DNA of 64,000 nt from an uncultured Sphingomonadales bacterium. GTDB lineage: Bacteria; Pseudomonadota; Alphaproteobacteria; Sphingomonadales; Rhodothalassiaceae. The notes below the pieces were generated by a model. It made no database searches. It saw nothing but the letters and a program-made list of their open reading frames with translations, and had not been told where the DNA came from. Location of the stretch: NCBI GenBank assembly GCA_947499155.1, contig CANMND010000002.1, forward strand, positions 186,001-250,000. The letters run 5' to 3'. Position 1 is the first letter of the stretch. Every line of letters begins with the position of its first letter. This document shows, one piece after another, positions 1 to 64,000 of this stretch. The position numbers and the translations under genes are program-made.

Positions 1-1331
1 CTGTGTTCCAGATAGGGAAAGGCCATAGGCCCAAACCTCTGGTTAATTTCGGCTTCCCGTGCAGTCCAGAACCGGCCTCGGAACAAGGGATAAAGCATCT
101 GTGTCTGGCGCGAGCTTAACATGCCCGAACCATCGTCAATCTGTCTGTTCATGGCCTGAGCCATGTCGGCCATATAAGCGTAGCTGTCAAAAACATCGCT
201 TACCCAGCGAGGGCTGTACATGCGGTAAAAAGCGTTTACCACATCAAGACTGCGATAAGATTTGTCATGCAGATTAAAGAAGTTTCGATAAATCTCACCC
301 AGTCCGCCATTGAGGGGCAGATATCCGCTTTCATGACGGGTGCGTCTGTCGGGCACATCACTGCCATTGTCGAACAGTCCAGTATTTTTCCAGCCATCAA
401 AGGCAACCAGTGATTGCTCCAGAATATGGGGCATGTCATCAGGTTCGGGCTTCTTTACTGCGCGCTTGTCAACCTGCCTGATCGTCAAGCCTTCGGCTTT
501 GGCAACTTTATGGGCGATTTGCACATCCAGATCATGGTCTGGGCCATAGACATATAGTTCAGGTTTTGCACCTGCCTCCTTCAGCAAAGCCAGTAGCATG
601 CGCGAGTCGTAGCCACCTGAAAATGAAACGCGCAATTGCCCTTCAGTGCCTCTTGCGAGATGACCTATGGAGTCTCGCAAAGGGGAAAGACAATATGCGA
701 CAGCCTCATCTAGAGAGATGTCGTCAGGAATATCTTCAGGTGTTGTGGGGGCCGGCAATTCTGTAAGTGAGACGGTGTCGCCAAGTTCAAGCAGGTGATT
801 GGCCGGGAAAAAGCCCAAATCCTCAATGAAGCTGCGGCCGCCATATTGAGCGCCAGCAAATACATATTCATAGACCCCAAGCGGATCAAAGTGCGGACTG
901 CGCATGCCTGTAAGGATGGCAAGGAAAGAATTTGAATAGCAGCGATTCAATGGATCGTGGTATATTTTGTGAGATCCCAGCCCATCACATAACAGGCTGA
1001 TGGTTTCTTTTTCGATCAGAATAAGGGTGAAATGTCCCTGTGTATCGCGCCAGTCTGGGCCGTTCTTTATCCAGTAATTATAATAAAGGCGCAAGGCGGA
1101 TAACCCGGTGTGGCCCTGATAAAAAAACGTACCTATCGCAATCAGGACTGTATCCGGGTCAGGATCGATACGCACAAGTGTTGCCGGATCAAGGCCATGG
1201 CATAAAGTGAGCCGCCAAGAGCCGATATAATCTACACTGGAAGGAGTAAAGCCATGTTGTTGTGCAAGAGATATGACTGGCGCTGCGGGTGACTGAGCCG
1301 ATGCATCTCGCTCAAGAAGATAAAAGCTCAT
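1..1331 (-). CDS. Asparagine-synthase-family protein, 3' end outside window
   Basis: The frame stays open from position 1331 to the left edge (443 codons; the C-terminus is missing). An N-terminal part resembling a class II amidotransferase domain is followed near residue 238 by an ATP-pyrophosphatase loop, SFSGGYDSR, as in asparagine synthetase B relatives. The N-terminus reads MSFYLLERD, so the Cys2 nucleophile required for glutamine hydrolysis is absent. True AsnB function is therefore unlikely; such relatives occur in exopolysaccharide and peptide-modifying clusters. Start 1331 follows a GGGGA; an in-frame ATG at 1382 is possible. It is divergent from the secreted protein next door. The substrate is unknown. 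Confidence 0.75.
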   Translation of the reverse strand, partial: MSFYLLERDASAQSPAAPVISLAQQHGFTPSSVDYIGSWRLTLCHGLDPATLVRIDPDPDTVLIAIGTFFYQGHTGLSALRLYYNYWIKNGPDWRDTQGHFTLILIEKETISLLCDGLGSHKIYHDPLNRCYSNSFLAILTGMRSPHFDPLGVYEYVFAGAQYGGRSFIEDLGFFPANHLLELGDTVSLTELPAPTTPEDIPDDISLDEAVAYCLSPLRDSIGHLARGTEGQLRVSFSGGYDSRMLLALLKEAGAKPELYVYGPDHDLDVQIAHKVAKAEGLTIRQVDKRAVKKPEPDDMPHILEQSLVAFDGWKNTGLFDNGSDVPDRRTRHESGYLPLNGGLGEIYRNFFNLHDKSYRSLDVVNAFYRMYSPRWVSDVFDSYAYMADMAQAMNRQIDDGSGMLSSRQTQMLYPLFRGRFWTAREAEINQRFGPMAFPYLEH

Positions 1332-1431
1332 ATATCCCCGTTCAATTCTCTGGCGGTTCACGCGGCCTTGTGAATATGGCATTCTATATAAGGGGATTAC
1401 GTCAAATTAAGCTTTGGAGCAATATCTGACA

Positions 1432-3705
1432 ATGATACGCATGATTTTTCTGGTCGCGTCAGCTTTCCTCTTCTTTGGGGCAGTAGCCTTCGGGTTGCAG
1501 TCAGACGGTGAAAAAGCTGAAAGTGCCAATCAGAAAAAAGCTGGTATTGAAGATCGTTTGCATCATGCAAGGGCCAACGGGTTCCGCATCGATGAAGACT
1601 CATGGAATACTGCAATTTTACGTGCAGAAAGACGGTCTTCTCTCCTCACTCCTTCCAATGAAAATGATATTGTCAAAAACACGCCCGCTATAAAAACTGT
1701 CGAAAAAGTGCCCGCGCTTTCTTCTGAACAGTCCAAAAAGGTCGTGACGGCAAAAGCTGATTCTGCAAAAAAATCAGGCAGAAACAAAGTTGAGTTGCCC
1801 CGTTATCCGCTTTTGAAATTTGGACAATTTGTAAAGAATATGGAACCGGGCCGCTGGACGCCCCTTCCTGGACACCCCTCTGATGTTGCGATTACCAAAC
1901 AGGATGCCTTGCGCATTTCAGGTGGTGACAAAGATGCCGCTGATCGCTTGTGGGGCTGGGGCGGTCCATTGCAGACCTATAATTCATATAGTGGCGCAGC
2001 ATTTGATGGCCGTGTCGTCTATTTCTTTGGCGGTGGCCACCACATGTATCGCGGCAATGACCTCAATGTCTATGATCTGGAAACGCTCGAATGGAAGCGG
2101 CTTTATGATCCCTCGGACATGACGGACAAGACCTATATGGGAAAATTCCGCTTTATCCCAAGCAAGGGTCCGCGATCCGTACATGTCTATGACGGCATTA
2201 TCTATTCGCCAGTGACAAATTCTCTTTATCTCTGGGGTTGGCGCAATATTCATCCCTGGCGGTTCGATCTGGGCGTGTTCAGACGGACCAATGATCCCTG
2301 GCAGGCCTGGATCAAGATGGAGTGGCCTGAGGGCTTCACCCAGGCCATGCAGAAAACAGCCCAACTGCCGGACGGGAAAATTATGGTTATTGCATCGGGC
2401 AGAGGGTCGCGTGTTGTGACTTTTGATCCCAAAACTGGAAGTTATTCAGCCGTAGAGCGCGGCAGCGGTCATATATCCAGTCTCGTTTGGCGGGATGCGG
2501 ACCAGCATTTTTATTCGGTCAGGGCCAATAAATTTATCGATAAGCACAATGCCGACGGCACGATCGCCGAAGAGCAGGTGGATGAATTTCCATCGGCTTT
2601 TCAAGGTGAGGCGGGTCTTGCCGGCATGGTTTATGACGAAGTTCATGACAGGATTGTTTTCTGGCCCGGTCTGCGAGATGTGTGGAGCTGGGAACCGGGC
2701 AGCAAAAAATGGACCCAATATATCAATACGGAAGGGCCTGCGCCCACGTCTGGGCATCAGGGGATTTATTCCAAATGGTTTTATCTTCCACAGTTTGATG
2801 TGTTTATCGGCATGGGCGATGACAGTGGTGGCATGTGGGCCTGGCGCATGCCGGAAACGGTGCCTGTCAACTCGGAAAGGGCAAGATTGGAAGAACAAGG
2901 CTTTCAATGTTCAGACGAAATTTACGGCTGGACCTGTCCTGATCTGGGGGCACAGATTAATAAAGGGCGCGTGACCAAGGGTGTTTATGTCCAATGCGCC
3001 ACAGTATCAGGTGCGGTTGATTTTCAGGGTTCTCATCTGAAGTCTGAGGTTTGTGGGCGAAAAGCCGGCCTAATTGCGAAAGGTGGCGCAGTCATTGAGA
3101 ATGTGACGATCACTGACCTCAGTATTGGCGTTAATGCCGCCTGTGTGCGTTGGGAAGGGGGGGATGTTACTTTGCGCAATATGACCTGCCAGCGCACAGA
3201 TATGGGTCTGCTTGGTACCGGTAACCGCCTGGTGATTGAGGACAGTCTTTTTGAAAGCACGCATAACGAAGGCCGCAATCATGGCCATGTGATCTATGCA
3301 TCGAAGGCTGACGAAGTGGTCATCAGGAACAGTACGATCCGCGACCCAGGCAATCAGGGCCATGTTCTCAAGACCGGCGCACGCCACACATTGGTCGAAA
3401 ACAGTACGATCGCGGGGGGTGAGCGCCCTTATTCACGTGTGGTTGACGCCTTCAACGGTGGCGTAGTTGAGATACTCCAGTCGCGGCTCATTGTCGGGTC
3501 CAATGGCGGCAATGGCGATATGATTGGCTATGGGGCAGAGATGCGACAGACTTTTGATGATAACCGCGTCATCATTAAAGGGGGCAGCATCGATTGCTCG
3601 GCTGGCCTGACATATAACAGCCTGCATATCTGGCCTGAAAGAATCAGCCCGCAATCCGTTCTTTGGGAGCCGGACACGAGCACAAGGTGTCGCACGCCAT
3701 CCTGA
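1432..3705 (+). CDS. Exported kelch-like plus beta-helix protein
   Basis: Protein of 757 residues. A hydrophobic N-terminal segment (MIRMIFLVASAFLFFGAVAF) looks like a signal peptide or anchor. A low-complexity Lys/Ser-rich linker runs to about residue 125. A middle part (about 130-500) has repeated strands of kelch/beta-propeller style, such as VVYFFGGGHH, DLNVYDLETLEW and DVWSWEPGSKKW. The last 230 residues look like a right-handed parallel beta-helix (VIENVTITDL, VTLRNMTCQR, LVIEDSLFES, VVIRNSTIRD), a fold common in polysaccharide lyases and epimerases. Start ATG 1432 has GGAG upstream; a TTG at 1414 is in frame. A surface or polysaccharide role is inferred from folds and the divergent neighbour. 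I do not recognise the family. Confidence 0.7.
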   Translation: MIRMIFLVASAFLFFGAVAFGLQSDGEKAESANQKKAGIEDRLHHARANGFRIDEDSWNTAILRAERRSSLLTPSNENDIVKNTPAIKTVEKVPALSSEQSKKVVTAKADSAKKSGRNKVELPRYPLLKFGQFVKNMEPGRWTPLPGHPSDVAITKQDALRISGGDKDAADRLWGWGGPLQTYNSYSGAAFDGRVVYFFGGGHHMYRGNDLNVYDLETLEWKRLYDPSDMTDKTYMGKFRFIPSKGPRSVHVYDGIIYSPVTNSLYLWGWRNIHPWRFDLGVFRRTNDPWQAWIKMEWPEGFTQAMQKTAQLPDGKIMVIASGRGSRVVTFDPKTGSYSAVERGSGHISSLVWRDADQHFYSVRANKFIDKHNADGTIAEEQVDEFPSAFQGEAGLAGMVYDEVHDRIVFWPGLRDVWSWEPGSKKWTQYINTEGPAPTSGHQGIYSKWFYLPQFDVFIGMGDDSGGMWAWRMPETVPVNSERARLEEQGFQCSDEIYGWTCPDLGAQINKGRVTKGVYVQCATVSGAVDFQGSHLKSEVCGRKAGLIAKGGAVIENVTITDLSIGVNAACVRWEGGDVTLRNMTCQRTDMGLLGTGNRLVIEDSLFESTHNEGRNHGHVIYASKADEVVIRNSTIRDPGNQGHVLKTGARHTLVENSTIAGGERPYSRVVDAFNGGVVEILQSRLIVGSNGGNGDMIGYGAEMRQTFDDNRVIIKGGSIDCSAGLTYNSLHIWPERISPQSVLWEPDTSTRCRTPS

Positions 3706-3740
3706 TCAGGTCTCTCATGAATGAAATAACATCACAAAAC

Positions 3741-3778
3741 AAAGCCGCCGCCCGGATGAAGGAGCGGCGGCTTTTTTT
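3741..3778 (+). terminator. Rho-independent terminator after kelch/beta-helix gene
   Basis: An 11-bp perfect stem, AAAGCCGCCGC paired with GCGGCGGCTTT, has a 12-nt loop and is followed by a T run. It lies between two convergent genes. The other strand also has a T-rich tail (TTTGTTTTG), so it probably stops gltA transcription as well. Confidence 0.9.
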
Positions 3779-3792
3779 AACTTTGAAAGCTG

Positions 3793-5103
3793 CTAGCGCT
3801 TGTCGATTGGCAGAAAGTCGCGTTTGGGTGCACCTGTATAAAGCTGACGCGGGCGTCCAATACGCTGGACCGGGTCTGCAATCATTTCGTTCCATTGCGA
3901 TACCCAACCGACGGTACGGGCAATGGCAAACAAGACGGTGAACATGGATGTGGGAAAGCCCATGGCAGACAAGGTGATCCCTGAATAAAAATCCACATTT
4001 GGGTAAAGCTTCTTTTCGATGAAATATTCATCTTCCAAAGCGATTTTTTCCAATTCCCTCGCCACTTCGAAGAGAGGATCCTTGATGTTCAATTCATCAA
4101 GGACATCATGGGCGATTTTGCGTAGAACAGTCGCACGGGGATCGTAGTTCTTGTAGACACGATGGCCAAAGCCCATGAGTCGAAATGGATCATTACGATC
4201 TTTGGCGCGTGCGATATATTCAGGGATACGGTCAGGTGTACCAATTTCCTGCAACATCAAAAGCGCCGCTTCATTGGCACCGCCATGGGCAGGTCCCCAA
4301 AGACAGGCACATCCAGCAGAAATGCAGGCGAACGGATTGGCACCGGACGACCCTGCCAAGCGCACCGTTGATGTAGAGGCGTTTTGCTCGTGATCGGCAT
4401 GCAGCGTGAAAATAACGTCCATCGCCCGTTCAAGGGTTGGGCTTACGTTATACTCTTCGCAAGGGACGGCAAACATCATGTGAAGGAAGTTTGCAGCATA
4501 GGATAAATCGTTGCGGGGATAGATGAACGGCTGACCCACTGAATATTTATAGGCCATGGCAGCGAGAGTCGGCATTTTTGCGATCATGCGATAGCTTGCG
4601 ATCATGCGCTGGCGGGGGTCGGTTATGTCAGTGCTGTCGTGATAAAATGCTGCGAGTGCGCCAACCACACCGACCATCACAGCCATCGGATGAGCGTCGC
4701 GTCTGAATCCGTTATAGAAGTGATTAAGTTGCTCATGCACCATCGTGTGATAAGTGGTGTCGGAGATGAATTTTTCTTTTTCCGATTTCGTCGGCAGCTC
4801 GCCTTTCAGGAGGAGATAAGCAACTTCCATGAAATCACTTTTTTCTGCCAATTGCTCGATAGGGTAGCCCCGATAAAGCAACTCACCCTTTTCACCATCG
4901 ATATAGGTGATCTGTGATTCGCAACTTGCTGTAGAAGTGAAGCCCGGATCATAGGTGAACATGCCGGTTTTTGCATAGAGCTTGCGAATGTCAACGACTT
5001 CAGGGCCGACGGTGCCCGTCATTAAAGGCAGTTCGATATTTACGCCATCACCTGTAACTGAAAGTGTTTTATCTGGTGCACTGCGAGCTTTAACATTGCT
5101 CAT
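3793..5103 (-). CDS. gltA: Citrate synthase
   Basis: Condenses oxaloacetate and acetyl-CoA to citrate, the entry step of the TCA cycle, in the cytoplasm. At 436 residues it has the usual length of the large Gram-negative hexameric type. [14 protein letters not shown] carries an active-site His, and [16 protein letters not shown] carries the catalytic Asp. An N-terminal beta-sheet region ([20 protein letters not shown]) is typical of the type II enzyme, which in the family is often NADH-inhibited. It starts 58 bp after gltX on the same strand, so co-transcription is possible. It ends at a shared bidirectional terminator. Confidence 0.97.
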
Positions 5104-5161
5104 AAGGTATCTCCTTGCCCTTGTTATTCCCTGTCCGGGTGCGAAATGACCGACAATGGCG

Positions 5162-6574
5162 TCATGCGCCTGCCTGATCTTTCAGCCTCCCCAAACTTTC
5201 TTCTCGACCCAGCACCATAAGGACATCGTAGATGCCGGGTGAAACTGTGCTTCCTGTCAGAGCAGCCCGCATGGGTTGGGCCACTTTTCCAAGCTTTAAG
5301 CCGGATTGTTCCGCAACTTTTTGGACGGCTAGTTCCAACGAATCTCCTGTCCAGGTCTCAACCGCTGTCAGACTGGCCACAAGATTTGCAATAATTTCCC
5401 TTGAAGGCTCATCAAGTATATTTGCAGCCTTTTCAGTGAGTTCAAGTGGGCGCTTAGTGAAAAGAAATTGAGCTGATGCTGCGAGCTCTACCAGGGTCTT
5501 TGCCCGCTCCTTTAAGCCTGGCATGGCGCTCTGCAAAAGATTTAACTCATCGTCACTGAGCGAGCGTTCAAGAGACTTTTCAATAAAATATTTTGTATCT
5601 TTTGCAAGGCGCGCGTCATCAGCCTCACGGATATAGTGCCCATTAAAATTATCAAGTTTTTTAAAGTCGAACCGGGCAGCTCCCCGGCCAATATCTTCAA
5701 GAGCAAAAAGGGCAGTGGCGTCTTCAGTGGATATAATCTCCACATCGCCATGGCCCCAGCCCAGTCTTAACAGATAATTCCTTAACGCTTCCGGCAGGTA
5801 GCCCATGTCACGATAGGCATCCACACCAAGGGCGCCATGCCGTTTTGAAAGCTTTTTGCCATCGCCTCCATGGATGAGTGGAATATGCGCATAAGTTGGG
5901 GCATCCCAGCCAAGTGCATTGATCATTTGTAACTGGCGAAAAGCGTTGGTCAGATGGTCATCGCCCCGGATGATGTGGGTAACGCCCATGTCATGATCGT
6001 CAACGACTACCGACAACATATAGGTGGGGTTACCGTCAGAGCGCAGCAGCACCATGTCATCCATTTCGGCGTTGGCAACGCGTACGCTACCTTGCACTTC
6101 GTCTTCAATCGTAATCTCACCCTCACGCGGTGCCTTGAAGCGAATAACATGGGGCGAATCCGCGGGGCCGTCCTCACGGTCTCTCCAGGGGCTTTCAAAT
6201 CGCAGGGCCCGCTTTTCTGCGCGGGCGGCTTCCCGTGCGGCATTGATCTCTTCCGCACTTGCATAGCAGCGATAGGCATGGCCTGAAGCCAAAAGCGCAT
6301 GTGCGACTTCCCGGTGCCGATCAGCGCGAGCAAACTGTGAAATAGCCTCACCATCCCACTCAAGACCGAGCCATTTCATGCCATCCAGAATGGCTTCAAT
6401 AGCGTCATCCGTTGAACGTTGCCTGTCGGTATCTTCTATACGCAGAAGAAAGGTACCGCCGTGGCGGCGGGCGTAAAGCCAATTAAATAATGCTGTGCGC
6501 GCGCCACCGATATGTAGGTAGCCTGTAGGCGAAGGAGCAAAGCGCGTCACAACCTGGACTGATGGAAAACCCAT
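5162..6574 (-). CDS. gltX: Glutamyl-tRNA synthetase
   Basis: Class I aminoacyl-tRNA synthetase that charges tRNA-Glu with glutamate. The N-terminal HIGH-type signature is [14 protein letters not shown], and the KMSKS-type loop is KKLSKRHG. The C-terminal helical anticodon-binding part ends in SLGRLKDQ. Start ATG 6574 ([18 protein letters not shown], 470 residues) fits the family. A TTG at 6586 is in frame but gives an unneeded extension. gltA follows on the same strand. It is divergent from comEC across about 120 bp. Alphaproteobacteria often have two GltX paralogues, one serving tRNA-Gln, and this cannot be resolved here. Confidence 0.96.
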
Positions 6575-6695
6575 GATCCCTAACAACTCTCACTTGTTTA
6601 AAACGGTCGGCAGGATATAGTGCAGACGACCATGGATAATCTGATGTCAGGTCCTGACCAAGGTCGCGGGGGCCTTCTAGCATATCGGGCGGGCT

Positions 6696-8927
6696 GTGAC
6701 AAAGGGGCCTCTTACATCACTTTGGGACGGTTCATTCCCAACTGCTCTTTTTAAAGAGCGCTGGGGTGATCCTGGACGCATTCTGGCCGAAGCGTTTGCA
6801 AGTGAACGAGACCGGCTTGTTTTGTGGATACCTGTGGTTCTAGGCTGCGGAATTGGTGGATATTTTGCTTTACCAGCCGAACCGCCGGTCCTCATTATCC
6901 CTATGGCACTGCTTGTTTGTTGTGCGGTTTTTATAGTCGGGCGCGGTCAGTTTCGACGTACCATTTTATTTATATTTATCCTGATTTTGGGCCTTGGCCT
7001 GGCGCAGTGGAGAAGCCTGCGCGTTGCCGCCCCTATTTTGAGTGATAAGGTTTCAGCAACATTTGTGACAGCGAATGTTGTCAGCGTGGAACCTCAAAGC
7101 GTGTCTGGCGTGCGTCTTGTTCTGTCGGAGATGGAAATTGAGGGGCTTGCAGCTGAAAAGACTCCCCGGCGCGCTCGTTTAACGGTGCGCACTGACCATG
7201 GTGATATAAAGTCTGGTGATACTGTTCGTGTCAGGGTGACGCTTGATTCGCCACCGGAACCTGTTGCGCCTTACGCTTATGACTTTGCCCGTGTCGCCTG
7301 GTTTGATGGAGTGGGGGCGGTCGGTTATGCAATGGGACCGGTCGAACTGCTCCAAAGCGGTGAAATAACGCATATGGCGTCACGGCTAGAGCGGTTGAGA
7401 GCCTTCGTTGCCGCAAGAGTTTTGGCGCGAGCAGGCCCGGAAGGTGGTCCTATTGCCGCGGCGTTATTGACCGGAGTGAGGGGGCCAATTTCAGAAGATG
7501 ACAAAGAGGCTATGCGAATAGCCGGGCTTGCTCATTTACTTGCCATCTCGGGACTTCATATTGGACTGGTGACGGCGACAGCTTTTTTTATGCTTCGCGT
7601 ATTTTGTGCACTGATACCGCCTATAGCCTTAAAGTTTGATACCAAAAAGATAGCTGCCAGCGGTGCCTGGATTGTTGCCTTGTTTTATTTTCAATTGGCA
7701 GGTGCCAGCATTCCAACGCAACGCGCGTTTATGATGGTGAGCATTATGCTTCTGGCGCTTTTATTGGGTCGCCAACCGCTCTCCTTGCGCCTGGTTGCAT
7801 TTTCAGCGCTGGTCATTCTGGTCCTTACGCCCGAGGCTTTGCTGTCAGCCAGTTTTCACATGTCCTTTGCAGCTGTGACGACGCTGGTGGTGGTATATCG
7901 GTCGCTTTCGCCACGTCTTGCCGCATGGCGCAGGCATGGAGGGTCAATCCGGCGAATAGTCTTTTATTTCCTGTCAGTGATTCTGACGACGCTGATAGCG
8001 GAAGTGGCCATCGCACCATTTGCCGCTTTTCATTTCAACCAGTTCACCAGTTATGGGCTTTTGGCAAATCTGGTGGCAGTGCCGGTCATGGCCATGTGGA
8101 TTATGCCAATGGGTCTTCTGGCTCTGGTACTCATGCCGTTTGGCCTTGATGGATTTGCCATCGATCTCATGGGCTATGGCGTGGTGCTGATGCTGAGGAC
8201 GGCGCATCAGGTGTCTTCCTTGCCCTTTGCTCATTTCGTCGTGCCATCATATCCTGTAGCTGCGTTGGTTCTGGTGACTTTAGCGGGATTGTGGATTCTG
8301 CTTTGGCGCCATATGGCTTTGCGTATTCTGGCCTTGCCACTTTTTGTCATGCTTGCCCTGATCCTTGCACAGAGCCGGCCGCCTGATCTGCTGGTAAGCC
8401 GCAAAGCGGATCTTTTTGGTGTTTTGTCCAATGATGGTCTTGGTGTCTCATCCATGACGAAAGCCCGCTATAGCCGCGAACAATGGACCCGTCTTTTAGG
8501 GGAGAGGGAGTCTTACGTCTGGAGCAGGGCACAAGGAAAAAGCCAAGGTCAAGAGCATGGAAACCAGCCAGCGCCTGCCCGCTGTGACAGTTTTGGCTGT
8601 ACCATTATGAAAGGTAGTCACAGGATCAGTTTTGCCCATAGTCCTGAAGCCCTGATGGAGGATTGCCGCAGGGCAACACTGGTTATTGCCTCTATCCCCA
8701 TCAGGCAGTCATGTCCGTCACCCATGGTCCGGATTGATCGTTTTGATGTGAGTCGCAATGGTGCTTATGCCCTGTGGCTTGATGACAAGAGCGACCAGAT
8801 TCGCATGGAATCCGTTCGCTCGGTCCGTGGTGCAAGGCCATGGGTACTCTCGCCCAAAATCTATTCAGACGACGGCGACGGCGATGATGATAGCAGTTTC
8901 GACTATGATAATGAGGTCGCTCAATAA
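6696..8927 (+). CDS. comEC: ComEC/Rec2-family DNA uptake channel protein
   Basis: Polytopic inner-membrane protein of 743 residues. An N-terminal DUF4131-type region (about 60-200) precedes the competence core with GLAHLLAISGLHIGLV and GASIPTQRAFMM, and roughly ten hydrophobic segments follow. ComEC forms the channel that takes single-stranded DNA into the cytoplasm during transformation. The metallo-beta-lactamase HxHxDH motif seen at the C-terminus of many ComEC proteins is absent; the tail ends in an acidic run. The GTG start at 6696 is the first suitable one. Its 3' end overlaps convergent lexA by 7 bp. Whether the cell is naturally competent cannot be told from this gene alone. Confidence 0.9.
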   Translation: MTKGPLTSLWDGSFPTALFKERWGDPGRILAEAFASERDRLVLWIPVVLGCGIGGYFALPAEPPVLIIPMALLVCCAVFIVGRGQFRRTILFIFILILGLGLAQWRSLRVAAPILSDKVSATFVTANVVSVEPQSVSGVRLVLSEMEIEGLAAEKTPRRARLTVRTDHGDIKSGDTVRVRVTLDSPPEPVAPYAYDFARVAWFDGVGAVGYAMGPVELLQSGEITHMASRLERLRAFVAARVLARAGPEGGPIAAALLTGVRGPISEDDKEAMRIAGLAHLLAISGLHIGLVTATAFFMLRVFCALIPPIALKFDTKKIAASGAWIVALFYFQLAGASIPTQRAFMMVSIMLLALLLGRQPLSLRLVAFSALVILVLTPEALLSASFHMSFAAVTTLVVVYRSLSPRLAAWRRHGGSIRRIVFYFLSVILTTLIAEVAIAPFAAFHFNQFTSYGLLANLVAVPVMAMWIMPMGLLALVLMPFGLDGFAIDLMGYGVVLMLRTAHQVSSLPFAHFVVPSYPVAALVLVTLAGLWILLWRHMALRILALPLFVMLALILAQSRPPDLLVSRKADLFGVLSNDGLGVSSMTKARYSREQWTRLLGERESYVWSRAQGKSQGQEHGNQPAPARCDSFGCTIMKGSHRISFAHSPEALMEDCRRATLVIASIPIRQSCPSPMVRIDRFDVSRNGAYALWLDDKSDQIRMESVRSVRGARPWVLSPKIYSDDGDGDDDSSFDYDNEVAQ

Positions 8928-9622
8928 CGCCGCAGGAGACCGACAAGTCGCCCTTGCACGCGCACCCGATGCGCATCAAGAAGTCTAGTCTTGAATTCGC
9001 GATTTGCCGGGACAAGCGCTACTTCATGTCCCATACGGCGCAGGGTTTTAAGCGTAGCCTCCTGATCGTCCACAAGGGCGACAATGATTTCGCCATCGCG
9101 CGCGGTATCACAGCTTTGAATGACGACCGTATCGCCATCAAGAATTCCAGCCTCGATCATGCTGTCACCATCAACAGTCAGGGCATAATGATTGCCGGAC
9201 CCCAGCATATTGGCCGGAATTGGAATGTGACTGTCAATAGATTCCAATGCTTCAATCGGCGTGCCTGCTGCGATCCGTCCATGAAGCGGGATCGTCATCT
9301 GATCGTTTTGTTCTGTTCTGTGTGTGCGGGTAAAAGGCAAAATTTTGCCTACTGTTTCTGTCTGATCGACGATCTTGGGCGACGAATTTTTACTGGTCAC
9401 AAGTGTCCCGTTGGAGCGGCGCACTATATCAAGCGCCCGCGCCTTGTTAGGCAGGCGACGGATAAAGCCGCGTTCTTCCAATGCCGTCACCAGACGATGG
9501 ATACCTGATTTTGACTTCAGGCCCAAAGCATCTTTCATCTCATCAAACGAGGGAGAAATTCCGGTTTCATCCAGTTTATCTTCAATGAATACCAAGAGTT
9601 GATGTTGTTTCGAGGTGAGCAT
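8921..9622 (-). CDS. lexA: LexA, SOS response repressor
   Basis: Represses DNA-damage genes until RecA filaments trigger its self-cleavage. A winged-helix DNA-binding domain occupies residues 1-68. The S24 peptidase domain has all required residues: cleavage bond Ala119-Gly120 (GRIAAGTP), nucleophile Ser154 (DGDSMIEAG) and general base Lys192 (EATLKTLRR). Length 233 matches alphaproteobacterial LexA. Start ATG 9622 (MLTSKQH) matches the family; a GTG at 9634 is in frame. A LexA box at 9691-9705 upstream indicates autoregulation. It is the last gene of a run that includes moeA, moaC and trpCDG. Confidence 0.97.
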   Translation of the reverse strand: MLTSKQHQLLVFIEDKLDETGISPSFDEMKDALGLKSKSGIHRLVTALEERGFIRRLPNKARALDIVRRSNGTLVTSKNSSPKIVDQTETVGKILPFTRTHRTEQNDQMTIPLHGRIAAGTPIEALESIDSHIPIPANMLGSGNHYALTVDGDSMIEAGILDGDTVVIQSCDTARDGEIIVALVDDQEATLKTLRRMGHEVALVPANREFKTRLLDAHRVRVQGRLVGLLRRY

Positions 9623-9690
9623 GATCCACTCCACAGTATTCCTGATGCAGCCAAAATCTGATACCGGATATTGACGCGTGTTTCTCTTAT

Positions 9691-9705
9691 GTTCCAGTTT
9701 AGTTC
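9691..9705 (-). promoter_or_regulatory. LexA (SOS) box upstream of lexA
   Basis: The plus strand reads GTTC-CAGTTTA-GTTC, an exact match to the alphaproteobacterial LexA box, which is a direct repeat GTTC-N7-GTTC. It lies 69 bp before the lexA start, in the gap between moeA and lexA. The second GTTC also starts a perfect inverted repeat, GTTC-ACGG-GAAC (9702-9713). Autorepression of lexA is the expected role. Confidence 0.88.
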
Positions 9706-9736
9706 ACGGGAACAGACTGTCAAGTATTCTCCTCGT

Positions 9737-10966
9737 TTAAAATATCAGGCTGCGATCCAGGAGGTGGATATGGACTGGGGCACCTGATTCAATGGCAGGT
9801 GCATAGGGTGGGCGGACCAAAAAGGCATTGGCGGCGGCGAGACTGCTCAGCACGCTTGAATCCTGTATTGGGTGAGGTGTTGCCTGCCATCTGCCACCAG
9901 TAAATGTCGCGTTGGTGCTGAGCCAGGCTTCACGGGGGCCATTGGATGAAAGCGGTTTTGTGAGACTTGCTTCAATCAATGCTGGTTCGCGAGGGGGGCG
10001 GCCAGTCAAGCGGTCAATTGCCGGACCAAGAAAGAGGTAAGCAGTAACCAGAGCGGAGACCGGATTTCCAGGAAGTCCAAGGACGGGTGTTTCACCTAAT
10101 GTTCCAAACATTAAAGGCTTTCCCGGACGCATGGCTATCTTCCAGAAGTCGAGGGTCATACCACTTTCGCCAAGGCCTGATCGCACCAGATCATAATCAC
10201 CGACACTGGCGCCACCGATTGTCACCAGCATGTCGCATGGTGCAAGGCTGGAAATAGTGTCTTTTATAGCTGAAAGTGTGTCCCGTGCGTGGGGTAGAAT
10301 CTGCGCCACGCCGCCATTCTGGTCGATAAAACAGGCAAGGGCGGGTGTGATGGAGTCGATTATGGCATCCTTTCCCGGCACTTCACCTACATTCACCAGC
10401 TCGTCGCCAGTGCTGAGAAGGGCAATGCGCGGGCGCCTGTAAACACACACTTTACAGACATTGGCCGCTGCAATCAGGGCCAGTTGCCGTGGCCCGACAG
10501 TTGTTCCTTGTTCCAGCAGCGCGTCGCCTTGGTTGAAATCCATACCAGCCTTGCGGATATTCTGCCCCACAGTCACAGGACCGCATATTTCCACATGATT
10601 GTCGGGATGGAGCTTTGTATTTTCCTGGATAACGACCGTATCAAGCCCAATGGGTACCGGAGCACCAGTGAATATCCTGATTGCAGATCCAGGTGGCACA
10701 CGGCCTTCAAAGCCTTGTCCCGCCTTTGACTCACCAGCGATTGCCAAATGCTCGGGTGAATTTGGCAGGTCTTTGCTTTGCACTGCATAGCCGTCCATGG
10801 CTGAAAAATCAGCAGGTGGCTGGGTGCGGGTTGCGTGCACCGGTTCGGCCAGCACACGACCACTGACATCGCCAAAGGGGACAGTTTCTGCGGGCAGGGG
10901 GGAAAGGCTGGCAAGAATACGCCGGCGTGCATCAAGAACCGGGAGCATGGCTGGTCTGTCAGTCAT
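9737..10966 (-). CDS. moeA: Molybdopterin molybdenumtransferase MoeA
   Basis: Inserts molybdate into adenylylated molybdopterin, the last common step of molybdenum cofactor synthesis. The 409 residues contain the MoCF-binding core with [14 protein letters not shown] and the [10 protein letters not shown] and GLPGNPVSA loops typical of MoeA. The start overlaps the end of moaC by 8 bp, indicating translational coupling. The XdhC protein encoded elsewhere in the window points to a molybdenum hydroxylase that would use this cofactor. Confidence 0.95.
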
Positions 10967-11441
10967 CGTCTCTTTGCCATTGCCCGGATTTTCCTCCTGT
11001 CTTGCTCAAAAGCCGGATAGAGCCGATCACCATTGTCGGCTCCAAGGCCTTTGCCATATCGTAAAGGGTGAGGGCGCCAATACTGACGGCAGTTAAGGCT
11101 TCCATTTCAACGCCGGTTTTCCCACTGGTGGCAACTGTGGCCTGAATTGAAATGCCTGTATCTGTTCCGGTGAAAGCGATTGAAACACGGCCAATCGGCA
11201 ATGGATGGCACAAGGGAATGAGCTCAGATGTTTTTTTGGCAGCCATGATCGCCGCAATGCGGGCGGTCGCAATAGCGTCCCCTTTAGGAAGATTGTGCTG
11301 AAGGATGCTGTCACGGGTGTCCTTGGACATAAGGACATGACCTTCTGCTACGGCGACCCGGTTTGTTTCTGCCTTTTTCGTTATGTCTACCATATGGGCA
11401 GCGCCTTGATCATCGAGATGGGTAAGGCGCTTGGAGGACAT
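10959..11441 (-). CDS. moaC: Cyclic pyranopterin monophosphate synthase MoaC
   Basis: Acts with MoaA in the first stage of molybdenum cofactor synthesis, making cyclic pyranopterin monophosphate. The 160-residue length is typical. Family motifs are [10 protein letters not shown] and the active-site stretch [15 protein letters not shown]. The start codon overlaps the trpC stop by one base and the 3' end overlaps moeA by 8 bp, so the three genes are probably translated from one mRNA. Confidence 0.97.
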
Positions 11442-12235
11442 TATTCCTCTCCCAGAATCTTGGCGGTAGCGGCCGCTACATCTGCCTGCCGCATAAGCGA
11501 TTCACCAATTAAAAACCGGGTAACACCTTTTTCAGCGCATCTCTTCAGATCTTCATGGGTGAAGAGGCCTGATTCTGCAACGACCAGTCGATCATCGGGC
11601 ACCAGTCCGCAAAGCTCAAGGGTCGTCTCCAAACGCACGTTTAGGGTTTTAAGATCGCGATTATTGATGCCGATCAGTTTTGATGGAATCTGTAGCGCGC
11701 GTTCCAGTTCTTCCCGGTTATGGACTTCGACCAGAACATCCATGCCATATTCAATTGCAGTATCGGCAAGTTCGCGGGCAAGGCCATCATCAACCGCTGC
11801 CATGATCAAAAGGATACAATCGGCACCCAGTGACCGGGATTCGACAATCTGGTAGGGGTCGACCATGAAATCCTTACGCAAGACCGGCAAATCAACTGCC
11901 TCTCGTGCAGCCACAAGATAAGCATCTTCGCCCATGAAATAGGGACTGTCAGTCAATACAGACAGGCAGGTAGCACCGCCTTTCGCATAGGCACGGGCCA
12001 GGGTTTGTGGATCAAAGTCAGCGCGTATCAGGCCCTTTGACGGGCTGGCCATTTTGATTTCAGCTATCAGCGCAAAGCCGCTGGGGCTGTCATTGTCTTG
12101 AAGGCGTTTCAGAAAACCCCGTGGGGCGGATGCAGCACGGGCCTGTTCTTCTATAAGAGCCAAGGGTACTTCGCGTTTCCGTTGGGCCACATATTTGCGT
12201 TTGTCGTTACATATTCGGGTCAGAACGTCAGTCAT
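11441..12235 (-). CDS. trpC: Indole-3-glycerol phosphate synthase
   Basis: TIM-barrel enzyme that closes the indole ring in tryptophan synthesis (CdRP to indole-3-glycerol phosphate). Length is 264 residues from the ATG at 12235 ([13 protein letters not shown]). Motifs are [25 protein letters not shown] (catalytic Lys), [10 protein letters not shown] and [12 protein letters not shown]. It is monofunctional, with no fused TrpF. The longer open frame upstream runs into trpD and is unlikely to be used. The start overlaps the end of trpD by 8 bp. Confidence 0.96.
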
Positions 12236-13256
12236 AAACCATCTCACCATGGCTAAGAGTTGCCCAGTTCGCAAGAAGCGCGCGGGCGTGGCCATCATCT
12301 ATTGTTGAAGCAGCAAGTGCCACACCATCCTTTAAGGTATCGACACGTCCCCCCACGAGAAGGGCTGCAGCACTGTTGTAAAGAACGATATCGCGATAAG
12401 CGGAAGGGTGTCCGTCAAGCACGTGTTGCAAAGCTTGTGCATTGTGGATGGCATCTCCGCCCTGGATTTTTTCTAATGGATGGCATGGCAGCCCGGCGTC
12501 TTCGGGGTGGACTGTGAATGTGGAGACGACTCCGTCTTCCAAAGACGCAACATGACTGACGCCAGTTATAGTCAGTTCATCCATTCGGTCGGAACCATGC
12601 ACAACCCAGACCCGTTCTGAGCCTAGCGCTTTCAGTGTATGGGCGAGGGGCTCTACCCAGCGAAGATCATAAACGCCAATGAGCTGTCTTTTTGCACCGG
12701 CTGGATTGGACAGGGGACCAAGGACATTGAAAACTGTCGGAATACCGAGAGATTTGCGAACAGGTGCAACATGGCGCATGGCCTTGTGGTGGCGTGGAGC
12801 CATTAAAAAACAGATGCCAAGCCGATCAAGACAGGTCTGAACCAGATCAACATGGGCATCTGTTGCAATACCCAATTCGCTCAACACATCCGCCGACCCG
12901 GACTTCGACGATACGGCACGATTTCCGTGTTTGGCAACGGGCACACCACTGGCAGCCACAACAATGGCGACGGTGGTCGAGATATTATAGGTGCCAAGTC
13001 CAGCACCCCCGGTGCCACAGGTGTCTATGGCATTATCAGGAGCACGCAATTGCAGCGCCTTTTCGCGAAGGACATCAGCCCCACCGGCGATTTCATCAAT
13101 GGATTCGCCACGAATCTTGAGGGCCATCAGAAAGGCCGCCATTTCAGCATCGTTGGCTTTACCCTCCATGATTGCCGTAAATGCAGTACGGGCGTCTTGC
13201 CTGCTCAATGAGCGGCCGGTTGCCAAAATTTCGAGAGAAGACTTCAACAGGGACAT
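12228..13256 (-). CDS. trpD: Anthranilate phosphoribosyltransferase
   Basis: Transfers the phosphoribosyl group of PRPP to anthranilate, the second tryptophan-specific step. From ATG 13256 (MSLLKSSLEIL) it has 342 residues, the normal length. The glycine-rich PRPP loop is DTCGTGGAG, followed by KHGNRAVSSKSGSAD. An open frame extends further upstream, overlapping trpG, but no homologous sequence is seen there and the family start fits 13256. The upstream Shine-Dalgarno is weak, so coupling to trpG may help translation. Confidence 0.95.
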   Translation of the reverse strand: MSLLKSSLEILATGRSLSRQDARTAFTAIMEGKANDAEMAAFLMALKIRGESIDEIAGGADVLREKALQLRAPDNAIDTCGTGGAGLGTYNISTTVAIVVAASGVPVAKHGNRAVSSKSGSADVLSELGIATDAHVDLVQTCLDRLGICFLMAPRHHKAMRHVAPVRKSLGIPTVFNVLGPLSNPAGAKRQLIGVYDLRWVEPLAHTLKALGSERVWVVHGSDRMDELTITGVSHVASLEDGVVSTFTVHPEDAGLPCHPLEKIQGGDAIHNAQALQHVLDGHPSAYRDIVLYNSAAALLVGGRVDTLKDGVALAASTIDDGHARALLANWATLSHGEMVYD

Positions 13257-13311
13257 AGGACTGATCGCATTAAGGGGTTTGATAACCTGACGGTCTTTAT
13301 ATGTTTTTCTC

Positions 13312-13902
13312 TCACTGTCTTGTCTTTGCAAGGCTTTTTGCCAAATCCAAAAAATTTGATAACAGCGCGTGACCGTGTTCAGACGCAATGCTTTCTGGAT
13401 GGAACTGTACGCCATGAAGAGGCCAGGATTTATGTTGCAGGCCCATGATGACTCCTTCGTCCGCGGTGGCGGTGACGTCAAGGCAATCGGGAAAATTATC
13501 TTGAGCGACGATCAGGGAATGATAGCGGGTAGCCTTGAACGGTGACGGCAGATTATGAAACAATCCGGTTCCATTATGGCTTATGTCACTGATTTTGCCA
13601 TGCATGACTTTTGGCGCCCGTATGATTGTCCCGCCAAACAGCTCTCCAATGGCCTGGTGCCCAAGACAGACGCCCAGAACAGGAATCTGTCCAGCAGTGG
13701 CACGAATAAGCTCTTTGGTAATGCCAGCATCTTTGGGCTCACCGGGACCAGGTGAAATGATAATTCCGTCATAATTCTGCGCCAGTGCTTGTTCGACAGT
13801 GATTGCATCATTGCGAACAACCTTTGTAGATGCGCCCAACTCCCCAAGATAATGGACAAGATTGAACGTAAAACTGTCATAATTATCGATCAGTAAAAAC
13901 AT
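13312..13902 (-). CDS. trpG: Anthranilate synthase component II (glutamine amidotransferase)
   Basis: Releases ammonia from glutamine for TrpE. It is a class I GATase of 196 residues with nucleophile Cys79 in VLGVCLGHQAIGE and the His/Glu pair in QFHPESIASEHG. It is first in the trpG-trpD-trpC-moaC-moeA run. Its partner trpE lies on the same strand but is separated by an oppositely oriented gene. It may also serve aminodeoxychorismate synthase (PabA role), as in many bacteria with one copy. Confidence 0.95.
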   Translation of the reverse strand: MFLLIDNYDSFTFNLVHYLGELGASTKVVRNDAITVEQALAQNYDGIIISPGPGEPKDAGITKELIRATAGQIPVLGVCLGHQAIGELFGGTIIRAPKVMHGKISDISHNGTGLFHNLPSPFKATRYHSLIVAQDNFPDCLDVTATADEGVIMGLQHKSWPLHGVQFHPESIASEHGHALLSNFLDLAKSLAKTRQ

Positions 13903-14049
13903 GGTAAAACAAGCGTTTCCAGTGAAATTTATACAAAACGGTGAACCAGCTCTGCCATGAAGGCAAGAAAGTCTTTACCAGTGTCAGGCCAGATGGACCA
14001 GACTAGAGACGCGACCAGTATGACAAGAGAATCGGGAAGTGACGGGTAA

Positions 14050-15237
14050 GTGGTAAAAGAGGGCGGAAAAAAGCAGCAGGCAAAGAGCAGGCAGAAAGCA
14101 AAGTCCGCATCATTTGGACGGCGTGCGACCCGTCCGGGACTTATGGCAGGAAAAAGAAGCAAGGGCCGAATGAGCATGAAGCGGTCTTTGCCACTGAAGA
14201 CGCTATGGATCCGTTTTTCCCGTGTGGCGAATGTGGTCGGGGCACTTTCGATTGCAGGGTTCGTTCTGTTCTCTCTGGGAGAGGTGTTGGGCGTTTGGGA
14301 TGATAGCCTGACAAAGGGGGATGATACTGTAGTTGAAAGGTCCACAGGTGCTGTGGAGCGGTCTGTATCGAGTCCACCGGCAGATGTGGCTTCCCTGAAC
14401 AGGCGTAAGATTACGCCTTTACCTCCGCCACCAGTGCGGGCTGCGGTACCATCGGCCCATCATGAAAGTGCCCATACTGAGAATAACACGGCTAACAGAA
14501 CATACGCGTCAGGGGACATTTCCGGCTTACGCCCGGGGGCGGCGATTGCCCTGATTATAGATGATCTTGGCCTTAACGCCTCAGCCACTAGAAAAATCGC
14601 AGAATTGGACGGTCCGCTGACCATGGCTTTTTTGCCCTATGCAGATGGTCTGTCTCATCAGACCGCGCTTGCTCGTGCAGCGGGACATGAATTGCTGGTC
14701 CATATGCCCATGCAGCCAAAAAGCCTTGATACAGATCCGGGGCCCATGGCCTTGCTCAGCGGTATGGATGATCAGGCATTCCTATCAAGGCTGAATTGGA
14801 ATCTCGCTCGCTTTGAAGGCTTTGTGGGCATAAATAATCATATGGGCAGTCGTTTGACCGAAGACAGGCACGCTATGGGTTTGGTGATGGCGGGTCTAAA
14901 AGAGCGTGGCCTGATTTTTCTTGATTCGCGGACCACAGCGGACTCAGTGGCAGAACCAATGGCCCGTGCGCAAGGGGTTCCACATCTGTCACGAGATGTA
15001 TTTCTGGACAACGACCAGACTGTCCCGGCAATCCTGGAGCAGCTTGGCGAGTTGGAGCGAATTGCAAAGCGAACGGGGCTGGCCGTGGGAATCGGTCATC
15101 CATATCCCCAAACTATCGAGGCTTTAACCTTGTGGTTGCCGCAAGCGAAAAGGCGCGGTCTGGTTCTGATCCCGATGAGTCGAGCAGTGGAACGTCCCGG
15201 ACAGGTCAGTCTTAAAAGCGCATCAACCGCGCCTTGA
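14050..15237 (+). CDS. Divergent polysaccharide deacetylase family protein (DUF610/YibQ-like)
   Basis: The 395-residue protein has a Lys/Arg-rich N-terminus, one membrane segment (about 58-78, VVGALSIAGFVLFSLGEV), a Pro-rich linker and a C-terminal NodB-like fold from about residue 170. Recognisable family blocks are IALIIDDLGLN, HELLVHMPMQP, GINNHMGSRLT and IFLDSRTT. YibQ-type proteins are probably envelope enzymes acting on glycans and are often near peptidoglycan peptidases; the reaction is not known. Start GTG 14050 is uncertain: ATG 14170, preceded by AAGGG, gives 355 residues. It is inserted against the strand of the trp genes and its stop abuts that of trpE. Confidence 0.82.
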   Translation: MVKEGGKKQQAKSRQKAKSASFGRRATRPGLMAGKRSKGRMSMKRSLPLKTLWIRFSRVANVVGALSIAGFVLFSLGEVLGVWDDSLTKGDDTVVERSTGAVERSVSSPPADVASLNRRKITPLPPPPVRAAVPSAHHESAHTENNTANRTYASGDISGLRPGAAIALIIDDLGLNASATRKIAELDGPLTMAFLPYADGLSHQTALARAAGHELLVHMPMQPKSLDTDPGPMALLSGMDDQAFLSRLNWNLARFEGFVGINNHMGSRLTEDRHAMGLVMAGLKERGLIFLDSRTTADSVAEPMARAQGVPHLSRDVFLDNDQTVPAILEQLGELERIAKRTGLAVGIGHPYPQTIEALTLWLPQAKRRGLVLIPMSRAVERPGQVSLKSASTAP

Positions 15238-16776
15238 TCAGCGGAGTTTTGGGCCTGATCCAGGCTGGGCGGCAAAACGAATAGCCTCTTCAGCCGCCCG
15301 TATCAGCGCTCTGGCCTTGTTTTCACACTCTGTATATTCAGACTCAGGAACGCTGTCTGCCACCAGTCCGGCACCGGCATGAACATGCATCATACCGTCC
15401 TTCACGATGGCTGTGCGCAGGACGATACAAGTATCCATACTTCCATCAGCTGCGAAATATCCCACGGCGCCGGCATAAGGGCCACGACCCTCCGACTCCA
15501 GTTCATCTATGATTTCCATGGCGCGGACCTTTGGCGCCCCGGAGACCGTGCCAGCCGGAAAGCCCGCTTCTAAGGCCGAAACAGCATCGAATCTGTCTGA
15601 ATCAAGCGTTCCGGTCACGTTGGACACAATGTGCATAACGTGAGAATAGCGTTCAACTATGTTTCTCTGGGTGATTTTGACACTTCCAGGAACAGAGACA
15701 CGCCCCACATCATTGCGCCCCAGATCAAGCAGCATCAGATGCTCTGACAGTTCCTTGGGATCCGACAAGAGATCTTGCGCGAGAGCATTGTCTTCTTCAA
15801 CCGTCGCGCCCCGTGGGCGGGTGCCAGCTATGGGCCGGACTGTCACTTCACCATCTCGCAAGCGGACGAGGATTTCAGGGGAAGAGCCGACCAATGCAAA
15901 ATCATCGAAATTAAGGAAATAGAGGAAGGGAGATGGATTAAGTCGCCTCAAAGTCCGGTACAGCGCAAACGGTGGCAGGTCAAAGGGAACACTGAACCGT
16001 TGTGACAGAACCACCTGAAAGATATCGCCAGCCTTCATGTATTCCTTGGCGCGCGCCACCATTTCATAATATTGCGCCTGACTGGTATGGGCATGGACGT
16101 TGACCGTAGGCCGGTCCTTTTGTGTGTGTTCCACCATAGGCAAGGGGCGGGACAGGGCTTCAACCGCTTTTTGGAGCCGCAATAGGGCTGCATCATAGGC
16201 GGCTCTGGCACTGGTACCGGCTTTGTGACGGATGGTGGTTACAAGGGTGATGCGATCGGTGACAGAATCGAAAATTGCCATCATCGTCGGTCGGACGAAC
16301 AGAGCGGTTGGGAGCTGATAAGGGTCGGGCTTGCCAGCGCCCAGACTTTCCATCTGGCGCACCATGTCATAGCCCATATAGCCAACAAGACCTGCCGCCA
16401 TCGGAGGCAGATCTTCGGGCATGTCAATCAGGGAATCCCGCAGCAACCGGCGCAGGGCGGGTAGGGCTTTATCTTGTTCAGGAGTGAACTGAATCTCGCC
16501 ATCATCAGTGACCTGGGCGATTTCAGCCTTGCTTCCAAAACAGCGCCAGACAACATCTGGTGCAAAGCCAATGATGGTGTAACGGCCGCGTGTAGCGCCA
16601 CCTTCCACCGATTCGAGCAGAAAGCTTCCCCAGGCACTGCCGGTGAGTTTCAGATAGGCGGATATAGGTGTTTCCAGATCGGCAACCAGTGGGGTCGACA
16701 GAATTTGAGGAGCGCCGGATTGATAGCGTTCCTCTATTGTCTGGCGGTTAGGGCTGGTATCAATCACCTTTTCCAC
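15238..16776 (-). CDS. trpE: Anthranilate synthase component I
   Basis: Converts chorismate and ammonia to anthranilate. The 512 residues include the N-terminal feedback region (LTGSAWGSFLLESVEGG, around the usual tryptophan-binding site) and the chorismate-binding C-terminal domain with RPIAGTRPRG, DLGRNDVGRV and FPAGTVSGAPKVRAMEII. It starts 6 bp after ppiD on the same strand, so no leader-peptide attenuator can sit directly before it. It ends exactly where the convergent YibQ-like gene ends. Confidence 0.96.
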   Translation of the reverse strand: MEKVIDTSPNRQTIEERYQSGAPQILSTPLVADLETPISAYLKLTGSAWGSFLLESVEGGATRGRYTIIGFAPDVVWRCFGSKAEIAQVTDDGEIQFTPEQDKALPALRRLLRDSLIDMPEDLPPMAAGLVGYMGYDMVRQMESLGAGKPDPYQLPTALFVRPTMMAIFDSVTDRITLVTTIRHKAGTSARAAYDAALLRLQKAVEALSRPLPMVEHTQKDRPTVNVHAHTSQAQYYEMVARAKEYMKAGDIFQVVLSQRFSVPFDLPPFALYRTLRRLNPSPFLYFLNFDDFALVGSSPEILVRLRDGEVTVRPIAGTRPRGATVEEDNALAQDLLSDPKELSEHLMLLDLGRNDVGRVSVPGSVKITQRNIVERYSHVMHIVSNVTGTLDSDRFDAVSALEAGFPAGTVSGAPKVRAMEIIDELESEGRGPYAGAVGYFAADGSMDTCIVLRTAIVKDGMMHVHAGAGLVADSVPESEYTECENKARALIRAAEEAIRFAAQPGSGPKLR

Positions 16777-16782
16777 GTCGCT

Positions 16783-18696
16783 TTAGTACTGAATTTCCGG
16801 ATTGGCGGTCTCTTGCATCAGTGCAAAATTCACATCCACCTTATAATCCTTGCGAAGGGAAGCCTGATACTGTTGCAGTGCGTCATTAAGCATGGCGACC
16901 GCCATATCGCGGGAGTGCCCATCAAAGGATGCAATGTTTGCATCGGGATCACCGGGCTTTTCCTCATCAAGGCGCACGATGACATATCCGTTTCCACTGG
17001 CATTGCGCTCTACGGCGATTTCACCCTTGTTCATTTGGAACATCAGCCTTCCAACAACTGGCGCAACCTGAAGTCCCTGATCAATGCGGGAACGAATGAC
17101 CCAGTCTGTCTCAATAAAGTCAGCACCGCGTTCCTCTGCCAGCACGTCCATAGTGTCGCCGGCTCTTATCTTTTCAGCAAGGGATTCCGCCAACATGCCG
17201 GCAGCTGCAACCTTGCGCTCATGTATCAGAGAATCACGAATCTGGTCACTGACTTCGGCTAGCGGAATTTGCTGTGGTGGTATAGTCTCAAGCACATCAA
17301 TGAGGACAAAGCCACCATTGTCAGATGGCAGAAGTAACACAGGCTCAATGACTTCAAGTTTCCAGGCTTCGTCAAGCACGCTCATTATGGATTGTGGTGC
17401 GAGCGCACCTTCCTCTGTCAGGCCCTCTTTTGTGATTGTCGTATCCACCAGGGCAAGATCAAGATTTGAAGCAATTTCTCTAAGGCTTGCGCCCCGTGCC
17501 AAAGCTTCTTCTGCTTCAATGGAAATGTCATAGACCCGGTCAAGTGCCATTTCTGACGCGATTTCCTGCCTCAGGGAATCCGCTACCTGCTCAAGAGGAC
17601 GATCGACGGGAGCTGTGATTCCGTTAACACGGAAAATATGCCAGCCGAACACGCTTTGAGCAGGCATGCTCAAATCACCTGTCTCTGTGGTAAAGGCCGC
17701 ATCAGCGACACGGGCGTTATAATCTGATTCAAGATCCATATGACTGACATCACCAAGCTCGACTTCCTCCATGGTGAAGTTTGTCATATCTGAAAGAACT
17801 ACTTCGAATGGCTCACCATCCTTTACGCGTTCTATGAAGCGGGCGGCACTTTGAGTGTCGTTGATATCAAAGGTGACGATATCTACGCTGCGCAATTCGG
17901 GAATTCTGAATTCCGCAAGCCGTTCCATATAGGCATTTTCAAGTTGTTCTTCTGTTACATCTTCAGGCTTCGCGATGCTTTCCGGCGTGATTTCCGCAAG
18001 AGAAATCTGACGATACTCCGGTGTCATGAAGCGTTCTTTTTCGACCTCATAAGTGGCTGCAATATCCTCGTCGGTCGGTTGCTCCACGTCGCCTGCAAGA
18101 TTTGTATCGATGTTGATGATCGTCGCCTTGCGGGCCTCATTACGGTAGCGAAAAAGTGGACGGGCAAGAGCATCGGGGGCAGGGTGCCCGGCAGTCAAAG
18201 CCTCAATCAGCTGTCGACGGACAATTCCGGATTTCAGTGAAGCCTCAAAGCTAGCCGGCGTTATGGCTGCCCGTTGCAATTGGGATTCATAGGCCTGCCT
18301 GTCAAAGCGACCATCAAAGCCGTAAAAAGCCTCAATTTCGTGCAGAGTTTTGACCACCTGCCTGTTGCTGGCACGGAGCCCTATATCCCGGGCATGGATG
18401 TCGTAGACCCTTTCTGTGATCAGGCTTTGCAACACTTGCTGGGGCAATCCCATGGCCGCGGCCTGAGACCGATCCAAAGGCTGGCCGATCTGCGCCTCTA
18501 TCTGGCGAAGTCTTTGCGTATAGACATTTTCGAACTCAGTAACGCCTATTTCAACATCGCCAATAGTGGCGACTGTGCGCCCCCCAGGGCCTGTGAAAGT
18601 GTCGGGAATTCCCCATAAGGCAAAACTGGCGATCAAAAGCCCCATAAGGGCCAGGACGACAAAGGATCCCAAAGTGCCGCGAATGGCAGTCAACAT
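16783..18696 (-). CDS. ppiD: Peptidyl-prolyl cis-trans isomerase, PpiD/SurA type
   Basis: Periplasmic folding factor anchored in the inner membrane. The 637 residues begin with a short cytoplasmic tail and a single membrane segment (SFVVLALMGLLIASFALWGI). A SurA-like N-terminal domain follows (IGDVEIGVTEFENVY, about 40-180), then a parvulin-type PPIC domain around 270-370 and a long helical C-terminal part. Several parvulin residues are weakly conserved, as usual for PpiD. PpiD works near SecYEG on emerging outer-membrane proteins. trpE follows after 6 bp; tpiA is divergent. Confidence 0.9.
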   Translation of the reverse strand: MLTAIRGTLGSFVVLALMGLLIASFALWGIPDTFTGPGGRTVATIGDVEIGVTEFENVYTQRLRQIEAQIGQPLDRSQAAAMGLPQQVLQSLITERVYDIHARDIGLRASNRQVVKTLHEIEAFYGFDGRFDRQAYESQLQRAAITPASFEASLKSGIVRRQLIEALTAGHPAPDALARPLFRYRNEARKATIINIDTNLAGDVEQPTDEDIAATYEVEKERFMTPEYRQISLAEITPESIAKPEDVTEEQLENAYMERLAEFRIPELRSVDIVTFDINDTQSAARFIERVKDGEPFEVVLSDMTNFTMEEVELGDVSHMDLESDYNARVADAAFTTETGDLSMPAQSVFGWHIFRVNGITAPVDRPLEQVADSLRQEIASEMALDRVYDISIEAEEALARGASLREIASNLDLALVDTTITKEGLTEEGALAPQSIMSVLDEAWKLEVIEPVLLLPSDNGGFVLIDVLETIPPQQIPLAEVSDQIRDSLIHERKVAAAGMLAESLAEKIRAGDTMDVLAEERGADFIETDWVIRSRIDQGLQVAPVVGRLMFQMNKGEIAVERNASGNGYVIVRLDEEKPGDPDANIASFDGHSRDMAVAMLNDALQQYQASLRKDYKVDVNFALMQETANPEIQY

Positions 18697-18886
18697 CGGC
18701 TTTTAACTCGCTTGGAAATTAAAAAGACAGTCATACATATGATTCGAGGTTTGCATCTTAATGAGTGTGTGCCCCAAATTGCAACCACGCGTCATGCTTG
18801 GCGTTTTCTTATGGTGCTGCTAGAGGACTGTGCAAGCCTTATCTGGCCTCAGCGCCAATTTAACAGACAGGGAGATCCATAGGACC

Positions 18887-19648
18887 ATGTCTCTTCAGAC
18901 GCGTACACCGCTTGTGGCGGGAAACTGGAAAATGAACGGCCTTCTGTCATCGCTTGATGAAGTGCGTTCACTGGTCAAGATCTTGAAAAGCAAGCAAGCT
19001 GCAAATTCAGAGATTGCCATTTGCCCGCCCTTTACCCTGGTGGGAGCCATGGCAGAATGTCTGCGTGAAAGCGATGTAGCTGTGGGTGGGCAGGATTGTC
19101 ACCCGGACCAAAGTGGCGCGCACACCGGTGACATATCCGCAGAAATGCTGGCAGATAGTGGTGCACGTTATGTAATTGTCGGCCATTCAGAGCGACGCCA
19201 CGACCACAAAGAATCGGACCTGGTGATTAATTCCAAGGTGCAGGCGGTCTGGCGTGCGGGACTTGTTGCAATCATGTGTGTGGGTGAAACTGAGACCCAG
19301 CGCGACCAGGGCAAAACACTTGATGTTGTGACCGGCCAGCTCCATAACTCATTGCCTGATGGTGCGACGGCTGAAAATGCTGTCATTGCCTATGAACCGG
19401 TTTGGGCAATCGGGACAGGTCGTGTTCCTGCCAATTCAGACGTGGCAGAAGTGCATGCTGCTATCCGGGGTCATCTGAAAGAGCGGTTTGCTACAGGCGG
19501 CGAGATGCGTATTCTATACGGCGGCTCTGTCAAGGGATCGAATGCCAGCGAATTAATGGCGATTCCGAATGTCGATGGCGCCCTTGTTGGGGGTGCGAGC
19601 CTTAGGGCAGAGGATTTTGACGCGATCCTGGAGGCTTATCGCCCCTGA
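18887..19648 (+). CDS. tpiA: Triosephosphate isomerase
   Basis: Interconverts dihydroxyacetone phosphate and glyceraldehyde 3-phosphate. It has 253 residues with catalytic Lys in VAGNWKMNG, His in [10 protein letters not shown] and Glu in [11 protein letters not shown]. The phosphate loop is [14 protein letters not shown] 18887 is chosen over an upstream in-frame alternative because the conserved N-terminus starts there and AGGGAGA lies before it. It heads the tpiA-secG-pyrG series conserved in alphaproteobacteria. An 8-bp stem (CCCCTGAT/ATCAGGGG, 19642-19666) covers the stop codon but has no T run. Confidence 0.97.
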
Positions 19649-19796
19649 TATGGGAAAAATCAGGGGTGTTGCCAAGTTCTGACTGGATATCGGCAACAGT
19701 CTGCGCTAGACAGGCCGCCAATGAGCCGGTGGCCTGTGCCATGGTCGGCACCGGAGGTGATTCGTCACGTCATTCAACTTCAACGGTTGAGAAGAG

Positions 19797-20102
19797 ATGC
19801 ATATCGTACTTCTAATAATCCACTTGGCAATTGCGTTGGCACTCGTTGGTGTCATATTGCTTCAGCGTTCTGAAGGCGGCGGACTGGGTATGGGCGGCGG
19901 CAATGCCGGCGGCTTTATGTCAGTACGCGGCGCTGCCAATCTATTGACCCGGGCGACGACCATTCTTGCAACGGCTTTTCTGGTTACGAGTCTGTCTTTG
20001 GCCGTTATGGCCGGGCGTGGGCAACAAGGCAGTTCCGTTCTTGATGAGACAGATATCGAAGTCCCGGTCCCTGAAGTTCCATCAGTACCAATTCCGGACT
20101 GA
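19797..20102 (+). CDS. secG: Preprotein translocase subunit SecG
   Basis: Small inner-membrane protein that supports SecA cycling in the SecYEG channel. The 101 residues contain two hydrophobic segments (HIVLLIIHLAIALALVGVI and TTILATAFLVTSLSLAVM) flanking the conserved LQRSEGGGLGMGGGN loop. A short Pro/Glu tail follows. GAGAAGAG precedes the ATG. The 150-bp gap from tpiA contains an imperfect 9-bp hairpin at 19711-19736 without a T run. Confidence 0.93.
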   Translation: MHIVLLIIHLAIALALVGVILLQRSEGGGLGMGGGNAGGFMSVRGAANLLTRATTILATAFLVTSLSLAVMAGRGQQGSSVLDETDIEVPVPEVPSVPIPD

Positions 20103-20180
20103 ATATAGCTGTTTGTGCCTGCTGGATTGCCCAGTGGGATACAAGCGTCTGTGTTTACCCGCTTATTTTTGAAATCTAAA

Positions 20181-20202
20181 GACTGTTGATTTGCGAACAG
20201 TC
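20181..20202 (+). other. Inverted repeat just upstream of pyrG
   Basis: GACTGTT and AACAGTC form a 7-bp perfect stem with an 8-nt loop, ending 17 bp before the pyrG ATG. No clear Shine-Dalgarno lies between the hairpin and the start. It may be a weak end for secG mRNA or affect pyrG translation; neither can be proven from sequence. Confidence 0.4.
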
Positions 20203-20210
20203 AGTTATAG

Positions 20211-21848
<1,638 letters not shown>

Positions 21849-21884
21849 TCGGCTGCTGAGGCTTGTCGACCGGAAGCTGTTGCT

Positions 21885-21984
21885 GTCATTCCCACGTCGT
21901 TATTCTTGTCATACCCACCCGCCACTTTCGTCATTCCCACACACTACTTTTGTCATTCCCACCCATTACGTTTGTCATTCCCCG
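21885..21984 (+). repeat. Tandem array of GTCATTCCCAC, period 22-23 bp
   Basis: GTCAT(T/A)CCCAC begins at 21885, 21908, 21930 and 21952, and GTCATTCCCCGG at 21974. The spacings are 23, 22, 22 and 22 bp. The intervening 11-12 bases vary. The last unit is the left end of the first palindromic element, so the array looks like repeated copies of an element end. Confidence 0.85.
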
Positions 21985-22062
21985 GCTTGACCGGGGAATC
22001 CATGGTGATGGTCGCTCAGACGTTTGCGGGTGTGGATCCCCCGATCAAGTCGTGGGATGACG
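21974..22062 (+). repeat. VIPRLDRGIH-type palindromic element, copy 1
   Basis: The left end, GTCATTCCCCGGCTTGACC, forms a hairpin with the following GGGGAATCC. The right end, GATCCCCCGATCAAG then GTGGGATGAC, is the inverted counterpart. These short palindromic repeats are widespread in alphaproteobacterial genomes and give the peptide VIPRLDRGI in one frame. Confidence 0.8.
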
Positions 22063-22149
22063 AGGCAGGTTAGGTTGTCGTGGTTTGGCGGTATTGGTTC
22101 AATATCGTGAGGTTTCGCGTTGTTGGATATTGGTGTCGTGAAGCCTGGT
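22051..22149 (+). repeat. 99-bp direct repeat, copy 1
   Basis: Identical over all 99 bases to 22398-22496 by eye. It starts inside the right end of palindromic element 1 (CGTGGGATGACG) and ends at AAGCCTGGT. Sequence beyond both ends diverges at once on the right side. Confidence 0.9.
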
Positions 22150-22296
22150 ATCGTTGGGTGCAGGGGGAAACGTCGTGGGACTTGGCGTTGTTGGGTGCAG
22201 GGGTCGGTCGGTGTTGTGAAACATGGTGTTGTGAAGGCGGCGCTGTCCTTGATGGACTTGTGCCCTGTCTTTGACATTTCCCATCCATCACTTTTC

Positions 22297-22385
22297 GTCA
22301 TTCCCCGACTTGATCGGGGAATCCATTGCGCCGTTTACGCAAGCGGTTGCGGGTGTGAATCCCCCGATCAAGTCGTGGGATGACG
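22297..22385 (+). repeat. VIPRLDRGIH-type palindromic element, copy 2
   Basis: Same structure and length (89 bp) as copy 1, with left end GTCATTCCCCGACTTGATC and right end GATCAAGTCGTGGGATGACG. The interior differs from copy 1, as expected for dispersed family members and not for a recent duplication. Confidence 0.8.
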
Positions 22386-22397
22386 GGAGTAAGGTAT

Positions 22398-22496
22398 CGT
22401 GGGATGACGAGGCAGGTTAGGTTGTCGTGGTTTGGCGGTATTGGTTCAATATCGTGAGGTTTCGCGTTGTTGGATATTGGTGTCGTGAAGCCTGGT
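22398..22496 (+). repeat. 99-bp direct repeat, copy 2
   Basis: Exact second copy of 22051-22149, 347 bp further on. A 12-bp insertion-like stretch (GGAGTAAGGTAT) separates it from palindromic element 2. Confidence 0.9.
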
Positions 22497-22585
22497 GTTG
22501 TGGGGTGTAGGGCGGCAGTGTTGTGGGTCAAGTGGCCGAGGCGGGGGGCGGCGGTCCGGACCTGTTGCTCATTAATTGATAAATG

Positions 22586-25453
22586 CTACTGAGCGGCGGC
22601 CTTGGCGGCTGCAAGCAGGGGCTTTAAATAGTGGCCGGTGTAGCTTTCAGGCGTATCCGCGACGTCTTCCGGCGTGCCCGTTGCTACGATTTCGCCGCCG
22701 CCATCACCCCCTTCAGGGCCAAGGTCAATCACCCAGTCTGCTGACTTTATAACCTCAAGATTATGTTCGATAACCAGCACGGTGTTGCCCTGATCTACAA
22801 GGGCCTGAAGCACTTCAAGCAGCTTTCGCACATCTTCAAAATGAAGGCCGGTTGTGGGCTCATCCAGAATATAAAGTGTCTTGCCAGTTGCTCGTTTTGA
22901 CAGCTCTTTGGCAAGCTTCACCCTTTGTGCTTCGCCGCCTGATAATGTGGTGGCTGCCTGGCCGACACGGATATAACCAAGGCCGACGCGCATCAGCATA
23001 TCCATTTTGTTGCGGATGGCGGGGACGGCCTTGAAAAAGTCTGCGGCAGTCTCAACCGTCATATCAAGGACATCGGCTATAGATCTGTCCTTGAAGGTTA
23101 TTTCCAGAGTTTCGCGGTTGTACCGACGCCCTTTGCACTGGTCACAAGTGACATAAACATCGGGGAGAAAGTGCATCTCGATCCGGATAAGGCCGTCGCC
23201 CTGACAGGCTTCGCAACGGCCGCCTTTGACATTGAATGAAAATCGGCCTGGCTTGTACCCGCGTGTCTGGGCTTCCGGCATTCCGGCAAACCAGTCCCTG
23301 ATCGGTGTAAAGGCACCGGTATAAGTCGCAGGGTTGGAACGCGGCGTCCGTCCAATAGGGCTTTGGTTGATTTCCACGATCTTGTCGAGATGCTGCAGGC
23401 CACCAATTTTATCATGTTCGCCAGGAATGCTGCGGGCATTGTTCAATTGGCGGGCAACCGCTTTATAAAGCGTCTCAATCACCAGTGTGGATTTACCCGA
23501 TCCGGATACGCCGGTGACGCATGTCAATGTACCAAGCGGGATATTTGTATCGACATTTTTGAGATTGTTGGATCGCGCACCCCTGATACTGATAGACTTT
23601 CCATTGCCACGCCGTCTTTTAGACGGGATTTCGATAAACTTTCGGCCCGATAAATAAGCTCCGGTCAGAGAGTTGTGTGATTCCAGAATATCGTCTGGAG
23701 TCCCTTGAGCAACGACCTCACCGCCATGTTCCCCGGCGCCAGGTCCCATATCAATCACATAATCAGCGGAAAGAATGGCATCTTCATCATGTTCAACGAC
23801 TATAACCGTATTACCAAGGTCGCGCAGATTACGCAGGGTCTCAAGAAGCCGGTTATTATCGCGCTGATGGAGACCGATTGAGGGCTCATCCAGAACGTAA
23901 AGAACGCCGGTCAGTCCCGATCCGATCTGGGAGGCCAGGCGGATACGCTGGCTTTCACCCCCTGAAAGCGTGCCTGAATTACGCGATAAAGTCAGATATT
24001 CAAGGCCGACATTGTTTAGAAAGCTTAGGCGTTCTGTAATTTCTTTCAGTATCTTTTCGCCGATGGTGCGGTGTTTTTCTGAAAGCTGATCGGGCAGGGC
24101 TTCAAACCAGCTATGGGCATCCCTGATGGATAACCTTGTTACCTCACCAATATGAGTTTTAACAATCTTGACCGCCAATGCTTGCGGCTTCAGGCGGTGG
24201 CCGTCACAGGTTTCACATGTAGCCCCGGTCTGATAGCGCGATAACTCATCGCGGATCATGGGGCTGTCTGTTTCACGCCAGCGCCGTTCGATATTTTTGA
24301 GAACACCTTCAAATGGACGGTTCACTTCATATTTTCTGTGGCCGTCATGATAGGGGATTGCTACATCCTTCCTGCCGGAACCATAAAGCACGAGATGCCG
24401 TTGTTCGTCAGTGAGCTTGTCCCATGGAGTGCGAAGGGAAAAGTCGCCATGTTTCGCCAGCGCATCAAGAGTTTGGCGATAATAGGGGCTGGAGGATTTT
24501 GACCAGGGATAAATAGCGCCGGATGCCAATGTCAGGTTGCCATCAGGGACGATCAGGTCCGGGTCAAAATAAAGCTTCATGCCAAGGCCATCGCAATCGG
24601 GACAAGCTCCATGAGGGCTGTTGAAGCTGAATAGTCTTGGTTCGATTTCCGCGATGGTGAAACCGGAGACAGGGCAGGCGAAACGCGCTGAAAATGTCAT
24701 GCGCTCTGGCGCGTCTTTTGTATCTTCTTCGCTGGATTGGACAAACTCGGCAAAGGCAAGGCCGTCGGTCAGTTCCAGTGCTGTTTCAAGGCTGTCGGCC
24801 AAGCGGGCTTCCAGTCCTTTACGAACAACCAGACGGTCAACCACCACATCGATATCGTGTTTGTACTTCTTGTCCAGTTGGGGGACATCTTCGATTTCAT
24901 AAAACTGGCCGTCTACCTTCACCCTTTGAAAGCCGCGCTTTTGCAGATCGCGGAATTCCTTGCGGTACTCACCCTTGCGGCCCCGAACGATAGGGGCAAG
25001 CAGGTAAAACCGCGTTTTGGGGGGCAATGCCATGACCCGGTCGACCATTTCCGACACAGTCTGGGCTGCAATCGGTTCACCGGTGGAGGGAGAATATGGA
25101 ATACCGATCCGCGCCCATAGCAGGCGCATATAGTCGTATATTTCCGTGACTGTACCGACCGTGGAACGCGGGTTTTTCGAAGTGGTTTTTTGTTCAATGG
25201 AAATGGCAGGAGACAGACCATCAATCTGGTCCATGTCGGGCTTTTGCATCAACTCCAAAAATTGCCGGGCATAAGCAGACAGGCTTTCCACATAACGACG
25301 CTGACCCTCGGCATAGATGGTGTCGAAGGCGAGACTGGACTTACCCGAACCTGACAGCCCGGTTATGACAACCAGCTTATCGCGCGGGATATCCACATCG
25401 ATATTTTTAAGATTATGTTCGCGTGCGCCACGGACGGAGATGGTTTTCAGCAT
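22586..25453 (-). CDS. uvrA: UvrA, excinuclease ABC subunit A
   Basis: Damage-recognition ATPase of nucleotide excision repair. The 955 residues hold two ABC ATPase modules with Walker A loops GLSGSGKSS and GVSGSGKST, two ABC signatures ([12 protein letters not shown] and [12 protein letters not shown]) and zinc-binding Cys pairs ([24 protein letters not shown]). It is complete at both ends. No exact LexA box was seen in the 220-bp gap upstream. It ends next to the repeat island without a clear terminator. Confidence 0.97.
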
Positions 25454-25557
25454 GATGTCCAGAATTTATGTCATGAGAATTGGAGGTCGGCACCGCTTTC
25501 CAGTGCTGCGTCACATTAAGGGCGAACAAAAGCGGTAACAAGGGCGATATAATGGCA

Positions 25558-25573
25558 CAGGGCCAAGGCCCTG
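25558..25573. other. Inverted repeat between uvrA and xdhC
   Basis: CAGGGCC-AA-GGCCCTG is a perfect 7+7 inverted repeat in the divergent promoter region, about 105 bp before uvrA and 116 bp before the XdhC gene. It could be an operator or a hairpin; no known regulator is assigned. Confidence 0.4.
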
Positions 25574-25688
25574 ACAGATGTGTCTTATTCGCAGTTGTAA
25601 AGAGAAGACCAGAATTTATATGCAGCCGCTGACAGCGATTATGATATGGGAATGAGAGCGGGCGGCAAGAAATATGATGGAAGGGTGT

Positions 25689-26675
25689 ATGCGGGATTGG
25701 CTTCAAGAGTCTGGCAGATTGCTGGCGGACAACACACCACATGTTCTGGTTCTTGTAATCGCAGCCCATGGATCCGCCCCGCGCGAGGCGGGAACGGCCA
25801 TGCTGGTGACGGACAGTGAGGCTCTTGGTACCGTTGGTGGCGGAAACCTGGAGCATACTGCTACCAACGAAGCTCGCGCACTTTTAAAGGCCAGCCATAG
25901 TGTCGAGATCCGTGCCTATCCATTAGGTCCCATGCTTGATCAATGTTGTGGGGGCCATGTGACTTTGGCGTTTATCCGGCTTACCGCCGAAGACAGCAGC
26001 AAGATCGACGCCATAAAGCTCACTTCTGATTGGCGGCTTTTGATCCGCAACGGGGCGCAGCCTGATTACGAGTTTATCAAAAGCAAGTCAGACGCCGACC
26101 ATCTTTTGCCCAATGAGCGGGTCGTGCTTTTGGATCAAATGGGTGAACGCTCTCACAATCCGCGAATGGATGTGGCGGATATTGGCGAGGTGGTGGTGGC
26201 TCTGGGATCACCCTATGCACCACTTTATATTTTTGGTGCGGGCCATGTGGGACAGGCGGTGGTGTCCATCATCCGCTATTTTACCTTCGATGTGATTTGG
26301 GTCGACCATCGTGCCCATCTGTTCCCGGAAAATATGGGCGAGGCCATTAAGCCCGTAGTCTCAGAGGATCCATTGTCCATCATCAGCTCGGCACCTAAGG
26401 GCGCGCTTTATCTGATTTTTACACATTCACACCCTTTGGATTATTCAATCACAGCCGCCATTCTTGCACGTGGCGATGCAGGATATTGCGGTCTGATCGG
26501 ATCTGAAACCAAGCGTGCGCGGTTTATTTCGCGCTTTCGGGACGAAGAAGGCTTTGACGAAGAACAGATTGCCCGCATGACCTGCCCGATAGGACTGGGC
26601 GGACCGCCTGGAAAAGAGCCACATGTGATCGCATTGGGTGTGGTGTCTGAATTACTGGATGTGGTTCGGACCTGA
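25689..26675 (+). CDS. xdhC: XdhC/CoxI-family molybdenum hydroxylase maturation protein
   Basis: XdhC proteins bind, sulfurate and hand over molybdenum cofactor to xanthine dehydrogenase-type enzymes. The 328 residues contain the N-terminal XdhC/CoxI motif (GSAPREAGTAMLVTD, TVGGGNLE), a central HVTLAFIRL block and a C-terminal Rossmann-like domain (YIFGAGHVGQAVVSI) ending in GLGGPPGKEPHVIALGVVSELL. ATG 25689 is preceded by GGAAGGG; in-frame ATGs at 25674 and 25677 lack this. No xdhA/xdhB gene is in the window, so the client enzyme is elsewhere. Followed by purine-related genes. Confidence 0.88.
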   Translation: MRDWLQESGRLLADNTPHVLVLVIAAHGSAPREAGTAMLVTDSEALGTVGGGNLEHTATNEARALLKASHSVEIRAYPLGPMLDQCCGGHVTLAFIRLTAEDSSKIDAIKLTSDWRLLIRNGAQPDYEFIKSKSDADHLLPNERVVLLDQMGERSHNPRMDVADIGEVVVALGSPYAPLYIFGAGHVGQAVVSIIRYFTFDVIWVDHRAHLFPENMGEAIKPVVSEDPLSIISSAPKGALYLIFTHSHPLDYSITAAILARGDAGYCGLIGSETKRARFISRFRDEEGFDEEQIARMTCPIGLGGPPGKEPHVIALGVVSELLDVVRT

Positions 26676-26695
26676 TCCGCTTGATGTCCATGCCC

Positions 26696-27529
26696 TTAGG
26701 CAAGCGGTGACTTGCCATTGATCAGAATTGGCACATTCAAAACAGGATCGTTTCTAGGGGTAACGGTGCCATCATCCCCAATGAAGGCAAGGCCATCGGG
26801 CATGATCTGAATGATCAGGGCCTTGCGGACGGTGTCGGATATATTGGCGCCAGTTTTATGAGGCGTGAGTGATGAGAAGATCACCATGTCGCCAGCTTTT
26901 GCTGGAACGGCGACGGCGGAGCTTTCAATTTCCGGACTGGTGCTGCCCCTGAGTTCAATGCCATGCTCTGTACTGTCATGAATCATGGTTCCCCGCCTGT
27001 GAAGGCCCGGCAAGACCCATGGACATCCGTTGTCTATGGTGGCGTCAGACAAGGCCAGCCAGCAGGTGACATAGGCCTGAGGCTGAGTGAAAGTATAGCC
27101 ATTATCCTGGTGCCATGGGAAAATCTTCGACCGCCCTGGCTTTTTATATACCGCCTGATCCCAGTAGAGCCGGACATCAGGGCCGATAAGGTCACGGCCA
27201 AGAGCTTGAAACAGGGGGCCGGTCACCAGGTCACGTACGGCCTGTGATTTTGTCACGAGATTGCGGGCGAACGTCATCGCATCCGCTTTATAGGTGAAAT
27301 TCCGGTTTCCTTCGAGATTGAGAACCGTGTCACCCGTACCAGCTTCTATTGGGTCGATATCATGCAAAAGCGCGTTGAGCATGCTGGCAGATATGGCCTG
27401 TTTTAGGAGACAGTATCCGTCCTGGTTGAAAAGTGTTGCCTGATCAGGCGTCAGGCGCTCTAATTCATATGTCGGTCGATCTTGCCAATGAAAGTCTGCA
27501 CTGCGTGGATCCGGGGTGAGGAATGACAT
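26696..27529 (-). CDS. Phytanoyl-CoA dioxygenase (PhyH) family protein
   Basis: Predicted Fe(II)/2-oxoglutarate-dependent dioxygenase of 277 residues. The iron-binding facial triad is visible as HxD in FPWHQDNGYTF and the distal His in SSLTPHKTGANIS; the 2-oxoglutarate-binding Arg is probably in TVRKALIIQ. The substrate is unknown; PhyH homologues hydroxylate acyl-CoAs, ectoine and many small molecules. Start ATG 27529 (MSFLTPDPRS) is chosen because upstream codons in the open frame overlap the divergent gene's promoter. It is convergent with xdhC (20-bp gap) and divergent from the amidohydrolase. Confidence 0.82.
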   Translation of the reverse strand: MSFLTPDPRSADFHWQDRPTYELERLTPDQATLFNQDGYCLLKQAISASMLNALLHDIDPIEAGTGDTVLNLEGNRNFTYKADAMTFARNLVTKSQAVRDLVTGPLFQALGRDLIGPDVRLYWDQAVYKKPGRSKIFPWHQDNGYTFTQPQAYVTCWLALSDATIDNGCPWVLPGLHRRGTMIHDSTEHGIELRGSTSPEIESSAVAVPAKAGDMVIFSSLTPHKTGANISDTVRKALIIQIMPDGLAFIGDDGTVTPRNDPVLNVPILINGKSPLA

Positions 27530-27616
27530 GGCGTTTCCAGTATTTTCCTGTAAAAGAGCATGCATAATAACGTCCATATCGTGCCAAACAATCTCAATGC
27601 AACAAGGTGGCATATC

Positions 27617-29023
27617 ATGCTGAAATCTGTCTTCGCCTTTATAGTCCTTGTCCTGATATCAGGGGCAGTGGTCGCCGAAGAAGCGGATATCGTTATCCGC
27701 AACGCCACTGTCGTCACTATGGACGAGGCGCGTCAGGTGATCGAAGGCGGGACGGTTGTCATCAAGGGTCGCCATGTTGTGGCTGTGGGAGATGAATCCC
27801 TGGCCGGGAAATATGAGGCGGTTCGCGAAATCGATGCCAAGGGCAATATCGTCATGCCGGGCATGATCAATCTTCATAACCATATCTCCATGGTCGCCTT
27901 TCGCGGTCTTGGCGAATATGAGGTGGAAAACCTTCTGTTCGATGTGATGTTCCCGCTGGAGAAAGAGCTTCTGGACCGGGACCTGATCCGGGTATCGGCG
28001 CGACAGTCAGCGATTGAGATGGCCATGGGTGGCGTGACCACATTCACTGATATGTATTATCATGAAGATGAGGTCGCCATAGCCACCAAGGACGTAGGCT
28101 TGCGCGGGGTGCTTGGCCAAACAGTTATCGGCTTTCCGGTTGTTGACTCAAAAGAGCCTTATGGAGGTCTCGCATATGCTGAACAGTTCATAAAAGACTA
28201 TAAGGGTGATGAACTGATCACGCCTGCGGTGGCCCCACATGCGCCTTATACGGTTGATAAGGACGCGCTGCTGGCGGCCAAGGCGCTGTCCGATAAGTAT
28301 GAGGTGCCGATGCTGATGCATCTGGTGGAATTCCCGACTGAATATGACATGGTTTTGGAACTCCACCCGGAAATGGCAGACCATCGTTCGGAAATTGCTT
28401 ATCTTGACGCTATTGGATTTTTAAGCCCGCATCTTCTTGCAGCACATGTCTTATATCTCGATGATAAGGACATGGATATTCTGAAAGCCCGTGGTGTTGG
28501 CGTCGGACATAATCCCAAAGCCAATTCCAAAGGTGCAAGCGGCATATCTCCTGCCTGGGAAATGATGAAAAAGGGCCTTGATATCGGCTTTGGTACCGAT
28601 GGACCGATGAGTTCCAATCAAATGGATATCATCAACGTCATGCAATATGCGGCAGCCGTTGCCCGCCTGCGTCTTATGGATGCAAAGCCCTATACACCGC
28701 TAGAGCTGGTAGAGATGGCTACCCTGGGCGGCGCTCGTGCTCTGGACAGAGAGGACGAGTTGGGATCGCTTGAGGCTGGTAAACTGGCAGATATCATCAT
28801 CATAGATCGCAGCCCGCCTCATATGCAGCCTGGCTATGATATCTATGCGTCGGTCGCTTTTGGTGCTTATCCTGCGGATGTTCTGACCACAATCGTCAAT
28901 GGCTCCATCATCATGGATGACAGAGAGATTCTGACTGTGGATATGGACTCTCATATGACTGAATGGAATGCGGTGAAGGCGAAGGTAGCGGAGTTTGCAA
29001 AAACCCTTGATACCCGCCCCTGA
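27617..29023 (+). CDS. Exported metal-dependent amidohydrolase (SAH/MTA deaminase-like)
   Basis: The 468 residues start with a signal peptide (MLKSVFAFIVLVLISGAVVA, likely cut before EEAD), which is unusual for this mostly cytoplasmic family. Amidohydrolase-superfamily metal and substrate motifs are in order: NLHNHISM (HxH), HAPYT, MHLVEFPTE, LAAHVLYLDD and FGTDGPMSSNQMD. The overall pattern resembles S-adenosylhomocysteine/methylthioadenosine or guanine deaminases. ATG 27617 has AAGGTGG upstream. adenosine deaminase follows after 11 bp. A periplasmic deaminase of a purine or other N-heterocycle is inferred; the substrate is not known. Confidence 0.82.
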   Translation: MLKSVFAFIVLVLISGAVVAEEADIVIRNATVVTMDEARQVIEGGTVVIKGRHVVAVGDESLAGKYEAVREIDAKGNIVMPGMINLHNHISMVAFRGLGEYEVENLLFDVMFPLEKELLDRDLIRVSARQSAIEMAMGGVTTFTDMYYHEDEVAIATKDVGLRGVLGQTVIGFPVVDSKEPYGGLAYAEQFIKDYKGDELITPAVAPHAPYTVDKDALLAAKALSDKYEVPMLMHLVEFPTEYDMVLELHPEMADHRSEIAYLDAIGFLSPHLLAAHVLYLDDKDMDILKARGVGVGHNPKANSKGASGISPAWEMMKKGLDIGFGTDGPMSSNQMDIINVMQYAAAVARLRLMDAKPYTPLELVEMATLGGARALDREDELGSLEAGKLADIIIIDRSPPHMQPGYDIYASVAFGAYPADVLTTIVNGSIIMDDREILTVDMDSHMTEWNAVKAKVAEFAKTLDTRP

Positions 29024-29034
29024 CATGCAGACTC

Positions 29035-30060
29035 ATGATGCATAAACAGTCGCGGCCCCAGTCCCGGCTCCTGTCCTTGCCACCACTGGCAGAACTGCAT
29101 TGCCACCTGGAAGGCACTGTCACACCCGAACTCGCTTTAATGCTGGCGGAGAGGAATGGTGTTTGTCTTGCCGATGTCGTCGGGGATAATGGCCGTTATC
29201 GCTGGACGACATTTTTGGAATTCCTGGCCGCTTATGATGGCATGACAGAGGCCATCTGCACTGAGCAGGACCTTTATGACATCACCTACGCCTATTATGC
29301 GAATATGGCACAGCGCGGCCTGATCTATGGTGAAATGTTTGTATCGCCCCAACATGGACTGAACCGGGGCCTATCATACGCAGCCCAGATCGGGGCCATA
29401 GCAGACGCCATGTACTCTGCCGAAGCAGATCACGGAGTCGTCACACGCATTATCATCACCTGTGTTCGCAACTATGGTGCAGAGCATGCAGAAGAGATGG
29501 CGCGTCTTGCACTTCAGAACCCGCATCCGCTGGTCACGGGGTTTGGAATGGCGGGAGATGAAGCCTGTGGCGATCCTGCTGACTTTACCCGCGCTTTTAA
29601 ATACGCAGCAGATGGTGGCCTGGGTCTGACCGCCCATGCGGGCGAAGTCATGGGGGCAGAAAACGTACGGGCGACATTGGAAGCTTTGCCAGTTGATCGG
29701 ATCGGTCATGGGGTGCGTGCGATTGAAGATGAAGGCGTTCTGGACCTGTTGATGGACCGAAACATTGTTATGGAAGTCTGTCCTGGATCCAATATTGCCC
29801 TGGGCGTTTTTCCTGATCACCAAAGCCATCCCTTACGGCGTCTGATGGACCGGGGACTTTCCGTCACACTTAACTCTGACGATCCGCCATTTTTTGATAC
29901 GACCATCGAAGACGAATATAATAATGCTGCGCTCTATCAGGGCTGTACTGATGCAGAGCTGGCCCATATTACGCGTAGTGCGATCATGGCTGCTTTTTGT
30001 GACGACAAAACTAAAACGGTTTTGCTGGACAGGTTAAGAAAGCACGTAAAAATTATTTAG
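29035..30060 (+). CDS. add: Adenosine deaminase family protein
   Basis: Hydrolytic deaminase of adenosine (to inosine) or a close relative. The 341 residues carry the zinc and catalytic motifs LHCHLEGT, TAHAGEV (catalytic Glu), DRIGHGVRAIED and LNSDDPPFF. No signal peptide is seen, so it is cytoplasmic, unlike the amidohydrolase just upstream. The 11-bp gap suggests one operon. Adenine deaminases of the same superfamily have similar SDDP motifs, so adenine as substrate cannot be excluded. Confidence 0.88.
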   Translation: MMHKQSRPQSRLLSLPPLAELHCHLEGTVTPELALMLAERNGVCLADVVGDNGRYRWTTFLEFLAAYDGMTEAICTEQDLYDITYAYYANMAQRGLIYGEMFVSPQHGLNRGLSYAAQIGAIADAMYSAEADHGVVTRIIITCVRNYGAEHAEEMARLALQNPHPLVTGFGMAGDEACGDPADFTRAFKYAADGGLGLTAHAGEVMGAENVRATLEALPVDRIGHGVRAIEDEGVLDLLMDRNIVMEVCPGSNIALGVFPDHQSHPLRRLMDRGLSVTLNSDDPPFFDTTIEDEYNNAALYQGCTDAELAHITRSAIMAAFCDDKTKTVLLDRLRKHVKII

Positions 30061-30111
30061 CTCATTTGGGGGCGTCTGATCCGGGCTTCCGTGGTAAAAA
30101 GTTCTGCCAAT

Positions 30112-30131
30112 ATGTTGCGAACATGCAACAT
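30112..30131. promoter_or_regulatory. Inverted repeat upstream of TonB receptor
   Basis: ATGTTGC and GCAACAT form a perfect 7+7 inverted repeat around GAACAT, 142 bp before the receptor start. It lies in the 212-bp gap after add, which holds no gene. Position and symmetry suit a dimeric regulator, which is unidentified. Confidence 0.45.
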
Positions 30132-30272
30132 GAGCTGCTCAATCTATAGTACTCACGCGAATTTTTATTCACAACAGATACAATTCATCGCATCACGCAC
30201 GCGTGTATTTAACCGCTGTGCGGCATATTTGGCTGGCACTCCAGACTTATCTCAATTTCCCCGGAGGAAAGA

Positions 30273-32540
30273 ATGAGCCTTCAGATTAAAGTGAAGCGTC
30301 GGCATATGCTGGCTTGTTGCAGTATTGCCGCTTTGGCTGGCAGCGTTATGGTATCGCCGGTATCAGCGCAGAATGCGGAGAACCGCTCTCCTGCAGTTCT
30401 TGAAGAAATTATCGTGACCGCTCAAAAACGAGAGCAGAGCCTTCAGGATGTACCATCATCCGTTGCGGCACTGTCTGGAGAAAAGCTCGATATCCTGAAT
30501 GCCGCAGGATCTGACATCCGCTTTCTTTCAGGTCGTATCCCGAGTCTGACCATTGAGTCGTCATTCGGACGCACGTTCCCCCGCTTTTATATTCGCGGAT
30601 TAGGCAATACGGACTTCGATCTGAACGCATCCCAGCCTGTTTCCATGATTTTGGATGAAATCGTCATGGAAAACCCGATCCTGAAAGGCATGCCTGCGTT
30701 TGACCTGGAGCGGATTGAAGTGTTGCGCGGCCCGCAAGGCACTCTTTTTGGCCGCAACACGCCGGCTGGTATCGTCAAGTTCGACAGCAAAAAGCCGACT
30801 CAGGAATTTGACGCTTATGCCAAGGCCACTTATGGCCGGTTCGACACCATCGAATTTGAAGGCGCGGTGGGTGGACCAATTGTAGATGACGTTCTGGCAG
30901 TGCGTGCGTCAGTGCGGCATCAGCATCGGGACGACTTTATCACCAACAATGCCCCCGGCCTTCTTGCAGATCGTGGCAAGCTTGGCGGTTATGATGATTT
31001 CGCCGGACGCCTGCAGCTTTTGTATACGCCTACCGATGAATTCTCGGCGCTTCTTAATTTTCACGCCCGCTCACTTGACGGCACATCCCGTGTATTCCGT
31101 GCCAATATCATTAAGCCGGGAACCGGTGGCCTGATTGACGGTTTCGATCGTCGCACTGTTACCCAGGACGGCAACAACCGGCAGGATCTGGACCAGCGCG
31201 GCCTGTCTTTGAAGATGGACTATGACTTCGGAAAATTGACGCTGACGTCGATCACCGGCTTTGAACATGGCAAGACTTTCAGCGTTGGTGATATCGACGG
31301 AGGTTTTGGTGCCGTGTTTGAAGGTGTGCCATCCATGCCAGGCTTCATCCCGTTGAATGCGGAGACTGCTGACGCCGTACCGGCCCTTGACCAGTGGACA
31401 CAGGAACTGCGCCTTTCCAGTAATAATCTGGGTATGGTGAACTTCCAGGCCGGGTTCTTCTATTTTGATGAAGATCTCCGCATTGAAAGCACCAACTTCA
31501 ATTCACTGGCCAACAGCGCGCCCAATGGCTTTGCCCGTCAACGCCAGAAAGCAGAATCCTGGGCAATTTTCGCCAATGTGAATATCGCGGCAACAGACAG
31601 GCTGACCATTGAAGGCGGCGTTCGCTATACGGAAGACGACAAGTTCTTCACTGCCGAGAGAACATTGTCACCATTGGCTTTCCTTGGCGTTGGACCCATT
31701 GGCCCGCTGGTCGCCAACCCATCTGATAGCGAGATAAGCTGGGATGTCAGTGCCAGCTACGCCATCAATGATGATATCAGCGTCTATAGCCGTGCGGCCA
31801 AGGGCTTCCGCGCTCCGTCCGTTCAGGGACGCTTGCTGTTTGGCGACGAGGTGACAGTTGCCGATACGGAAACTATTTTCTCCATCGAAGCCGGGGTGAA
31901 AGCGGAACTGTTCAATCGTCGCGCCCGTGTCAATCTGTCTGGTTATATCAGTGACATGGATGGCCAGCAGCTTACTGCAGTGGGCGGTGGTGCCAACTTC
32001 AACCGCCTGATCAATGCCGCTGATACCGATCTTGCCGGTGTTGAAATGGACATGGAATGGGCGGTTAACAACAACCTCTTCCTGACTGCCGGAGTGAGCT
32101 ACAATTTCACCGAAATCAATGACAAGGACCTGCGGACCCAGATATGTGCGGCCTGTACGGTTCTTGATCCACTGGTTGGTGGTCTGGCCCAGCTTGACGG
32201 CAACAGACTGCCTCAGGCGCCACGCTGGATTGCCAACTGGACAGCACGCTACAGCGTCCCTGTAGGTAATGACGGTGAAATTTATGGCTATACCGACTGG
32301 GCCTATACCAGCGACAAGATTTTCACGCTCTATGAGTCTGCAGAGCTTCGTAGCGGTTCAGAGCTGATTGGCGGTATGCGTCTTGGCTATATGTTTGATA
32401 ATGGCCGCTATGATGTGGCCGTTTTCGGTCGCAATATCACCGATCAGACGAAATTGAAGGGTGCGATTGATTTCAATAACCTCACAGGCTTTGTTAACGA
32501 GCCTCCGATCTGGGGTGTTGAGATATCTGCCAAGTTCTAA
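30273..32540 (+). CDS. TonB-dependent outer-membrane receptor
   Basis: The 755-residue protein has an N-terminal signal peptide ending near SPVSAQ, a TonB-box-like EEIIVTAQKR, a plug domain (SLQDVPSSVAAL to VLRGPQGTLFGRNTPAG) and a beta-barrel ending in the aromatic terminus EISAKF. Such receptors import large or scarce substrates using TonB energy. An AGGAAAG precedes ATG 30273. The ligand is not known; the preceding deaminase genes and XdhC suggest a purine or related heterocycle. A strong terminator follows. Confidence 0.9.
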   Translation: MSLQIKVKRRHMLACCSIAALAGSVMVSPVSAQNAENRSPAVLEEIIVTAQKREQSLQDVPSSVAALSGEKLDILNAAGSDIRFLSGRIPSLTIESSFGRTFPRFYIRGLGNTDFDLNASQPVSMILDEIVMENPILKGMPAFDLERIEVLRGPQGTLFGRNTPAGIVKFDSKKPTQEFDAYAKATYGRFDTIEFEGAVGGPIVDDVLAVRASVRHQHRDDFITNNAPGLLADRGKLGGYDDFAGRLQLLYTPTDEFSALLNFHARSLDGTSRVFRANIIKPGTGGLIDGFDRRTVTQDGNNRQDLDQRGLSLKMDYDFGKLTLTSITGFEHGKTFSVGDIDGGFGAVFEGVPSMPGFIPLNAETADAVPALDQWTQELRLSSNNLGMVNFQAGFFYFDEDLRIESTNFNSLANSAPNGFARQRQKAESWAIFANVNIAATDRLTIEGGVRYTEDDKFFTAERTLSPLAFLGVGPIGPLVANPSDSEISWDVSASYAINDDISVYSRAAKGFRAPSVQGRLLFGDEVTVADTETIFSIEAGVKAELFNRRARVNLSGYISDMDGQQLTAVGGGANFNRLINAADTDLAGVEMDMEWAVNNNLFLTAGVSYNFTEINDKDLRTQICAACTVLDPLVGGLAQLDGNRLPQAPRWIANWTARYSVPVGNDGEIYGYTDWAYTSDKIFTLYESAELRSGSELIGGMRLGYMFDNGRYDVAVFGRNITDQTKLKGAIDFNNLTGFVNEPPIWGVEISAKF

Positions 32541-32566
32541 AGGTCACTTGAAGACCTGATACCCGT

Positions 32567-32600
32567 AACCGGGGGCGGTCAGTCCGTCCCCGGTTTTTTA
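32567..32600 (+). terminator. Terminator after TonB receptor gene
   Basis: AACCGGGGGCGG and CCGTCCCCGGTT pair through a short loop and a T run follows, 26 bp after the receptor stop codon. It marks the 3' end of the putative purine operon. Confidence 0.85.
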
Positions 32601-32626
32601 TGTCCCGATTATCTATGCGTTGTCGC

Positions 32627-33550
32627 TTATTCTGCCGGGGCAGGGCTTTTCGCTTTTTTAGGGCTGACCTTCTTTTCCCAGCTTTGCTTTAAATCCCTTG
32701 AAGTATGTCGCGAGCCGTCATGGCTCCAACCGGGTGGCCCGAAGAGATAGAGGAAAAATTCACGGGACGACCTCGCCTTCACCATGTCCTTTGCAATGGC
32801 GATCCACTCATGGGACGCCACCTTGAAGGGATTAAAACTGCCCAACTGGTGAACAATTCCATAGCGACATGGTTCTGCATCGTCTTCAGGGACAAAAGTG
32901 CCAAACATCTTGTCCCAAATGATCAGTGTGCCGGCGTAGTTTGCATCCAGATAGCGCGGGTTCGTGGCATGATGGACCCGGTGATGACTGGGAGTATTGA
33001 AAATGGCTTCAAACCATCGTGGCAAGCGTTTAATGGCCTCGGTATGGATCCAGAACTGATAGATGAGATTAAGGCCTGCGACAAAGGCGATCAGCAATGG
33101 GTGAAAGCCCAAAACAAACAAGGGCAGGCTGAAAATGAACGTGAGGGCGGGAAGCCCGGTCCAGGTCTGACGCAGAGCCGTGGACAGATTATAGTGCTGG
33201 CTTGAATGGTGGATAATATGGGCCGCCCAGAACCAGCGGACTCTGTGACTTGCGCGGTGGAACACATAATAGGCAAGGTCATTAAGAATAAAGGCCACAA
33301 CCATCGCCCACCATGTAAAGCCGATGTCAAACAGGCGCGCATGATGCCAGATGAATAAGCCGATTCCGTAGCCTATGCTGCCTGCAACAAGACCTGCGAC
33401 CTGGCTGCCCAGTCCCATGGCAAGGCTTGTGGCGGTGTCTTTCGGCTCGAAACGGACTTTACCCGTGAGCCGGCCAAACACCATCTCGGCAATGATCAAG
33501 AAGATGAAGGCAGGTATGGCGTATGTCACTGGATTGGGCAGGTTCATCAT
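32627..33550 (-). CDS. Sterol desaturase/fatty acid hydroxylase family protein
   Basis: Integral-membrane di-iron enzyme of 307 residues. Hydrophobic segments near the N-terminus and in the middle surround the three His clusters of the family: HRASHRVRW, HIIHHSSQHYN and HHRVHHATN. Bacterial members hydroxylate or desaturate lipids, carotenoids or alkylglycerols; the substrate here cannot be told. A Lys-rich cytoplasmic tail ends the protein. The start overlaps the previous gene by 4 bp (ATGA), so the two are translationally coupled. Confidence 0.87.
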   Translation of the reverse strand: MMNLPNPVTYAIPAFIFLIIAEMVFGRLTGKVRFEPKDTATSLAMGLGSQVAGLVAGSIGYGIGLFIWHHARLFDIGFTWWAMVVAFILNDLAYYVFHRASHRVRWFWAAHIIHHSSQHYNLSTALRQTWTGLPALTFIFSLPLFVLGFHPLLIAFVAGLNLIYQFWIHTEAIKRLPRWFEAIFNTPSHHRVHHATNPRYLDANYAGTLIIWDKMFGTFVPEDDAEPCRYGIVHQLGSFNPFKVASHEWIAIAKDMVKARSSREFFLYLFGPPGWSHDGSRHTSRDLKQSWEKKVSPKKAKSPAPAE

Positions 33551-34005
33551 CCAGACCTTTGTTTTTGATCTCTCATCAGGCTGTTGTCTGGATGAGTGAG
33601 TGCCAGCAGCCGCTGGAGCCAGACTTCCCGATCAACTGATGGATCCAGTATAAGCGTTACCTTCGGCAAGGAAAAGTCACGCAGATGTATGACGAGCTTA
33701 TGGCCGTTGCTGGCAATGATGGTGTCAAGACTTCCTGGTCCAAGTTTACGGGTAAGGAATTTGTCTCCTATGGCATGAACAAGGCCAATATCTTTATCAT
33801 TATTGAGTGCGATGAGAGCCGTAATGCCTTCTTGATCGCGGAGGACATCGCCCAGGCTTGAATGCCAAAAGTCTTCCAGAAACCGTTTCCTTGCCTGATC
33901 GTCACTTTCAATCCGGGCCCTGCGCCAGCCGCCAATCCAGATATTCAATAAAATCAGCAGGCCAACTGCGAGGACGGATCCAAGGGCAATAAGTGGATTA
34001 TCCAT
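33547..34005 (-). CDS. Unknown membrane-anchored protein
   Basis: I do not recognise this 152-residue protein. It has one N-terminal membrane segment (LIALGSVLAVGLLILLNIWI) followed by a basic stretch (GGWRRARIE), which suggests that the remaining 120 residues are cytoplasmic. They look like a compact alpha/beta domain (GITALIALNNDKDIGLVHA, KLVIHLRDFSLPKVTLIL). It overlaps the sterol-desaturase-like gene by 4 bp and lies 52 bp after hutH on the same strand. It may work with the desaturase. Confidence 0.7.
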   Translation of the reverse strand: MDNPLIALGSVLAVGLLILLNIWIGGWRRARIESDDQARKRFLEDFWHSSLGDVLRDQEGITALIALNNDKDIGLVHAIGDKFLTRKLGPGSLDTIIASNGHKLVIHLRDFSLPKVTLILDPSVDREVWLQRLLALTHPDNSLMRDQKQRSG

Positions 34006-34057
34006 ATCTTACCGGTCTTGTTAAAATACCTGCAAGAAAGGATTGGCCATCATTCTT

Positions 34058-35602
34058 TTACTTGGCAAGTGACAAAAATGGCAGGGAAGGCAATTCGGCG
34101 GCATTGGTAACAGCGCCGTCTACCACCAGACGGGTTGCAGCATTTATATCATCGGCAAAATATCTGTCCTGCTCATAGGAGCGGATATGGTCCCGGATCA
34201 ACTGATGCACCTTGTGAATTCTTGGGCCGGACGTGAGAGGCTTGAGGAAGTCCAGTCCCTGAGCCGCGGCCAACAGCTCGATTGCAATAACATGGGCCGC
34301 ATTTTCCGCAAGCTGTCCGGTGCGTCTTGCCCCATGGGTTGCCATGGAGACATGATCTTCCTGATTGGCCGATGTAGGAATGCTGTCCACACTTGCCGGG
34401 TGGGCGCGCATCCGGTTTTCTGAGACCAGCGCCGCGGCTGTCACCTGTGCAATCATGAAGCCGGAATTAAGGCCACTGTTTTCAACAAGAAATGCGGGAA
34501 GCCCACTCATTTTAGGGTCAACAAGAATTGCTAGACGTCGTTCGCTGAGGCTGGCCATCTCACAAATGGCATTGGCCAGCATATCAGCCGCAAAGGCCAC
34601 CGGCTCGGCATGAAAGTTTCCACCGGACAAGGCCGTGCCGTCTTCCGCAAAAACAAGCGGGTTATCGGTGACGGCATTGGCCTCAGTCTGTAGGGTGCCA
34701 GCCACCATGGACATAACATCAAGGCATGCCCCCATGACCTGGGGCTGACAGCGCAGGGAATAGGGGTCTTGAACCTTGTCACAATCTTCATGGGACTGTC
34801 GGATCGGACTATCCTTCAATAGGGCGTCGATCGTTTTTGCCACATATATCTGGCCTGCATGGCCTCGAGCTGCATGAATACGCGGATCAAAGGGCACATC
34901 ACTGCCCTTTAAGGCATCCACAGACATCGCGCCCGATATCATGGCAGTCCTGAATACAACATCAGCCTGATACAAGGCGTCTAAAGCTAAAGCTGTGGAA
35001 ATCTGTGTGCCATTCAAGAGCGCCAGGCCCTCCTTTGGGCCAAGCTCCAAGGGCGTCAGGCTTAAGCTTTTGAGAACCTCAGCAGCAGGAAGGGTTTTGT
35101 CCTTATAGTCAATATGTCCAATGCCCAAAAGGGTCGCTGCCAGATGGGCAAGGGGTGCAAGGTCACCGGATGCACCCACTGATCCTTGGGCCGGAATGAC
35201 GGGCAGGGCTTCAGCGCAAAGAAGCGTCAGCAGTGCCTTCACGACTTCAGGACGCACGCCTGACATTCCACGACCAAGGCCGATCACCTTCAGCGCAAGG
35301 GCAAGGCGAACGACGCGATGCGGCAAGGGATCGCCAACGCCACAACTATGTGACAGCACCAGATTGCGCTGAAGTTCCGCCAGCTTGTCGTCAGCAATGC
35401 GGCTTTGAGCCAATAAGCCAAAACCAGTGTTCACCCCATAGACCGTACGGCCCGACCGTAAAATCTCCTCAACGGCTGCACGGGATGCGCCAATGGCGGC
35501 CCATGCTTGTGACGTGAGATCAACCTCAGGGCAAGGCGCGCTCCAGATTGTGTGAAGGGTATCAAGGGAGACGGTACCAGGGGACAGGATGTGCTTCGCC
35601 AT
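34058..35602 (-). CDS. hutH: Histidine ammonia-lyase
   Basis: First step of histidine degradation, histidine to urocanate plus ammonia. The 514 residues contain the Ala144-Ser145-Gly146 triad (SVGASGDLAPLAH) that cyclises to the MIO electrophile, and the YGVNTGFG motif. It lies 2 bp after hutU, hence same operon. Expression is expected to be controlled by HutC via the site before hutU. Confidence 0.97.
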   Translation of the reverse strand: MAKHILSPGTVSLDTLHTIWSAPCPEVDLTSQAWAAIGASRAAVEEILRSGRTVYGVNTGFGLLAQSRIADDKLAELQRNLVLSHSCGVGDPLPHRVVRLALALKVIGLGRGMSGVRPEVVKALLTLLCAEALPVIPAQGSVGASGDLAPLAHLAATLLGIGHIDYKDKTLPAAEVLKSLSLTPLELGPKEGLALLNGTQISTALALDALYQADVVFRTAMISGAMSVDALKGSDVPFDPRIHAARGHAGQIYVAKTIDALLKDSPIRQSHEDCDKVQDPYSLRCQPQVMGACLDVMSMVAGTLQTEANAVTDNPLVFAEDGTALSGGNFHAEPVAFAADMLANAICEMASLSERRLAILVDPKMSGLPAFLVENSGLNSGFMIAQVTAAALVSENRMRAHPASVDSIPTSANQEDHVSMATHGARRTGQLAENAAHVIAIELLAAAQGLDFLKPLTSGPRIHKVHQLIRDHIRSYEQDRYFADDINAATRLVVDGAVTNAAELPSLPFLSLAK

Positions 35603-35604
35603 GA

Positions 35605-37275
35605 TCAGTTCTCCAGCATTGGCAGGTCGAGCTTATGCTTTTGGGCGCAAGAGATAGCCTCTTCATAGCCAGCATCTGCGTGGCGCATAACGCCGGTGGC
35701 AGGATCATTCCACAGAACACGCTTTAGGCGTTCGTCGGCGTCCACACTTCCATCACAGACAATAACCATGCCGGAATGCTGGGAAAAGCCCATCCCAACG
35801 CCGCCGCCATGATGAAGCGATACCCAAGTGGCGCCTGAAGCCGTATTCAAAAGTGCGTTCAAAAGCGGCCAGTCAGACACTGCGTCTGAGCCGTCAATCA
35901 TCCCCTCGGTTTCCCGGTTGGGACTGGCGACAGAGCCGGAATCCAGATGGTCACGTCCGATAACAACAGGGGCTTTCAATTCACCGCTGCGGACCATTTC
36001 GTTAAAGGCTAGGCCCAGCCGGTCCCGCTCACCTAATCCAACCCAGCAGATACGTGCGGGAAGCCCTTGAAAAGCAATACGTTCAGCTGCCATATCGAGC
36101 CAGCGGTGCAGATGCGCATCATCGGGGATCAGTTCTTTGACCTTTTGATCTGTCTTGCGGATATCCTCGGGGTCACCAGACAGGGCCGCCCAGCGGAACG
36201 GTCCAACGCCACGACAGAAAAGAGGGCGGATATAGGCTGGCACAAAGCCTGGAAAATCAAAGGCATTGTCCACCCCTTCATCAAGGGCCACCTGCCGGAT
36301 ATTATTGCCATAATCGAAGGTGGGAATTCCCATTTCATGGAAAGCCAGCATGGCTTTTACATGCTCCGCCATGGACTGCCTCGCGGCCTTTTCCACCTCA
36401 CGAGGTTGAGTTTCCCGCTTTTTGATCCAGTCTGCCACAGTCCAACCCTTTGGCAGATAGCCATTGGCAGGGTCATGTGCAGATGTCTGGTCTGTGACAG
36501 CGTCAGGCCGGATACCACGCTCAACCATCTCTGGCAGAATGTCCGCCGCATTACCCAACAGGCCAACGGATACCGGCTGCCCGGTCTTTTTGGCTGCATT
36601 TAGAATGGCAAGGGCTTCATCAAGTGTCTCAGCTTGTTTGTCCAGATACTTGGTTTCTAATCTTTTTTCAATTCTATCCATCTGACATTCGATAGCGAGG
36701 CATGATGCCCCGGCCATGGTAGCGGCCAGAGGTTGGGCCCCACCCATGCCACCAAGTCCTGCTGTCAGAATCCAGCGGCCCTTAAGGTCGCCGCCATAAT
36801 GCTGACGACCCAATTCAGCGAATGTCTCATAGGTCCCCTGCACGATCCCCTGACTGCCGATATAGATCCATGAGCCAGCAGTCATCTGGCCGTACATCAT
36901 CAATCCCTTGGCATCTAGGGCGTTGAAGTGGTCCCAGTTCGCCCAATGTGGCACCAGATTGGAGTTGGCAATCAGCACACGAGGTGCTTGTTCATGGGTT
37001 TTAAATACCCCTACAGGCTTGCCGGACTGGATCAAAAGGGTCTCATTCAGTTCCAAACGCTCCAGAACCTCGACAATCCGATCATAAGATTCCCAATTCC
37101 GGGCCGCGCGGCCGATGCCACCATAAACCACCAGTGTTTCCGGGTGTTCTGCCACATCTGGATCCAGATTGTTCATCAGCATGCGCAAGGGGGCTTCTGT
37201 CACCCAGTGGCGTGCACGAAGCTTTGTGCCGGTCGGTGCCTTGATGGTTCGATGATTGGGTTTGATAAGGGCCAT
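35605..37275 (-). CDS. hutU: Urocanate hydratase
   Basis: NAD-dependent hydration of urocanate to imidazolonepropionate. The 556 residues are the normal length, with the NAD-binding [14 protein letters not shown] stretch and the conserved [18 protein letters not shown] block. It is the first gene of the hutU-hutH operon; a candidate HutC operator lies 33 bp upstream. Confidence 0.97.
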
Positions 37276-37300
37276 ATTGAGGTGCTCCGCTTTGGCTTTA

Positions 37301-37323
37301 GCCTGTATATGGTTGTATATAAT
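37301..37323 (-). promoter_or_regulatory. Candidate HutC operator before hutU
   Basis: The minus strand reads TATACAACCATA (37308-37319) within a TATATACAACCATATACAG context with partial dyad symmetry. It agrees in 10 of 12 positions with the site between hutI and hutG. Placement at the hutU promoter fits repression by HutC. Confidence 0.55.
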
Positions 37324-37396
37324 TAATCTAAAGGTGCGGCAAGGGATTATACCAGTTATAAAATCTCATAAGAGCCTGCAAACGAGTGAAAGTCTG

Positions 37397-38128
37397 TTAA
37401 GGTTTGAACCGCCCAGTAATCTCATAGCGCGATGCTGCGTGGATCAGATCGACGGATGACGCGACCTTGCCGTGGGTCCAGGTCTTGCGTTGTATCAAGA
37501 GGCAAGGCTCGTCTTGAGCCAGAGCAAGCAGCTCCTTCAACTCAGGGGTTGCTGGAATGGCACGGATCACGTGCTCCACTTCCTGCAAGGGCGCTACCGC
37601 TATGAGATGGCGATAAGACGTCTCATGCCGCAAGTCGATCTTGAGATAATCCGGTGCGATTGCTGGCTGTACGTATCTGTCTTCAAGAACAATGGGGCGC
37701 TCGTCTTTCATGTGAAGCACCTGAGCGTGGAACAGGGGTGTCCCTGGGGCCAGCCTGAATCGCTGGGCAATCTTGTCGGGGGCTTCAACCTCATGATGGA
37801 GAAGGACGCGGGCGCTATAGCGGTGATTGTTATCGGCCAGTTCATCAGCGATGTCACGGATAGTCAGCAAGGTACCATGGGTACGGTTTTCAGCAATGAA
37901 GGTACCAACGCCTGGCACGCGGGTGACAAAGCCTGCTTCATGCAATTCACGCAAGGCCCGATTGGCCGTCATGCGTGAAACTCCCATCTCGCCCACAAGG
38001 TCAGCTTCTGAAGGGGCGCGGTCTCCCGGCTTCAGCGTGCCCGTCTCAATGAGCGACAAGACATGCTCTTTAACTTTTTTGTAAAGGGGCAGGGCATCGC
38101 GCGATATGGGTCTGACTGGTGGTAACAT
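37397..38128 (-). CDS. hutC: Histidine utilisation repressor HutC (GntR family)
   Basis: The 243-residue regulator has an N-terminal GntR winged helix (LKPGDRAPSEADLVGEMGVS, RMTANRALRELHEAGFVTRV) and a C-terminal UTRA effector domain (about 90-240). HutC proteins repress hut genes and are released by urocanate. It lies between hutI (9 bp upstream) and hutU (121 bp downstream) on the same strand, so it is probably co-transcribed with hutI and can be autoregulated. Confidence 0.95.
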   Translation of the reverse strand: MLPPVRPISRDALPLYKKVKEHVLSLIETGTLKPGDRAPSEADLVGEMGVSRMTANRALRELHEAGFVTRVPGVGTFIAENRTHGTLLTIRDIADELADNNHRYSARVLLHHEVEAPDKIAQRFRLAPGTPLFHAQVLHMKDERPIVLEDRYVQPAIAPDYLKIDLRHETSYRHLIAVAPLQEVEHVIRAIPATPELKELLALAQDEPCLLIQRKTWTHGKVASSVDLIHAASRYEITGRFKP

Positions 38129-38137
38129 AACTGTACC

Positions 38138-39394
38138 TTACCCTTCTTTTAACAGTCGATATTCATGAGATTCATACGCTAACTGGCCATTAAATAAGGT
38201 GAATAATGGTTTTGTACTACCAACCCAGTAGCACATCTCAGCAAGATCACCGACTGCCCATGCTGCAATATCGGCCTTAAAGCCCACCCTTAATTGGCCG
38301 ACACTATCCGCCAGTCCCAAGGCACGCGCCGCATGGATTGTCATGCCGGATATGGCCTCCTCCGGTGTCAGTCTAAACAGGGTGGATGCCATGCCCGGTA
38401 TTAGGCCAGGCGAAAGGACAGGGGCAGTACCGGGGTTGCAGTCGCTGGCAATGGCCATGGGAACACCCGCCTTGCGCAGACCATCAATGGGGGGCAGTCG
38501 GGTTTCACGCAGCACATAAAACGCAGCAGGCAGAAGGACAGCCACCGTACCGGATGCGGCCATGGCGTCTATCCCATCTTGCGACAGATATTCCAGATGG
38601 TCCGCTGACAAGGCACCATGGCTGGCGGCAAGGGCAGCGCCACCCTGATCGCTCAACTGTTCGGCATGAAGCTTGACATGAAGGCCATGGGAACGGGCAG
38701 CCTTAAACAACTTATCTATTTCATCAGGAGTAAAACCAATAGTTTCACAAAATCCATCAACTGCGTGTGCAAGCTTGTTTTTTGCTATTTCAGGGATCAT
38801 CTGATTGATCAAGAAATCCACATAGCCTGCGCGTCCGCCGGGATGGTCTTTGGGAATGGCGTGCGCACCCAGAAATGTACGCATGACCCGGACAGGACGA
38901 TTGCGCTCCAGCCGTGCGGCCACCTTCAGCATCCGCAACTCTGTCTCTCGGTCGAGGCCATAGCCGGACTTGATTTCAATTGTGGTGATACCGTCTGCCC
39001 GCATGCGGTCGAGCCTTCTTAGCGCACTTTCATAAAGCTCAGTCTCTGTCGCCTCTCGTGTGGCCTTGACGGTGGCCTGTATGCCGCCACCTTGCGCGGC
39101 TATTTCCTCATAGCTTTTACCATTGAGGAGCATGTCGAATTCATGGGCCCTGTTGCCACCAAAAACCATGTGGGTATGGCAATCGACAAGGCCCGGTGTC
39201 AGCCACGCTCCGTTCAGCCTGTGAACGACTTTTGCGCGTGTTAGGGCATCATCGGGCAGGGCGCTTTCAGGTCCGATCCATGCAATGGTGCCATCATTGA
39301 TAGCCAGCGCTCCATTGCGAATAGCCCCGAAAGGCTTATTGACGGCAGGGTCCATGCTTGCCAGATGACAATCTAGGTAAAGGCTGTCCCACAT
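38138..39394 (-). CDS. hutI: Imidazolonepropionase
   Basis: Third step of histidine degradation, opening imidazolonepropionate to N-formimidoyl-glutamate. The 418-residue amidohydrolase has the metal site VDCHTHMVFGGNRAHEF, then KLHAEQLSDQGG, SADHLEYLS and AIASDCNPGTAP. Start 39394 (MWDSLYL) is chosen because GGAGGAA lies 7 bp upstream; using ATG 39409 would put that ribosome site inside the gene. It is divergent from hutG across about 90 bp. Confidence 0.96.
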   Translation of the reverse strand: MWDSLYLDCHLASMDPAVNKPFGAIRNGALAINDGTIAWIGPESALPDDALTRAKVVHRLNGAWLTPGLVDCHTHMVFGGNRAHEFDMLLNGKSYEEIAAQGGGIQATVKATREATETELYESALRRLDRMRADGITTIEIKSGYGLDRETELRMLKVAARLERNRPVRVMRTFLGAHAIPKDHPGGRAGYVDFLINQMIPEIAKNKLAHAVDGFCETIGFTPDEIDKLFKAARSHGLHVKLHAEQLSDQGGAALAASHGALSADHLEYLSQDGIDAMAASGTVAVLLPAAFYVLRETRLPPIDGLRKAGVPMAIASDCNPGTAPVLSPGLIPGMASTLFRLTPEEAISGMTIHAARALGLADSVGQLRVGFKADIAAWAVGDLAEMCYWVGSTKPLFTLFNGQLAYESHEYRLLKEG

Positions 39395-39413
39395 TGGCGT
39401 TTCCTCCATTATT

Positions 39414-39427
39414 CTATACAGCTATAG
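39414..39427. promoter_or_regulatory. Candidate HutC operator between hutI and hutG
   Basis: CTATA-CAGC-TATAG is an inverted repeat 20 bp before the hutI start and 57 bp before hutG. Its core TATACAGCTATA resembles the site before hutU. A single operator could control both divergent units. Confidence 0.55.
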
Positions 39428-39483
39428 CGTCAAAGTCCGAAATGGTGAAACCTTATCGGTCAGTTTTTAAACAGGAGAGTTTA

Positions 39484-40410
39484 ATGAGCCATGATCCTCA
39501 TTCCGAATGTCGCGGCTGGCATTCCATCGGCAATCTGTTGTGCGATGACAAATCGGCTCCGATTGCATGGCTGGGCGCTCCATTGGGTGAAAGGTCCCTG
39601 ACACCGGGACGCTGTGACCTTGCACCATCGGTTATCAAGGCAACACTTCCCAGGATCAGTACTTATGATCTCGAAGGCGGTCAGGATCTGTCTGACTTGC
39701 GCATATATGATGGCGGTGACGTTTTTTTGAAAGCCATGGCCCCTGTTGATGCTTTTGCTCCCTTGCGTGACCGGGTGGCAGCCCTTTGCGCCCGTCACTC
39801 CCTGATTATCATGGCTGGCGGCAATAATGCTGTGACAAGACCCGGAGTGCACGGTCTGGCGCAGGCGATGGACGTTGATTTTGACAGGATCGGGCTTTTG
39901 ACTTTGGACGCACATTTTGATCTGCGTGATACGGATTGCGGTCTTACAAATGGCAATCCCGTTCAGGCTCTGCTGGATGATGGTTTTCCGGGAAAAAACA
40001 TTGCACAAATCGGTTTGCAGCCCTTTGCCAATACAAGACGCATGCATGAAAAGGCGAAAAAAGCCGGAATTTATGTTCAGACAATCAACGCTGTGCGTGA
40101 ACGCGGAATAACGTCAGTTCTGGAAACTGCACTCAATCGGCTGGAACAGGATACAGACGCCATCTATGTGGATTTCGATATTGATGTTATTTCCCGCCAC
40201 GAAGCGCCGGGCGCACCGGGTGGACGTCCTGACGGTATGACATCACATGATTTTTTTAACGCAACACGGCAGATCCTGCGTCATGCCAAAGTCCGCGCCA
40301 TTGATCTGACTGAATTTGATCCTGCCCTTGATGTCAGCGATATCACTGCGCTGGTCGCCGGACGCTGGGTCGCTGAGGTTCTGTCTGGATACAGGTTGCG
40401 TGAAATATAA
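39484..40410 (+). CDS. hutG: Arginase/formimidoylglutamase family protein, HutG-like
   Basis: Context makes this the last hut enzyme, N-formimidoyl-glutamate to glutamate plus formamide. The 308 residues have the ureohydrolase motifs DAHFDLRDTD (142-151) and YVDFDIDVIS with Asp232 and Asp234. The first metal motif, usually GG(D/G)H, reads GGNN (112-115), so one expected Mn-ligand His is Asn. That may change metal content or belong to a subfamily with this variant. Start ATG 39484 has AGGAGA upstream; the longer frame from 39358 overlaps hutI and is rejected. No hutF was seen. Confidence 0.82.
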   Translation: MSHDPHSECRGWHSIGNLLCDDKSAPIAWLGAPLGERSLTPGRCDLAPSVIKATLPRISTYDLEGGQDLSDLRIYDGGDVFLKAMAPVDAFAPLRDRVAALCARHSLIIMAGGNNAVTRPGVHGLAQAMDVDFDRIGLLTLDAHFDLRDTDCGLTNGNPVQALLDDGFPGKNIAQIGLQPFANTRRMHEKAKKAGIYVQTINAVRERGITSVLETALNRLEQDTDAIYVDFDIDVISRHEAPGAPGGRPDGMTSHDFFNATRQILRHAKVRAIDLTEFDPALDVSDITALVAGRWVAEVLSGYRLREI

Positions 40411-40412
40411 AG

Positions 40413-40430
40413 CACTCCCGCAAAGGGAGT
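40413..40430 (+). other. Hairpin after hutG
   Basis: ACTCCC-GCAAA-GGGAGT follows the hutG stop directly. No T run is present, so termination is uncertain; it may protect the 3' end. Confidence 0.35.
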
Positions 40431-40527
40431 TCGTGTGTATTAATGGTTGATTTTTTTATAATCTAACGTGCACGATTGGTCCACTTTACATGACAGTGAT
40501 GGAAAAAAACCAAACAGGGGTGCTCCC

Positions 40528-43269
40528 ATGAAATTTGGAAAAATATTACGATATGCGGTATTTATTCTGGGTCTGAGTCTTGCTCTGCCTGCCGCTGCCG
40601 TGGATATGCCGGATGTCGATATCCCTTATGACAGCTTTGTTCTCGATAATGGGCTTCGGGTAATAGTCCATGAGGATCGCAAGGCGCCAATTGTTGCCGT
40701 GTCGGTCTGGTACCATGTTGGTTCCAAGGATGAACCAGCAGGAAAAACCGGTTTCGCCCATCTGTTTGAACACCTGATGTTCAATGGATCTGAGAACTAT
40801 GATGGCGAATTTTTCGAGCCTTTGCAGGAGGTTGGTGTAACCGATATCAATGGCACCACCTGGCTTGACAGGACCAATTATTTTGAAACTGTGCCGACAC
40901 CGGCTCTTGAACGCGCATTGTTTCTTGAATCCGATCGCATGGGTCATCTTTTGGGAGCTGTGACACAGGAAAAACTCGATAACCAGCGCGGGGTGGTCCA
41001 GAACGAAAAACGCCAAGGTGAAAATCAGCCTTATGGCCGCGTTTTCGATGCCCTGCAAAAAGGAATTTTCCCTGTTGGACACCCGTACCATCATTCCACT
41101 ATCGGCACCATGGAAGACCTGAACAGCGCTTCTCTTGAGGATGTGAAAGAGTGGTTCAGAACCTATTATGGCCCGAACAATGCGGTTCTGGTTCTTGCTG
41201 GTGACATCAACACGGAAGAAGCCTTCGACCTCGTGGAACGGTATTTCGGAGATATTCCCGCTGGTCCGCCACTTTCAAAAGTAAAGGGCTGGATGCCGGA
41301 GCTGTCATCCAATGTGTATGAAGTGATGGAAGACCAGGTGCCGCAAGCTCGTGTCTATCGTGTTTGGGCCGTACCAGGACTGACTGAGAAAACGGCTACG
41401 GAGCTTAGTGTTGCCGCACAGATTCTTGGGAGCGGGAAGACATCGCGCCTATACAAGGATCTGGTTTATGATCGCCAGATAGCAACGAATGTTTCTGTTG
41501 GTCAGTTTTCGTTTGAGCTTTCAAGCCTGTTTTTCGTGCAGGCGGACGTAAAGGATGGCCACAGCATTGACGAAGTGACGGCGCGCATTGATCAGGTGAT
41601 GGCAGACTTCCTCGCCAAGGGACCAACCAAAGCCGAATTGGCGCGGGCGCAGACCGGTATTATCGCAAGCGCTGTGCGTGGACTTGAAAAGGTTGGTGGC
41701 TTTGGCGGTAAAGCTGTGACTTTGGCTGAGAGCGCTCTTTATGCCGGTGATCCGGGCTTTTTCAAAACCCAGCTTCAATGGGTTGCAGATGCCAAAACTG
41801 GTGACGTTCTCAATTCAGCCCAAAAGTGGCTGAAGCGGCATTATTTCCAGCTTGATGTGGTGCCTTTTGGCAAGTTCGCGGCATCAGGCGAAGGGATTGA
41901 TCGCAGTGTCGGTCTGCCCGGTTTGGACAATGCCCCGGATCTGGAATTTCCCGATGTGGAACGGGCAAGCCTGTCCAATGGATTGGAAGTTGTTTTAGCC
42001 ACTCGCAGGACTGTCCCCATAGTCAATGTGGCCTTGATGTTTGATGCGGGCTATGCCGCCGATCATGGCGTAAAGCTTGGGACAGCATCCCTTACGCTTG
42101 CCATGCTGGATGAAGGGACAAAAAAGCGCTCGGCTATGGACATCGCCGAAGAGCTTGAAACCCTTGGGGCAAGTCTTTCAGCTGGATCTGGTCTTGATAC
42201 TTCTACCGTGCGTCTTAATGCCCTGAAGTCAGAGCTTATGGCGTCAATTGATCTTATGTCCGACGTTGTACGCAACCCGGCCTTCGACCAAAAAGAGCTG
42301 GATCGTTTGCGTCAGCAAGCCCTTGCCGGAATCAGGCAGGAGCAAAATCAGCCTGTGTCCATTGCCATGAGAAGCTTGCCGCCTCTGATGTATGGTGAAG
42401 ATCATGTCTATGGCATTCCCTTCACAGGGTCCGGTACACTTGAAAGCGTCAGTACGATAACAAGAGACGATCTCGTCTCCTTCCACCAAAACTGGATCAG
42501 GCCAGACAATGCGACACTTTTTGTAGTTGGTGACGCTACCATGCCTGAAATCCAGCCGATTTTGGAGAAAGCATTTGGCAACTGGCAGCCAGCCAATGAC
42601 AAGCGTCATACCAAAACCCTGAGCGCCGTCAGCCTGCCTGAGCAAGGGCGGGTAATCATTGTTGACCGGCCTGGCTCCCCGCAGTCTCTTATCCTTGCGG
42701 GCCAGGTCGCACCACCGACGGGCGCTGAAAACAATATCGCTATTGAAACCATGAACGATATTCTTGGTGGCCAGTTTACGGCACGGGTCAATATGAACCT
42801 GCGTGAGGAAAAGGGCTGGGCCTATGGCGCATACACGTTCTTGCAAGATGCTCGTGGTCAGCGCCCATTCTTTGTCTATGCGCCGGTTCAGACTGACAAG
42901 ACAGCTCTGTCCATGGCTGAGTTGGTGAAAGAACTGAACGCCATCATGAATGAACGGCCAGCGACTGAAAAAGAGCTTGATATGGCTGTGAAAAACAGTG
43001 TGCGCAGCCTGCCTGGCCAGTTTGAAACGTCAGCCAGCGTTCTGGGCGCTATGCTGGCCAATGCCCGGTTCAATCGGCCTCTCAACTATCAGGAGACACT
43101 GAAAGCTGATTATGAAGCTCTTGACCTTGGTGATGTGGGAGCGGCAGCAGAAGAAGTTATTCATCCGGACCAATTGATCTGGATGGTAATTGGTGACCGC
43201 GAAAAGATCGAAGACAGCATCAAAGAGCTGGGTCTCGGCGACATTGAGGTGAGATCAGTCGAACGCTAA
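40528..43269 (+). CDS. M16 family zinc metallopeptidase, exported
   Basis: The 913-residue protein has a signal peptide (MKFGKILRYAVFILGLSLAL, cut near PAAA) and two tandem M16 units. The N-terminal half has the inverted zinc motif HLFEH (FAHLFEHLMFNG) with the distal Glu region about 75 residues on. The C-terminal half (after about 460) lacks HxxEH and is the usual inactive partner. Such pitrilysin-like proteins degrade peptides in the periplasm. ATG 40528 with CAGGGG upstream is chosen; an upstream in-frame start lacks a signal sequence. It appears to be a single-gene unit. Confidence 0.9.
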   Translation: MKFGKILRYAVFILGLSLALPAAAVDMPDVDIPYDSFVLDNGLRVIVHEDRKAPIVAVSVWYHVGSKDEPAGKTGFAHLFEHLMFNGSENYDGEFFEPLQEVGVTDINGTTWLDRTNYFETVPTPALERALFLESDRMGHLLGAVTQEKLDNQRGVVQNEKRQGENQPYGRVFDALQKGIFPVGHPYHHSTIGTMEDLNSASLEDVKEWFRTYYGPNNAVLVLAGDINTEEAFDLVERYFGDIPAGPPLSKVKGWMPELSSNVYEVMEDQVPQARVYRVWAVPGLTEKTATELSVAAQILGSGKTSRLYKDLVYDRQIATNVSVGQFSFELSSLFFVQADVKDGHSIDEVTARIDQVMADFLAKGPTKAELARAQTGIIASAVRGLEKVGGFGGKAVTLAESALYAGDPGFFKTQLQWVADAKTGDVLNSAQKWLKRHYFQLDVVPFGKFAASGEGIDRSVGLPGLDNAPDLEFPDVERASLSNGLEVVLATRRTVPIVNVALMFDAGYAADHGVKLGTASLTLAMLDEGTKKRSAMDIAEELETLGASLSAGSGLDTSTVRLNALKSELMASIDLMSDVVRNPAFDQKELDRLRQQALAGIRQEQNQPVSIAMRSLPPLMYGEDHVYGIPFTGSGTLESVSTITRDDLVSFHQNWIRPDNATLFVVGDATMPEIQPILEKAFGNWQPANDKRHTKTLSAVSLPEQGRVIIVDRPGSPQSLILAGQVAPPTGAENNIAIETMNDILGGQFTARVNMNLREEKGWAYGAYTFLQDARGQRPFFVYAPVQTDKTALSMAELVKELNAIMNERPATEKELDMAVKNSVRSLPGQFETSASVLGAMLANARFNRPLNYQETLKADYEALDLGDVGAAAEEVIHPDQLIWMVIGDREKIEDSIKELGLGDIEVRSVER

Positions 43270-43300
43270 GCCAAAAAGGCTGCGTTCGTTCGTCCGTAGT

Positions 43301-43344
43301 AAAACTGGCCGTCGGGTGACAAGCCCGGCGGCTCTCATTTTTAT
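43301..43344 (+). terminator. Probable terminator after M16 gene
   Basis: GCCGTCGGG and CCCGGCGGC pair with one wobble around TGACAAG, followed by a short T-rich stretch (TCATTTTTATGG). It sits between two convergent genes. Confidence 0.5.
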
Positions 43345-43350
43345 GGCAGA

Positions 43351-44124
43351 TTAGAAAATATCGGCGATGGTTACGCCACCATCTGCAACAATGGTCTGAC
43401 CAGTAATGAACCGAGCGGCCCGGCTGGCGAGGAAGACAGCAACTCCTGCGATGTCTTCCGGTTCGCCGATATGGCCCAGTGGAGTTACTTTTTCCACATA
43501 AGCACGTGTTTTGGGATTGTCCCACAGGGCTTTTGCAAAATCGGTTTTGACAAGGCCTGGTGCGATGCAATTGGCGCGAATGCCTTTGGGCGACCATTCT
43601 ACGGCAAGATTCCGTGCCAGTTGGGAGTCTGCTGCTTTGGAAATAGCATAAACACCGAGATTTTTACTGCCAACCATTCCCGCAATGGACGAGATTATGA
43701 TGATAGAGCCATCGCCTTTTTTCGCCATGTCCGGCAAGACCAGATGGGCAAGTTGCATATTGGCTCTGACATTATTGCCCATGATCTTGTCAAAAGCGTC
43801 ATCCGATACATCGATCATCGGGCCGTAAACCGGATTGCTGGCCGCATTCAATACAAGACAATCGATGGATCCTAGCTGTTTTCCAGTCTCATCCACCAGC
43901 TTTTCAAGCTCATCGGGATTGGAAATGTTGCATGGAATCACAACGGCACTGCCGCCACGCGCGCGGATCGTCTCGGCAACAGGTTCACAGCTTTCTTTCT
44001 TGCGTGATGAAATGACGACATGGGCCCCGGCGTCGGCCATGGCCTCGGCAATCGCCCGACCGATCCCGCGTGAGGATCCGGTAATGACAGCCACCTTGTC
44101 TTTCAGTGAAAACAGCGTGCTCAT
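43351..44124 (-). CDS. Short-chain dehydrogenase/reductase
   Basis: NAD(P)-dependent oxidoreductase of 257 residues. The Rossmann TGSSRGIGRAIAE loop, the NAAS segment, the catalytic Ser block (IIIISSIAGMVG) and YAISKAAD (Tyr-x3-Lys) are all present. The C-terminal GVAVFLASRAARFITGQTIVADGG is typical of FabG-like SDRs. It follows acyl-CoA dehydrogenase by 58 bp on the same strand, suggesting acyl-chain or alcohol metabolism. The substrate cannot be assigned. Confidence 0.88.
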   Translation of the reverse strand: MSTLFSLKDKVAVITGSSRGIGRAIAEAMADAGAHVVISSRKKESCEPVAETIRARGGSAVVIPCNISNPDELEKLVDETGKQLGSIDCLVLNAASNPVYGPMIDVSDDAFDKIMGNNVRANMQLAHLVLPDMAKKGDGSIIIISSIAGMVGSKNLGVYAISKAADSQLARNLAVEWSPKGIRANCIAPGLVKTDFAKALWDNPKTRAYVEKVTPLGHIGEPEDIAGVAVFLASRAARFITGQTIVADGGVTIADIF

Positions 44125-44182
44125 GAGAATCCTTTCAGGTAAAAGACAAGAGTATAGAGCCGGTAATGGCAGGGCGGAGTGA

Positions 44183-45316
44183 TCAGCTTTGCAATTGTCG
44201 TGCGATCACGAGTTTCTGTATATCTGATGTCCCTTCATAAATCTGGCAGACACGTACATCACGATAGATACGCTCAATGGGATAATCCTTGAGATAGCCA
44301 TAGCCGCCCAGAGTCTGAAGGGCGGCGGAACAGACCTTTTCCGCCATTTCCGACGCAAAAAGCTTTGCCATTGAAGCTTCCTTGAGACAGGGCAATCCAT
44401 GGTCTTTAAGGTTGGCGGCGTGAAGGACCAACTGGCGTGCGGCCTCAATATCCGTTGCCATGTCAGCAAGCCGAAAGCCAACCGCCTGATGGGACATAAT
44501 CGGCTTGCCGAATGATTCCCGCTCCTGGGCATATTCAAGGGCATAACGAAATGCGGCTTCTGCCATTCCTACGGATTGGGCGGCAATTCCGATACGCCCG
44601 GTCTCCAGATTCATGAGGGCAAGACGATAGCCGTCGCCTTCTTCGCCAAGCAAACAATCAGCGGCGATAGCCATGTTCTCCATCACGATCTGGGCCGTGT
44701 CCGACGAGGACTGTCCAAGCTTTTCTTCAATCCGGGCGACAATATAGCCTTCCGTTTCCGTGGGAACGAGAAAGGCGGATATCCCTTTCTTACCCGCATT
44801 GGGGTCAGTGACGGCGAATACAATAGAGACACTGGCGATACGGCCGGACGTGATAAACTGCTTGGTGCCGTTCAACACATAGCCTTCATTTGTAGGAACA
44901 GCTCGTGCCTTCAAGGCTGAAGCATCAGAGCCAGCCTGTGGTTCTGTGAGACAAAAGGAGCCGATAATCTCTCCCTTCGCGAGAGCCTTGAGCCAGCGTT
45001 CTTTTTGTTCAGTGGTGCCTGCACTCAGGATAGCGGCACAGACTGGAGAGTTATTTACGCTCATAATGGTGGACAAGCCGCCATCCCCTCCGGCTATTTC
45101 CATCAGGGCAAGGGCGTAGGACACATAGTCGGTCCCGGCACCGCCATGCTCTTCGGGCACGGTCATGCCAAAAAGTCCCAACTGGCCCATTTCGCGCAGA
45201 ATTTCGTTTGGAACGCGTCCGGCTTTTTCCCATTCTGGCGCAAAGGGAGCAATTCTATGGGCGGCAAAATCACGCGCCATTTCGCGGATCATGCTCTGTT
45301 CTTCTGTAAGGATCAT
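44183..45316 (-). CDS. Acyl-CoA dehydrogenase
   Basis: FAD enzyme of 377 residues that introduces the alpha-beta double bond of acyl-CoA. Signatures are FCLTEPQAGSDAS, LGGYGYLKDYPIERIYRDVR and the C-terminal IYEGTSDIQKLVIAR with the catalytic Glu of the short/medium-chain type. Electrons pass to ETF. It is probably co-transcribed with the SDR downstream. Short-chain or branched-chain substrates are possible; the sequence alone does not decide. Confidence 0.93.
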   Translation of the reverse strand: MILTEEQSMIREMARDFAAHRIAPFAPEWEKAGRVPNEILREMGQLGLFGMTVPEEHGGAGTDYVSYALALMEIAGGDGGLSTIMSVNNSPVCAAILSAGTTEQKERWLKALAKGEIIGSFCLTEPQAGSDASALKARAVPTNEGYVLNGTKQFITSGRIASVSIVFAVTDPNAGKKGISAFLVPTETEGYIVARIEEKLGQSSSDTAQIVMENMAIAADCLLGEEGDGYRLALMNLETGRIGIAAQSVGMAEAAFRYALEYAQERESFGKPIMSHQAVGFRLADMATDIEAARQLVLHAANLKDHGLPCLKEASMAKLFASEMAEKVCSAALQTLGGYGYLKDYPIERIYRDVRVCQIYEGTSDIQKLVIARQLQS

Positions 45317-45419
45317 GATTATATGACTTCTTCGTTTAACGCTTTTTCTTGAATCTAGCCCGGTTCATGGGTTAGGCCAACCCGCTTGGCACGACTTTTA
45401 GGTTTTACAAGGACAGACC

Positions 45420-46178
45420 ATGGCGACGCTTAGCTATGATGTGATCATTCCAGCCCGATATTGCGGCCCGCCAGGCAGCAGTAACGGCGGCTATATCAGC
45501 GGCCTGGTCTCGCGACCTATTGATGGGCCTGCGGTTGTGACGCTGAAATCACCACCGCCGCTTGATACACCGATGCGGCTTGATGTGAATGGTTCTCGTA
45601 CCTGGCTTTATCATGGGATGAGCCCTACTGAAAAGCTGATCGCCCATGCAGAGAGTGCGCCTTTGTCCCTTGATGTGCCAGCCTTGCCTGACAAGGAAAC
45701 GCTTTTGGCGCATAGTCTGACCTGTGATCATCATCATGGTGAGGAATTTGACGGCTGTTTTGTTTGCGGTGTTGCCCGCGCTGAGGGTGACGGTCTGCGT
45801 ATCTTTGCGTCACGGCTTCCTGATGGTGGCGATGTTTATGCTGCACCGTGGCACCTTGATACCTCACTTGCTGATGAAACCGGCATGGTCCGCCCGGAAA
45901 TGGTCTGGGCAGCGCTGGATTGTCCTGGATACTGGGCGATCCGCAATCACGCCGGCTATGCCCTTCTTGGGCGCTTCCATGTTCGCATAGACCGACCCTT
46001 GCGTGCTGATGGTGTTGCAATAGTGGCGGCATGGGGGCTTGAAAGCGCGGGCCGCAAGCATGGAGCGGGAACGGCCCTTTTTGATAGTGAGGGCCAGCTT
46101 GTAGCCGTCGCCCGCGCCTTGTGGATCACAGTGGACAAGGCCCGGATGTCAGCAATGGCTCACAAGGCAAGTGTATAA
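45420..46178 (+). CDS. Conserved protein with CFVCG motif, possibly hotdog-like
   Basis: I do not recognise this 252-residue protein with certainty. An N-terminal part resembles an acyl-thioester-binding fold (GPPGSSNGGYISGLVS), the middle has HHHGEEFDGCFVCG, and the C-terminal half reads like a PaaI-type hotdog (VWAALDCPGYWAI, VAIVAAWGLESAGRKHGAGTALFD). Its divergent neighbour is an acyl-CoA dehydrogenase, which fits a thioesterase-like role, but this is inference. CFVCG may bind a metal. Its 3' end overlaps the convergent GST gene by 19 bp. Confidence 0.65.
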   Translation: MATLSYDVIIPARYCGPPGSSNGGYISGLVSRPIDGPAVVTLKSPPPLDTPMRLDVNGSRTWLYHGMSPTEKLIAHAESAPLSLDVPALPDKETLLAHSLTCDHHHGEEFDGCFVCGVARAEGDGLRIFASRLPDGGDVYAAPWHLDTSLADETGMVRPEMVWAALDCPGYWAIRNHAGYALLGRFHVRIDRPLRADGVAIVAAWGLESAGRKHGAGTALFDSEGQLVAVARALWITVDKARMSAMAHKASV

Positions 46179-47203
46179 GCGGCAAGTACGCCCAAAGGTT
46201 CAAGATTGGACTGGACTGCCTGTTTGTCTTTTTCCGAGAAGCCTGCAAAATCCTGAGCCGTTTCAAGACGGGTTCGTTCCGTACTCTGTCGAGCGATTAT
46301 CTGCCGCACTCCATAGCCCTGATCAAGTCGCACAAACTTCTGATTGCCAGACAGAGCTTGATGGTTGCCAAGAAGATAGGGGTGAAAGCCCATGGCGATA
46401 TGCTGGAGCAGAGGTGCAAGTGTTTCCGGGACTGAGTCAATGACCGGCCAGTCTATAACCCCTGAACCGGCGCGTACCTTATGCATACGATCACGCCATA
46501 TTAAAAGCTGTGGACCATGATGTGTGGCCACTTTCCGTGGTGTGGGGTCAAAGATAAAATGTGCGACAACGGCTCCATAAAGGGCAAAATCAGCTAAACA
46601 GGGCCTCGGACCTAATAGGAATGCGGAATGTCTGAAATGTTGATTGAGCAAAGTGACAAGCCTGATCCAGTCGCCTTCTATTTCGGGCCGCGCGTCGAGG
46701 CCGCAATCCAGTTTTTCCGTCATGCCCATGGCCCAGTGAGTGATCATGTCCCGGGCAGAACTTATCAGCGTCTTGCCTTGCGCATCCAAAACCGCGTCCT
46801 GCGGAATGCCGACAAAGTCACGGGCAAGGGATTGGCCTGCCAAGCTGCGGTCAGGCTCATTGATCCAGCGATAATGCATCGCGGATAAAGTCAGCCACTC
46901 ATCAATATAATCTTCCAGAATACGCGCCATCATTCGGGCGAGCGGCGCATCTGGCAGGAGCAGGCTGTCCGGAAAACGCCGGTCCATCTCAAATGCGATA
47001 TGAGTCGAGTCCGTAAGCCAACCGCCTTCAGGCGTCTCTACCACTGGAATCAGATGGGTACCTGACTTTTTCTCAATCTCGTCTTTGAGGGCGACAGTTT
47101 TTTTGTGATAGGCAGTCGGAATTTCCTTATAGGCAAAATATGATAAGACTTTTTGGGTGAAAAAGGATGCATCCATTCCATAAATGCGGTAGGGCGCTGC
47201 CAT
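46160..47203 (-). CDS. Glutathione S-transferase family protein
   Basis: The 347 residues are longer than a typical GST (about 210). The N-terminal thioredoxin-like domain (PYRIYGMDASFFTQKVLSYF, HLIPVVETPEGGWLTDST) is followed by an all-helical C-terminal domain with the LADFALYG motif and an extension. ATG 47203 with AAAGGACTGG upstream is chosen; longer starts add an unrelated stretch. The N-terminal residue used for glutathione activation is not obvious. The substrate is unknown. Confidence 0.8.
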   Translation of the reverse strand: MAAPYRIYGMDASFFTQKVLSYFAYKEIPTAYHKKTVALKDEIEKKSGTHLIPVVETPEGGWLTDSTHIAFEMDRRFPDSLLLPDAPLARMMARILEDYIDEWLTLSAMHYRWINEPDRSLAGQSLARDFVGIPQDAVLDAQGKTLISSARDMITHWAMGMTEKLDCGLDARPEIEGDWIRLVTLLNQHFRHSAFLLGPRPCLADFALYGAVVAHFIFDPTPRKVATHHGPQLLIWRDRMHKVRAGSGVIDWPVIDSVPETLAPLLQHIAMGFHPYLLGNHQALSGNQKFVRLDQGYGVRQIIARQSTERTRLETAQDFAGFSEKDKQAVQSNLEPLGVLAAYTLAL

Positions 47204-47380
47204 AATGCCAGTCCTTTGAGATTGGCGGATCAAGATGAGCAAAGTGTATACCAACTCATGCCTGACATCCGGTCATGTGTCTGCTTGCAGTGTAGCACAT
47301 GCTTTATAAAGATGGGGACTGCAACCGAGCGTATAAGGGTCCTTATCTCACTGTATTATGTGCCAATCAGGAATTTTGAT

Positions 47381-48208
47381 GTGAGCGATTCAATTAAGAA
47401 CCCCATGGATCGACTGATCGACATCATGGCAACTTTAAGGGACCCGCAAGTGGGCTGTCCATGGGATGTAGCTCAGAGTTTTGAGTCTGTTGCCCCTTTT
47501 ACCATCGAAGAGGCCTATGAGGTGGCCGATGCCATAGCCCGCAAGGATATGGAGGATCTGAAAGACGAATTGGGTGACCTCTTATTTCAGGTGGTGTTCC
47601 ACGCCCGAATGGCAGAAGAGCAGGGCAGCTTTGATTTTGATGCCGTCGCTCTGGCTGTCTGTGAAAAGATGATCCGTCGTCATCCCCATGTCTTTGGTGA
47701 TACCCGGATCAACAGCGCCGATGATCAGATACGCTCTTGGGAAAAGCTGAAACAAACGGAGCGGAAAAAACGTGCTGACCGAGATGGTCGGGCTGAGGGA
47801 ATTCTGGATGATGTGGCTCAGAGCCTTCCAGCCATGATGCGTGCCGTGAAACTGCAAAAAAGAGCAGCGCGGGTTGGATTTGACTGGAATGAACCCCATT
47901 CAGTCATCGCCAAGATTCGAGAAGAGCTGGAAGAACTGGAACAGACCATCATCAATGACGAGAGCAATGCACGTCAGCGGGAGGAGCTAGGGGATCTGTT
48001 GTTTTCCTGCGCCAATCTTGCCCGATTTGTTCAGATTGATCCGGAAGATGCCTTATTGGCTGCCAATAGAAAATTTGAGCGTCGCTTTCGCAGTATTGAG
48101 CATGCTTTGAAGGATCAGGGCAGGGCCTTGGAAGAGGCAAGCCTTGAAGAAATGGAAGCGTTGTGGAATGCGGCTAAACTGTCAGAGTCAGCAGGGGATG
48201 CCCCCTGA
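47381..48208 (+). CDS. mazG: Nucleoside triphosphate pyrophosphohydrolase MazG
   Basis: House-cleaning enzyme that hydrolyses (deoxy)nucleoside triphosphates to monophosphates and pyrophosphate. The 275 residues hold two MazG domains, each with the EExxE...ExxD metal motif: EEAYEVADAI with DELGDLLFQ, and EELEELEQT with EELGDLLFS. Start GTG 47381 follows an AGGA; homologous sequence begins soon after at MDRLIDIM. An upstream extension overlaps the divergent GST promoter and is rejected. Confidence 0.93.
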   Translation: MSDSIKNPMDRLIDIMATLRDPQVGCPWDVAQSFESVAPFTIEEAYEVADAIARKDMEDLKDELGDLLFQVVFHARMAEEQGSFDFDAVALAVCEKMIRRHPHVFGDTRINSADDQIRSWEKLKQTERKKRADRDGRAEGILDDVAQSLPAMMRAVKLQKRAARVGFDWNEPHSVIAKIREELEELEQTIINDESNARQREELGDLLFSCANLARFVQIDPEDALLAANRKFERRFRSIEHALKDQGRALEEASLEEMEALWNAAKLSESAGDAP

Positions 48209-48340
48209 TTTTGAATTTCTTGTAAAAAGCTGGATTACATGCCGTAATTTTGCGTACTTGTGTAGCTGACATGCAACTTAACAGCGTCATTGGTCAGTAA
48301 AAATGGCTGTCGTGAATATGCTCTATTGCTTTGATTCTTC

Positions 48341-49366
48341 ATGATTCGTATGATTCGATTTATGATTGAGACGGTATTCAATTATGGGCGCCTTGTTACC
48401 CTTGTCTTGTTGGCAGCCTTGCTTGCAGGGTGCTTTGCAAGAAGTGGGGGCACGCCTTATTGGGCGATCAAACCAGTACATGTAGTAAGAAACAGCCCGA
48501 TTCCTGTGCCGCGTCCGGCCTTTAAACCTCAACCTCCAATCCGTTATGCAGCAGAAAAGTCGAGATATCAGCCTAGCTACCAATCGGCAACAGTGCGTAC
48601 GACTGCCATCGGCTCAGGACAAGTGAGGGTGGAGCGGGGCGATACGGTTTATGGAATAGCCCGTACACATAGTGTCCCTCTGGAACAATTTATTGCTCTA
48701 AATAACATTGAGCCGCCCTATCTGCTGAGGGTAGGACAGGTTCTTAATCTGCCCGGGCGCAAAACTCATCATGTGGCAAGGAGAGAAACGGCCTATTCAA
48801 TTGCCAGGCGCTACGACCTTGACGTGGCGCAGCTTGCAGCGGCCAATAATCTGTCGCCTCCTTATTTGTTACGGGTCGGGCAAACCCTCTATGTGCCGCC
48901 GGGCAGAACAAACGAAATGACAGTGGCGTCACGTCCGTCACATAATTTGCCCTCACCTCCACCCCGGACAGGAAATGGATTTGACTGGCCTGTGGCAGGG
49001 ACAGTTATTTCTCGCTATGGGGTGAAAGAGGGCGGATTACGTAATGACGGCGTGAATATTCGTGCGCCGAAAGGTGCGCCTGTGCGCGCGGCCGAAAGCG
49101 GGATTGTGGCCTATGCTGGTTCCGGTCTTCGTGGATTTGGCAATCTGGTGCTGATCCGCCACGATGGGGACTGGGTCACTGCTTATGGTCATAACGATGG
49201 GATGCTGGTCAAAAGAGGAGATGCGGTCAGGCGTGGTCAGATGATTGCGCGGGTCGGATCTTCAGGTGGTGTGACTGAACCCCAACTCCACTTCGAGATA
49301 AGACGAGGAACAAAGGCGGTGGATCCCGCCACCATGCTGCCGCGTTTGTCCGCTGATGCCCGCTAG
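48341..49366 (+). CDS. Lipoprotein with two LysM and a degenerate LytM/M23 domain, NlpD-like
   Basis: The 341-residue protein has a lipobox (LLAALLAGC, Cys near residue 31), two LysM peptidoglycan-binding repeats (VERGDTVYGIARTHS and ARRETAYSIARRYD, each ending in PPYLLRVGQ) and a C-terminal M23 fold. Active-site positions are altered: the HxxxD segment reads NDGVNI and the PHLH segment reads PQLH, so it should not cleave peptidoglycan. Degenerate LytM proteins such as NlpD and EnvC activate amidases for cell separation, the likely role here. The exact start among three nearby ATGs is uncertain. Confidence 0.88.
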   Translation: MIRMIRFMIETVFNYGRLVTLVLLAALLAGCFARSGGTPYWAIKPVHVVRNSPIPVPRPAFKPQPPIRYAAEKSRYQPSYQSATVRTTAIGSGQVRVERGDTVYGIARTHSVPLEQFIALNNIEPPYLLRVGQVLNLPGRKTHHVARRETAYSIARRYDLDVAQLAAANNLSPPYLLRVGQTLYVPPGRTNEMTVASRPSHNLPSPPPRTGNGFDWPVAGTVISRYGVKEGGLRNDGVNIRAPKGAPVRAAESGIVAYAGSGLRGFGNLVLIRHDGDWVTAYGHNDGMLVKRGDAVRRGQMIARVGSSGGVTEPQLHFEIRRGTKAVDPATMLPRLSADAR

Positions 49367-49447
49367 CTGATGCAACTGACTATGAGGACGACACGTTTTT
49401 TCCATCCTTTCTTGCATTCGTCAGGTGTGGCTTTATAGTCCCGCCGT

Positions 49448-49474
49448 GATACATCATGTATCCGTGACGGATAC
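49448..49474. promoter_or_regulatory. Two overlapping perfect inverted repeats upstream of yajC
   Basis: GATACAT-C-ATGTATC (49448-49462) and GTATCCGT-G-ACGGATAC (49458-49474) share GTATC. They lie 29 bp before yajC. As DNA they could be operator sites; as RNA the two hairpins exclude each other. Confidence 0.55.
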
Positions 49475-49502
49475 TCTATTAACAAAATAGGCCGGGTAAC
49501 TC

Positions 49503-49832
49503 ATGTTCATCTCTTCTGCATATGCACAAGCTGCCGGTGGTGCGCCGGCTGGGGGCGGGCTTTTGGAAATGCTTCCGATGCTTGCCCTGATCATTCTGAT
49601 CTTTTACTTTCTGGTGATCAGGCCTCAGCAAAAACGCATGAAACAGCATCGCGAACTGATCGCGAGCATTCGGCGCGGTGATCAGGTCATCACATCTGGG
49701 GGCCTGATAGGTAAGGTAACGAAAGTTGCCGATGACGAGATACAGGTCGAACTTGCAGATGGTGTAAGAGTCCGGGTTGTTCGCGGTACCATTGCAGAAG
49801 TCCGAGGCAAGGGCGAACCGGTTGATAGTTAA
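49503..49832 (+). CDS. yajC: Preprotein translocase subunit YajC
   Basis: Small inner-membrane component of the SecDF-YajC complex that supports late steps of protein export. The 109 residues have one membrane segment (MLPMLALIILIFYFLVI) followed by RPQQKRMKQHRELI and GDQVITSGGLIGKV, both typical. secD follows after 127 bp that contain an 8-bp hairpin (CGAACCGG/CCGGTTCG, 49878-49900). Confidence 0.95.
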   Translation: MFISSAYAQAAGGAPAGGGLLEMLPMLALIILIFYFLVIRPQQKRMKQHRELIASIRRGDQVITSGGLIGKVTKVADDEIQVELADGVRVRVVRGTIAEVRGKGEPVDS

Positions 49833-49959
49833 TCTGATTTCTGTTGGGTGAATAACCTGACTGTCCCGGCTCTAAGGCGAACCGGCCACAAACCGGTTCG
49901 TTATTAAGTCCGGGCCGCTACTGGCGACAACCAAAGCCGATATACTGGAATAAACGACC

Positions 49960-51546
49960 ATGCTCGATTTCCCTCCCTGGAAGATTACTTTTATTTTGCT
50001 GATCTGTGCCATAGGTCTGTTGGCGGCAGTTCCGAACTTCCTGTCTGATGAGCAAGTAGAGTCATTGCCTGGCTTTATGCCGAGTAGCAAGGTGACACTT
50101 GGCCTTGATCTTCAGGGTGGGTCGCACATGCTTTTGGAAGTTGATTCTGAAGCTGTGGTTCAAGAGCGCATGGCAAACCTGGAAGGTGAGGTTCGCGATG
50201 CGCTGCGTGGATTGCGCATTATTGCCAACATCACAACCTCCGAGCGGACCGTGCGTGTTCGTCTGCGTGATGAAAGCCAAATGAGAGAAGCGCGAAAAGC
50301 TATCTCTGATCTGGCCGCTCCTGTAGGCGAGGGGTCAGTGCTCGGTGCCAGCTTCAGCAAAAATATCGACGTAAATACTGAAGGTAGTGGAACGATTCTG
50401 GCGACATTGACGGAAGGTGCAATTAAGGATCGCATTACAAATGCTGTTGAGCAGTCCTTGGAAATTGTTCGCCGCCGTGTTGATGAAATGGGTACCCGTG
50501 AACCCACGATACAACGACAAGGCGCTGATCGTATCCTGCTTCAGGTTCCAGGATTGCAAGACAGTGGCCAGCTTCGTGCCCTCCTTGAGACGACCGCCAA
50601 AATGACATTTCATATGGTGAATGAGTCAGCCGATCCTTCACGGCCGCCACCAGGATATATGACCCTTCCGTCAATTGACACGGGTGAGATGCTGGTTCTT
50701 GAACGGCGGGCGCGGTTATCCGGTGAAAGCCTGGTGGATGCGTCTGTCGGCTTTAACGATAAGAGCCAGCCGGTGGTGAACTTCCGGTTTGATACCTCTG
50801 GCGGTCGCCGGTTTGCTGATATCACCCGCGAGAATGTGAACAAGAGATTTGCAATCGTCCTTGATGACGAGATTATCTCAGCTCCCAATATTATGTCGCC
50901 GATTTTGGGTGGGGCAGGGCAGATATCTGGCAATTTCACTGTTGAAAGTGCCAATGAGCTGGCAATTTTGCTCCGTGCCGGTGCGTTGCCCGCTCCCTTG
51001 ACTATTATGGAAGAGCGCACAGTCGGTCCTGACCTGGGACAGGATTCCGTCGACGCCGGCAAGATCGCCGGTATCATCGGCCTTGTCGGAATTGTGATCT
51101 TCATGATCCTTGTTTATGGCTGGTTTGGTCTTGCGGCCAATATTGCCTTGCTGGTCAATATCTTTTTGTTGATGGGTGCCTTGTCCACTCTTGGCGCAAC
51201 CCTGACCTTGCCAGGTATTGCCGGCATTGTTCTGACTGTTGGTATGGCGGTTGACGCCAATGTTCTGGTCTTTGAACGCATTAAGGAAGAAGTCCGTGGT
51301 GCTCGTGCACCACTCCGAGCGGTGGAAGTGGGATATCAGCAGGCGATGAGTACCATCGTGGATGCCAATATCACGACCTTTATTGCTGCTTTCCTGCTAT
51401 TCCAGTTTGGCTCTGGTCCAGTTCGTGGATTCGCGGTCACTCTTGGCATCGGAATTATCACCAGTGTGTTTACAGCAGTGGTCGTTACCCGTCTTCTCAT
51501 AGTTGTCTGGATGCGCCGTTACCGTCCACAGCGCCTGATTATCTGA
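49960..51546 (+). CDS. secD: Protein translocase subunit SecD
   Basis: RND-type membrane protein that uses proton motive force to pull substrates through the Sec channel. The 528 residues have an N-terminal membrane segment, the conserved GLDLQGGSHMLLEVD, a large periplasmic domain and a C-terminal five-helix bundle with AGIVLTVGMAVDANVLVFERI. secF follows after 19 bp. Confidence 0.96.
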   Translation: MLDFPPWKITFILLICAIGLLAAVPNFLSDEQVESLPGFMPSSKVTLGLDLQGGSHMLLEVDSEAVVQERMANLEGEVRDALRGLRIIANITTSERTVRVRLRDESQMREARKAISDLAAPVGEGSVLGASFSKNIDVNTEGSGTILATLTEGAIKDRITNAVEQSLEIVRRRVDEMGTREPTIQRQGADRILLQVPGLQDSGQLRALLETTAKMTFHMVNESADPSRPPPGYMTLPSIDTGEMLVLERRARLSGESLVDASVGFNDKSQPVVNFRFDTSGGRRFADITRENVNKRFAIVLDDEIISAPNIMSPILGGAGQISGNFTVESANELAILLRAGALPAPLTIMEERTVGPDLGQDSVDAGKIAGIIGLVGIVIFMILVYGWFGLAANIALLVNIFLLMGALSTLGATLTLPGIAGIVLTVGMAVDANVLVFERIKEEVRGARAPLRAVEVGYQQAMSTIVDANITTFIAAFLLFQFGSGPVRGFAVTLGIGIITSVFTAVVVTRLLIVVWMRRYRPQRLII

Positions 51547-51565
51547 TAGGGAAAAGGAATCTCCC

Positions 51566-52513
51566 ATGCTTTTAAGACTGGTGCCAGAAAGCACAAAAAT
51601 CCCTTTCATGACTGCCCGTGGAATCACATTCACTATTTCAGCCATTCTTGTGGTGGCTTCCATTGTTTTGTTTTTCACGCGCGGACTCAATCTGGGCATT
51701 GACTTTGTCGGTGGCTCCACGATCGAAATTCAAACTTCTGAGACTGCTGATATCGGTGAGATTCGCAAACTTGTCGGTGGGCTTGATCTTGGTGATGTTA
51801 ATGTACAGGAGTTTGGGAGCGATACCGAAGTTCTGATCCGGTTTGAAGAGCAACCTGGTGGTGAAGAGGGGCAAAAGGCGGCCCAGATCAAGGTTGAAAA
51901 CGCTCTTAAGCAGGATATAGAGGGCGTGTCCATTCGATCCACGAGCTTTATTGGACCAAAAGTATCGGGCGAACTTGCACGAGACGGAATGTTGGCAGTC
52001 TCTTTGGCTGTTCTGGCCATTCTTGTTTATATCTGGTTCCGCTTTGAATGGCAGTTTGGTATGGGTGCAGTTGTGGCACTTATGCATGACGTGATTTTAA
52101 CTGTTGGGTTCTTTGCCATCACCCAGCTTGATTTCAATCTGTCAATCATCGCAGCCATTCTTACCATTGTTGGCTATTCTCTAAACGATACGGTCGTGGT
52201 CTATGACCGCATTCGTGAGAATATGCGAAAATTCCGCAAGATGCCTTTGGCGGAACTGCTTGACACATCTATCAACGACACCCTGGCACGGACGATTATG
52301 ACGTCGCTTACTACACTTTTGGCCCTGGGCGCTCTTTTCGTATTTGGCGGTGCCGTCATTCGTGGTTTTACTGCAGCGATGATCTGGGGTGTTCTTATTG
52401 GAACCTATTCTTCTATTTTCATGGCGTCACCTATCCTGCTGCTCTTTAATCTGCGCCAGACGGCCTTTTCCGATGAGGATGACGGTCCAGGCCAGAACGT
52501 CGTTATGCCATAA
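51566..52513 (+). CDS. secF: Protein translocase subunit SecF
   Basis: Partner of SecD. The 315 residues include GLNLGIDFVGGSTIEI after the first membrane helix and the helix bundle with YSLNDTVVVYDRIREN. Spacing and order with yajC and secD indicate one operon, which probably continues into the Mth938-domain gene 45 bp downstream. Confidence 0.96.
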   Translation: MLLRLVPESTKIPFMTARGITFTISAILVVASIVLFFTRGLNLGIDFVGGSTIEIQTSETADIGEIRKLVGGLDLGDVNVQEFGSDTEVLIRFEEQPGGEEGQKAAQIKVENALKQDIEGVSIRSTSFIGPKVSGELARDGMLAVSLAVLAILVYIWFRFEWQFGMGAVVALMHDVILTVGFFAITQLDFNLSIIAAILTIVGYSLNDTVVVYDRIRENMRKFRKMPLAELLDTSINDTLARTIMTSLTTLLALGALFVFGGAVIRGFTAAMIWGVLIGTYSSIFMASPILLLFNLRQTAFSDEDDGPGQNVVMP

Positions 52514-52558
52514 ATTAAGTGCTTTTTTCGAATGCTACTGTGAAAGGGTGTCGGCACC

Positions 52559-52960
52559 ATGGCGGATCATAAGGCAGCTTCTGGCCTGATGATGTCCGAA
52601 CAAGGTCGAGCGGATCTGCCGCTGGTCACTGCCTATGGCAAAGACGGATTTGTCATTGGAGACAAACGGATAGCTGGTGCCTTAATTCTTCTGGCCGATA
52701 GGGTGCATCCAATCTATGTGTCTGATATGGCGGAAATGACATCCGCCATGCTGGACCCTTTATTCTCAAGGATATCTGAAATCGATGTCCTTCTTGTTGG
52801 TACGGGCAAGAAGATGATCCCCTTGTCACGAGACTTGCGGGCAATGTTCGATGCTCATGCCCTGTCACCAGATGTGATGGATAGTGGTGCCTGTATCCGC
52901 ACTTTCAATATCTTGTTGCTGGAAGATCGGCGGGTGGCCGCATTGCTACTCCCAGTCTGA
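52559..52960 (+). CDS. Mth938-domain (DUF498) protein
   Basis: The 133 residues show the Mth938/NDUFAF3-like fold: ITAYGKDGFVIGDKRI-type N-terminus (here VTAYGKDGFVIGDKRI), then IDVLLVGTGKKMIPL and a C-terminal ACIRTFNILLLEDRRVAALLLPV. The mitochondrial relative NDUFAF3 assists complex I assembly, and alphaproteobacterial members often lie next to secDF. The bacterial role is not firmly known. Confidence 0.85.
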   Translation: MADHKAASGLMMSEQGRADLPLVTAYGKDGFVIGDKRIAGALILLADRVHPIYVSDMAEMTSAMLDPLFSRISEIDVLLVGTGKKMIPLSRDLRAMFDAHALSPDVMDSGACIRTFNILLLEDRRVAALLLPV

Positions 52961-53443
52961 TTATAGCTAGTTGGACACACTTGCGCTGAGCTTGTCCTTT
53001 TCAGCCTGTCGCACCAATGCGTCATCTCATCGCAAAGCGATTGTGAATAGAGCATGTAGCAGTCATTTTGCAGGGACTGTCTCAGATTGAGGACATACTG
53101 ATAGGGCTGATCTGATCCTGGATTGTACTCCTGCATAAGGTTCAGGTTTGCCTGGGACTTCCCAGGAAACAGCTTTGTTTGGAGTCTTATGAAGATCTGA
53201 AGCCGCGAAAAATTGATCGATAAACCGCGATAAACCTGGCCCGATACGACAGTTGATGTTGATGTTGATGCTGATGACGTTGCAAAATAAACGTCATCAG
53301 CATTTTTTTTGTATTAAATATCAGGCATTAACCAGTCAACCTCTTTGAGGGCACTTTCATTTTGGCCGAATTCGGCTTAAAATCTCCACACGGAGATTAC
53401 CGCTTTATGTGGCTTAAACCGACATTTCGTGAAGGAATGGGCA
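52961..53443. other. Structured non-coding gap
   Basis: The 483-bp gap has no convincing gene. It ends with three hairpins: a strong terminator (53268-53310), GCCGAATTCGGC (53365-53376) and AATCTCC-ACAC-GGAGATT (53381-53398). A minus-strand open frame of 93 codons (52855-53136) overlaps the previous gene and has no recognisable homology. A small RNA ending at the terminator is possible. Confidence 0.5.
53268..53310 (+). terminator. Strong terminator 300 bp after the Mth938-domain gene
   Basis: A perfect 14-bp stem, ATGCTGATGACGTT with AACGTCATCAGCAT, has an 8-nt loop and eight T residues. It either ends a long 3' tail of the yajC-secDF mRNA or the transcript of an unannotated small RNA. GTTGAT is repeated just before it. 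Confidence 0.9.
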
Positions 53444-54061
53444 GTGTCCGGAAAGGTCAACAGACTTTTTTTTATAGCGTGCGGACTTTTGTTTTCGCCG
53501 CTTATGGCCTCGCAGGTTTTGGCAGGTACGCCCTCCATTGATGAATTCAGCACCTTTGCAGAAGACATTGCGAACCCCAGTGCTTATGACATTGCATTGC
53601 ATAACGCGTTCAGTGAAGCTGTGCGTCCAAATAAATCAGCACAATTCAGGTTTTTCGCAGACAGTACGGCCGAACGCTCAATCAATGAACGACTGGCCAA
53701 AGAGCGCATTGACCTGATGATACCATTGGTTATTGCGGATCGGGCGTCTATTCTCGATTCTGTTGAACGGAATTTGACGCTTTCGCAATATGTAAGCGTG
53801 CATGAAACCGCTCATGATCTTGATGGAGTCCTTAATGAAATTCGCGATTTAAAGGAACAAACACTAACAGCGGTTAATGATGCAATTAGCGAACCCAAAG
53901 CCGTCGTTGGTGAGGATATTCTTTTACAGCGCATCATCGTTGCGAAAAATATGCGTGGTGATGCAGGCAATTTTCAGGATGTCAAACCTGGCGGGTCATC
54001 GTTCATGGGTTTATTCCAAAGGCCCGTAGCAGCGGGCAATTGTGGTGACAATCAGGGCTGA
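53444..54061 (+). CDS. Unknown exported protein
   Basis: I do not recognise this 205-residue protein. A signal peptide is clear (LFFIACGLLFSPLMASQVLA, cut before GTPS). The mature part is mostly helical and acidic, with segments such as STAERSINERLAKERIDLM and VLNEIRDLKEQTLTAVNDAI, and a Gly-rich C-terminus. Start GTG 53444 with AAGGA 8 bp upstream is preferred over GTG 53429. It stands alone: non-coding structured DNA upstream, 200 bp gap downstream. A periplasmic role is all that can be inferred. Confidence 0.7.
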   Translation: MSGKVNRLFFIACGLLFSPLMASQVLAGTPSIDEFSTFAEDIANPSAYDIALHNAFSEAVRPNKSAQFRFFADSTAERSINERLAKERIDLMIPLVIADRASILDSVERNLTLSQYVSVHETAHDLDGVLNEIRDLKEQTLTAVNDAISEPKAVVGEDILLQRIIVAKNMRGDAGNFQDVKPGGSSFMGLFQRPVAAGNCGDNQG

Positions 54062-54265
54062 ATTCACTCCAAGTCCTGACACTACAAGACGGCCTTACAT
54101 TTCCGATCCTTGTCCCAATATGTATATCTGTGCGGACAGCTTTGCTACATTTTCAATGGCGGCTGTACTGTTGCATCTTTTCTTTGAAAGTGATGCGTAT
54201 ATTCCTGTATGAGAATATGCGCGTGCCTGGCCCAATTGTCTTGTTCTGATGGGAGTGTAAACATC

Positions 54266-55723
54266 ATGAAATCCTTGAATTTAAAAAAAACCGATCTATT
54301 GCGTCAGCAGGCCTTTGTTAATGGCCAGTGGATCGACGCCGGAAGCGGTAAAACGTTTGATGTGACTAACCCTGCTTCAGGCGAGGTGATTGCACGAGTT
54401 CCAGAACTGAGCGTGGATGAAGTGGACCTGGCAATCAACGGAGCCGCAAAGGCACAGAAGGCATGGGCGAAAAAAACCGCACAAGAGCGCAGTGTCATAT
54501 TACGTCGCTGGTATGAATTGATGCACGAGCACGCCGACGACCTGGCGCTTCTGATCACCAGCGAGCAGGGTAAGCCTTTTGCGGAAGCCAAAGGTGAAGT
54601 CAAATATGCTGCAAGCTTTATTGAATGGTTCGCGGAAGAAGGAAAGAGGGTTTACGGTCGTACCATTCCGCAAACGAGCAATGACAGACGGCTAATGGTC
54701 TTAAAACAGCCGGTCGGGGTGGTGGCAGCGATTACACCCTGGAACTTCCCGGCAGCGATGTTAACGCGCAAGGCTGGCCCGGCTCTGGCAGCAGGGTGCG
54801 CCATGATTACAAAGCCGGCCGAAGATACTCCATTGACCACTTTGGCACTGGCTGTCCTTGGTGCAGAGGCCGGTATTCCTGACGGCATTCTTAATGTGGT
54901 GACAGGGGATGCTGAGACCATTGGAAAACGACTGATGGATAGCTCGATTGTTCGTAAAATGAGCTTTACCGGCTCAACGGCAGTCGGAAAAATTCTGATG
55001 CGGCAGGGTGCTGATACTGTCAAAAAACTGAGTCTGGAGCTTGGCGGGAATGCGCCCTTTATTGTTTTTGATGATGCAGACGTGGATGCGGCAGTGGAAG
55101 GGGCGCTCGCCTCAAAATATCGTAACACTGGCCAGACCTGTGTCTGTGCCAACCGTATTTTTGTTCAGTCAGGCGTCTATAAAAGTTTCAGCGAAAAGCT
55201 GGCAAAAAAAGTCGCAGAACTCAAAGTCGGATCAGGTCTTGAGGATGGAGTGACTCAAGGTCCGCTCATTAACAAGGCTGCTCTTGAAAAGGTGGAACGC
55301 CATGTCGCCGACGCCAAACAAAAAGGTGCGCAGGTTCTCGTCGGCGGCAAGCGTCATGCTCAAGGCGGCACATTCTTTGAGCCGACGGTGATTGTGGAGG
55401 CGACCAAGGACATGCAGTTCTACGTGGAAGAAACATTTGGTCCGGTTGCGCCCTTGTTCCGTTTTGAGACCGATGAAGAGGTCATTGCACTGGCTAATGA
55501 CACGCCGTTTGGTCTTGCATCTTATTTCTATAGCAAGGATCTGGGACGTATTTTCCGCGTTGCAGAGGCTCTGGAAAGCGGAATCGTTGCTGTTAATAGC
55601 GGTATTTTCTCAACTGAAGTTGCACCCTTTGGCGGCGTGAAAGAATCTGGACTTGGTCGTGAAGGAGGATCAGAGGGTATCGAGGAGTATCTTGAAACCA
55701 AATATCTTTGCATCGGTCTGTGA
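54266..55723 (+). CDS. gabD: NAD(P)-dependent aldehyde dehydrogenase, succinate-semialdehyde type
   Basis: The 485 residues match GabD-like succinate-semialdehyde dehydrogenases in length and motifs: ITPWNFPAAMLTRKAGPALAAG, SFTGSTAVGK, catalytic Glu in LELGGNAPFIVF and catalytic Cys in NTGQTCVCANR. Start ATG 54266 has GGGAGTG upstream. The reaction is succinate semialdehyde to succinate, feeding the TCA cycle; glutarate semialdehyde is an alternative. No gabT lies nearby. Confidence 0.88.
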   Translation: MKSLNLKKTDLLRQQAFVNGQWIDAGSGKTFDVTNPASGEVIARVPELSVDEVDLAINGAAKAQKAWAKKTAQERSVILRRWYELMHEHADDLALLITSEQGKPFAEAKGEVKYAASFIEWFAEEGKRVYGRTIPQTSNDRRLMVLKQPVGVVAAITPWNFPAAMLTRKAGPALAAGCAMITKPAEDTPLTTLALAVLGAEAGIPDGILNVVTGDAETIGKRLMDSSIVRKMSFTGSTAVGKILMRQGADTVKKLSLELGGNAPFIVFDDADVDAAVEGALASKYRNTGQTCVCANRIFVQSGVYKSFSEKLAKKVAELKVGSGLEDGVTQGPLINKAALEKVERHVADAKQKGAQVLVGGKRHAQGGTFFEPTVIVEATKDMQFYVEETFGPVAPLFRFETDEEVIALANDTPFGLASYFYSKDLGRIFRVAEALESGIVAVNSGIFSTEVAPFGGVKESGLGREGGSEGIEEYLETKYLCIGL

Positions 55724-55746
55724 TAGCAGATCAAGTTAATTTATGG

Positions 55747-55758
55747 TGCACTGCACAA
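55747..55758 (+). promoter_or_regulatory. PhaR-like site 1 upstream of phasin
   Basis: TGCACTGCACAA fits TGCRNYGCASMA, which I recall as the PhaR motif described in Bradyrhizobium. It is 87 bp before the phasin start. Confidence 0.5.
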
Positions 55759-55804
55759 TTTACCTTGACGAAAGCTCTGGCAGGGTTCATATTGCAGGAA
55801 TTGT

Positions 55805-55817
55805 TGCAGTGCAACAT
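55805..55817 (+). promoter_or_regulatory. PhaR-like site 2 upstream of phasin
   Basis: TGCAGTGCAACAT, within the palindrome TTGCA-G-TGCAA, ends 27 bp before the phasin start. It is identical in 12 of 13 positions to a site before the thiolase gene (61917-61929). Confidence 0.55.
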
Positions 55818-55844
55818 TATCTAATTTGATGCATGGAGCTAAAT

Positions 55845-56267
55845 ATGGCCGCCACCCGTAAGACGAACACGACAGAAAATCCATTTGCTGCTTTTTTTAA
55901 TCCGCAAGCATTCGATTTTTCTGCAATCGCAGACACACAGCGTAAAGCTGTTGAAGCTGTTCTTGAGGCCAATCGCGTTGTTTATGAAGGTTATCGCAAG
56001 GCATCTGAAAAGCATGTGGAAAATATGCAAAAGACCCTTGATGAAGCATCCAGCGCCTATTCCGGTATCTTTGATGCAAAATCTCCAGATGCGCACACGG
56101 AAAAGCAGATTGCTCTGGTCCAGGATTTTGCCAGCAAGGGCGTCGACAGTTTTCGTGAAGTTTTCGATCTGACCTTCAATGCCAATAAGGATGCTTTTTC
56201 TATTTTCCAAAAGCATTTTTCTGAGGCAACCAAAGATGTAAAGTCAACTTCCAAGGCCGCTGCATAA
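55845..56267 (+). CDS. phaP: Phasin family protein
   Basis: The 140-residue, amphipathic, mostly helical protein with FNPQAFDFSAIADTQRKAVEA and ENMQKTLDEASS is typical of phasins, which coat polyhydroxyalkanoate granules. An Ala/Lys-rich tail follows. ATG 55845 is preceded by GGAGC; an in-frame ATG at 55833 would place this inside the gene. Two PhaR-like sites lie upstream and a hairpin terminator downstream. PHA accumulation by this organism is implied, though no PHA synthase is in the window. Confidence 0.88.
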   Translation: MAATRKTNTTENPFAAFFNPQAFDFSAIADTQRKAVEAVLEANRVVYEGYRKASEKHVENMQKTLDEASSAYSGIFDAKSPDAHTEKQIALVQDFASKGVDSFREVFDLTFNANKDAFSIFQKHFSEATKDVKSTSKAAA

Positions 56268-56290
56268 GGTCCGACCATTTAGAAGCTTTG

Positions 56291-56323
56291 ATAAGCCCGT
56301 CCCTCTCATAGGGGCGGGCTTTA
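56291..56323. terminator. Bidirectional hairpin between phasin and MoxR genes
   Basis: AAGCCCGTCCC and GGGGCGGGCTT pair (one wobble) around TCTCATA. The T run is short on both strands. It separates two convergent genes. Confidence 0.75.
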
Positions 56324-56330
56324 TCGTTTG

Positions 56331-57176
56331 TTACGTACGTTCATTTTGAGACATGAAGGCGAGACGCTCGAACAGGGCGACATCCTGTTCATTCTTGAGC
56401 AGAGCCCCATGCAGTGGAGGAATGGCGGATCGCTTGTCCTTTGCCCGCAGGCTTTCAGGTGGCATGTCTTCGGCCATCAGAAGCTTGAGCCAGTCCAGAA
56501 GCTCGGACGTAGATGGCTTTTTCTTGAGACCCGGCACGTCCCTGATACCATAAAATGTGGTGAGCGCCTCATGAACCAGCCGCTTTTGGATATCCGGGAA
56601 GTGCACGTTGACGATAGCGCGCATGGTATCCGGGTCGGGAAAACGGATATAATGGAAAAAACAGCGGCGCAAAAATGCGTCCGGCAATTCTTTTTCATTA
56701 TTGGATGTGATTATGACGATAGGCCGCTGCTCTGCCCGGACTGTTTCTCCGGTTTCATAGACATGGAATTCCATACGGTCCAATTCTTGAAGCAGGTCAT
56801 TGGGAAACTCGATATCCGCCTTGTCGATTTCGTCAATCAACAAGATAGGGTGATCATCGGCAATAAATGCCTCCCACAATTTTCCACGCCGGATATAGTT
56901 GTTAATGTCGTGAACACGATTATCGCCCAACTGGCTATCCCGCAGGCGTGAGACGGCATCATACTCGTAAAGCCCCTGGCGCGCTTTTGTCGTGGATTTG
57001 ATATGCCACTCGATCAAGGGTCGGTTGAATGCTTTTGCCACTTCATGGGCAAGGACAGTTTTCCCGGTGCCCGGTTCTCCCTTGATAAGCAAAGGGCGGC
57101 GCAAGGTTGCGGCAGCATGGACAGCAATTTTTAGATCTTCGGTCGCGACATAGCTGTCGGTGCCTGTAAATTTCAT
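56331..57176 (-). CDS. MoxR-type AAA ATPase
   Basis: The 281-residue ATPase has Walker A GEPGTGKTV, Walker B ILLIDEIDKAD and sensor ITSNNEKELPDAF. It belongs to the MoxR/CbbQ-NorQ-like group of AAA proteins that remodel or load cofactors into partner proteins, usually with a VWA-domain protein; no such partner is seen here. ATG 57176 (MKFTGTDSYV) with AAGGA upstream is chosen; the longer frame from 57284 is less likely. It is divergent from flbT. Confidence 0.9.
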   Translation of the reverse strand: MKFTGTDSYVATEDLKIAVHAAATLRRPLLIKGEPGTGKTVLAHEVAKAFNRPLIEWHIKSTTKARQGLYEYDAVSRLRDSQLGDNRVHDINNYIRRGKLWEAFIADDHPILLIDEIDKADIEFPNDLLQELDRMEFHVYETGETVRAEQRPIVIITSNNEKELPDAFLRRCFFHYIRFPDPDTMRAIVNVHFPDIQKRLVHEALTTFYGIRDVPGLKKKPSTSELLDWLKLLMAEDMPPESLRAKDKRSAIPPLHGALLKNEQDVALFERLAFMSQNERT

Positions 57177-57491
57177 TTTGGGAGTCCTTAGCTTGGATTT
57201 CGGCGCAGGAAGGTCAGAGTGCATGAAAGGTGATGGCAAGTCTCCAAGTGTGACTGTGGCCTTGTGACTGTCGCTGACCGCCACGTTCTCCCAAAATATA
57301 TAGCATTTGTCAAAAGCCTATGCTTGTGGCACGCACATTGCTTGTATGATGGCACAACTTCGCGTCATGTTGCTTTGATAAATGTGCATGAGTCATCTAA
57401 TTTTAAGAAACGGGCATTATCTGTGGTCTAACCTTGGCCATTGATCGCATAATCAGCCAGTCAAAGACAGGGTAAGAGGAGAGCTTCGCTC
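57177..57491. other. Divergent promoter region moxR / flbT
   Basis: The 315-bp gap holds no gene. It contains the sigma-54 promoter at 57327-57342 for flbT; no ftr-like element was clear here. The moxR side shows no distinctive motif. Confidence 0.6.
57327..57342 (+). promoter_or_regulatory. Sigma-54 promoter for flbT-flaF
   Basis: TGGCACG-CACA-TTGCT agrees with the -24/-12 consensus TGGCACG-N4-TTGCW at every fixed position. The start of transcription would be near 57354, about 138 nt before flbT. Confidence 0.85.
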
Positions 57492-57887
57492 ATGGCGTTG
57501 AAACTATCGTTGAAACCTGGCGAAAAATTTGTAGTCAACGGTGCGGTTATCTCTAATGGAGATCGCCGTTCAAGTCTTGTGATCCAGAACAAGGTATCTA
57601 TCCTGCGCGAAAAAGACATTATGCGACAAGAAGATGCAACAACGCCGGTCAGGCGCATCTATTTTCCTATAATGCTGTGTTACCTGGATCCGGATAATCG
57701 CTCGAAATACATCGAGGAATTCATGATCCGGATGAGCGAATTTATGAGCATTATTGAGGATCCTGAGGCCAAAGCGCGCTCGATTGAAATCAGCACCGAT
57801 GTAATGAATCAGAATTACTATCGCGCACTTATGACCTGTAAAAAGCTGTTCGCTTTTGAAAAGGAAAGGCTGGATCATGTCCCTTAA
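57492..57887 (+). CDS. flbT: Flagellin synthesis post-transcriptional regulator FlbT
   Basis: The 131-residue protein matches FlbT (MALKLSLKPGEKFVVNGAVI, IYFPIMLCYLD, ALMTCKKLFAFEKE). In Caulobacter FlbT binds the 5' untranslated region of flagellin mRNA and promotes its decay when flagellum assembly is incomplete. GAGGAG lies before the start. It overlaps flaF by 11 bp. The flagellin gene downstream has two strong hairpins in its leader, a plausible FlbT target. Confidence 0.92.
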   Translation: MALKLSLKPGEKFVVNGAVISNGDRRSSLVIQNKVSILREKDIMRQEDATTPVRRIYFPIMLCYLDPDNRSKYIEEFMIRMSEFMSIIEDPEAKARSIEISTDVMNQNYYRALMTCKKLFAFEKERLDHVP

Positions 57888-58290
57888 TGCCTATCATCAA
57901 CGCCAGATGGACGCGGAATCCCCGCGTGAGACAGAATATCGCTTGTTTGGACGGGTAACAGGTGCGTTGATCGAGGCAAGTGAAAAGGCGTTGACCGGTG
58001 CAGCTCTTATGAAGTCGCTGGACTGGAATCGGCGTCTATGGTCAACCCTGGCTCTTGATTGTTCAACCAATGAAAATCAGTTGCCGCCTGCGACGCGGGC
58101 ACAAATCATATCACTGTCAATTTATGTTTCCAAAACCACCAGTAAAGTGGTGAGGGGACAGGCATCCATTGATGATCTGATCAGTTTAAACAAAATCATC
58201 ATGGAAGGGCTGGCAGCCCAGGAAAAGCAGGCGAAAGATGCTTTAGATAATAAAGGCCCGCAGCTTCCTCTTGGCGGGATGGTTGGTTAA
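57877..58290 (+). CDS. flaF: Flagellin synthesis regulator FlaF
   Basis: The 137-residue protein follows flbT with an 11-bp overlap. It has the FlaF pattern: SPRETEYRLFGRVTGALIEA, WSTLALDCS and ISLSIYVSKTTSKV. FlaF acts opposite to FlbT and is required for flagellin production in Caulobacter. Start ATG 57877 lies 6 bp after AAAGG at the end of flbT. Confidence 0.9.
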   Translation: MSLNAYHQRQMDAESPRETEYRLFGRVTGALIEASEKALTGAALMKSLDWNRRLWSTLALDCSTNENQLPPATRAQIISLSIYVSKTTSKVVRGQASIDDLISLNKIIMEGLAAQEKQAKDALDNKGPQLPLGGMVG

Positions 58291-58359
58291 ACAACACCGG
58301 TTTATTTCGTCTCGCCTCAATCTGATCCTTCATTTCAGCATTCGTGTCATGAACACCAA

Positions 58360-58376
58360 CCAGGCAAAATTTGCCG
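58360..58376 (+). promoter_or_regulatory. ftr-like element 1 (FlbD-type site)
   Basis: CCAGGCAAAATTTGCCG matches 10 of 12 fixed positions of the Caulobacter ftr pattern C-CGGC--AAA--GC-G as I recall it. It contains GGCAAA-A-TTTGCC, a perfect inverted repeat. Confidence 0.45.
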
Positions 58377-58392
58377 AGGCCGCACCTCCTTT

Positions 58393-58409
58393 CCCGGCAA
58401 AAATTGCCT
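58393..58409 (+). promoter_or_regulatory. ftr-like element 2 (FlbD-type site)
   Basis: CCCGGCAAAAATTGCCT matches 11 of 12 fixed positions of the ftr pattern. It is centred about 117 bp before the sigma-54 promoter, a normal distance for an enhancer. Confidence 0.6.
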
Positions 58410-58517
58410 ATACGGCAATATTTTCCGGGCTGATGTGGAAAAGCCTTTACATGTCTTGATCTAAATTATCGTCTTAATTACAATAGGTTATATGTTTTGT
58501 TCGGCCATAAGGGCGAA

Positions 58518-58533
58518 TGGCACAGGCTTTGCA
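58518..58533 (+). promoter_or_regulatory. Sigma-54 promoter for flagellin 1
   Basis: TGGCACA-GGCT-TTGCA differs from the consensus in one base. Transcription should begin near 58544, giving a leader of about 60 nt. Confidence 0.88.
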
Positions 58534-58545
58534 TCGGTAGTGGTG

Positions 58546-58577
58546 CGAGACAAAACGTCTCGGGAGCAAAATGCTCC
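58546..58577 (+). promoter_or_regulatory. Two tandem hairpins at the 5' end of flagellin-1 mRNA
   Basis: CGAGAC-AAAAC-GTCTCG (58546-58562) and GGAGCA-AAA-TGCTCC (58563-58577) abut without a gap. They begin within a few bases of the predicted start of transcription. AGGAGAG, the ribosome site, follows at 58592-58598. Confidence 0.75.
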
Positions 58578-58604
58578 ATGAAAACCTAGAACAGGAGAGC
58601 CAAA

Positions 58605-59414
58605 ATGGCCTTTTCAGTGAATACCAATCAGGGTGCATTCATCGCCCTTCAAAGCCTTAATCAGACAAATCGTGGCCTTGCCCAGACCCAGAATCGGATT
58701 AACACCGGTTTGGCAGTTTCCGGTGCGGCAGACGGTGCGTCGACCTTTGCTATTGCCCAAGGCCTTCGCGCTGATGTGGGCGGCCTGAATGCGGTTCAAG
58801 GATCGCTTGACCGGTCGATTTCCGCTGTGGACGTGGCCTTGAATGCCTCAGAGTCTATTTCTGCTCTTTTGATTGACCTGCGCGAAACGGCAACGTCTGC
58901 CGCTGACCCTGGTCTGGATGCAGGCAGCCGTACGGCTCTCGAAGACGAATTCAAGCAGGTTTTGAATCAGATCGATTCGATCATTGCCAGTGCCGAGTTT
59001 AACGGCACAAACATGATCAGCTCTGCTGCAACCTCGGTTGTTGCTATCGATGGCAGCGGTAACACTGTGTTCAGTGTTTCTGGCAGCGATCTAAGCGGCA
59101 TGACTGCAACAATCCAAAGCACTTTTGCATCAGCAGCTTCGGCAGCATCAACAGTTGCTCGCATTGAGACTGCAGCCACGAGTCTGAACGGTCTTCTGTC
59201 CAACCTCGGTGCAGGTCAGAATCGTTTGGAACTGCAAAGTGAATTCACTTCTACACTTCGTGATACACTTGAAGTTGGCATTGGTAACCTTGTCGATGCT
59301 GACCTTGCTCGTGAATCTGCAAATCTGCAGGCGTTGCAGGTGAGGCAGCAATTGGGACTGCAAGCACTCGGCATTGCTAACCAGGCACCTGGAGCGATCC
59401 TGTCGCTCTTCTAA
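58605..59414 (+). CDS. Flagellin 1
   Basis: Flagellar filament protein of 269 residues, exported by the flagellar type III system (no signal peptide). N-terminal D0/D1 helices (MAFSVNTNQGAFIALQSL, AQTQNRINTGLAVSGAADGA) and the C-terminal counterpart (VDADLARESANLQALQVRQQ) are conserved. Only a short variable centre (about 140-190) is present, as usual for alphaproteobacterial flagellins. It is clearly related to flagellin 2 (60319-61146). Expression: sigma-54 promoter, ftr-like sites and a structured leader. Confidence 0.95.
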   Translation: MAFSVNTNQGAFIALQSLNQTNRGLAQTQNRINTGLAVSGAADGASTFAIAQGLRADVGGLNAVQGSLDRSISAVDVALNASESISALLIDLRETATSAADPGLDAGSRTALEDEFKQVLNQIDSIIASAEFNGTNMISSAATSVVAIDGSGNTVFSVSGSDLSGMTATIQSTFASAASAASTVARIETAATSLNGLLSNLGAGQNRLELQSEFTSTLRDTLEVGIGNLVDADLARESANLQALQVRQQLGLQALGIANQAPGAILSLF

Positions 59415-59480
59415 AAGCCCAATCAATGAAAGGGGTGGTCTGGAAAGAAGCCGAGTAGGCATCCGATCACCCTTTTCTTA
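59415..59480 (+). terminator. Possible weak terminator after flagellin 1
   Basis: GAAAGGGGTG and CACCCTTTTC can pair with one mismatch around a 23-nt interior, followed by TTACC. Weak, and some read-through into flaG is likely. Confidence 0.3.
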
Positions 59481-59559
59481 CCTGTGTATTTGTTTTTGCG
59501 ATTCAGGCAGTGGTACATGATCGTCACCGCGACAAAAGCATGCATAGGGGAGCAATCAC

Positions 59560-59997
59560 ATGGCAGAGATTGGAAGAATTCAATCGGGACTTGTCCCTAT
59601 ACGAGAGAATAGAAATACCGGTGATGTATCATCGCGCGTCGTTGAGCCCGTTCGTGCTATTAATGCTGATAAAAGCGGGGACTCTGGCCGCAATGTGCAA
59701 AAGTCATTGAGTGACAGAATCAGGACTATTCGTTCTGAACAATTTTCAGACCATCAACCGAGCCCGCGAGACCAAGCAGAAGACTTCATCAATGATTTGC
59801 TCAGCAATCTGATCACAAACGCAACAGATAATCGTCGATTGCGTATTGAAGAGGATGAGGCAAGCGGGTTATTTGTATACCAATTCGTGGATAAAACTTC
59901 AGGGGAAGTGGTGCGACAGTTTCCGGCTGAAGAGATTCTCAAATTGATAACCCGTATTCGCAAGGCAGAAGGGATCGTACTCGACGAAAGTATCTGA
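59560..59997 (+). CDS. flaG: FlaG family protein
   Basis: The 145-residue protein has a low-complexity N-terminus and a C-terminal FlaG core: RLRIEEDEASGLFVYQFVDKTSGEVVRQFPAEE read in two parts, LRIEEDEASGLFVYQF and DKTSGEVVRQFPAEEIL. FlaG influences filament length and flagellin assembly in other bacteria. AGGGGAG precedes ATG 59560. No sigma-54 promoter lies directly before it, so it is probably read from the flagellin-1 promoter. A strong terminator follows. Confidence 0.85.
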   Translation: MAEIGRIQSGLVPIRENRNTGDVSSRVVEPVRAINADKSGDSGRNVQKSLSDRIRTIRSEQFSDHQPSPRDQAEDFINDLLSNLITNATDNRRLRIEEDEASGLFVYQFVDKTSGEVVRQFPAEEILKLITRIRKAEGIVLDESI

Positions 59998-60067
59998 GAG
60001 AAAAAATCGACTATAGATATCCAGACCATATGAAGCTATCTGGTTTATCATGGATTATCTGGAATAT

Positions 60068-60097
60068 CCGGCCCCCATTTTGCGGCCGGTTTTTTTA
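60068..60097 (+). terminator. Terminator after flaG
   Basis: CCGGCC and GGCCGG pair around CCCATTTTGC, followed by eight T residues. Confidence 0.9.
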
Positions 60098-60140
60098 TGT
60101 CTCACAGGCTGGAATTATCGGAATAAACACGTCTGTCCTA

Positions 60141-60157
60141 CCCGGCAGAAAGAGGCA
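60141..60157 (+). promoter_or_regulatory. ftr-like element before flagellin 2
   Basis: CCCGGCAGAAAGAGGCA matches 10 of 12 fixed positions of the ftr pattern and lies 85-100 bp before the sigma-54 promoter, as in flagellin 1. Confidence 0.45.
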
Positions 60158-60241
60158 TTTCAGGGCGGTAAATAACGCCTTTCATTCTGTAGTTATGACT
60201 ATCAACAGAAAATTTTCTAATTATATCAGCTACTTATAAAT

Positions 60242-60257
60242 TGGCATGTATCGTGCT
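60242..60257 (+). promoter_or_regulatory. Sigma-54 promoter for flagellin 2
   Basis: TGGCATG-TATC-GTGCT keeps the invariant GG and GC with correct spacing but has two deviations from consensus, so it should be weaker than the flagellin-1 promoter. Confidence 0.7.
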
Positions 60258-60318
60258 TACAATGTCATAGGCGCCAGCTTGAGGGCGTAAGGGAAAGCTA
60301 TGATCAGGAGAAAGCACA

Positions 60319-61146
60319 ATGGCATTCTCGGTAAATACAAATGCAGGTGCATTGAGTGCTCTGCAACAATTGGTAAGAACCAATGCCGGCCTCTCGGAAA
60401 CCCAGGAGCGGGTTAATACAGGTCTCGAAATCCGCAGTGCAAAAGACAATGCTGCCGTCTTTGCAATTGCGCAAAATCTGCGCGCTGACTTTGAAGGCTA
60501 TAATGCCGTTCGTCAAAGTCTTGACCGTTCGATCAGTGCAACAGATGTGGCTTTGGCGGCATCGGAAGCAATTAGCGATCTGTTGTTGCAGCTAAAAGAG
60601 CGCGCCGTCGCTGCGGCTGATGCGGGATTAGGCCCCGAAAGCCGCTCTGCTCTCAAACAGGATTTTGAAGAAATACGCGACCAGATCAGCACCATTATCA
60701 GCAATGCTTCTTTTAACGGCACCAATCTTGTTGATGGTGGCACGGATCAGGTCGTGGGTATCACCACACCTGACGCTGTTGGTAACATCACCATAGGTCA
60801 TGAAAATATGTCGCCCGGCGGCACAGTGGTAATTTTTGGTCCAGCATCCAGCTTCTCCTCAGCTGTTGATGCTCAGGCTATGGTGACAGCGATTGATGCA
60901 TCCATCAAAAACCTGTCCGCCTCTCAGACCCGTCTTGGTTCCGGAGCCAAGGCTCTGGAAACGCAGCGTACTTTCACTGACGTAATTCAAGATACCTTGC
61001 AAGTTGGTATTGGTAATCTTGTTGACGCAGACCTCGCCCGTGAATCAGCGAACTTGCAGGCATTGCAGGTAAAACAGCAGCTTGGGCTTCAGGCACTGAG
61101 TATTGCCAATGGCCAGCCGCAATCGATTTTGTCACTGTTTGGGTAA
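60319..61146 (+). CDS. Flagellin 2
   Basis: Second filament protein, 275 residues, with the same architecture as flagellin 1: MAFSVNTNAGALSALQQL, SETQERVNTGLEIRSAKDNA and C-terminal VDADLARESANLQALQVKQQ. The centre (about 135-185, VVGITTPDAVGNITIGHENM) differs in sequence. AGGAG precedes the start. Leader shows only weak hairpins (CGCC/GGCG, AGCTT/AAGCT), unlike flagellin 1. Differential regulation is therefore plausible. Confidence 0.95.
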   Translation: MAFSVNTNAGALSALQQLVRTNAGLSETQERVNTGLEIRSAKDNAAVFAIAQNLRADFEGYNAVRQSLDRSISATDVALAASEAISDLLLQLKERAVAAADAGLGPESRSALKQDFEEIRDQISTIISNASFNGTNLVDGGTDQVVGITTPDAVGNITIGHENMSPGGTVVIFGPASSFSSAVDAQAMVTAIDASIKNLSASQTRLGSGAKALETQRTFTDVIQDTLQVGIGNLVDADLARESANLQALQVKQQLGLQALSIANGQPQSILSLFG

Positions 61147-61251
61147 GTAAAATCAGACAGTGAAAAACGCGGCTTTCCCTTGCCCGGGGAGGGGTCGATC
61201 AAACGGTCGGCCCCACTTCAAACGGAAAGTAACAGATAAAAGACAGCACGC

Positions 61252-61572
61252 TTAAGTTTCATTCAGGGCGACGGCCGTACCATAGGCAAGAATTTCCGCT
61301 GCCCCCATTGTTACAGTTGCAGTAACAAGACGGACATTGAGAATTGCGTCCGCACCTTTCGATCGGGCGTGTTCTTCCATTCGGAGGATCGCTTTTTCTC
61401 GTGCGTCCTTCATTAAATCCGTATAGCCACGCAGTTCGCCACCTATAATGGTCTTGAAACCAGCGGCAATATCGCGTCCGATATGCTTGGTCTGGACTGT
61501 CGAACCCTGTACAATCCCAAGTACTTCACGCACGTCTCGGCCTGGTATGTTGTCCGTCGTGACGGTAATCAT
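61252..61572 (-). CDS. YbjQ family protein (DUF74)
   Basis: The 106-residue protein matches YbjQ: TTDNIPGRDVREVLGIVQG, GGELRGYTDLM, REKAILRMEEHARSKGADAI and the MGAAEILAYGTAV end. These pentameric, dodecin-like small proteins may bind metal or act in stress; function unproven. It follows a small membrane-protein gene by 35 bp on the same strand, which may be an operon partner. Confidence 0.88.
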   Translation of the reverse strand: MITVTTDNIPGRDVREVLGIVQGSTVQTKHIGRDIAAGFKTIIGGELRGYTDLMKDAREKAILRMEEHARSKGADAILNVRLVTATVTMGAAEILAYGTAVALNET

Positions 61573-61607
61573 TATTATTACCTCATCTTGAATTTTGACT
61601 TTGCAGG

Positions 61608-61835
61608 TCAGTTACTATTTTTCGTTCGCGCCCTCCAATCAAGATATAAGGCCAGAATCAAAGATAGCCCGGCACCAATCAGTGCCCCTACAGCTGGCGA
61701 ATAAAAGCCAAAACCGCCGATTGCCGCACCTGCCAGCAATCCTGCAAACAGGAAAAATCCCATTCGGGTGAAATCTCGCACGTTTGGCTGTTCTGCGGGA
61801 TCTTGTCCCGAATCATTATGGATATTATGTGCCAT
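61608..61835 (-). CDS. Small two-helix membrane protein
   Basis: The 75-residue protein has a hydrophilic N-terminus (NDSGQDPAEQPNVRDFTRMG) and two membrane helices (FFLFAGLLAGAAIGGFGF and VGALIGAGLSLILALYL) with a basic tail (DWRARTKNSN). I do not recognise a family. Its order and spacing before the YbjQ gene suggest cotranscription. Confidence 0.65.
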   Translation of the reverse strand: MAHNIHNDSGQDPAEQPNVRDFTRMGFFLFAGLLAGAAIGGFGFYSPAVGALIGAGLSLILALYLDWRARTKNSN

Positions 61836-61916
61836 GGTGTGGCCTTTCCGGTCATTTAAGTCTATGCCATTACTTATAAAGGAATGGGCACCTGGTGAAC
61901 ACTGTTACCTGCCGGG

Positions 61917-61929
61917 TGCAATGCAACAT
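61917..61929 (+). promoter_or_regulatory. PhaR-like site upstream of thiolase
   Basis: TGCAATGCAACAT is nearly identical to the site before the phasin gene (TGCAGTGCAACAT). It lies 123 bp before the thiolase start. Confidence 0.55.
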
Positions 61930-62051
61930 GTCTTTTGTTCGCTCGTGCAATAAGGGTCTTGCGCTCAAGTGAGGGAGACGCCTATCTGAAGGGTGAACAG
62001 ATTTAATGTCCTGGCCCCTATCTGGCCATGCTTTGGACAGGGAGTATTATC

Positions 62052-63242
62052 ATGACTAAAGCAGATCCCGTCGTCATCGTATCCATGGCGCGTACGCCAA
62101 TGGGCGGATTTCAGGGTGACTTGTCACCGCTTTCAGCCTCAGACCTGGGCGCAGCCGCGATCCGTGCTGCTCTGGATCGGGGGTCTGTCTCTGCCGATGA
62201 TATTGATGAAACCTTGATGGGTAATGTGCTATCGGCAGGGCAGGGGCAGGCTCCGGCACGACAGGCATCAATCAAGGCCGGTATCCCGAACAAGACAGGT
62301 GCCGTTACACTCAACAAGATGTGCGGCTCCGGTATGAAGGCGATGATGGTGGGCCATGACAGCCTGTTGGCAGGGACCAACAAGATCGTCGTTGCGGGCG
62401 GAATGGAGAGCATGTCCAATGCTCCTTATCTTTTGCCAAATGCCCGCAGTGGCATGCGCCTTGGTCATGGTGAAGTTAAAGACCATATGTTCCTTGATGG
62501 CCTTGAAGACGCCTATGACAAGGGCCGACTGATGGGGACTTTTGCCGAAGATACGGCCCGGCACTATCAGTTTACGCGTGAGGCACAGGATTCATTTGCG
62601 ATTGAAAGCCTGAAGCGGGCGCAAAAGGCTGGCGAAGATGGGTCATTTGCAGACGAAATTGTGCCGCTGACCATTAAAACCCGCAAGGGCGAGATCGAGA
62701 TCAATACAGACGAACAGCCTGCAAAAGCGCGCTTTGACAAAATCCCGCAATTGCGTCCAGTTTTTGCAAAGGACGGCACAGTAACGGCTGCCAACTCGTC
62801 ATCCATTTCAGATGGTGCAGCCGCCCTTGTTCTGATGCGCAGGTCTGAAGCGGAAAAACGTGGTCTTGGCATTCTGGCCGAAATCCGCGCCCATGCGACT
62901 CACGCACATGAGCCGAACTGGTTTACCACAGCCCCCATAGGAGCGATGAAGTCGGTTCTGGAAAAATCCGGCTGGTCCAAAGATGATGTGGATATTTGGG
63001 AAGTGAACGAAGCGTTCGCTGTTGTCGCCATGGCGGCGATGCGGGACTTGGACCTCCCCCATGAAAAAACCAACGTCTATGGCGGGGCTTGCGCTTTGGG
63101 TCATCCCATTGGCGCATCAGGAGCGCGCATTATTGTGACCTTGATCAATGCTCTGCAAAAGCATAACGGCAAGCGTGGTGTCGCAAGCCTTTGTATTGGT
63201 GGGGGTGAAGCAACTGCCATGGCGATCGAGCTTGCTAGCTAA
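62052..63242 (+). CDS. phaA: Acetyl-CoA acetyltransferase (thiolase)
   Basis: Condenses two acetyl-CoA to acetoacetyl-CoA or works in reverse. The 396 residues have nucleophile Cys in LNKMCGSGMKAMM, the NEAFA motif and the second Cys in YGGACALGHPIGASGARI. Start ATG 62052 has GGGAG upstream. The PhaR-like site suggests a role in polyhydroxyalkanoate synthesis, but AtoB-type degradative function is possible; phaB is not adjacent. Confidence 0.92.
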   Translation: MTKADPVVIVSMARTPMGGFQGDLSPLSASDLGAAAIRAALDRGSVSADDIDETLMGNVLSAGQGQAPARQASIKAGIPNKTGAVTLNKMCGSGMKAMMVGHDSLLAGTNKIVVAGGMESMSNAPYLLPNARSGMRLGHGEVKDHMFLDGLEDAYDKGRLMGTFAEDTARHYQFTREAQDSFAIESLKRAQKAGEDGSFADEIVPLTIKTRKGEIEINTDEQPAKARFDKIPQLRPVFAKDGTVTAANSSSISDGAAALVLMRRSEAEKRGLGILAEIRAHATHAHEPNWFTTAPIGAMKSVLEKSGWSKDDVDIWEVNEAFAVVAMAAMRDLDLPHEKTNVYGGACALGHPIGASGARIIVTLINALQKHNGKRGVASLCIGGGEATAMAIELAS

Positions 63243-63262
63243 TCCGTCCAATCACTAATCGA

Positions 63263-63298
63263 AACGCCAGGAAGTCTCAGATTCCCTGGCGTTTTTTT
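63263..63298 (+). terminator. Terminator after thiolase gene
   Basis: AACGCCAGG and CCTGGCGTT form a perfect 9-bp stem followed by a T run. It touches the stop codon of the convergent MarR gene. Confidence 0.9.
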
Positions 63299-63773
63299 AT
63301 TCCGTCTTTTGTCCCAGGTTTTCCAGTTCCAGGTCTTCCAGCTTGGATAGCAGTCTGTTTAACGAGGCCTCTTCTTCGTCAGACAATCGGGTTTTTAATT
63401 GCGTTTCATAATCCAGCGCAAGCGGCATGATTTGACGGTAAATATCCTTACCCTTGTCGGAAAGGGCCAAAACCGACCGGCGCCTGTCTTCTTTTGAGAA
63501 ATGTCGTTCAAGCCTGTCTCGTTTTAAAAGACGTGATACAGCGCGACTAACGGCGACCTTGTCCATGGCCGTGCGCTCAGCAACCTCACTTGCTGACAAA
63601 TCTGGCTCATCACCCAGGACTGCCATAACCCGCCATTCCGGTATCGTCAGGTCAAAGCGTGTTGCATACATCTGTGCGATTGTGCGTGAGATACGGTTCG
63701 AAACTGTCGCCAGCCGATACGGCAGAAATCGGGGGAGTTGCAGGCGATCTGGTCCAATATCATGCACCTTCAT
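63297..63773 (-). CDS. MarR family transcriptional regulator
   Basis: The 158-residue winged-helix regulator has the MarR core IPEWRVMAVLGDEPDLSASEVAERTAMDK as two parts, IPEWRVMAVLGDEP and SASEVAERTAMDKVAVSRAV, plus the wing HFSKEDRRRSVLALSDKG. It is divergent from the hppD gene across about 150 bp, which suggests that it controls aromatic amino acid breakdown in response to a phenolic or homogentisate-type ligand. A 14-bp inverted repeat in the gap is a candidate operator. Confidence 0.88.
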   Translation of the reverse strand: MKVHDIGPDRLQLPRFLPYRLATVSNRISRTIAQMYATRFDLTIPEWRVMAVLGDEPDLSASEVAERTAMDKVAVSRAVSRLLKRDRLERHFSKEDRRRSVLALSDKGKDIYRQIMPLALDYETQLKTRLSDEEEASLNRLLSKLEDLELENLGQKTE

Positions 63774-63827
63774 ATCTCCTCATCAGGGTAATTACTCTTG
63801 TCATACTGCGTCAGAGTGCTTATTTTG

Positions 63828-63841
63828 GTTTCACATGAAAC
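63828..63841. promoter_or_regulatory. Candidate MarR operator
   Basis: GTTTCA-CA-TGAAAC is a perfect inverted repeat 55 bp before the MarR start and 81 bp before hppD; a further half-site (TGTTTCA) follows at 63842-63848. Confidence 0.5.
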
Positions 63842-63921
63842 TGTTTCAATCGTTCCGCGCCTGATTTTACACAGCCGCCTGTCGATTGCACCCCTGTACA
63901 GACTTGATGGAGTCGAAATTC

Positions 63922-64000
63922 ATGACTGAAACCTATTCAAACTCTCCAGAAAATCCGATGGGCACAGATGGATTTGAATTTGTCGAATATGCAGCTCCCG
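63922..64000 (+). CDS. hpd: 4-hydroxyphenylpyruvate dioxygenase, 5' part only
   Basis: The first 26 codons include NPMGTDGFEFVEYAAP, the characteristic N-terminal block of bacterial 4-hydroxyphenylpyruvate dioxygenase, which makes homogentisate in tyrosine degradation. The rest lies beyond the window. GATGGAG precedes ATG 63922. The divergent MarR gene is its likely regulator. Confidence 0.8.
   Translation, partial: MTETYSNSPENPMGTDGFEFVEYAAP

Follow-up and report, generated by a model that had tools for sequence, protein, structure and literature searches.

The leader of flagellin 1 in the window, the whole analysed stretch of 64 kb, contains a real and conserved RNA element with two abutting hairpins that share the loop C-AAAAN-G. 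The element is almost certainly regulatory, and the leader belongs with the flagellin leaders of Caulobacter. It is probably a cis-regulatory RNA of the Caulobacter fljK kind, through which FlbT, the proposed binder, would repress or destabilise flagellin mRNA. The explicit definition of loop and stem, the breadth within the Alphaproteobacteria and the lack of a matching Rfam family appear to be new. A literature search, with thin coverage of subscription papers, found no description of the C-AAAAN-G loop motif; an earlier description for Caulobacter fljK is possible.

The leader of flagellin 1

Flagellin 1 is located directly downstream of flbT and flaF (Table 1); the Pfam assignments bear out the upstream flbT that an earlier note on this DNA had named. 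A FlaG-family gene (59560–59997) lies between flagellins 1 and 2. The predicted transcription start, 58544, was counted 12 nt from the GC of the sigma-54 site, and hairpin 1 would thus start 2 nt into the transcript. By this count, the element is part of the 5′ UTR of a flagellin gene of the sigma-54 type, with a predicted 5′ end. Sigma-54-like sites are also present upstream of the element in most relatives.

Table 1. Features of the flagellin-1 region (positions in the window)
Feature	Position	Strand	Evidence
flbT, proposed leader binder	57492–57887	+	PF07378, E 4.6e-45
flaF	57877–58290	+	PF07309, E 8.7e-30
Sigma-54-type promoter TGGCACAGGCTTTGCA	58518–58533	+	Sequence; predicted start 58544
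Hairpin 1, CGAGAC-AAAAC-GTCTCG, loop C-AAAAN-G	58546–58562	+	RNAfold, order-wide consensus, covariation
Hairpin 2, GGAGC-AAAAT-GCTCC, loop C-AAAAN-G	58563–58577	+	RNAfold, order-wide consensus, covariation
Hairpin 3 (weak), CCT-AGAAC-AGG, 3′ arm overlaps the Shine–Dalgarno sequence	58585–58595	+	Helix 3, order-wide consensus
Shine–Dalgarno sequence AGGAG	58593–58597	+	Predicted ~80% paired
Possible hairpin 4, GCC-AAAAT-GGC, around the start codon	58599–58609	+	Kept in leaders of the window's family
Flagellin 1	58605–59414	+	Pfam Flagellin_N and Flagellin_C
Flagellin 2, without the element	60319–61146	+	Pfam; covariance-model search of the genome

Read from 58544, the leader consists of TG, hairpin 1, hairpin 2 without any spacer, ATGAAAA, hairpin 3 and AGAGCCAAA before the ATG. 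Both abutting hairpins, which the earlier note had placed at the predicted 5′ end, were returned by RNAfold (58544–58640) with z = −3.1, and none of 200 shuffles was equally stable. An alternative pairing of hairpin 2 has a 6-bp stem and an AAA triloop. The window has one pair of perfect hairpins (at least 6 bp) that abut, with 0.14 expected, and 13 of 100 simulations of 64 kb had at least one such tandem pair. By raw chance such a pair is no more than mildly unusual in a stretch of this length, so its place and the comparative data have to decide. Directly 3′ of hairpin 2, a mini-ORF (ATG AAA ACC TAG, 58578–58589) is absent in congeners and probably due to chance.

Conservation and covariation

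Flagellin orthologues were searched in 61 genomes, mostly of the same order. Their leaders keep the layout with different stem letters. Blind RNAalifold on a MAFFT alignment of 25 leaders of the order gave three hairpins, the third including the Shine–Dalgarno sequence, and compensatory changes on both sides were present in 9 of 11 pairs. The structure described here has 89.6% of cells paired in comparison to 23%–50% in slid versions, and no shuffle reached it. Among 103 distinct leaders, two-sided changes occur at all 12 modelled pairs and 91.4% of cells pair, in an alignment that was fitted to the covariance model; the less dependent support is therefore the pairing count of the 25 leaders together with an arm-permutation test. 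This test needs no alignment: the arms that flank C-AAAAN-G have a pairing of 78%, and permutation of arms between hairpins lowers it to 40%, with a maximum of 50%. The hairpins hold up in relatives, with stems that covary and are conserved across the order.

The hallmark is the loop C-AAAAN-G in both hairpins with variable stem letters. The AAAA columns are 92%–100% identical, the stem columns down to 48%. Within the window's family, stems include CGAGAC/GTCTCG, CGAGGC/GCCTCG, GAAGC/GCTTC and CGGGC/GCCCG around a constant AAAA. A fixed loop on freely varying stems indicates an RNA hairpin that is recognised via its loop.

The ribosome site

The leader had been described as a minimal two-stem structure with a single-stranded ribosome site. 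Neither part is supported by the data. Across the order, a third hairpin belongs to the element. It lies at the ribosome site, takes the Shine–Dalgarno sequence into its 3′ arm and leaves the single-stranded state unsupported. In the window, hairpin 3 has 3 bp only, and the predicted partners of AGGAG are mainly the first codons of flagellin 1. Around the start codon, the possible hairpin 4 is a fourth C-AAAAT-G loop; its case is weakened because a coding constraint acts on codon 2.

Distribution and the link to flbT

Covariance model R1 has one match in the window's own genome, at flagellin 1, and R2 concurs. This single match bears out that flagellin 2 lacks the element. A separate sigma-54-like site and an unlike leader precede flagellin 2. 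Thus, the presence of the element at flagellin 1 only gives a reason why neighbouring flagellin genes may differ in control. The second flagellins of two congeners (L309 and L310) likewise have sigma-54-like sites of their own and a different leader, which is common to both and has GATTGCAGGA but no tandem hairpins.

Of the 251 genomes of the order, 78 had an R1 match. The order divides into 69 genomes with flbT and the element, 9 with the element only, 7 with flbT only and 166 with neither (Fisher 4e-43, related genomes not being independent and the co-occurrence being confounded by possession of flagella). Element-only genomes have mostly weak matches, and in G054, flbT-only by the model, the element is visible on inspection. 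Among the 54 flagellin-positive genomes of the orthologue search, 41 of 43 with flbT have the element and none of the 11 without flbT, which form one clade. The window's genome itself has flbT.

In the class, 30 of 31 matches at E ≤ 1e-4 fall in flbT genomes. Strong matches are mostly in flagellin leaders behind sigma-54-like sites, in many alphaproteobacterial families. Some AT-rich or weak matches outside such leaders (e.g., L077, L081, L084 and L261) look like chance. About 104 of the 134 flbT genomes of the class have no strong model match, several of them with look-alike leaders by eye. By eye, flagellin leaders in flbT-positive genomes without a model match often have CC-AGAA-GG at the Shine–Dalgarno sequence and one hairpin with an ARAA loop. 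At L065 (just upstream of and within 1501–1564), three C-AAAAT-G loops stand in tandem upstream of the ribosome site of a flagellin leader. Two genomes of a different family (L074:1501–2533 and L079, reverse strand) have the element behind a sigma-54-like site at the head of an operon, followed by an 81-aa ORF, flbT and flaF. This arrangement suggests feedback and a possible autoregulation of FlbT.

Comparison with Caulobacter

In Caulobacter vibrioides and relatives, flagellin leaders have GTGGGC-AAAAT-GCCCAC followed by CCGACaGTC-AAAAT-GACgTCGG. These tandem hairpins with C-AAAAN-G loops are shared with the window, the stems covary, and in Caulobacter, too, flbT and flaF are in the genome. 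At E ≤ 1, R1, which was built without Caulobacteraceae leaders, matches all 21 loci tested from this family (best 3e-8, some scores weak). Blind folding of 22 Caulobacteraceae leaders recovered the two tandem hairpins and not the third; helix 3 is missing from their consensus and stands out better in the order of the window. The window has one short stem in hairpin 2, where the Caulobacter stem is longer and interrupted.

In Caulobacter crescentus, fljK is likewise a sigma-54 flagellin gene, and FlbT acts on its 5′ UTR according to the accounts of Anderson and Gober (2000) in PMC4347634 and PMC3930126. According to reviews, FlbT of Caulobacter attaches to the 5′ UTR of flagellin mRNA, where it promotes decay or acts as a translational repressor (PMC4347634; PMC3930126). 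The 2015 review treats the mode of action of FlbT as an open question, gives no recognition motif and presents Brucella FlbT as a proposed activator, not a repressor (PMC4347634). The flagellin FljJ is described as acting as a co-repressor up to its export (PMC7591256). Flagellin 2 was considered as an FljJ-like co-repressor and not adopted; in Caulobacter, the element is present at flagellins of several kinds.

Proposed function and alternatives

Because the element occurs in many Alphaproteobacteria including Caulobacter, where FlbT is reported to act on the leader, the leader is most likely a switch that holds back flagellin. After transcription by sigma-54, the first ~60 nt fold into the two abutting C-AAAAN-G hairpins and a weak third one with the Shine–Dalgarno sequence. 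The repeated loops are most likely recognised by FlbT, encoded just upstream. By binding hairpins 1 and 2, which are stable, FlbT, either dimeric or together with a flagellin co-repressor, would also come to engage the weaker hairpin of similar form that overlaps the ribosome site. Occlusion of the ribosome site would block initiation and favour decay. This repression would last until the hook-basal body is complete and flagellin is exported, as an assembly checkpoint. Flagellin 2 would escape the FlbT control of the leader. The structure, its conservation and covariation, its position in the leader and its co-occurrence with flbT are observed, and we infer FlbT as the binder, loop recognition, stoichiometry, occlusion of the ribosome site and the outcome. 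The earlier proposal of an FlbT-responsive element is strengthened by covariation, the conserved loop, flbT co-occurrence, the likeness to Caulobacter and the copies ahead of flbT and flaF; FlbT binding remains its conditional part, and its two-stem minimality was given up.

The same hairpins could act as a stabiliser, hindering RNA pyrophosphohydrolase and RNase E at the 5′ end and yielding a long-lived mRNA with no dedicated protein. Two stable stems, one of them starting ~2 nt into the predicted transcript, suit such a role. It requires no particular loop, yet AAAA is conserved while the stem letters vary, a loop of this type is found again at the ribosome site and the presence of the element tracks flbT. 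The conserved loop letters make a pure 5′ stabiliser, the alternative raised in the earlier note, quite unlikely. Inverted repeats just downstream of a promoter may also be operators for a transcription factor at the DNA level or part of a transcription attenuator. Operators are at odds with arm letters that vary freely while pairing is kept and with an asymmetric conserved loop, and no terminator-like site, that is, a G+C-rich hairpin followed by a U run, was found at the leader; this explanation is very improbable. Functionless chance hairpins would fit the mildly unusual count of one tandem pair in 64 kb and are contradicted by conservation and covariation across order and class, which leaves them a negligible probability.

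It is unlikely that the loops are read not by FlbT but by another factor, e.g., FlaF, a flagellin, another RNA-binding protein or an RNase. This alternative gains from the indirect case for FlbT contact and from flaF, which is always likely to accompany flbT. Published work assigns leader binding to FlbT (PMC4347634; PMC3930126), and CsrA does not suit the leader either. In Bacillus and Campylobacter, CsrA/FliW control flagellin mRNA (PMC4894983), a post-transcriptional flagellin checkpoint that works via hairpins at the ribosome site like the one proposed here. In contrast, csrA was not found in the window's genome, the loops AAAAC and AAAAT lack GGA, and homology of FlbT and CsrA is unsupported.

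Other known RNAs differ from the leader. For targets of ANTAR proteins, hexanucleotide loops (A1 and G4) are generally known, as is overlap with a terminator; the leader has AAAAN loops and no terminator. ANTAR target RNA with tandem stem-loops (mentioned in PMC4347634) shares with the leader two adjacent stem-loops near the mRNA 5′ end. An Rfam search of the window and 19 related loci gave no family at or above the gathering score, including flg-Rhizobiales (RF01736), which carries a flagellar name and is a putative cis-regulatory RNA of Alphaproteobacteria (PMC2864571). The repetition of one loop on covarying stems, in many families and with no Rfam family, amounts to a concrete hypothesis for the FlbT binding site, and with the loop definition whole genomes can be searched for FlbT targets. 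A wider reading, which we hold tentatively and at somewhat less than even probability, is that the leader belongs to a class-wide family of RNAs, so far undescribed. FlbT would read a C-A(A/G)AAN-G loop that is repeated in these RNAs, with copies also at the Shine–Dalgarno sequence and perhaps at the start codon. On this reading, FlbT would play the part in Alphaproteobacteria that the CsrA/FliW checkpoint plays elsewhere, and it would be autoregulated in some lineages.

The FlbT protein

The AlphaFold model of FlbT (pLDDT 88) has five short strands (2–7, 12–15, 18–21, 27–32 and 37–39) and four helices. The N-terminal strand spacing, which we take to be much like that of CsrA, and similar-looking motifs prompted the idea of a CsrA-like origin. 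Significant support was obtained neither by hhalign (P 0.09–0.16) nor by Pfam (no CsrA match of FlbT) nor by Foldseek (no match of the model at E ≤ 0.001). The helical part had a weak FliS-like Foldseek match (TM 0.51 by target, E ~4), which is a lead only. CsrA itself was found in 1 of 16 alphaproteobacterial genomes sampled, in comparison to 41 of 44 others of the phylum.
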